Source: a virus. From it: DNA of 24,372 bases. Below, one piece after another: positions 1 through 24,372 of the stretch. Under the pieces are notes generated by a model. It did not search any database, was not told the DNA's origin, and worked only from the letters and a program-made list of their open reading frames with translations. The translations under genes and the position numbers were made by a program. Position 1 is the stretch's first letter. Every line of letters begins with the position of its first letter. The stretch spans positions 1-24,372 of IMG/VR virus record IMGVR_UViG_3300034072_000605; one strand, given 5' to 3'.

Positions 1-789
1 CTGTATTACGAGCATCCGTATAACCCGGACGGCATCCAGCCGGGCAGCTATCGGGGCATCGCGCAAATCGACCCGTATTGGATCAGCCCGATCCTCGACC
101 TTGATGCGTCTGCCGATCCGGGAAGCATCCACTTTTATGAGCCCACTTGGTGGATTATCAACTGGCGCAAGATCCATCGCTCGCATCTCATCATCTACCG
201 GCCTAACCCGGTGGCCGACATCCTCAAGCCTACCTATCTGTACGGCGGCGTGCCCGTGACGCAGCAGATCGCGGAGCGCGTGTTCGCGGCTGAACGTTCG
301 GCCAACGAGGCCCCGCTTTTGGCCCTGACCAAGCGAACCAAGGTCCTTAAGACCGACGTGGCGCAGGCGATGGCTAATCAGGCGGTGCTTGAGGAAAAGC
401 TTGCCAACCAGACGGCGCTCCAGAACAACTTTGGGACGATGATTATCGACAACGACGACGAGGTGATGCATCTCGATACCGCGCTGTCTGATCTTGACGC
501 CCTGATCATGACCCAGTACCAGCTTGTCGCCGCCGCCGCCCGCGTGCCCGCGACCAAGCTGCTGGGCACCACGCCCAAAGGGTTTAACGCGACCGGCGAA
601 TATGACGAGGCGGCCTATCACGAGGAGCTTGAGAGCCTTCAGGCCCTCGATCTGACCCCTCTCCTCAACCGTCACCACGAAATCCTGATGCGCTCCGAGA
701 TCGCGCCGCGATTTAAGCTGGCTCCGGATACCCGCATTTGCATCAAGTGGCATGAGCTTGACGCGCATCATTTTGTTGATTTTCAATGA
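1..789 (+). pseudogene. DUF1073-type phage portal protein, C-terminally truncated, 5' end outside window
   Basis: The frame is open from base 1 (first codon CTG, so the gene starts upstream) to TGA at 787-789, giving 262 residues. The translation has the look of the DUF1073 / HI1409-like portal family: DPYWISP, then FYEPTWW and IHRSHLIIY, then GGVPVTQQIAERV, and near the end LLGTTPKGFNATGE followed by LTPLLNRHHEIL. Portal proteins form the dodecameric ring through which DNA enters the head. Family members normally continue past the motif seen here as KWHELDA; instead the frame diverges and stops eight residues later, so the C-terminus is missing. A second, complete portal of a different family lies at 4317-5654, and a phage needs only one. 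I read this as the remnant of another phage, left by recombination or a tandem prophage junction. The annotation as a portal is firm; calling it broken is inference. Confidence 0.75.
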
Positions 790-886
790 TTTGCGGGTGT
801 TTCGGGTTACGCTTGTGCATTACTTTATGCCCTCCAAAGAAGCCCGGATTCCGTCCAAGAAGTGACCGGGTGTGATTGAGATTCAG

Positions 887-918
887 ACGGCTTTCCGCGC
901 CAACGGAAAGCCGTTTTT
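887..918 (+). terminator. Rho-independent terminator after the portal remnant
   Basis: A perfect 11-bp stem (ACGGCTTTCCG at 887-897 and CGGAAAGCCGT at 904-914) with a six-base loop is followed directly by TTTT at 915-918. It lies about 100 bases after the stop of the portal remnant and probably ends its transcription, separating it from the late operon that begins near 1887. Confidence 0.85.
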
Positions 919-1003
919 ACTTGCGCACTGACACTTTTTCTGCATCAACGCACGCAAGCCAAGACGTTGAAATCAAGCACATATTTTTGCGTTGGATAAC
1001 CTA

Positions 1004-1039
1004 TGGGTTAAGCCGTGGGTTAAGCCGTGGGTTAAGCTA
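1004..1039 (+). repeat. Three tandem 12-bp direct repeats
   Basis: The unit TGGGTTAAGCCG occurs at 1004-1015 and 1016-1027, and a third copy at 1028-1039 differs in its last two bases. Directly downstream (about 1041-1069) is a looser repetition of GCATGTCG. The spacing of 12 bp differs from the 11-bp array that follows, so these are two distinct repeat families. Confidence 0.85.
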
Positions 1040-1157
1040 GTTGCGTCGCATGTCGTTGCATGTCGCGCGTTACATCGCATTACAGGCGACTCGGCGCACT
1101 TTTGCGCCCAGCAAGATCCACTCAACGAAAAATTTCGTTCAGTAACCTGCCCGCAAA

Positions 1158-1260
1158 TGCTTGAAGAGTGCTTGAGCAGTGCTTGAGCAGTGCTTGAGCA
1201 ATGCTTGAGCAGTGCTTGAGCAATGCTTGAGCAGTGCTTGAGCAATGCTTGAGCAATGCT
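1158..1260 (+). repeat. Array of about nine 11-bp near-palindromic direct repeats
   Basis: Eight copies of TGCTTGAGCAR (R is A or G) run head to tail from 1169 to 1256. A degenerate copy precedes them (1158-1168) and a four-base remnant follows (1257-1260). Each unit is itself nearly palindromic, with TGCT and AGCA flanking a central TG. The 11-bp period is close to one turn of the DNA helix, so bound protein would line up on one face. This is the layout of operator arrays and replication iterons; which one applies here is unknown. Confidence 0.9.
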
Positions 1261-1653
1261 ACAAGCATAGGCCGATAATTTGTTATCAATGACTTATGCG
1301 GCTTGGCGTGCTAATTGTGTCAACGGGCTGAAAGTCCAGCCCATCAGAAATTGACATGCGCATCATCTGCATTGCTATCAGGCAATACCCCGCCCCCGCT
1401 AATCCCGGCACCCAAGTGCATAGCGTTGCGGGCCAATGATCTAGGCTACCTATCCAGCGGATGCCCGTATGGTGGGCCAGACCTCCCGGCCTGCATCTAT
1501 ATCCCCGGTGCGGAGGGTACTTTAAAGCGCCGTACGAATGTCCGCTTTCTCGCGTCACGCTATTGGGCAGTGTCGCAGGGGTGGGGGTGGGTCCCGGTAG
1601 CACATCGGCTTTGAGGGCTGCGCCGAAAACAGTTGGGACAAATATCAATGATG

Positions 1654-1682
1654 TTGACTTCATTTGTACCGTTTGGTACAAG
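1654..1682 (+). promoter_or_regulatory. Candidate promoter with a palindromic operator over the -10
   Basis: TTGACT (1654-1659) is followed after 17 bases by TACAAG (1677-1682), giving a reasonable -35 and -10 pair. A perfect palindrome, TTGTACC-gttt-GGTACAA (1664-1681), covers the spacer and most of the -10, so a dimeric repressor bound there would block RNA polymerase. Transcription would start near 1690 and run towards the terminator at 1726-1759 and the terminase genes. The boxes and palindrome are visible; promoter activity is inferred. Confidence 0.5.
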
Positions 1683-1725
1683 GAAAACATCACACAGCGG
1701 GAATTTGTCCGAGAACCGCTGCTTT

Positions 1726-1759
1726 GGGGCCGGGAGAGTGACATCCACCGGCCCCTTTT
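1726..1759 (+). terminator. Intrinsic terminator ending a short leader RNA before the late genes
   Basis: An 8-bp all-GC stem (GGGGCCGG at 1726-1733, CCGGCCCC at 1748-1755) with a 14-base loop is followed by TTTT (1756-1759). A second hairpin just upstream pairs CAGCGG (1695-1700) with CCGCTG (1716-1721). With the promoter at 1654-1682 this would give a structured RNA of about 70 nt, or a leader that must be read through to express the terminase operon. Confidence 0.6.
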
Positions 1760-1886
1760 CTATGTCACATCCATTAAATAAAATCAAGCGCCACGGAAAA
1801 CGCCAGCAAAAGGTGATGCCAAGGCGTTTGCGTTCGCCTATACTTGGTGCTTGCAATGCCATGCAAGTAAATCCATGGAGGGCTAT

Positions 1887-2357
1887 ATGTCACGAGGGCG
1901 ACCGACAAAGTACGACCCGAATTTTCATCCCATCTGGGCTGAAAAACTTGCAAAACTTGGGGCGACAAACGACGAAATCGCCGAAAATTTTGATGTTGCT
2001 CCTTCGACTATTTGGGAATGGAAGCAGCAATATCCTACTTTTTCGAACGCCATCAAAAGTGGCAAGGATTTTGCAGACGCTGAAGTCGCATCGAAACTGT
2101 TCGCCCGTGCAACGGGATACGAACATCCTGAGGACGATATCAAGGTGGTTAATGGCGAAATCGTCATAACGCCGACAGTCAAGCGATATCCGCCTGACAC
2201 AGCCGCCGCCTTCATCTGGCTGAAAAACCGGCAGCCCAAAAAATGGCGCGACCGCCAGCCGGAAGAGCACGATGACGAAGGGGCCACTCCCACTAAAATC
2301 GTGGTCGAGGTAAAGGACGCGCGGAAGCCGGATCCCGATCCCGATGCCCAGCCTTAA
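1887..2357 (+). CDS. terS: Terminase small subunit
   Basis: This 156-residue protein is the likely DNA-recognition subunit of the packaging motor: it binds the phage packaging site and hands DNA to the large subunit. After a basic N-terminus (GRPTKYDP) comes a helix-turn-helix at about residues 24-46 (ATNDEIAENFDVAPSTIWEW). Next is the helical assembly region with LFARATGYEHPEDD, then the segment AAAFIWLKNRQPKKWRDR that is common in phage small terminases, and an acidic, proline-rich tail. I chose the ATG at 1887 because GGAGGG lies four bases upstream (1877-1882) and the protein then begins with the usual GRPTKY; an earlier in-frame start would add 12 unlikely residues. Its last 14 bases overlap the large-subunit gene, which suggests translational coupling. 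It is the first gene after the leader unit at 1654-1759. Confidence 0.85.
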   Translation: MSRGRPTKYDPNFHPIWAEKLAKLGATNDEIAENFDVAPSTIWEWKQQYPTFSNAIKSGKDFADAEVASKLFARATGYEHPEDDIKVVNGEIVITPTVKRYPPDTAAAFIWLKNRQPKKWRDRQPEEHDDEGATPTKIVVEVKDARKPDPDPDAQP

Positions 2358-4314
2358 CGTTCCTCAGGCCAAGTTTTTACAGTTAGGCACCAAGTACCGG
2401 GCTTACGTGGCCGGGTTTGGCTGCCTGCGCGGCAGCACCGAAGTGCTGACCGAGTACGGGCCTATGCCGATTGCGGAAATAGATAGGCCAATGCGCGTTC
2501 TATCTTGGTCGGCGACGAATAGTCGATACGAGCTGTCTCTAAGTGGCGGTGCGTTCCCAAAAGGTAAGGGGAGGCTATACCAAGTTTCGACGCCGCGAGG
2601 AGTATTTGTCGCAAGCGCACATCACCGCGTGCTCTGCGCTGACGGTGTATATCGATGCGTGGCAGACCTGAGCGTAGGTGTGGCGATACGCGTTGCTTCC
2701 GAAGAGCTTCTTCGCTCCAATTTGGCACTTTGCCCGAAATCGTCGCATGCAGGTGGTCTGTATTCGCCGGAAAAACTCGCAGATTACTTGGGGCATTATG
2801 CAGATGCAGCCCGTCGATATGGTCAACGACTTCTTCCGGGGTCAGATGGCGGCCAATCGCAATCTCTGCAACAAGACGGTGCTCAAGAATTTGTCCGCTT
2901 GAACGCGCATACGGATGACCCGCCGGGGCACGGACTAAAGCGCATCGGCAGAAGTCAGGCACATGACCAAAACTCTAAAGAATACAGCAAGATCACATCA
3001 CTTTCGCTGCTGGATTTAGAGGAGGTGTATTATGACTTGCAGGTTTTGGACAACAACAACTACGTCACTGTAGACGGCGCAGTGCATCACAACAGCGGCA
3101 AGACTTGGGTTGGCTCCGGCGCTCTGTGCGCCCACGCTTGGGAGTGGCCTAAAATAACGATGGGGTATTTTGCCCCGAGCTATCCGCAGATCCGGGACAT
3201 TTTTTATCAGACGATTGAGGAGGTTGCGCACGACTGGGGACTGACGGTGGATATCAAACAGGCGAACAAAGAGGTTCACCTGTACAGCGGTCGGCAGTAC
3301 CGATCCACAATCATCTGCCGGTCCATGGACGCGCCGCAAAACATTGTGGGCTTTAAAATCGGCCATGCGATGGTTGACGAACTTGACGTGATGCCCGCGG
3401 CAAAGGCCGAACTGGCATGGCGAAAAATCATCGCCCGTATGCGTTACAACGTTGACGGCCTCAAAAACGGCGTCGATGTTACGACAACGCCGGAAGGTTT
3501 CCGATTTACATATCAACGCTTTGTCAAATCAGTTCGCGACAATCCGGAGCTTGCAGCTACCTACGGCTTAGTGCAGGCCAGCACGTATGACAACGCCGCC
3601 AACCTTCCGGACGATTACATCTCGTCGCTGATGGGAGACTACCCCCCGCAGCTGATCAAAGCGTATCTTGGGGGGGAATTTGTCAACCTGACGAGCGGTA
3701 CGGTCTATCACGCCTACAGCCGGGTTGATAACGCATCATCTGAAACCATCCGTGATGGCGAAACCCTGCACATCGGCATGGATTTTAACGTCGGCAAAAT
3801 GGCCGCCGTCGTGCACGTGTCAAGGCCGCCGGAACTGCACGCTGTTGAGGAGATTATCAACGCCTATGACACGCCGGACATGGTGCGACGCATCCAAGAG
3901 CGGTATTGGCGATTTGAAAACGGAAAATATGTGAAAAGCCGCGAAATGCGCATTTACCCCGACGCATCAGGGGGTAGCAGAAAATCTGTCAACGCGGCGG
4001 AGTCAGATATAGCCCTCCTGCGACAGGCCGGGTTCACGGTCATCTCGGATGCGGCGAACCCGCCGGTTAAGGACCGCGTCAACGCCATGAACGGTCTATT
4101 CTTGAATGCGGCAGGCCAGCGGCGGTACAAGGTAAACCATCAGGGGTGTCCCTCCTACGCGCACGCACTTGAACAGCAGGTTTGGGCGGCGAACGGGGAG
4201 CCGGACAAAAGCCAAGGGAATGACCATGCCAACGACGCGGCGGGCTATGTCGTCGCCAAACTGCATCCGATTGTTAAGCGACAGCTAAAAACCATCAGCG
4301 TACAGGGGTTCTGA
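2344..4314 (+). CDS. terL: Terminase large subunit with an intein in its Walker A motif
   Basis: The 656-residue precursor is the ATPase and nuclease that cuts concatemeric DNA and pumps it into the head. Residues 27-250 are an intein (separate entry); removing them leaves 432 residues, a normal length for this family. Splicing joins AGFG to SGKT, creating the P-loop AGFGSGKTWVGS. The rest of the motor follows. Walker B is HAMVDELD, with Asp345 and Glu346 in precursor numbering, and the coupling motif is VTTTPEG (379-385). The RNase H-like nuclease has candidate metal ligands Asp480 in IGMDFNVGK, Asp540 in IYPDASGG and Asp631 in HANDAAGYVV. The ATG at 2344 overlaps the small-subunit gene. Without splicing the ATPase site is split, so this gene should be inactive until the intein excises. 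Confidence 0.95.
   Translation: MPSLNVPQAKFLQLGTKYRAYVAGFGCLRGSTEVLTEYGPMPIAEIDRPMRVLSWSATNSRYELSLSGGAFPKGKGRLYQVSTPRGVFVASAHHRVLCADGVYRCVADLSVGVAIRVASEELLRSNLALCPKSSHAGGLYSPEKLADYLGHYADAARRYGQRLLPGSDGGQSQSLQQDGAQEFVRLNAHTDDPPGHGLKRIGRSQAHDQNSKEYSKITSLSLLDLEEVYYDLQVLDNNNYVTVDGAVHHNSGKTWVGSGALCAHAWEWPKITMGYFAPSYPQIRDIFYQTIEEVAHDWGLTVDIKQANKEVHLYSGRQYRSTIICRSMDAPQNIVGFKIGHAMVDELDVMPAAKAELAWRKIIARMRYNVDGLKNGVDVTTTPEGFRFTYQRFVKSVRDNPELAATYGLVQASTYDNAANLPDDYISSLMGDYPPQLIKAYLGGEFVNLTSGTVYHAYSRVDNASSETIRDGETLHIGMDFNVGKMAAVVHVSRPPELHAVEEIINAYDTPDMVRRIQERYWRFENGKYVKSREMRIYPDASGGSRKSVNAAESDIALLRQAGFTVISDAANPPVKDRVNAMNGLFLNAAGQRRYKVNHQGCPSYAHALEQQVWAANGEPDKSQGNDHANDAAGYVVAKLHPIVKRQLKTISVQGF
2422..3093 (+). 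other. Intein (Hint splicing domain) inside terL, 224 residues
   Basis: The intein runs from Cys27 to Asn250 of the terminase precursor, with Ser251 as the first residue after it. Block A is CLRGSTEVLTEYGPMPIAEI, beginning with the nucleophilic Cys. Block B is FVASAHHRVL (about residues 88-97), where a Ser-x-x-His replaces the more usual Thr-x-x-His. Block F is VYYDLQVLDNNNYVTVDG, and block G is VHHN followed by Ser. All residues needed for splicing are present, so it is probably active. Between block B and block F, roughly residues 115-220, the plus-strand frame encodes low-complexity, unrecognisable protein rather than an endonuclease; the endonuclease is on the other strand here. Several codons in the intein (ATA, AGG, CTA, AGT) are less common in the flanking gene, in line with a separate origin. 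Confidence 0.93.
2462..2962 (-). CDS. HNH homing endonuclease encoded antisense within the intein
   Basis: The minus-strand frame gives 166 residues. Residues 1-90 read as a standard HNH endonuclease of the HNH_3 type: ALVRAPAGHPYA, then LEHRLVAEIAIGRHLTPEE, then VVDHIDG (Asp47-His48), HNAPSNLRVF (Asn56, Asn60) and TDHLHA (His70), ending with KVPNWSEEALRKQR. The order and spacing of EHR, GR-L-PEE, D/H-H-IDG, NL and the last His are those of the family, so chance is very unlikely. These enzymes cut intein-less alleles and so spread the intein. The only in-frame start is GTG at 2960-2962, because a TAG lies just upstream (2975-2977); its ribosome site is poor. CAACAA/ATTATG (3051-3056, 3029-3034) could be a minus-strand -35/-10 pair, weakly. 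Residues 95-166 run back over the Hint-coding part and match nothing I know. Confidence 0.8.
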   Translation of the reverse strand: MPDFCRCALVRAPAGHPYARSSGQILEHRLVAEIAIGRHLTPEEVVDHIDGLHLHNAPSNLRVFPANTDHLHATISGKVPNWSEEALRKQRVSPHLRSGLPRIDIHRQRRARGDVRLRQILLAASKLGIASPYLLGTHRHLETARIDYSSPTKIERALAYLFPQSA

Positions 4315-4316
4315 TC

Positions 4317-5654
4317 ATGAGTTACGAAAAAACGCATCCGATGTATGCGGCACACCTCCCCGAGTGGCAGAGGATCCGCGCCTGTTGCGCTGGCGGCGAT
4401 GCAGTCAAAGAGGCCGGGGAACGCTATCTTCCCAAGCCGGGCGGGCTGACCGACAAGGAATACGCGGCGTACAAGGACCGCGCTCTGTTTTTTGGGGCTA
4501 CGGGCCGGACGGTAGACGGTCTTTTGGGCGCGATGTTTCGCAAGGATCCGAGCATCACGCTGCCGGACAATATGGCATACCTCCTTTCCAACGCGGACGG
4601 GGCCGGGACAAGCCTGAATGTATTCCTGCGGTCGGTGGCAAAGGAAGTGCTGACCATGGGGCGTCACGGCCTGCTGACCGAGATTGACCGATTTGGGAAC
4701 CCATACCTCGTTTCTTATGCCGCTGAAAACATTCGCAACTGGCGCGAAACGAGCGAAGACCAGACGGTCGTCGATCAGGTTATTTTGCGGGAAATCCACA
4801 CCGTTCCCGCGCCGGATGGTTTCGGCGCGACATACGAAGAGCGCTACAGAGTTTTGGAGCTTGAGGGCGGCCAATATATCCAGACCGTCTACGGCGCGGC
4901 GGGCTCTCAGGGCATCCGAGAGGAGCCTGTGGTTCGGGGCCGGGCACTTGGCTACATCCCGTTTACCTTTGTTGGGTCGGACAATCTGTCACCGGCGGTC
5001 GGAAAGTCGCCCGTTTCTGAGCTGTCAGCCGTCAACATCAGCCACTACGTGACGCAGGCCGACCTTGAGCACGCCGCCCACTGGACGGGCCTGCCAACTC
5101 TCGTCGTGATCGGAGCAAGCGATGAAAACACATCGCTGCGCGTAGGCTCCTCCGAAGCTGTTTTGCTGCCGCCCGGTGGCGATATGAAATTCGTCGAATT
5201 TACCGGGGCCGGTCTGTCAGTCCTCAGTGAGCGGGCCGCCGCAAAAGAAAGCTACATGGTACTCCTCGGCGCTCGTCTGCTTGAGGAGCAAAAAAAGGCA
5301 GCGGAAACAGCAGAGTCGAAGCGCCTGCAATATTCAGGCGAAAATAGCATCCTCGCTCAGATCGCTAACCTTGTGTCTGAGGCCGTCACGCGGAACCTTG
5401 TTTACGCCTACAAAATCATCACAAACTCTGATGCGGATGTCGGGGCAGATACCGTTTCAGTGTCCCTTAACACCGACTTTTTCGATGCAAAGCTGACGTC
5501 TGATCAGGCAACGGCAATCGTGTCGCTCTATCAAAACGGCCTGATGTCTCAGCGGTCAGCGGTCTGGAACCTGCAACAGGGTGAGGTTCTGCCGCCGGAC
5601 ACGACGGTCGAGGCGGAAATTGACGCCATCGAAACCACGCCCCCGGCTGTTTGA
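4317..5654 (+). CDS. Phage portal protein, DUF4055 type
   Basis: The 445-residue protein fits the DUF4055 portal family in length and sequence: an N-terminal segment KTHPMYAAHLPEWQRIR, then GGLTDKEYAAYKDRALFFGATGRTVDGLLG and FRKDP, then GRHGLLTEID and a long mixed region. Near the C-terminus (about 325-355) is a helix rich in Glu, Lys and Ala of the kind that lines the portal tunnel. It would form the ring at one head vertex, the docking site for terminase and later for the neck proteins. The ATG lies two bases after the terminase stop with AGGGG at 4304-4308. This is the functional portal of the module; the DUF1073 fragment at 1-789 belongs to another family. Confidence 0.88.
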   Translation: MSYEKTHPMYAAHLPEWQRIRACCAGGDAVKEAGERYLPKPGGLTDKEYAAYKDRALFFGATGRTVDGLLGAMFRKDPSITLPDNMAYLLSNADGAGTSLNVFLRSVAKEVLTMGRHGLLTEIDRFGNPYLVSYAAENIRNWRETSEDQTVVDQVILREIHTVPAPDGFGATYEERYRVLELEGGQYIQTVYGAAGSQGIREEPVVRGRALGYIPFTFVGSDNLSPAVGKSPVSELSAVNISHYVTQADLEHAAHWTGLPTLVVIGASDENTSLRVGSSEAVLLPPGGDMKFVEFTGAGLSVLSERAAAKESYMVLLGARLLEEQKKAAETAESKRLQYSGENSILAQIANLVSEAVTRNLVYAYKIITNSDADVGADTVSVSLNTDFFDAKLTSDQATAIVSLYQNGLMSQRSAVWNLQQGEVLPPDTTVEAEIDAIETTPPAV

Positions 5655-5662
5655 GGTTGATT

Positions 5663-6721
5663 ATGGCAACAGCGAACGAAGAAATCCGTGACGCTTTAAT
5701 CCGGCACCAGATCGGGCTAACCCGCCTGTCATCCGGCGGCGTTATGGAGATCCTCGCGCTGTTACAGGCCGTCGAGGACGATTTGATCACGCGCATTTCC
5801 CGCCTGAGCGATACACCAACGCGCAGGCGGCTTGATGAGGCTCTACAGTCGATTAAGGTGTTGATTTCAGAGGCGTATTCCGGCGTATACCCAGCCTTGG
5901 AAAACCTGCTTTCGAGTGTCGCGGAAAAAGAGGCTGGATACATCGCGGGCGTGATGCGGTCAGCCATCCCCGTTGCCGTTGATGTGATCGTCCCGGCGAC
6001 GGCACAGCTTATAGCGGGGGTGGTTTCTAAGCCGTTTCAAGGCCGCTTGTTATCCGAATGGGCGCAAGACCTTGAAACTGCTTCTTTTGCGAAAGTGCGC
6101 GACACCATCCGCATTGGGTACGCGCAGGGCCAAACGACCGCCCAGATTGTGCAGTTAATCCGGGGAACGCGCCGGGCCAACTACGCGGATGGGGCCTTGG
6201 AAATAACGCGCCGCAACGCGGCTTCTGTGGTGCGCACGGCTATTGCCAACACCGCAGCCGACGCGCGGGATATCCTCTACGCCGAAAACTCCAACTTGAT
6301 CAGCGGGATTATCTGGGACAGCACGCTGGACGGGCGAACCACCCTCATCTGTCAGGCTCGCGATGGCAAAAAATACACCATCGACGGTAAGCCAATCGGG
6401 CACAGCCTGCCCTATCTTGGCGGGCCGGGCCGCGCCCACTGGGGCTGCCGTAGTCACGCCGTGCCGATCGTCAAATCTTGGCGGGAGCTTGGGATTGACG
6501 AGGATGATGCGCCGCCGTCAACTCGGTCGAGCCTCAACGGTCAGGTTCCTGCGGAAACCACATACCCGGAATGGTTAAAGTCGCAGAGCGTTGAATTTGT
6601 TGAAGATGTTTTGGGAAAAGAGCGTGCAAGGCTTTTTCTTTCAGGGGAAATAGCATTAGAAAAATTCATTGATCGTCAGGGCAGAACACTGACGTTGAGC
6701 CAGCTTTACGAAAAAATCTGA
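5663..6721 (+). CDS. Head morphogenesis protein, Mu F / SPP1 gp7 family
   Basis: The 352-residue protein belongs to the minor head proteins that attach to the portal and help start capsid assembly or DNA ejection. The helical N-terminal two thirds is followed by the family's C-terminal domain. There an arginine-rich helix (about 180-210, GALEITRRNAASVVRTAIAN) leads to WDSTLDGRTTLICQARDGK and, after GHSLPYLGGPGRA, to HWGCRSHAVPI; the paired Cys and His residues are typical. I use the ATG at 5663 because TTGAGG (5651-5656) sits at the right distance; an alternative TTG at 5651 would add four residues and overlap the portal stop. It directly follows the portal gene, as expected for this family. 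Confidence 0.88.
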   Translation: MATANEEIRDALIRHQIGLTRLSSGGVMEILALLQAVEDDLITRISRLSDTPTRRRLDEALQSIKVLISEAYSGVYPALENLLSSVAEKEAGYIAGVMRSAIPVAVDVIVPATAQLIAGVVSKPFQGRLLSEWAQDLETASFAKVRDTIRIGYAQGQTTAQIVQLIRGTRRANYADGALEITRRNAASVVRTAIANTAADARDILYAENSNLISGIIWDSTLDGRTTLICQARDGKKYTIDGKPIGHSLPYLGGPGRAHWGCRSHAVPIVKSWRELGIDEDDAPPSTRSSLNGQVPAETTYPEWLKSQSVEFVEDVLGKERARLFLSGEIALEKFIDRQGRTLTLSQLYEKI

Positions 6722-6725
6722 CGGC

Positions 6726-6747
6726 GGGGAGGCGTCGCGGCCTCCCC
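6726..6747. terminator. GC-rich hairpin between convergent genes
   Basis: An 8-bp perfect stem (GGGGAGGC at 6726-6733, GCCTCCCC at 6740-6747) with a six-base loop can be extended by three more pairs past a bulged T. It lies between the stop of the head morphogenesis gene (6721) and the stop of the minus-strand gene (6759), so it could end transcripts from both sides. There is no T-run directly after it on the plus strand. On the minus strand a run of six T follows nine or so bases later, so it is not a textbook terminator. Confidence 0.5.
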
Positions 6748-6758
6748 TGCCGCCCGCC

Positions 6759-7574
6759 TTAAACGTCGGAGGACAAAATGCCCTCATACCACGTCAGCCC
6801 GTAATGGATGTTGACCGCCGCCGTCGTGGACCGGTTGGTAAATCTGACGAGATATTTTGCGTTTTTGGCTAACCGCCGCTCGATCCCGGAGGTTTGAGTA
6901 AACCCCGAAACGCGGTTACCGCTGTCGACGGCTCCGTAAATAGGCTGGTGATCGATGAGCGTCCCCGCGCTGCTGATGGTTGCCGCATAGACGAGTGACG
7001 CTGTTGCGGCGACTGGATCGACCTCGTTGTAATTGCTGACCGGAATAGCTGTTCCGCCGCTCACTGTCGGGGCGCGGAAAACCTCATAGAGGACGTTATC
7101 CCTGCTTGTCTGGATTGACCGCCCCTTGACCAGCACGTCCATTGACCCAGTGGAAAACACAATGTTTACTGTCGCGGCCTGAGCAACATCTAAAAATTCG
7201 TGAGAAATTGAAAACTGAGTGCCGTTTTTTACATTAGCCTCGACAAAGGGCTGGGTCGTTATAGCCCTCTCGGCCCCCAGATAAACGCGCTCGTCGATAC
7301 CCTGCCCGATGGACCCGGCGGTGACGGTGGCAACCACGCGGGCCGTCTGCCCGGTGCTGCCGGTGCGCATATAGAGATTTTCCCCCTCGTCAAGCGCAAC
7401 AGTCATATGTTCGCCCGGCTCTCTGTAGTGGTTGAGATCCGCATAGCCGGGTTCGCTGTTGCCGATGTGGATTAGGCATGCGCGATCATAAATATCAATC
7501 ATCACCGTCCCTGACGTGCGTCCAGAGGCAACGATAGACCAAGTACTCCCAACTGTAGTTCTGGTGACGGGCAT
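6759..7574 (-). CDS. Phage structural-type protein of unknown function, opposite strand
   Basis: The 271-residue protein is encoded against the direction of all other complete head and tail genes. It begins MPVTRTTVGSTWS. A central part contains VLYEVFRAPTVSGGTAIPVSNYNE, and it ends with AKYLVRFTNRSTTAAVNIHYGLTWYEG. This C-terminal pattern (a threonine- or serine-rich beta strand, TNRS, then L-WYE) recurs in uncharacterised beta-rich proteins encoded near phage capsid genes, so a head-fibre or decoration role is possible. That is from memory of the family, not from a search. The ATG at 7574 has GGAGG (7580-7584) just upstream; a TTG at 7586 would put the ribosome site inside the gene. It has no signal peptide or membrane segment. 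Its own promoter is probably in 7575-7733, with TACAAT at 7612-7607 as a possible -10. Confidence 0.7.
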   Translation of the reverse strand: MPVTRTTVGSTWSIVASGRTSGTVMIDIYDRACLIHIGNSEPGYADLNHYREPGEHMTVALDEGENLYMRTGSTGQTARVVATVTAGSIGQGIDERVYLGAERAITTQPFVEANVKNGTQFSISHEFLDVAQAATVNIVFSTGSMDVLVKGRSIQTSRDNVLYEVFRAPTVSGGTAIPVSNYNEVDPVAATASLVYAATISSAGTLIDHQPIYGAVDSGNRVSGFTQTSGIERRLAKNAKYLVRFTNRSTTAAVNIHYGLTWYEGILSSDV

Positions 7575-7626
7575 TACGGCCTCCAATATATAAATTGAGA
7601 GCGTCTATTGTACGCGCCGCAAGTAA

Positions 7627-7643
7627 AAAAGTCCTTGACTTTT
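7627..7643. promoter_or_regulatory. Palindrome in the divergent control region
   Basis: AAAAGTC-ctt-GACTTTT is a perfect inverted repeat with 7-bp arms, between the minus-strand gene (7574) and the scaffold gene (7734). It contains a plus-strand -35-like TTGACT (7635-7640) and overlaps the -35 position (7630-7635) for a minus-strand TACAAT (7612-7607). One regulator bound here could control both directions. Between it and the scaffold gene a small hairpin, GGCGG/CCGCC (7695-7709), lies in the leader. Confidence 0.4.
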
Positions 7644-7733
7644 GCATAGGTTGATAGAGTATTTGCGGTGATGGAGTAATCTTCATCTATTCCCGGCGGT
7701 TGTGCCGCCAAATAACAGGCAGGAGCCTTTGAT

Positions 7734-8510
7734 ATGACCGAACAGACATCGCAGATTGACCCGCAGGATCCGGCAGTTCTGGAAATTGTGGCGAAGGCTG
7801 TCGAAGAGCAGACCGCCGCCCTTAAGAGGAACCGCGATGAAATCCTTTCCGAAAAGGCCAAGACGCGGGATGAGCTTAAGCGCTTTACCGAGGCTGTCGG
7901 CGGGGAAGAGGGCTTGCGGAGCTTGATGGAAATGCGGGAACGCATGTCCAAAGACGAGCTTGGGCAGCTTCTGGCGGCTGGGAAGCACGATGAGTGGCTT
8001 GAACGTAAAACCGCAGGCCTGAAGTCCGGTTATACCAAGGAAATTGAAAGCCTTAGCGGACGGATCCGCGAGCTTGAGGCCGCTGCGAACGAGGCTAACA
8101 GCAAGCTTACCGGCTATCGCGTCCGCACGGAGCTTGACGGGGCCTTCGCGGCAGCCGGGGTTGATCCAAACTGCTACGAGATGGTTGCGCACTACCTGTC
8201 CGCCCGGATCGGGATTGATGAAGAGGGCGATTTTTTTGTGAAAGACCAGCGCGGCGACGTGTCGTTTTCCGGCGCTGGCAAGAAGATGACTGTTCGCGAA
8301 CTCGTTGAAAGTCTTCGCGAAACTCAGAAAGCGCTATTTCTGCCGACGACTGGCGGCGGTGCCCGTGGTGGCTCCAACGTGCGCGGCGGCGTTAACAATC
8401 CTTGGGTTAAGGGGCCGGGCTTCAATCTGACCGAGCAGGGCCGCTTAACCAAAACCAACCCGGAGCTTGCCGCAAGGCTTAAAGCCGAAGCTGCAAGCGT
8501 CCGATCCTAA
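7734..8510 (+). CDS. Scaffold-like capsid assembly protein
   Basis: The 258-residue protein has the usual character of a phage scaffold. It has a charged helical, coiled-coil-like region from about 20 to 130 (LKRNRDEILSEKAKTRDELKRF and IESLSGRIRELEAAANEANS), a compact middle segment (TELDGAFAAAGVDPNCYEMV) and a glycine-rich linker (GGGARGGSNVRGG, about 206-218) before a basic C-terminal helix. Such proteins direct capsid subunits into a shell and then leave. It lies immediately before the major capsid gene, the expected place. AGGAG at 7721-7725 supports the ATG at 7734. No protease domain is visible in it or in the neighbouring genes, so the scaffold may be released intact. Confidence 0.75.
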   Translation: MTEQTSQIDPQDPAVLEIVAKAVEEQTAALKRNRDEILSEKAKTRDELKRFTEAVGGEEGLRSLMEMRERMSKDELGQLLAAGKHDEWLERKTAGLKSGYTKEIESLSGRIRELEAAANEANSKLTGYRVRTELDGAFAAAGVDPNCYEMVAHYLSARIGIDEEGDFFVKDQRGDVSFSGAGKKMTVRELVESLRETQKALFLPTTGGGARGGSNVRGGVNNPWVKGPGFNLTEQGRLTKTNPELAARLKAEAASVRS

Positions 8511-8548
8511 GCTGATCCTGCCTTAGGGCGGGATTGGCGCGGGCCGGA

Positions 8549-8588
8549 CCCATGAGGGTCTTGGCTTTAACTCAGACCCTCATGGGAG
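8549..8588 (+). promoter_or_regulatory. 13-bp perfect hairpin overlapping the capsid ribosome site
   Basis: CCCATGAGGGTCT (8549-8561) pairs perfectly with AGACCCTCATGGG (8574-8586) around a 12-base loop. The Shine-Dalgarno site of the major capsid gene, GGGAG (8584-8588), shares its three G residues with the right arm. In this folded state the ribosome site is partly hidden. No T-run follows, so it is not a normal terminator. It may control translation, or protect a processed capsid mRNA. Confidence 0.75.
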
Positions 8589-8596
8589 CACTATTA

Positions 8597-9622
8597 ATGG
8601 CTACCACCCGCCTGTCTGACGTCATTGTGCCTGACGTCTATACCGACTACATGGGCCTCGAAGGCACTGAAGTCACTCGCTTTTTTGACTCCGGCATCGT
8701 TGCCCGGAGCCCCGATCTTGACGCCCGCGCCAGCGGCCCGAGCCAGATCACCAACATTCCTTTTTGGAATGATCTCAATTCCAATTCCGAGCCGGATATT
8801 GTCACCGATAACCCGTCGGAAAAGTCTGTCGCGGACAAGCTGACCGCCGGGAAGCAGGTCGGCTATACGGCCTATCTGCACAAATCGTGGTCCTCCATGG
8901 ACCTGATCGGCCCGCTATCCGGCTCCGACCCCATGGCTCAGATCGTCGCGCGGACTAACGCCTACTGGGCCAAACAGTTCCAGCGCCGCCTTATCGCCTC
9001 CGCTCTGGGCATTTACCGGGACAATGTGGCCAGCAACAGCGGTGACATGGTCCTCGATATTTCGACCAGTGGCAGCGTCACTGATGCCAATCGGATTGCG
9101 AAAACCTCGGTCAATCAGACGGAGCTGACCCTTGGCGATGCTCTTGGCGGCATTACCGCGATGGCTGTCCATTCGGCGATTTTCAAACGCCTCCGCGATC
9201 TCGATATGATCGACTACGTTCAGCCGTCGTCTGATAGCGGGCTGATCGCGGCGACCCCGCAGGGCAACCCGATGTATCAGGGCAAAATGCTTGTCATCGA
9301 CGACAGCATGCCGACTCTGCTGAACGGCAGCAATCTCACCTACATGAGTGTGCTGTACGGCCTCGGGGCGTTCGGATACGGTGAAGGCACCCCGGCGGTG
9401 CCGGTTGCGACCGTGCGCGACGAGACCGCTGGCAACGGCGGCGGGGAAGAAATTCTGCATGAGCGCCGCCATTGGCTGCTGCACCCGCAGGGGTTTAAGT
9501 TCGATGCCTCATCGATGGCCTCTCAGTCCCCGACCACGGCGGAACTCGGCCTGGCCGCCAACTGGTCCCGCGTCATCGACCGCAAGTTGGTCCCGATGGC
9601 ATTCCTGATCACCAACGGTTAA
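8597..9622 (+). CDS. Major capsid protein
   Basis: The 341-residue protein has the sequence style of phage major coat proteins with the HK97 fold. The N-terminal arm is LSDVIVPDVYTDYMGLEGTEVTRFFDSG and the next strand IPFWNDL. A long helix near SDPMAQIVARTNAYWAKQFQRRL leads to the central DALGGITAMAVHSAIFKRLRDLD and the strand GKMLVIDDSMP. A C-terminal strand, HERRHWLLHPQGFKF, is typical of coat proteins that close with a beta hinge. The open frame extends upstream to 8534, but that would run through the hairpin and lacks a ribosome site; the ATG at 8597 has GGGAG at 8584-8588. It follows the scaffold gene and precedes a small head protein, which fits the call. Confidence 0.88.
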   Translation: MATTRLSDVIVPDVYTDYMGLEGTEVTRFFDSGIVARSPDLDARASGPSQITNIPFWNDLNSNSEPDIVTDNPSEKSVADKLTAGKQVGYTAYLHKSWSSMDLIGPLSGSDPMAQIVARTNAYWAKQFQRRLIASALGIYRDNVASNSGDMVLDISTSGSVTDANRIAKTSVNQTELTLGDALGGITAMAVHSAIFKRLRDLDMIDYVQPSSDSGLIAATPQGNPMYQGKMLVIDDSMPTLLNGSNLTYMSVLYGLGAFGYGEGTPAVPVATVRDETAGNGGGEEILHERRHWLLHPQGFKFDASSMASQSPTTAELGLAANWSRVIDRKLVPMAFLITNG

Positions 9623-9635
9623 TGGAGCGCTAAAA

Positions 9636-10043
9636 ATGGCCCTCGCCAGCAAAACCACCGCCGCCGAGTACACGATCCATCAAAACCCGCAGGTGATTAC
9701 CGGCGTGATGCAGGTGGCTGGTTACGACGCGATCACCGTGACGACCACCCCTCAGGACTTGGATGTCGGCTATCGCCAGACCGTGGCCACCTCATCGGCT
9801 GTGTCGTGCCTTGCCAAACTGCCCGCCGGTACGTTTCCGGGGCAGCAAAAGGCATTGAAATTTACGTTGGCCGCCTCCGGTCACACGCTGATTCTCTCCC
9901 CGGCCTCTGGGGTGACTTGGAAACAGTCCAACGGCTCGACCGACTGCGCCAGCGTCACGTTTGATGCGGACAATGAATATTGGTATGCCGAGTGGGACGG
10001 GGCGAAGTGGATTAACAAGGCCACCTCCGCGACTGTCGCGTAA
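9636..10043 (+). CDS. Small head protein, probable capsid decoration or stabilising protein
   Basis: The 135-residue protein is rich in Thr, Ala and Ser, has no membrane segment, and looks all-beta (ITVTTTPQDLDVGYRQTV, FTLAASGHTLILSPASGV). It ends WYAEWDGAKWINKATSATVA. The sequence resembles small beta-barrel proteins that sit on phage heads or fibres, but I recognise no specific family. Position directly after the major capsid gene is the usual place of decoration proteins. GGAG at 9624-9627 supports the start. The hairpin at 10050-10072 follows the stop. Confidence 0.5.
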   Translation: MALASKTTAAEYTIHQNPQVITGVMQVAGYDAITVTTTPQDLDVGYRQTVATSSAVSCLAKLPAGTFPGQQKALKFTLAASGHTLILSPASGVTWKQSNGSTDCASVTFDADNEYWYAEWDGAKWINKATSATVA

Positions 10044-10049
10044 ATGGAT

Positions 10050-10072
10050 GGCGCGGGCTAACCACCCGCGCC
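10050..10072 (+). terminator. GC hairpin after the small head protein, partial terminator candidate
   Basis: GGCGCGGG (10050-10057) and CCCGCGCC (10065-10072) form a perfect 8-bp stem with a seven-base loop, followed by only TTT. It may weaken read-through into the next gene or protect the 3' end of capsid mRNA. Confidence 0.45.
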
Positions 10073-10093
10073 TTTCCGCTTGGAGCAAAAGAC

Positions 10094-10471
10094 ATGGATC
10101 ACCAGACACTTACCCCGGAAGAGGCCGCAGCCATCCGCCGCGCTCAATTTATGGCAGAGCATAGAGCCCGCTGCGAGGCGGAGGCCAAAATGGTCGAAAT
10201 CGCAGATCGCCACGGCGTTTCGCATTTTGTAGCATCCCAGATCATCGAGAGCCTTTCGCGTCTGCTGCAAAGCCCCGAGCATCGCGCCTTCGCCGTCGCC
10301 GTGCTTACTGGCGGAGATAAGCGACAGGAAGAGCAGCCCGCGCCGACTAAAGACGACCTCGCCGCGCTGGCGAAAGAGCTTTACGGCGAAACCCTCGACC
10401 GCCGCCTGAGCGTTGAGAAGATGCAGGCTCGGCTTGATGAGCTGGCCGCCATCACGGGCGCAGGGGAATAA
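10094..10471 (+). CDS. Hypothetical protein between the head and neck genes
   Basis: I do not recognise this 125-residue protein. It is hydrophilic and helical: an N-terminal helix with EEAAAIRRAQFMAEHRARCEAEAKMVEIADRHGVS, a segment VASQIIESLSRLL, and a C-terminal charged helix (DDLAALAKELYGETLDRRLSVEKMQARLDEL). There is no membrane segment or signal peptide. GGAG at 10082-10085 gives a good start, and the stop lies three bases before the next ATG, so it is part of the same operon. A role in head completion or as a small assembly factor is possible from position only. Confidence 0.6.
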   Translation: MDHQTLTPEEAAAIRRAQFMAEHRARCEAEAKMVEIADRHGVSHFVASQIIESLSRLLQSPEHRAFAVAVLTGGDKRQEEQPAPTKDDLAALAKELYGETLDRRLSVEKMQARLDELAAITGAGE

Positions 10472-10473
10472 AA

Positions 10474-10977
10474 ATGGCCTTTTTGGCGGAGGACGGCACC
10501 GGAATCGACGGAGCCAACAGTTTTGTCTCGGTCTCCGGGGCAGACAGCTTTTTTTTAGACCGGGCAGATACCGCTTGGGCTGCTCTGTCGTCTACCGCTA
10601 AACAGGCCGCGCTAATCCAAGCATCGTCCTATCTGGACAGCTATTACGCTGGCCTGTGGCCCGGCGATATCCTCAGCGATACGCAGGGCCTAAGTTGGCC
10701 GCGCACGGGAGCTTACGATGCCAACGGGCGGGAGCTTTCTGGCGTGCCCGGAAAAGTCATTGAGGCTGTTTGCCTTTTGGCAAAAGAGGCGTCTGGCTCC
10801 CCGCTTACATCCTCCTATGACGGCGCGGCTGTGGTGACGAGGAAAAAGCTGGGGCCGCTCGAAACGGAGTACGCCGCGACTGGACGGACGCCCGGAAAAC
10901 GCTACCCGTTTGTCGCCCTCGCGCTGCGTGGCATCGTCTCCGGCGGCGGGTCTGCCCTCAAGCTGGTGAGGGTCTGA
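10474..10977 (+). CDS. Head-tail connector protein, DnaT-like / gp6-like
   Basis: The 167-residue protein matches a common phage neck protein often labelled DnaT-like ssDNA-binding. The pattern is DGTGIDGANSFVSVSGADSFF near the start, then AKQAALIQASSYLDS, LSWPRTGAYDANGREL and VPGKVIEAVCLLAKEA. The name is historical; in this gene position the family most likely forms the adaptor ring below the portal. AGGGGA at 10462-10467 supports the start. It is followed two bases later by the next neck gene. Confidence 0.75.
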   Translation: MAFLAEDGTGIDGANSFVSVSGADSFFLDRADTAWAALSSTAKQAALIQASSYLDSYYAGLWPGDILSDTQGLSWPRTGAYDANGRELSGVPGKVIEAVCLLAKEASGSPLTSSYDGAAVVTRKKLGPLETEYAATGRTPGKRYPFVALALRGIVSGGGSALKLVRV

Positions 10978-10979
10978 AG

Positions 10980-11357
10980 ATGGCTGGTGAGGCGCAGGAA
11001 TGGCGGGATTTGGCGGCAGAGCTCTTTAGTGGGGCGGGAGACGTAGCGTTTTCCGCAACGATATCGCGCCAGATTGACGGGGCAGGTTACAACCCGGAAA
11101 CCGGAGAAATCACAGAGGCCATCACCTCTTCGGCCTGCCTTGTGATATTCGACGAAAACAAAGGCCAGTCATCGCGCTATTTTAGCGGGGCGCAGGTCCT
11201 TCCAGACGGCGCACCGGCCTACATTCAGGGGGCGTCGTTTATTCCCAAGAAGGGTGATAAAATCGCAATATCTGGCCGCCAAACCGCAGCCGTGTTGTTT
11301 GCCGACGACATCACCGGTATTGGCGCGGTGTCATTTTGCATTTTGGAGGTGTCATAA
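10980..11357 (+). CDS. Probable head closure or head-tail adaptor protein
   Basis: The 125-residue protein has an N-terminal helix (EWRDLAAELFSGAGD) and then a beta-rich body containing NPETGEITEAITSSACLVIFDEN, IPKKGDKIAISGR and ADDITGIGAVSFCILEVS. That is the size and layout of head-closure proteins that plug the connector. The position between the connector and tail-completion genes supports this, but I rely on context more than on a diagnostic motif. Its stop codon shares one base with the start of the next gene. Confidence 0.6.
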   Translation: MAGEAQEWRDLAAELFSGAGDVAFSATISRQIDGAGYNPETGEITEAITSSACLVIFDENKGQSSRYFSGAQVLPDGAPAYIQGASFIPKKGDKIAISGRQTAAVLFADDITGIGAVSFCILEVS

Positions 11358-11815
11358 TGCCGCCGCTTGGAAACATTCGATACTTTGGCCTTGAAAGTTA
11401 CGTGCGGATGTTTATTGCGTGCATGGCAATAAAACTTCATGATCTCATTTGGAAAACTGAGACAAAGTCCGCGGAAATTAGCTTTGGCCTAATAGCTATT
11501 GGCTGGTGGATTGTTCTTTGTGTTTCGCCAATATTTGATATTCGCAACCTTTATGCATATCTAGAGGTTGCCGCGACCCAAAACGTCTGGGCTTGGTTTA
11601 TGCTTGTACTTGGGACGGCGCAGCTTGCGCTTTCGATTGCCCCGCAGGATAAATTGCGATTGTTCCGAGCATCTGTCTGGGCCTCCTCAACCATCGTTTG
11701 GTCCTATGTTGCGTTTGTCGCAATGCTTGCTGTGCCGATCAGTACAGCTCTGGCGGCCTACGGTGTGCTTGGATTGGGCAGCGCTTGGGCGTTTTTGCGG
11801 TCGATAGAAAACTGA
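11357..11815 (+). CDS. Four-helix membrane protein of unknown function
   Basis: The 152-residue protein has four likely membrane segments, at about 44-64 (ISFGLIAIGWWIVLCVSPIF), 75-93 (NVWAWFMLVLGTAQLALSI), 106-124 (WASSTIVWSYVAFVAMLAV) and 127-147. The stretch between the second and third carries basic residues (KLRLFR). Similar four-helix proteins occur in other phage structural operons without a known job; holin or superinfection exclusion are candidates, neither shown. The DNA is visibly poorer in GC than its neighbours (about 40-45% over 11401-11520, counted by hand). GGAGG at 11345-11349 fits the ATG at 11357, eliminating seven extra residues in the upstream frame. Confidence 0.7.
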   Translation: MPPLGNIRYFGLESYVRMFIACMAIKLHDLIWKTETKSAEISFGLIAIGWWIVLCVSPIFDIRNLYAYLEVAATQNVWAWFMLVLGTAQLALSIAPQDKLRLFRASVWASSTIVWSYVAFVAMLAVPISTALAAYGVLGLGSAWAFLRSIEN

Positions 11816-11834
11816 CAGTATCCGGGGGAAGTGA

Positions 11835-12167
11835 ATGCTTGACGAACTGATAAAGCTGGCAGTAACCCCCGAAAGGCTCACGATTTCGTCTGTCGCCATA
11901 CTTGGCTGCGTTGCCGTTTGGCGTCTCTATGTTAATTTTCGCAAAGAAGACCGCGTTTCGCAGGCCGAGAATGACTTGCGAGACGACCTTTTCGCGCACA
12001 ACAAAGAGCTGATACAGCGGGCAGATAAAGCGGCGGCTGAGGCGCTTGAAGCGGCGCGGCGGGAAGGCGCGGTTAACGGCGAACTGGCAGCAGCGCGGGC
12101 GCAGATGAGCGCCTATTCGCGGCGCTGCCCCTACGCGCGCGAATGCGGGATCCCGAAAAATGACTGA
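11835..12167 (+). CDS. Small protein with one membrane anchor and a coiled coil, spanin-like in layout
   Basis: The 110-residue protein has one N-terminal hydrophobic segment (about 17-34, ISSVAILGCVAVWRLYV). A charged helix likely to form a coiled coil follows (KEDRVSQAENDLRDDLFAHNK to AAARAQM), and then a short tail with RCPYARECGIPKND containing two Cys. A membrane anchor plus coiled coil is the layout of inner-membrane spanins and of small lysis regulators, and the partner gene upstream is a membrane protein, so a lysis or membrane pair is possible. No endolysin is nearby, so this is weak. It has a strong GGGGGAAG ribosome site and overlaps the next gene by eight bases. Confidence 0.65.
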   Translation: MLDELIKLAVTPERLTISSVAILGCVAVWRLYVNFRKEDRVSQAENDLRDDLFAHNKELIQRADKAAAEALEAARREGAVNGELAAARAQMSAYSRRCPYARECGIPKND

Positions 12168-12558
12168 CTTTGTCGCAAACATCGCGCGCTTTGTGAAAAA
12201 GGCAAACGGAAACGTCGATTTGGTCGTCAAGAAAATCACGTTTGACGTTTTTTCCCGCGTGATCCGTAAAACGCCGGTCGATACTGGCCGGGCGCGCGGA
12301 AATTGGCTCTGCTCAACCGATAATCCGCTGACGGTGCAGCTCTCTGGCGCGAGGTCTGCCGAGGCCACGATCAGCGACATGGGCGCTATTGCACTAAGGC
12401 AGCCAGCCGGGGGCGTCGTCTACCTGACCAATAACCTGCCCTATATCCACCGCCTCGAAAATGGGTGGTCGCAGCAAGCCCCGGCGGGGATGGTCGGCAC
12501 CACGTTGACGGAGCTGCCCTATATCGTGCAGGTGCAGGCGCGGGAGGTGGCAAAATGA
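12160..12558 (+). CDS. HK97 gp10-like tail completion protein
   Basis: The 132-residue protein fits the HK97 gp10 family, which joins the neck to the tail. The signature is VVKKITFDVFSRVIRKTPVDTGRARGNW, where a helix leads to TPVDTGRARGNW, followed by beta strands and YLTNNLPYIHRLENGWSQQAPAGMV. Start overlaps the previous gene by eight bases and its stop overlaps the next ATG (ATGA), so translation is probably coupled. Its position after the adaptor genes and before the DUF4128 gene is standard. Confidence 0.9.
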   Translation: MTDFVANIARFVKKANGNVDLVVKKITFDVFSRVIRKTPVDTGRARGNWLCSTDNPLTVQLSGARSAEATISDMGAIALRQPAGGVVYLTNNLPYIHRLENGWSQQAPAGMVGTTLTELPYIVQVQAREVAK

Positions 12559-12968
12559 CCCGCCAAATTATCCGGTCGGCGCTGCAATCCCGTCTGAACA
12601 GCCTGTCACCGGCTTGGCCGATTGCGTGGGAAAACATCAAATACACCCCGACAGTTGGCACGCCTTGGCAACAGGCCGCGATCCTTTTTGCGGAGACTGC
12701 GCCCGCCGGTTTTGGCGCTGACGCTGGCGAAGAGTGGAGCGGATACCTACAGGTGACGATCTATTCGCCTGCCACCAAAGGCCCAAAGGTTGCCGAGGAC
12801 CGGGCGGACCTGATCCGCGGGAAGGCTGCCTTGTTTTACCGTGGCCTCAACATCACCAAGGACGGCCTGCGCGTCATCATCCAGCAGCCCTACGACGCCC
12901 TGCCGATACAGGACGCGGACTGGTGGGCTCTTCCGGTGCGCATACCGTTTGTCTGCTACGCGCTTTAA
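12555..12968 (+). CDS. Tail terminator protein, DUF4128-like
   Basis: The 137-residue protein begins MTRQIIRSALQSRLNSL. It contains ENIKYTPTVGTPWQQAAILFAETA, GYLQVTIYSPATKG and a C-terminal strand WWALPVRIPFVCYAL. This is the pattern of the DUF4128 family of phage tail terminators, which stop tail-tube growth and join it to the head. GGGAGG at 12542-12547 fits the ATG at 12555; the frame remains open upstream, but that is gp10-gene shadow. Confidence 0.82.
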   Translation: MTRQIIRSALQSRLNSLSPAWPIAWENIKYTPTVGTPWQQAAILFAETAPAGFGADAGEEWSGYLQVTIYSPATKGPKVAEDRADLIRGKAALFYRGLNITKDGLRVIIQQPYDALPIQDADWWALPVRIPFVCYAL

Positions 12969-12994
12969 CAACATCCGCAGTTGGAGTAACTGAC

Positions 12995-14212
12995 ATGACT
13001 ATTGCTAACGGCGTTGCGAAAACGCTTGCGTACAAACGAGAAGCGACTTACGGGACGGCCCCTGTGGCGACTGGGGCTCAGCTCCTCCGGCGCGTAACAT
13101 CCACGCTAGATTTGACCAAGGACACCTATCAGAGCGCGGAAATCCGCAGCGACTATCAGGTAGCTGATTCTCGCCACGGAACACGGCGCGTGGCCGGTGA
13201 CATCAGCGGCGAACTGTCGCTGGGCACCTATAAAGACCTGTTTGCGGCGGCTCTGCGCAAAGAGTGGGTGGCCGGGGCGACGTTTACCGCGGGCGTGGGC
13301 TCCGGCATCACGGTGGATAATACCGCCAAAACTATTACCCGCGCGTCGGGGTCATGGATCACTGATGGATTTAAGGTGGGTGATGTTGTGCGATGCGGCA
13401 GCCTCAATGTCGGCATCGACGGCAAAAACATGCGCATCGTCAGCCTGACCGCCACCGTGATGACTGTCGCCGAAACTCCGGGTGCCGATGTATCGACGCC
13501 GGATGAAAACGCAACTGTCTCCGTGGTCGGGTCCAAACTCTGGGTACCGACCAGCGGGCATACGGACGTGTCGTTTGCTTTCGAACACTACTTTTCCGAC
13601 ATCGACGAGGCCGAGCTTTTCACGGGCTGTAAAATCAACACCATTGCCCTCGGCCTGCCTGCTACCGGCCTCGCGACGGCGGCGTTTAATATCATGGGAC
13701 AGAACTCGACGCTATACAGCGCCGGGTCTGCCCCCTATTACACGTCACCTACCGCTGAGACTGATACCGCGATTGCCGCCGCCGTTAACGGGTCTCTGCG
13801 CGTCGGCGGGCAGGATGTGGCCAACGTCACCGGCCTGACGATTAATATCGCGAGCAATCTTACCGGCGATTCGGTGGTAGGTTCCAACCTCATCCCGACG
13901 ATGTTCCCCGGTCGTGTCGTCGTCAGCGGGCAGTTTACCTGCTACTACGAGGCCGGTTCGTCGATCCGGAGCGATTTTTACGACGAGACGGAGATCAGTC
14001 TGATTGCCAAGCTCGACGCTGGCAGCGCCTCAAATACTGATTTCCTCACTATCGGGCTTGGCCGCATCAAACTTGGCGGCGCATCCAAAGACGATGGCGA
14101 AAAAGGCCTGATCCAGACAGTACCATTTCAGGCTCTGCTCGACACAAGCGGCGGGTCAACTTCGTCGACGGAGAAAACTACTATCTGGATGCAGGATAGT
14201 ACGTTGACTTAA
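12995..14212 (+). CDS. Major tail tube protein
   Basis: The 405-residue protein is the probable tail tube subunit, the part that stacks in rings around the tape measure. Residues from about 10 to 80 (AYKREATYGTAPVATGAQLLRRVTSTLDLTKDTYQSAEIRSD and RHGTRRVAGDISGELS) are typical of the tube family, as is the C-terminal part with SNLIPTMFPGRVVVSGQFTCYYE and IPFQALLD-like strands. The protein is longer than many tube proteins, so an added immunoglobulin-like domain may lie in the middle (about 85-160, a glycine- and threonine-rich stretch). The frame extends upstream to 12734 but that part overlaps the terminator gene; GGAG at 12983-12986 supports the ATG at 12995. Confidence 0.85.
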   Translation: MTIANGVAKTLAYKREATYGTAPVATGAQLLRRVTSTLDLTKDTYQSAEIRSDYQVADSRHGTRRVAGDISGELSLGTYKDLFAAALRKEWVAGATFTAGVGSGITVDNTAKTITRASGSWITDGFKVGDVVRCGSLNVGIDGKNMRIVSLTATVMTVAETPGADVSTPDENATVSVVGSKLWVPTSGHTDVSFAFEHYFSDIDEAELFTGCKINTIALGLPATGLATAAFNIMGQNSTLYSAGSAPYYTSPTAETDTAIAAAVNGSLRVGGQDVANVTGLTINIASNLTGDSVVGSNLIPTMFPGRVVVSGQFTCYYEAGSSIRSDFYDETEISLIAKLDAGSASNTDFLTIGLGRIKLGGASKDDGEKGLIQTVPFQALLDTSGGSTSSTEKTTIWMQDSTLT

Positions 14213-14225
14213 CTCTACTGACGTG

Positions 14226-14289
14226 TGCAAATACTAGCTACCCAGCAAAGTATTTGCATGCCGGGCGGGCTGTGTTGGGCGGCCCGCCC
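14226..14289 (+). promoter_or_regulatory. Two consecutive hairpins after the tail tube gene
   Basis: TGCAAATACT (14226-14235) pairs with AGTATTTGCA (14249-14258) around 13 bases. Five bases later GGGCGGGC (14263-14270) pairs with GCCCGCCC (14282-14289) around 11 bases. No T-run follows. Placed between the most abundant tail protein and its low-abundance chaperones, they may protect the tube mRNA or reduce read-through. Confidence 0.6.
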
Positions 14290-14311
14290 ATCCTTACCCA
14301 ACGAGGACAAC

Positions 14312-14707
14312 ATGACTTTTGATCTTGCCTCAATCCGCCAGTCGGACACCGCCACTATCGAGGTCACTCACCCCGTGACCGGAGATCCTACCGGATGGGT
14401 GATTGATCTGGCTGGCCCCGGCCATCCCGCCACGCTGGCGCAGCGTAATCGGATGCTGGCCAAAGCCCGCGCGGCGCAGGGCAAGGCCGATCCAACGGCG
14501 GAACAGCTTGACGCCGATGCCGCCGACTTTTACTCGGCCCGCATCGTCGGATGGGCTGGTCTGAGTATGGCAGGCAAAGAGATCCCTTACAGCCCGGACA
14601 AGGCCAAAGAGATCATGGCCGACTACGGATACAGCTTTGTTAAGGACCAGATCAACGCGGCCCTGTCGTCTGCCGCCAGTTTTTTGAGCAAGTCCGCGAA
14701 GAGCTAA
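14312..14707 (+). CDS. Tail assembly chaperone, short form (G-like)
   Basis: The 131-residue protein follows the tube gene, as gpG does in lambda-like phages. It begins MTFDLASIRQSDTATIEVTHP and contains YSARIVGWAGLSMAGKEIPYSPDKAKEIMAD before a helical end. Such proteins coat the tape measure before tube subunits are added. GAGGA (14303-14307) supports the ATG at 14312. The end of the gene contains a slippery heptamer that leads to a longer product (next entry). The frame also runs upstream to 14225 but without a ribosome site. Confidence 0.75.
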   Translation: MTFDLASIRQSDTATIEVTHPVTGDPTGWVIDLAGPGHPATLAQRNRMLAKARAAQGKADPTAEQLDADAADFYSARIVGWAGLSMAGKEIPYSPDKAKEIMADYGYSFVKDQINAALSSAASFLSKSAKS

Positions 14708-15030
14708 TTTCTTACGCGGAAAAGGAATTTTCGCTCCAAAAGGTGCAGCCAGATGGGGCGACGACACGAGACCATCTGATGGCGATAGAGAGGGCCACCG
14801 GCAAACGACCGGCGGCCCTCGAAACCGGGGAACTCCCAGCGGCAGCGGCGCACGTCTGGCAGTGGTTTATACAGCTACACTCGCGCCGCCCCTACGGGCC
14901 GAGCGGCCCCCTGCCCGTCCCGTGGTCAGAGATCCTCGCGTGGGCCGAGCTGACTGGTAACGCGCCTCTGCCATGGGAGGTTGATTTGATACAAGCCCTT
15001 GATAATGCATGGTTTGCATCAAGGGCATAA
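14312..15030 (+). CDS. Tail assembly chaperone, long form (GT-like) by -1 frameshift
   Basis: If ribosomes slip back one base at the heptamer T-TTT-TTG (14680-14686), translation leaves the short-form frame and continues from 14686 to TAA at 15028-15030. That gives 239 residues: 125 from the short form and 114 from the second frame. The second part begins EQVREELISYAEKEFSL and contains HVWQWFIQLHSRRPYGPSG and WAELTGNAPLPWEVDLIQALD, typical of the T domain that binds tape measure. The second frame has no good start of its own near the overlap, and it is open from 14644 across the short form's stop, as a frameshifted gene requires. It lies just before the tape measure gene. Confidence 0.82.
14680..14720 (+). 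promoter_or_regulatory. Programmed -1 frameshift site with downstream stem-loop
   Basis: The heptamer T TTT TTG is in the correct phase (AGT TTT TTG in the first frame). Six bases later TCCGCGAAGA (14693-14702) pairs with TCTT-CGCGGA (14710-14720, one bulged A at 14714) around a seven-base loop. The loop contains the TAA that ends the short form, so the stem sits at the usual distance to promote slipping. Confidence 0.85.
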
Positions 15031-15048
15031 CCGTGTGGAGCCTGCCTT

Positions 15049-18000
15049 ATGACCGTCGATATTGCATCCCTCGCGATTAAGGTAGACTCCACAGGCGTTA
15101 AGTCAGGCACCCAAAGCCTGACGGCGTTTGAAAAGGCGGCCAAGGACGCCGCCGGGAGTGCATCGGCCTTTTCAAAAGCCACAGATTTTGCCACATCCCG
15201 CGCCGGACTTTTTGCTGCGGCAACTGTGGCAGCCGGGGCCGCAATGACGGCGGCGGCAGGCAAGACGATTGCCTATCAGGATGCGCTCCTCAAGGTCAGC
15301 ACGATTGCTGACGCGGCGGCGTTTAACATGTCCGCGCTATCCGACGCGGCTCTTGATCAGTCCCTTGCATTTGGCAAGTTGCCCGTTGATCAGGTCGGCG
15401 CTCTGTATGACCTTATTTCGTCGGGGGCTAAAAACTCAGCAAATGCAATTGATTTGCTGACCGCATCAAACAATCTGGCGATCGGCGGCATTACGTCTGT
15501 AGGCGTGGCTACCAACGCGCTAACCTCTGTCCTCAACGCCTACGGCACCAAGGCCGGGACCGCCACGGACATCTCGGATGCGATGTTTGTTGCGATGCGA
15601 GACGGCAAGGTGACCATCGGCCAACTTGGCGCGGAGCTTGGCACCGTAACCCCTATTGCCGCCGCTATGGGCGTCAGCTTTGATCAGCTCAACGCCGCCG
15701 TCGCGGCTTTAACCGCTGGCGGTATTGGCGTGTCGGAGTCCATGACGGGCGTTCGGGCCATCCTCTCTACGGTGGCCAGCCCGACGCAGGAGGCCGCTGA
15801 CATGGCGGCTCAGCTTGGCTTACAGTTTAACGCTGCCGCGTTGCAGGCCAAGGGCTTTTCCGGGTTTTTGCAGGACGTTTTCACGAAATCCAACCGAAAT
15901 ACTGAGGCGTTAGCCAAACTGTTTGGCGGCGTCGAGGCGTTGGTTCCGGTGATGGCGCTGGCTGGCGATACCGGAGCGGTTTTTAACGCCGTTCTTGACA
16001 ACATGAGCAAAAAATCCGGGGCGACGCAAAGCGCTGTGGATAAAATGTCTCAATCCACACAGTTCCAGCTTGACCGCATGGGCGCGGCCCTTGATGTGCT
16101 GGCGATCAAGGCAACTGGCGATATTGAGCGCGGCCTGTTGCCGTCTCTAACGTCTGCCGCCGATGGACTGGCGTATGTCGCCAAAAACGCTGACCTCAGC
16201 GAAATTGCGTCTCTGGCTGCTGCTGCGGCATCTGGTCGTCTGGCGACCTCAATGATTGCTGTTGCGCGCGCGCAAATGGAGATCGGCGTAACTGCGCGAC
16301 TGGCGACGACCGCGACACGCGCACTATCTGGCACTATGGCGTTTTTTGGCGGCCCTATTGGCCTCGCTATAACGGCCCTTAGCGTCGGTATCACCGCGCT
16401 TGCCTTTAGCCAGAGCGAAGCCGAAAAAGCTGCGGAAAAACATAGCGTTGCGATGGATGCGTTTAACGCCGCTCTCAAGGAGGGCAGTAAAAACGCGGGC
16501 GAAATGGACGCCAAATTGCGGGCAATCGCAAAAGCGCGGCTGGAAGACGCTTTGGCAGCCAAACAACAGGCGCTGGCGTCGTCTGGCGGAGATATCGGCA
16601 CGTCCGGGACATTCGGGCTTGCCGGGCAGGCGATCAAGTATGGCGCGGAAGCGGCATCCGCCGTCTACGATGCGGGCGTAGCCTACAAGCAGCTAGTGGC
16701 GGCTGGCGACACGTCGGCGCTGGATACGTATGTCAAGCGCCTTGAGGAGATCAAAACCCTCTCCCCGGATGCCGCCGAGGCGGTAAACGCGGAGTTTGAA
16801 AAGGTCGGTGCTGTCATCCAGCTCCGAAAAGACATTGACGAGCTAAACGCCTCAATGTCCAAGCTCGACGAGGGCGCTACGGCGGGCGGGGATGCCGTTA
16901 AAAAGATTGATGTGGCATCGGGCAAAGCGGGCTCTGGCGGCGTGCAGGCGCTGACAAAGAGCATTGCGGACCTCAAGACGCAGCTCACGGCCCTGCAAAC
17001 TGGCGGTAAAGAGGCGCTGGCCTTGGTGCAAGACCGCATCGCCGCCGAGGCCGCGCTAAAGGAGGTGTCCGGTCAGGGCAACATCGACGCTGTAACCAAG
17101 CAGGTTACCGAGCAGCGGCGGCTTCAGGATGCCCTGAAAGCCGCCCAGCAAGCCTATGAAAACCAAGGAAAGTCTCGCAACGAAATTGAAGCGGAGCTGA
17201 CCGACGCCATCAAAAAAGCGTCGGATGTGCGGATCGACGCGGCGGCGAAAGAAATCGAGGCCCGGAAGGCTGCTGACGACGCCCTGAAGCAGTCTGTTGA
17301 GCTCGAAAAACAAGCGCTGGAACAGCGCGAAGGCACCGCCGACGCGGTCAAAAAGGCCGTGTCGGAGCAGACGAAGGCCGAAAAAGAACTTGCGGATAAG
17401 AAAAAACAATTGCGTGCCGACGAGCGCACCGCAACGCAGGAAGCTCTTGATCGTTTCGCCGACGCTGCCAAGGTCCGGCAGGACGCAGAAAAGTCTTTGG
17501 CCGACGCGGTGGCGGAATACAATCGGTCGATCCGTGACAGTAAAAAAGATCTTTTGCAGGCCGACAAGGATTACGCGGCGGCGGTCAAGCAGATCAACGA
17601 CGATCTGGTGCAGGCGGAGCGAGATTACGCCGATGAGGTGGCCCGGATCCGTGATGCGCGATTGGGCGTGACGGATGACAATGAAACGCGGCTCCGTGAG
17701 CTTCGCCGCAGGGCGATGTCGGATTATGAGCGCGAAGCCGATATCGCGGCTGAGTCCGCAGACCGTATTTTGCGGGCACAAAATCTGCTGTCGCAGGGTC
17801 AGTCTTCGGCGGCGCAAAAAGAGGCTGAACGGGCTGCCACATTGGCCGGTCAGCTTGACGACGTGCAACAGGCGATTAGCCTGACGGAGCAGGCGACCAG
17901 CGTTATTGAGGACGCTGCGGACGCGACTGCCCGCGCGGATCAGGCGCAGGCTGCCCTAGACCTACAGGAGCAGCAGGCCAGTGCGGTTGAGCGCGAGCTT

Positions 18001-19131
18001 GATGCAGTTGTAGCGCTGTCTGAGGCACGGGCGACGGCGGCAGAGCAGGAGCAGCAGGCCCTTGAAGCGCTTACCGAGGCTCGGCAGTCGTATGCAGACG
18101 CGCAGGTCAACGCTGCTGTGATCGAGGCTAACGCGATCATCACCCTTGCCGCACAGCGCGAGGCGCTGTCCGCCCGCCAACAGGAGATTATGGCCGCCGA
18201 GGCCGAGCGCGATCAGGCCAGCATCGAGGCCAAGACGCAGATTAACGATGCCATCAAAGAGGGTATGACCGCCCTGACTGATGGCGACGCGGCGCGGGCC
18301 AAGGCATCGGCGGAAGCCATCGACGCGGCGTCCAAGCAGCTCACGTCCGAACAGGAGTTGTCCGCCGCCGTCAAGGCCAGCCGCGATATTATCGCGGCTG
18401 CGCTTGATGCTGAGGCTGTAAAGGCTAGGGAAGTATACGATCAGCAGATTAAAGTATCTGAACAGTACGCTTCTCATGAAGAAGCAATTAAAAGACTTGA
18501 AGATGCCTTGGCTCAACTTTCTTCTGACTATGTAAAAAGCGCAGATGCCGCAAATACTGCCGCATCTGATACTGTCGTTTATTTTAGGTCAGCGTTCGAA
18601 AACGTTGACAATGCGCAGCGCACAATGGCCGCGCAGGCTATTTCCCGGTACGCCGATATGGCCGCTGCCGCCGAACGCGCGGGCAACCGGATTGATGCCG
18701 CGCTGTCCGCCTATAGCAGCGCAGACAGCCAAGTCCTGAAGGTTCTCGGCTTCGCTTCTGGCGGGATTGTCTCGAACGACAATATCCCCGGATTTGCCTC
18801 TGGCGGGATTTTGCAGGGACCGGGGACTGGCACGTCCGACAGCATTCTGGGCGTCGTTGATGGCCGCAAGCCGGTCCGGCTCAGTAACGGCGAAGGCATT
18901 GTTAACAAGGCTGCCGTCGATTACTACGGGGCCGAAAGCATTCACCGTATCAACCGCTTGCAGGCCCCTAAGTTCGCGGACGGCGGGGTTATCGGAGGCG
19001 CGGCGGCCAGTCCCAGCGGCGGGTCTGCGACCTACAACATTACCATTCAGGTAAACGGTCAGGTGGATCCTGATAAGCTACTGGTGCAGATTAACGAGGC
19101 GGCGAAACGTGCGAGCGCGAGGGGCAGATAA
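15049..19131 (+). CDS. Tail tape measure protein
   Basis: The 1360-residue protein sets tail length and forms the core inside the tail tube. An N-terminal TP901-type tape-measure domain spans about residues 60-300, with LLKVSTIADAAAFNMSALSDAAL, GQLGAELGTVTPIAAAMGVSFDQL and GVRAILSTV. Hydrophobic stretches at about 53-75 and 423-455 (FFGGPIGLAITALSVGITAL) may insert in the host membrane during ejection. From about 590 to 1210 it is charged, alanine-rich coiled coil. The end holds FASGGI repeats, GPGTGTSDSI and RLSNGEGIVNKAAV, which are usual at tape-measure C-termini. At roughly 1.5 angstroms per residue a tail near 200 nm is expected (inference). GGAG at 15037-15040 supports the ATG. A patch at 18421-18600 is poorer in GC than the rest. 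Confidence 0.93.
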   Translation: MTVDIASLAIKVDSTGVKSGTQSLTAFEKAAKDAAGSASAFSKATDFATSRAGLFAAATVAAGAAMTAAAGKTIAYQDALLKVSTIADAAAFNMSALSDAALDQSLAFGKLPVDQVGALYDLISSGAKNSANAIDLLTASNNLAIGGITSVGVATNALTSVLNAYGTKAGTATDISDAMFVAMRDGKVTIGQLGAELGTVTPIAAAMGVSFDQLNAAVAALTAGGIGVSESMTGVRAILSTVASPTQEAADMAAQLGLQFNAAALQAKGFSGFLQDVFTKSNRNTEALAKLFGGVEALVPVMALAGDTGAVFNAVLDNMSKKSGATQSAVDKMSQSTQFQLDRMGAALDVLAIKATGDIERGLLPSLTSAADGLAYVAKNADLSEIASLAAAAASGRLATSMIAVARAQMEIGVTARLATTATRALSGTMAFFGGPIGLAITALSVGITALAFSQSEAEKAAEKHSVAMDAFNAALKEGSKNAGEMDAKLRAIAKARLEDALAAKQQALASSGGDIGTSGTFGLAGQAIKYGAEAASAVYDAGVAYKQLVAAGDTSALDTYVKRLEEIKTLSPDAAEAVNAEFEKVGAVIQLRKDIDELNASMSKLDEGATAGGDAVKKIDVASGKAGSGGVQALTKSIADLKTQLTALQTGGKEALALVQDRIAAEAALKEVSGQGNIDAVTKQVTEQRRLQDALKAAQQAYENQGKSRNEIEAELTDAIKKASDVRIDAAAKEIEARKAADDALKQSVELEKQALEQREGTADAVKKAVSEQTKAEKELADKKKQLRADERTATQEALDRFADAAKVRQDAEKSLADAVAEYNRSIRDSKKDLLQADKDYAAAVKQINDDLVQAERDYADEVARIRDARLGVTDDNETRLRELRRRAMSDYEREADIAAESADRILRAQNLLSQGQSSAAQKEAERAATLAGQLDDVQQAISLTEQATSVIEDAADATARADQAQAALDLQEQQASAVERELDAVVALSEARATAAEQEQQALEALTEARQSYADAQVNAAVIEANAIITLAAQREALSARQQEIMAAEAERDQASIEAKTQINDAIKEGMTALTDGDAARAKASAEAIDAASKQLTSEQELSAAVKASRDIIAAALDAEAVKAREVYDQQIKVSEQYASHEEAIKRLEDALAQLSSDYVKSADAANTAASDTVVYFRSAFENVDNAQRTMAAQAISRYADMAAAAERAGNRIDAALSAYSSADSQVLKVLGFASGGIVSNDNIPGFASGGILQGPGTGTSDSILGVVDGRKPVRLSNGEGIVNKAAVDYYGAESIHRINRLQAPKFADGGVIGGAAASPSGGSATYNITIQVNGQVDPDKLLVQINEAAKRASARGR

Positions 19132-19772
19132 TGCGGCTGATCTACTCACCTGACGAGCGGCGGGCGACCCTGCCGGTCCCGCGTCCGGCGTCAACCGGGC
19201 AGTCTTACGCGCATATCACCCGCTCTCACGCCTGCACTGGCGTGGCGTTTGTCGGCACCACCGGCCCCGTAACCGTCGAGGCCAGCGCCGATAATTGGGC
19301 GACGACTCTTTACAGCGCTGACTTGACGGCGACTGGGGAATACTTTGCGGCCCTGCCGTCTTCTGTCGCGGCGGCAACGTGGCGGATCAGGGCGCGTGGG
19401 GCCGCAACCATCGGATCCCTCTATCCCGGCGTGATCGCGGAAAGCCTAATCAGCCCCGGCGCACCTTTCGCCTTGGAGCGCCGCATTCTGGCGTCCGATA
19501 GTCGCGGCGTCGGTGGGCTCCTCGTTTCCGAGATTAAGGGCGCTGTGACGGCAGGCACGCTGTCCTTTAGCGTGATTCCAGAAGACGACATCGCAAATGT
19601 CTGGCGTCCGCTGCATGAAGAAATGAGCGGTGGGCGAAAGGCGTTTGTGATCGAAAACCATATCAACAGCGCAGTTCATATCGTTACTTCTGCTTCAGAA
19701 GAATTTCCGTTCGCGATTACTGACGGTGGGTTATACTGGTCAGGGTCTTTTAGCGTTCAGGGCGTCCCATGA
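19131..19772 (+). CDS. Tail-tip protein downstream of tape measure
   Basis: The 213-residue protein starts at the ATG whose first base is the last base of the tape-measure stop, and its end overlaps the next gene by four bases. It has an N-terminal strand MRLIYSPDERRATLPV and beta-rich repeats (GTTGPVTVEASADNWATTLYSADL). A later part resembles a distal-tail layout (FALERRILASDSRGVGG, GTLSFSVIPEDDIANVW and VIENHINSAVHIVT). The order tape measure - this gene - large hub gene suggests a distal tail component that caps the tube, but I see no decisive motif. Confidence 0.65.
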   Translation: MRLIYSPDERRATLPVPRPASTGQSYAHITRSHACTGVAFVGTTGPVTVEASADNWATTLYSADLTATGEYFAALPSSVAAATWRIRARGAATIGSLYPGVIAESLISPGAPFALERRILASDSRGVGGLLVSEIKGAVTAGTLSFSVIPEDDIANVWRPLHEEMSGGRKAFVIENHINSAVHIVTSASEEFPFAITDGGLYWSGSFSVQGVP

Positions 19773-22750
19773 CTGATTACGTGCTATCGGCGGAACTTGA
19801 ATCAGGCGTGATCGAGAGCGCGATTGTAGCCCGCGTCGATTTGGACAGCGGCCCGTGGTACGTGACTGATTCGCAGGCGTTTATGTCTGGCGGCGATGAA
19901 ATCCGGCAGGCGGTTTTGTCGTTCGGCCAGATCAACGCGGATGCTGCCTCCTTCGAATACCGCGCGGCCTCTGCCCCGGCTGGCCAGTGGTTTGCGAACC
20001 GTCGCATCAAAATCTGGCGCGTGGTAAAGGGCGGCACGCCAGAGGCAGGGACGCTGCTGTTTGATGGCGTCGTCGAAGGCCAGCCGGGCGTGAAAGATGG
20101 GATTGCGTCCCTGTCTGCCAGCAAAAAAATCTACAGCAAGCCCCGGCTCGTCCCCGATTTTGGCGTCATCACAACGACCGCATACCCGCGTGCGGACGAT
20201 GCGGCACAGGGCAAGCAAAAGCCGCTGATCTTCGGTGCCGTCGAGGAGGTGCCGCTACTGCCGGTGCAGATCGGGCGCTACACCACACTCCGGGCGACCG
20301 TTTACCCGGGTGATGATGTGTTACCTGTCGATGATTGCAGCGATTGGCCAGCATCGGGCGTGGTCGTGGTGGACGGAACGTCCTACAGCTACACTTCCCG
20401 GTCAGATAACGAGCTATACGGGATCGATATTTCGCGGCAGCACAACGACGGGACGGCGGCGCACGAAAATATCGATTGGGTTTATCTGGCGGCGGGGCAC
20501 CCTGTCGCGTCCATAGATACGATCATAGCCAGCGATACGGCGCTTTCTGGCGGTGTGGTTGACCTTTCCGCCGCCACCGTCACCTATCCGGCCCCGCCGT
20601 ATCGTGAAAAAGTAGGAGCAGTTTCAACGCTTTATGCGCAATTCGATCAGGTCAACCCGGCAAGCACGGCAATCGACACGGTAAACTGCATTCAGGCGGC
20701 CACCGGCGCGGCTGAGGTGCAGGCCGCTACAAACCTGCCGCTTACCTATGTTGGTGGCGCGACCAGCGGCAACACGATCAGGTTTGCCCGTCCCGCCACG
20801 CAGGGCGGAAGCAACACGATCATCGGCGCGGCCTACGCGGTGACGTTTTCCGTCTCAGCCACCAACGACTGTCAGGTAACGATTGGCGGGAAAACGGCAT
20901 ACGTCAAGCGCGGCGCGGCGGTGATTTTTAACCAAAGCCCGCTTGAATGGCTTTCGCAGGAAAACACTGATGCCATTGTGATTTCTGTGGCGACGGCTGA
21001 AGGCGTCAGCCCGTCAGTGGCGACCGTGACCGTTCACACGGCCAGCCGCACCGTGGTCGTCGGCAATTCAGACTCCTCGAATTACGCCATCCTGCGGCCC
21101 ACATCGAACCGCCTGATCTCGGTTAAGCAGACTGATAACATGCCAGACCGTGGCCGGATTTCGAGGGCGCAACTGGCCGTCGAATGGGCCGGAACCGATG
21201 CGCTCCTGTCCGGCGAAAGTATTCAGGTCCGCTGGAACGGTGCCAGCCTTGGAACGCTGTCACAGACCACCAGCGGCGCACAGACCGAGAGCCTAGACTT
21301 CAGCTTCGATCTCTCGGCATCCGGGAAGGCCAAACTCTTCAACTCCGACCTTTCCACGGTCGTGAGCGGCGGCACGGCGGCGCTGAGTAATACGACATCT
21401 ATCGTTCGTCAGACTGTATCATCGAACTATATCGAGGTAATCAGCGGGTATAAGCAGGCATTCATTTCTATCAAGCCACCGCAAAAGGTCGTTTCGGGAA
21501 TCCATGAGGTGCGCATCCGTTCGACGGCCACCGGAAGCTCGTCGATGAGCGTTGCCGTTTACGATAACGTGGATTCTTCCGGGTGGGGTTCTCCGAGCCG
21601 GTTTATCACGGTCCCGCCAAACGGGACGGCGACGACTGGGTTTTTCTTTGCATCGGCAGGTCAGACAGATTCAGTCGGCATTCAGCACGAGGCGTTTACT
21701 TCGTCTGGCTCAACGTTCATTGCAACGGTCGAAGTCTCTTGGAATGTAACGCCAGAAACTCTGTCAAATACTCCTGCCAGCGGATCAACTAACGTAACAA
21801 ACAACAACTTGCCGCTTAACGGTACTCTTTCAAATTCACAGACACTTACTATTGCAGCGCCGCCAAGGACTGTAATCAGTTACTTTGACTTGCCTGAACG
21901 CGATTTGAGCTTGTTTGCAAACAAGACAGTCGAGCTTGAGCTTATCTCTTCGAGAACTAGCCTGAGCGTGCTGGTCCCACGTGTCCTTCTGGCGGTTGAG
22001 TACCTTCCAGTAACGCGGGAACCGGCCAGTCCGGGTGATCTCAAGGCCACGGTTTCGGGCCTGTCCGGCAACCCTGCTGACGTGATCGAGTACCTAGCGA
22101 CGGCTGCCGGTGATCGGGTATCGCCGCGACATTTCAACCGGGCGCGGTCGTGGTTTGAGGCTAACGATTGGTTCGTCGGGCGCTATATCTCTAGCCAATC
22201 TGAGGCCCGTGCGATGATGTATGGGCTCTGCGATGAGCTTGCGATTATCCGTGCCGATGGCGTGGCCGGGCTTGAGATTTACCGGGACTCCGACCCAATG
22301 AGCGGGCCAATCACCGAGCTTTCGCCGCGTGATTTTATGACTTCGCCGGTGATATCGTGGCCGTCTGTCGATAGCCGCTATAACGCGCTGACCTACAAAT
22401 ACCGGCGGATTGATTCCTCGACAACCCGCGCAATCGTGGTGGACGCGGCATCCAGCGAGTACGCACGGATCGGTGCCTTGCAGGTTTCGGAAACGCTTGA
22501 AGAGACGCGGGAAAGCGATTGGGTCAATAATGATTTTGTCGCATCGTTCGTTTCTCAGGCGCTCGTAAAGTCAAATGCAATAATGCGCAAGTCCTTCTCA
22601 GCTAGCCTTGTGCCAAAGCACATGGTATTAAGGCGTGGTGATTTGGTTAGCTATGACGGCGCACTCTGGCGCATCCTGTCTAGCTCTTTAACTGGCGCAA
22701 TCAACTCCGTGACGGCGGAAGAACTACCGAGGATTCCAACCGATGGCTAA
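19769..22750 (+). CDS. Large tail-tip or baseplate hub-like protein
   Basis: The 993-residue protein is probably the central tail-tip protein. Residues 1-180 (IESAIVARVDLDSGPWYVTDS, FANRRIKIWRVVKGG, LLFDGVVEGQPGV, KKIYSKPRL) resemble the segment of phage tail proteins that begins with a ring-forming beta domain. A Thr- and Ser-rich beta region follows from about 270 to 740. The C-terminal 230 residues (SWFEANDWFVGRYISSQSEARAMM, IIRADGVAGLEIYRDSDP, MVLRRGDLVSYDGALWRIL) again look hub-like and close the protein. The middle part is likely an inserted beta domain, perhaps for host binding; this is inference. The start overlaps the previous stop (ATGA) and the stop overlaps the fibre gene by eight bases. 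Confidence 0.72.
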   Translation: MTDYVLSAELESGVIESAIVARVDLDSGPWYVTDSQAFMSGGDEIRQAVLSFGQINADAASFEYRAASAPAGQWFANRRIKIWRVVKGGTPEAGTLLFDGVVEGQPGVKDGIASLSASKKIYSKPRLVPDFGVITTTAYPRADDAAQGKQKPLIFGAVEEVPLLPVQIGRYTTLRATVYPGDDVLPVDDCSDWPASGVVVVDGTSYSYTSRSDNELYGIDISRQHNDGTAAHENIDWVYLAAGHPVASIDTIIASDTALSGGVVDLSAATVTYPAPPYREKVGAVSTLYAQFDQVNPASTAIDTVNCIQAATGAAEVQAATNLPLTYVGGATSGNTIRFARPATQGGSNTIIGAAYAVTFSVSATNDCQVTIGGKTAYVKRGAAVIFNQSPLEWLSQENTDAIVISVATAEGVSPSVATVTVHTASRTVVVGNSDSSNYAILRPTSNRLISVKQTDNMPDRGRISRAQLAVEWAGTDALLSGESIQVRWNGASLGTLSQTTSGAQTESLDFSFDLSASGKAKLFNSDLSTVVSGGTAALSNTTSIVRQTVSSNYIEVISGYKQAFISIKPPQKVVSGIHEVRIRSTATGSSSMSVAVYDNVDSSGWGSPSRFITVPPNGTATTGFFFASAGQTDSVGIQHEAFTSSGSTFIATVEVSWNVTPETLSNTPASGSTNVTNNNLPLNGTLSNSQTLTIAAPPRTVISYFDLPERDLSLFANKTVELELISSRTSLSVLVPRVLLAVEYLPVTREPASPGDLKATVSGLSGNPADVIEYLATAAGDRVSPRHFNRARSWFEANDWFVGRYISSQSEARAMMYGLCDELAIIRADGVAGLEIYRDSDPMSGPITELSPRDFMTSPVISWPSVDSRYNALTYKYRRIDSSTTRAIVVDAASSEYARIGALQVSETLEETRESDWVNNDFVASFVSQALVKSNAIMRKSFSASLVPKHMVLRRGDLVSYDGALWRILSSSLTGAINSVTAEELPRIPTDG

Positions 22751-23522
22751 CCAGCTTTCAACTTACGTCGAGCAGCAGCTTATTCCGGTCGTCTTTAAGG
22801 GCTCTGCATGCCCGGCGGCTCCTACTGGGCTAGTCCTGCGGCTGTACAGCACTGCGGTCAGCGACAGCGGCGGCGGCACCGAGCTTTCCGGTAACGGCTA
22901 CGCTCCGATCTCGCTTTCCGGACTGCTGTCTGCCCCGACGGTCAGCGGGTCTGACGTGATCGTCACCAACACCGCTGACATCATCAGCGCGACGGCAACC
23001 GGGGCTTGGGCGACGGCGAGTTACTGGGGCATCACGGACGGCAGCGGAAACCTGTTGGCCTTTGGCGCGGTCACGTCGCCCAAAACCATCGCTACCGGCG
23101 AAAACTGGGCGTGTCTGGCTGGGCAGCTTGACATCACGTTTTCCGGCGCGGCTTCGACAGCGGTAAAGTCCGCTGTTATGTCTTGGGTCTTCGCCGGATC
23201 GACGTTTACGCCGACCACAGTGACGCAGTTTGCGCTTTACGATGGCACGGACACCGAGATTTCAACGTCCGGCACCGGCTATTCCCGTCAGGCCATCACG
23301 CTGGGGTCTGTCACCGACAACGGCGACGGGCGGCACTATGTGACCAACACCAACGCCGTCAGCCTGACCGCTACCGGATCGTGGGGCACCGTCGCCAAGA
23401 TTGGCGGCCTGACTTCCGGCGGCGTGGTCATCACCTACGGCGCGACCACTGAGGCCAAGTCTTACACGACCGGCGAAACGTTCAGCCTGCCGATTTCCGG
23501 CTTCAAGATGGGTATCGGCTAA
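22743..23522 (+). CDS. Tail fibre-like protein with a tandem duplication
   Basis: The 259-residue protein consists of two related units, about residues 13-134 and 144-257. Matching pairs include VFKGSACPAAPTG and VFAGSTFTPTT, LRLYS and FALYD, GTELSGNGYAPISL and DTEISTSGTGYSRQAITL, TATGAWATASYWG and TATGSWGTVAKIG, and KTIATGENW and KSYTTGETF. All are glycine-, serine- and threonine-rich beta. This is the composition of tail fibre or adhesin proteins, and the gene lies after the hub. No trypsin-like or enzymatic motif is seen. GAGGA at 22729-22733 supports the ATG at 22743. Confidence 0.65.
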   Translation: MANQLSTYVEQQLIPVVFKGSACPAAPTGLVLRLYSTAVSDSGGGTELSGNGYAPISLSGLLSAPTVSGSDVIVTNTADIISATATGAWATASYWGITDGSGNLLAFGAVTSPKTIATGENWACLAGQLDITFSGAASTAVKSAVMSWVFAGSTFTPTTVTQFALYDGTDTEISTSGTGYSRQAITLGSVTDNGDGRHYVTNTNAVSLTATGSWGTVAKIGGLTSGGVVITYGATTEAKSYTTGETFSLPISGFKMGIG

Positions 23523-23536
23523 GGGGAGCGCGGCAG

Positions 23537-24372
23537 ATGTTGGCTGATCGGGTAAAAGAGACATCCACGACCACCGGGACCGGCGCGCTCACCCTTGGTG
23601 GCGCGGCGGCGGGATTTCAAACGTTCGCGGCTGGCGTCGGCAATGGCAACAAGTGCCATTATGTCATTGAAAACGCCACCGTTCCCAGCGAATGGGAAAT
23701 TGGCATCGGGACGGCCACAGCCACACCTGACCAGCTTTCCCGCGATACGGTTCTGTCTTCCAGTAACGGCGGATCGCTCGTCAACTTTTCGGCGGGCACC
23801 AAATCCGTTTTTGTATCCGCTGTCGCAAACAATTTCGAGGCCGATCTTACGGACGCCTTGGGAAGCGTGTCCGGCTCGGTAACGCTTAAGGTCAACCACT
23901 ACCAGACGATCACCGCGACCATCGGCGGCGCGACCACGTTTTCATTCGATGGCTGGCCGTCTGCCGGGACCCCGAAACGCTCCGTGATCCTGACCAATGG
24001 CGGCTCTGCTTCCGTGACGTGGCCGACGATCACATGGGTTGACGGCAGCGCCCCGACGCTACAGACCACCGGCGTTGATCGCGTCGATATCTGGCGCACG
24101 GGCGGCGTCGTTTACGGCAAGCTGATTAAGCAGGCCCCGACATCCGGCGGCGTTACGGCGACCGTTACGTTGGCCGATAACGTCACGGTCGGGGACTTTG
24201 TGGCAGCTCTCAACAGTGGCAGTGTGGAAAAGGTGAAGGAAACAATCATTCCCACCGCCGCCGGGACTGCTGTTGTCTTCGAAAGCGCGAACACATTCTA
24301 CATCTCGGCGGTCTATGATTCTGCCTCCGGAAAGGTCGTGATCGCATATTCAGACGGCGGAAACAGTAACTA
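23537..24372 (+). CDS. Tail fibre-like protein with beta repeats, 3' end outside window
   Basis: The frame runs from ATG at 23537 (GGGGAG at 23523-23528) without a stop to the last base, so at least 278 residues. The first 85 residues have a common phage tail-fibre opening: LADRVKETSTTTGTGALTLGG, then AAGVGNGNKCHYVIE, then WEIGIGTATATPDQLSRDTVLSSSNGG. A glycine-rich beta part follows (VTWPTITWVDGSAPTLQ). From about residue 215 it starts what looks like a repeat: VTVGDFVAALNSGSVE, then AAGTAVVFESANTFYISAVY, then DSASGKVVIAYSDGGNSN. The latter pattern recurs in many large repetitive surface or tail proteins, so a long repeated protein may continue beyond the window. Host-receptor contact is the likely role, by position. 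Confidence 0.75.
   Translation, partial: MLADRVKETSTTTGTGALTLGGAAAGFQTFAAGVGNGNKCHYVIENATVPSEWEIGIGTATATPDQLSRDTVLSSSNGGSLVNFSAGTKSVFVSAVANNFEADLTDALGSVSGSVTLKVNHYQTITATIGGATTFSFDGWPSAGTPKRSVILTNGGSASVTWPTITWVDGSAPTLQTTGVDRVDIWRTGGVVYGKLIKQAPTSGGVTATVTLADNVTVGDFVAALNSGSVEKVKETIIPTAAGTAVVFESANTFYISAVYDSASGKVVIAYSDGGNSN

Follow-up and report, generated by a model that had tools for sequence, protein, structure and literature searches.

A tandem array of TGCT-N2/3-AGCA sites upstream of a phage small terminase gene as a candidate detached replication origin

In the lambda record, the iterons are annotated from 39034, inside gene O, and we take the domain boundary to place them right past the DNA-binding domain of O. 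The lambda O initiator is described as binding these iterons, opening AT-rich DNA and recruiting the helicase (PMC7466680). In SPP1, according to the account in PMC6316719, gp38 binds repeats in its own gene (oriL) and a further set that occupies a wide gap between genes of the late region (oriR). Semi-palindromic iterons are also reported to be bound by the winged-helix N-terminal domains of pSK41 Rep, with the Rep boxes inside rep (PMC5703833), and of PLE RepA, with the iterons in a non-coding region (PMC7145576).

Here, we analyze a 24,372-base IMG/VR virus record, itself a fragment and referred to over its whole length as the window, in which an array of nine palindromic TGCT-N2/3-AGCA sites lies ~620 bp upstream of the small terminase gene terS. 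Judging from the sequence, we favor, with some reserve, the reading that the array constitutes the iterons of a phage replication origin, bound by a winged-helix initiator and, like SPP1 oriR, situated apart from the initiator gene. The features of the region are as follows.

1-789: portal gene, PF06381, 3' end truncated
887-914, plus strand: hairpin with a perfect 11-bp stem and a 6-nt loop, then T-rich sequence; likely terminator and left border of the region
1004-1037, no strand assigned: second short array, TGGGTTAAGCCG, 12-bp period, 2.8 copies; possibly more binding sites
1044-1063, no strand assigned: third short array, CGTCGCATGT / CGTTGCATGT, 10-bp period, 2 copies
1120-1143, no strand assigned: near-perfect palindrome with 11-nt arms, 91% complementary, 14 bp ahead of the degenerate copy
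1158-1168, no strand assigned: degenerate first copy, TGCTTGAAGAG
1169-1256, no strand assigned: eight perfect TGCTTGAGCA-R units with TGCT/AGCA arms and TG centre; proposed initiator-binding iterons
1257-1267, no strand assigned: ninth site, TGCTACAAGCA, of the TGCT-N3-AGCA form with a 3-base centre
1626-1665, no strand assigned: AT-richest intergenic 40-mer, 70% AT (window 99th percentile 62.5%); possible but remote unwinding element
1887-2357, plus strand: terminase small subunit gene terS, phrog_309, E 1e-55
2344-4314: terL with intein, PF14890 match in the Walker A region
4317-5654: second portal gene, family DUF4055, which differs from the PF06381 portal

The 11-bp near-palindromic repeat array of the preliminary description is borne out by Tandem Repeats Finder, which gives 1158-1260 a score of 164 at period 11 (9.4 copies, 92% matches) and of 182 at a 22-bp period, and by the exact positions of the TGCTTGAGCA cores, which start at 1169, 1180, 1191, 1202, 1213, 1224, 1235 and 1246 with a pitch of exactly 11 bp. 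Eight to nine copies had been placed at 1158-1260; the eight perfect units stand, but the copy at 1158 is degenerate and the ninth site, which runs outside those coordinates, had been overlooked. The site array is thus 1169-1267 plus one degenerate copy. The word TGCTACAAGCA is also present in Mycobacterium phage Tweety, 3' of its replication initiation gene. These nine are the only TGCT-N2/3-AGCA sites in the entire window, and every one lies within the array; 200 dinucleotide shuffles of the window gave a mean of 0.6 sites and a maximum of 2 within 110 bp. Tandem short palindromic repeats at helical-scale spacing, here nine sites at an 11-bp pitch, give the array an iteron-like form, and it may be bound by protein cooperatively. 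The spacing had been described as exactly one helical turn per unit; however, 11 bp correspond to 1.05 turns at 10.5 bp/turn, and by arithmetic successive copies therefore drift by ~17 degrees each. Similarly, the last base of the eight units reads G G A G A G A A in order, and the alternation of A and G that had been seen in it is not significant, because chance gives such alternation in 26/70 orders; a duplication step of 22 bp is possibly behind the pattern.

As had been noted, the array lies in gene-free DNA: none of the ORFs tested through 790-1886 matched a family convincingly (best E 0.024). Scans for Rfam families and tRNAs gave no hits, and no DnaA box was found near the array. The 60-bp stretch beside the array (1240-1299) has 40% GC, the AT-richest 40-mer is 360 bp off, and no AT-rich tract abuts the array in the window in the manner of the locus L071 described below. 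No initiator gene was recognized among the ORFs examined in the 24-kb window, itself a fragment. Minus-strand ORFs across the array look like initiator linkers (ALLKHCSS...), and the array was considered as a remnant of an initiator gene; this candidate was rejected, as a surrounding initiator domain was not found.

The genes on the two sides of the gap have different affinities. The first portal gene ends ~70 codons before the end of its best relative (Plectonema phage Lbo240-yong2, 58% identity), and because two portal types flank the region, the record would be a mosaic or the junction of two phages or elements, so that the array may belong to either side. In terL, the PF14890 match covers residues 75-250 and is below the curated cut-off, and the ATPase match runs from residue 251. 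BLAST searches against phages, near and distant, found no relative for the window, for the array or for the intergenic gap; the array and the whole window gave nothing against plasmids except a 72% terL stretch, and the array had no match in E. coli genomes, all in searches in which the low-complexity filter may mask such repeats. A scan of viral contigs with the portal fragment gave no match, and one with the DUF4055 portal gave four distant loci.

Outside the window, the repeat unit recurs in or right after initiator genes. The exact two-unit array TGCTTGAGCANTGCTTGAGCA was sought in viral contigs and found at 17 loci, 15 of which have it inside or just after or beside a replication-initiator-like gene: inside the ORF at 11 (L056, L058, L059, L064, L068, L069, L070, L071, L072, L073 and L074, among which L064/L068/L069/L073 and L071/L072 are near copies) and beside or directly after it at four (L057, L062, L063 and L066). 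At L067, the contig stops at the array and the ORF resembles an initiator linker, and this locus was counted as consistent. L065, in which the array lies upstream of terS as in the window, is the sole locus of the 17 that does not fit an initiator. A family search of the array-linked proteins, taking in all but the near copies L068, L069, L072 and L073, gave most of them the names 'replication initiation', 'O-like', 'primosomal' or DUF1376; the L056 protein matched DUF1376 only below the curated cut-off, and the L058 protein had no match in Pfam and PHROGs. L071 has the textbook layout of an initiator domain, then a five-unit array (one unit degenerate), then an AT-rich run.

Genome contigs yielded three-unit arrays in two bacterial contigs (L060 and L061), neither at an initiator; the one in L061 (5376-5407) lies between sulfite-reductase-like and cobyrinate-synthase-like genes (named by eye), with no phage genes around it. 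A relaxed three-unit pattern with a YR centre found no additional contig, and among 198 genomes of the phylum of G002, the two-unit pair occurred in G002 alone, itself chosen by the pattern. The L065 contig (117-11951) carries integrases, terS with the four-unit array upstream of it, terL, two ParB-N/methylase-like genes (by eye) and a Prim-Pol/D5 primase-helicase; it may be a phage satellite that relies on the same repeat at its origin.

Searches led by the initiator proteins point to the same place. For an actinophage set, the query was built from four aligned actinophage initiators, including one (L057) first met through the array, and gave 47 loci, 38 of them non-redundant, in which sites were counted in the 300 bp around the end of the protein match and in two control windows per locus. 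For a DUF1376 set, the query was the DUF1376 protein of L074, likewise met through the array, and the best 80 of 166 confirmed loci gave 52 non-redundant ones. TGCT-N2/3-AGCA sites numbered 46 in 24/38 loci of the actinophage set, with 0 and 0 in the control windows, and 63 in 39/52 loci of the DUF1376 set (from the best 80 of 166) versus 0.7 expected from the flanks; because the loci within each set are related, these counts are not independent events, and because L057 and L074 seeded the sets, they are partly circular. The TGCT arm ranks 1 of 256 gapped-palindrome arms just past the DNA-binding domain in the actinophage set and also 1 of 256 in the DUF1376 set, again from the best 80 of 166. 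Thus, the repeat sequence of the array in the window is that of the sites at initiator genes, both in 15/17 contigs and in the two protein-led sets.

The two sets differ in how the sites relate to the coding sequence. In the actinophage set, 44/46 sites lie 3' of the initiator stop codon, mostly within 60 bp. In the DUF1376 set, 63/63 sites are within the coding region, so that codon usage could be tested: for NAxSN-type peptides, GCT is used in 46/50 cases and AGC in 50/50, versus 170/474 and 63/217, respectively, in the upstream background. The DNA itself is thus constrained, since one family has coding copies with fixed codons and the other has copies outside coding sequence, and selection appears to act on the sequence of the TGCT-N2/3-AGCA sites themselves.

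Checks that were blind to the array were weaker than the two sets and had fewer matches. With phrog_3926, 8 matches were obtained in 296 genomes, and 1/8 (L089) has two sites in place; with DUF1376, 3 matches were obtained in 297 genomes, and 1/3 (L142) has two TGCTTGAGCA sites ~100 bp outside the matched region, on the side that a minus-strand reading of the stored stretch predicts. Among 57 phage records with a DUF1376 relative, 16 named phages were examined, and 2/16 have TGCT sites in the zone. Six of 62 actinophage records with a relative were examined, and 5/6 have sites in the gap 3' of the replication initiation gene, namely two TGCTTGAGCA each in Ardmore, Dante and ThetaBob and two TGCT-N3-AGCA each in Tweety and Demsculpinboyz, while Holliday has half-sites only. 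TGTT-N2-AACA repeats instead of TGCT sites occupy the same place in Rac ydaU of E. coli K-12, Rac-SA53 and 683R6. Repeated non-TGCT gapped palindromes were present in the zone of 5/17 named DUF1376 genes, of which three are Rac relatives, versus 4/257 control windows, and 1/13 loci of the DUF1376 set without TGCT sites had any such palindrome. Altogether, the few array-blind TGCT matches and the TGTT-N2-AACA repeats in Rac relatives indicate several kinds of iteron, of which TGCT-N2/3-AGCA is a common one.

The surroundings of the sites vary between loci. In K-12 ydaU (L224, 3620-4477), the DUF1376 domain is closely followed by two copies of TGTTCAAACA and one of TGTTTGAACA, and these repeats are a candidate for the origin of the Rac prophage inside ydaU. 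In L117 and L119, a cluster of three TGCT-N3-AGCA sites lies upstream of the initiator domain, 568-602 bp ahead of the point where the match to that domain ends, and the usual place has no perfect sites. L098, L101, L122 and L129 have an apparent GIY-YIG-like frame (by eye) directly after the initiator, where sites are expected; L101 has one site 365 bp further downstream. Many actinophage loci between L093 and L139 have, ~60-200 bp past the initiator stop codon, ACGTACG/ACGGACG runs, then TTACG, then AACGCGCGCAGGGGGG; this shared element after the sites may be the remainder of the origin. Past the sites of the DUF1376 set, AT content shows no clear rise on average.

DUF1376 is listed in Pfam as a domain of unknown function. 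By hhalign, it aligns with the actinophage initiator family with a probability of 89 and an E of 2.3e-6 over a region that includes a basic ERAxKAAxARW stretch, suggesting that both initiator families have a common domain. AlphaFold models of the two families (mean pLDDT 79 and 88) have a predicted winged-helix-like order of elements. For the DUF1376 model, the VIA list has the plasmid Rep structures 4pql, 5kbj, 4pt7 and 4pta at ranks 1, 2, 3 and 10 (Z 6.8, 6.6, 6.5 and 6.0; 75-77 residues aligned; rmsd 2.8-3.9). All structural matches are under Z 8, and Foldseek gave no significant match; because the Rep matches are tied with CRP-like and other winged helices, the likeness to plasmid Rep is suggestive only. 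The fold searches returned winged-helix-class matches alone, with no significance among unrelated ones, and the absence of other families from them proves nothing. Profile searches against the sequences of solved structures gave nothing useful.

The preliminary description had named the small terminase and a replication initiator among the candidate binders; the places of the unit in other phages speak for the initiator, and the relatives of terS speak against the terminase. A packaging site, at which the small terminase would bind the array to mark pac or cos, would account for the position of the array upstream of terS, and the unrelated contig L065 also has its four-unit array upstream of its terS. 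However, terS of L065 belongs to phrog_57 and that of the window to phrog_309, the L065 contig also encodes a primase-helicase, and the unit is found mainly at initiator genes. Moreover, a pac or cos site is expected to be kept beside terS in relatives with a similar small terminase. Among 48 terS relatives, 37 had readable upstream sequence of up to 2.5 kb, some of it shorter, and 11 were left out as too short or partial; the array was present in 0/37 of these regions, with a single site in one and other repeats in two, and 0/31 whole relatives (29 found by terS, 2 by the portal) had paired sites in either spacing form. The check proposed at the outset, a search for the unit in relatives of the window, thus found the array in none, and we consider packaging very unlikely. 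In L040, one of the terS relatives, 17.5 copies of the 12-bp repeat CAATCTCGGGGA are found ~2.3-2.5 kb upstream of the gene.

We also consider it unlikely that the array is a functionless remnant or neutral satellite, in which an old cluster of iterons, or a palindrome that arose by chance, grew by slippage or unequal exchange at the mosaic junction. The eight identical cores, suggestive of recent homogenization, the higher score of the 22-bp period, the position between the 3'-truncated portal of one phage type and the terS of another phage, and the three-unit arrays in two bacterial contigs with no phage replication genes in view are all in line with such an origin; on the other hand, the sequence of the unit is one that is under selection elsewhere, and the ninth site differs from the rest yet is an equally valid variant, which plain one-unit slippage would not yield. 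Palindromic units in a promoter-sized gap, accompanied within 270 bp by a palindrome and further short arrays, would also suit a set of operators bound by a regulator such as a repressor or a partition protein, possibly one reading the half-site of the initiators. We give this little credence: the promoter search of the gap gave one weak promoter-like match (1816-1844), no better than chance, and in the loci examined the unit is found repeatedly at initiator genes but not at repressor genes.

Because the unit matches repeats in or right after phage initiator genes elsewhere, the array is probably initiator-binding and the start of viral DNA copying. We suggest that a cognate initiator encoded by the virus, of the winged-helix type and DUF1376/YdaU, O-like or akin to the actinophage 'replication initiation protein', would bind with its N-terminal domain the TGCT/AGCA half-sites side by side at the nine palindromic sites. 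The bound initiators would assemble into a nucleoprotein complex that opens nearby AT-rich DNA, after which helicase loader and helicase would be brought in and the region would serve as origin. Such an origin would be placed in the large non-coding gap upstream of terS, away from the initiator gene.

More broadly, TGCT-N2/3-AGCA may be a deeply shared iteron, in that DUF1376 and actinophage initiators keep one half-site past the DNA-binding domain, with the window as a detached nine-site origin among late genes; we see the chances of this generalization as evenly balanced. To our knowledge, origins are unmapped for most phages, and a half-site kept across distant initiators would make the origins of many of them readable from sequence. 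A common recognizable site would predict origins and initiator targets in tractable phages, e.g., Tweety and Ardmore, and DUF1376 would become a testable origin-binding domain. If true, the persistence of the half-site across distant initiators, together with the TGTT-N2-AACA variant in Rac ydaU, would also open binding specificity and its drift to direct study. Iteron origins beside phage initiators are already known; new are the iteron sequence common to initiator families and the detached nine-site form. Among the papers listed in searches of the open-access literature on DUF1376 with iterons or replication, on the motif and on mycobacteriophage origins, none described this iteron class.

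Compared with described systems, the array shares with ori-lambda the use of palindromic tandem iterons, which in lambda lie inside the initiator gene (PMC7466680). Unlike the sites in the window, which has no initiator in view, the lambda iterons are 18 bp long, differ in sequence and are abutted by an AT-rich tract. The winged-helix domains of the RepA_N protein of pSK41 and of PLE RepA act on semi-palindromic iterons, as proposed here, and the likeness to these proteins is one of layout and, suggestively, of fold. The actinophage region of Tweety, Ardmore and Dante has the same TGCT-N2/3-AGCA sites, in tandem and in non-coding DNA, but only ~2-3 of them, mostly at a pitch of 11-13 bp and directly after the initiator, whereas the window has nine. 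Closest in layout is SPP1: likened by layout, the array in the window fits the detached oriR kind as that origin is described (PMC6316719), with the difference that SPP1 has both sets of repeats and only the detached set is seen in the window.
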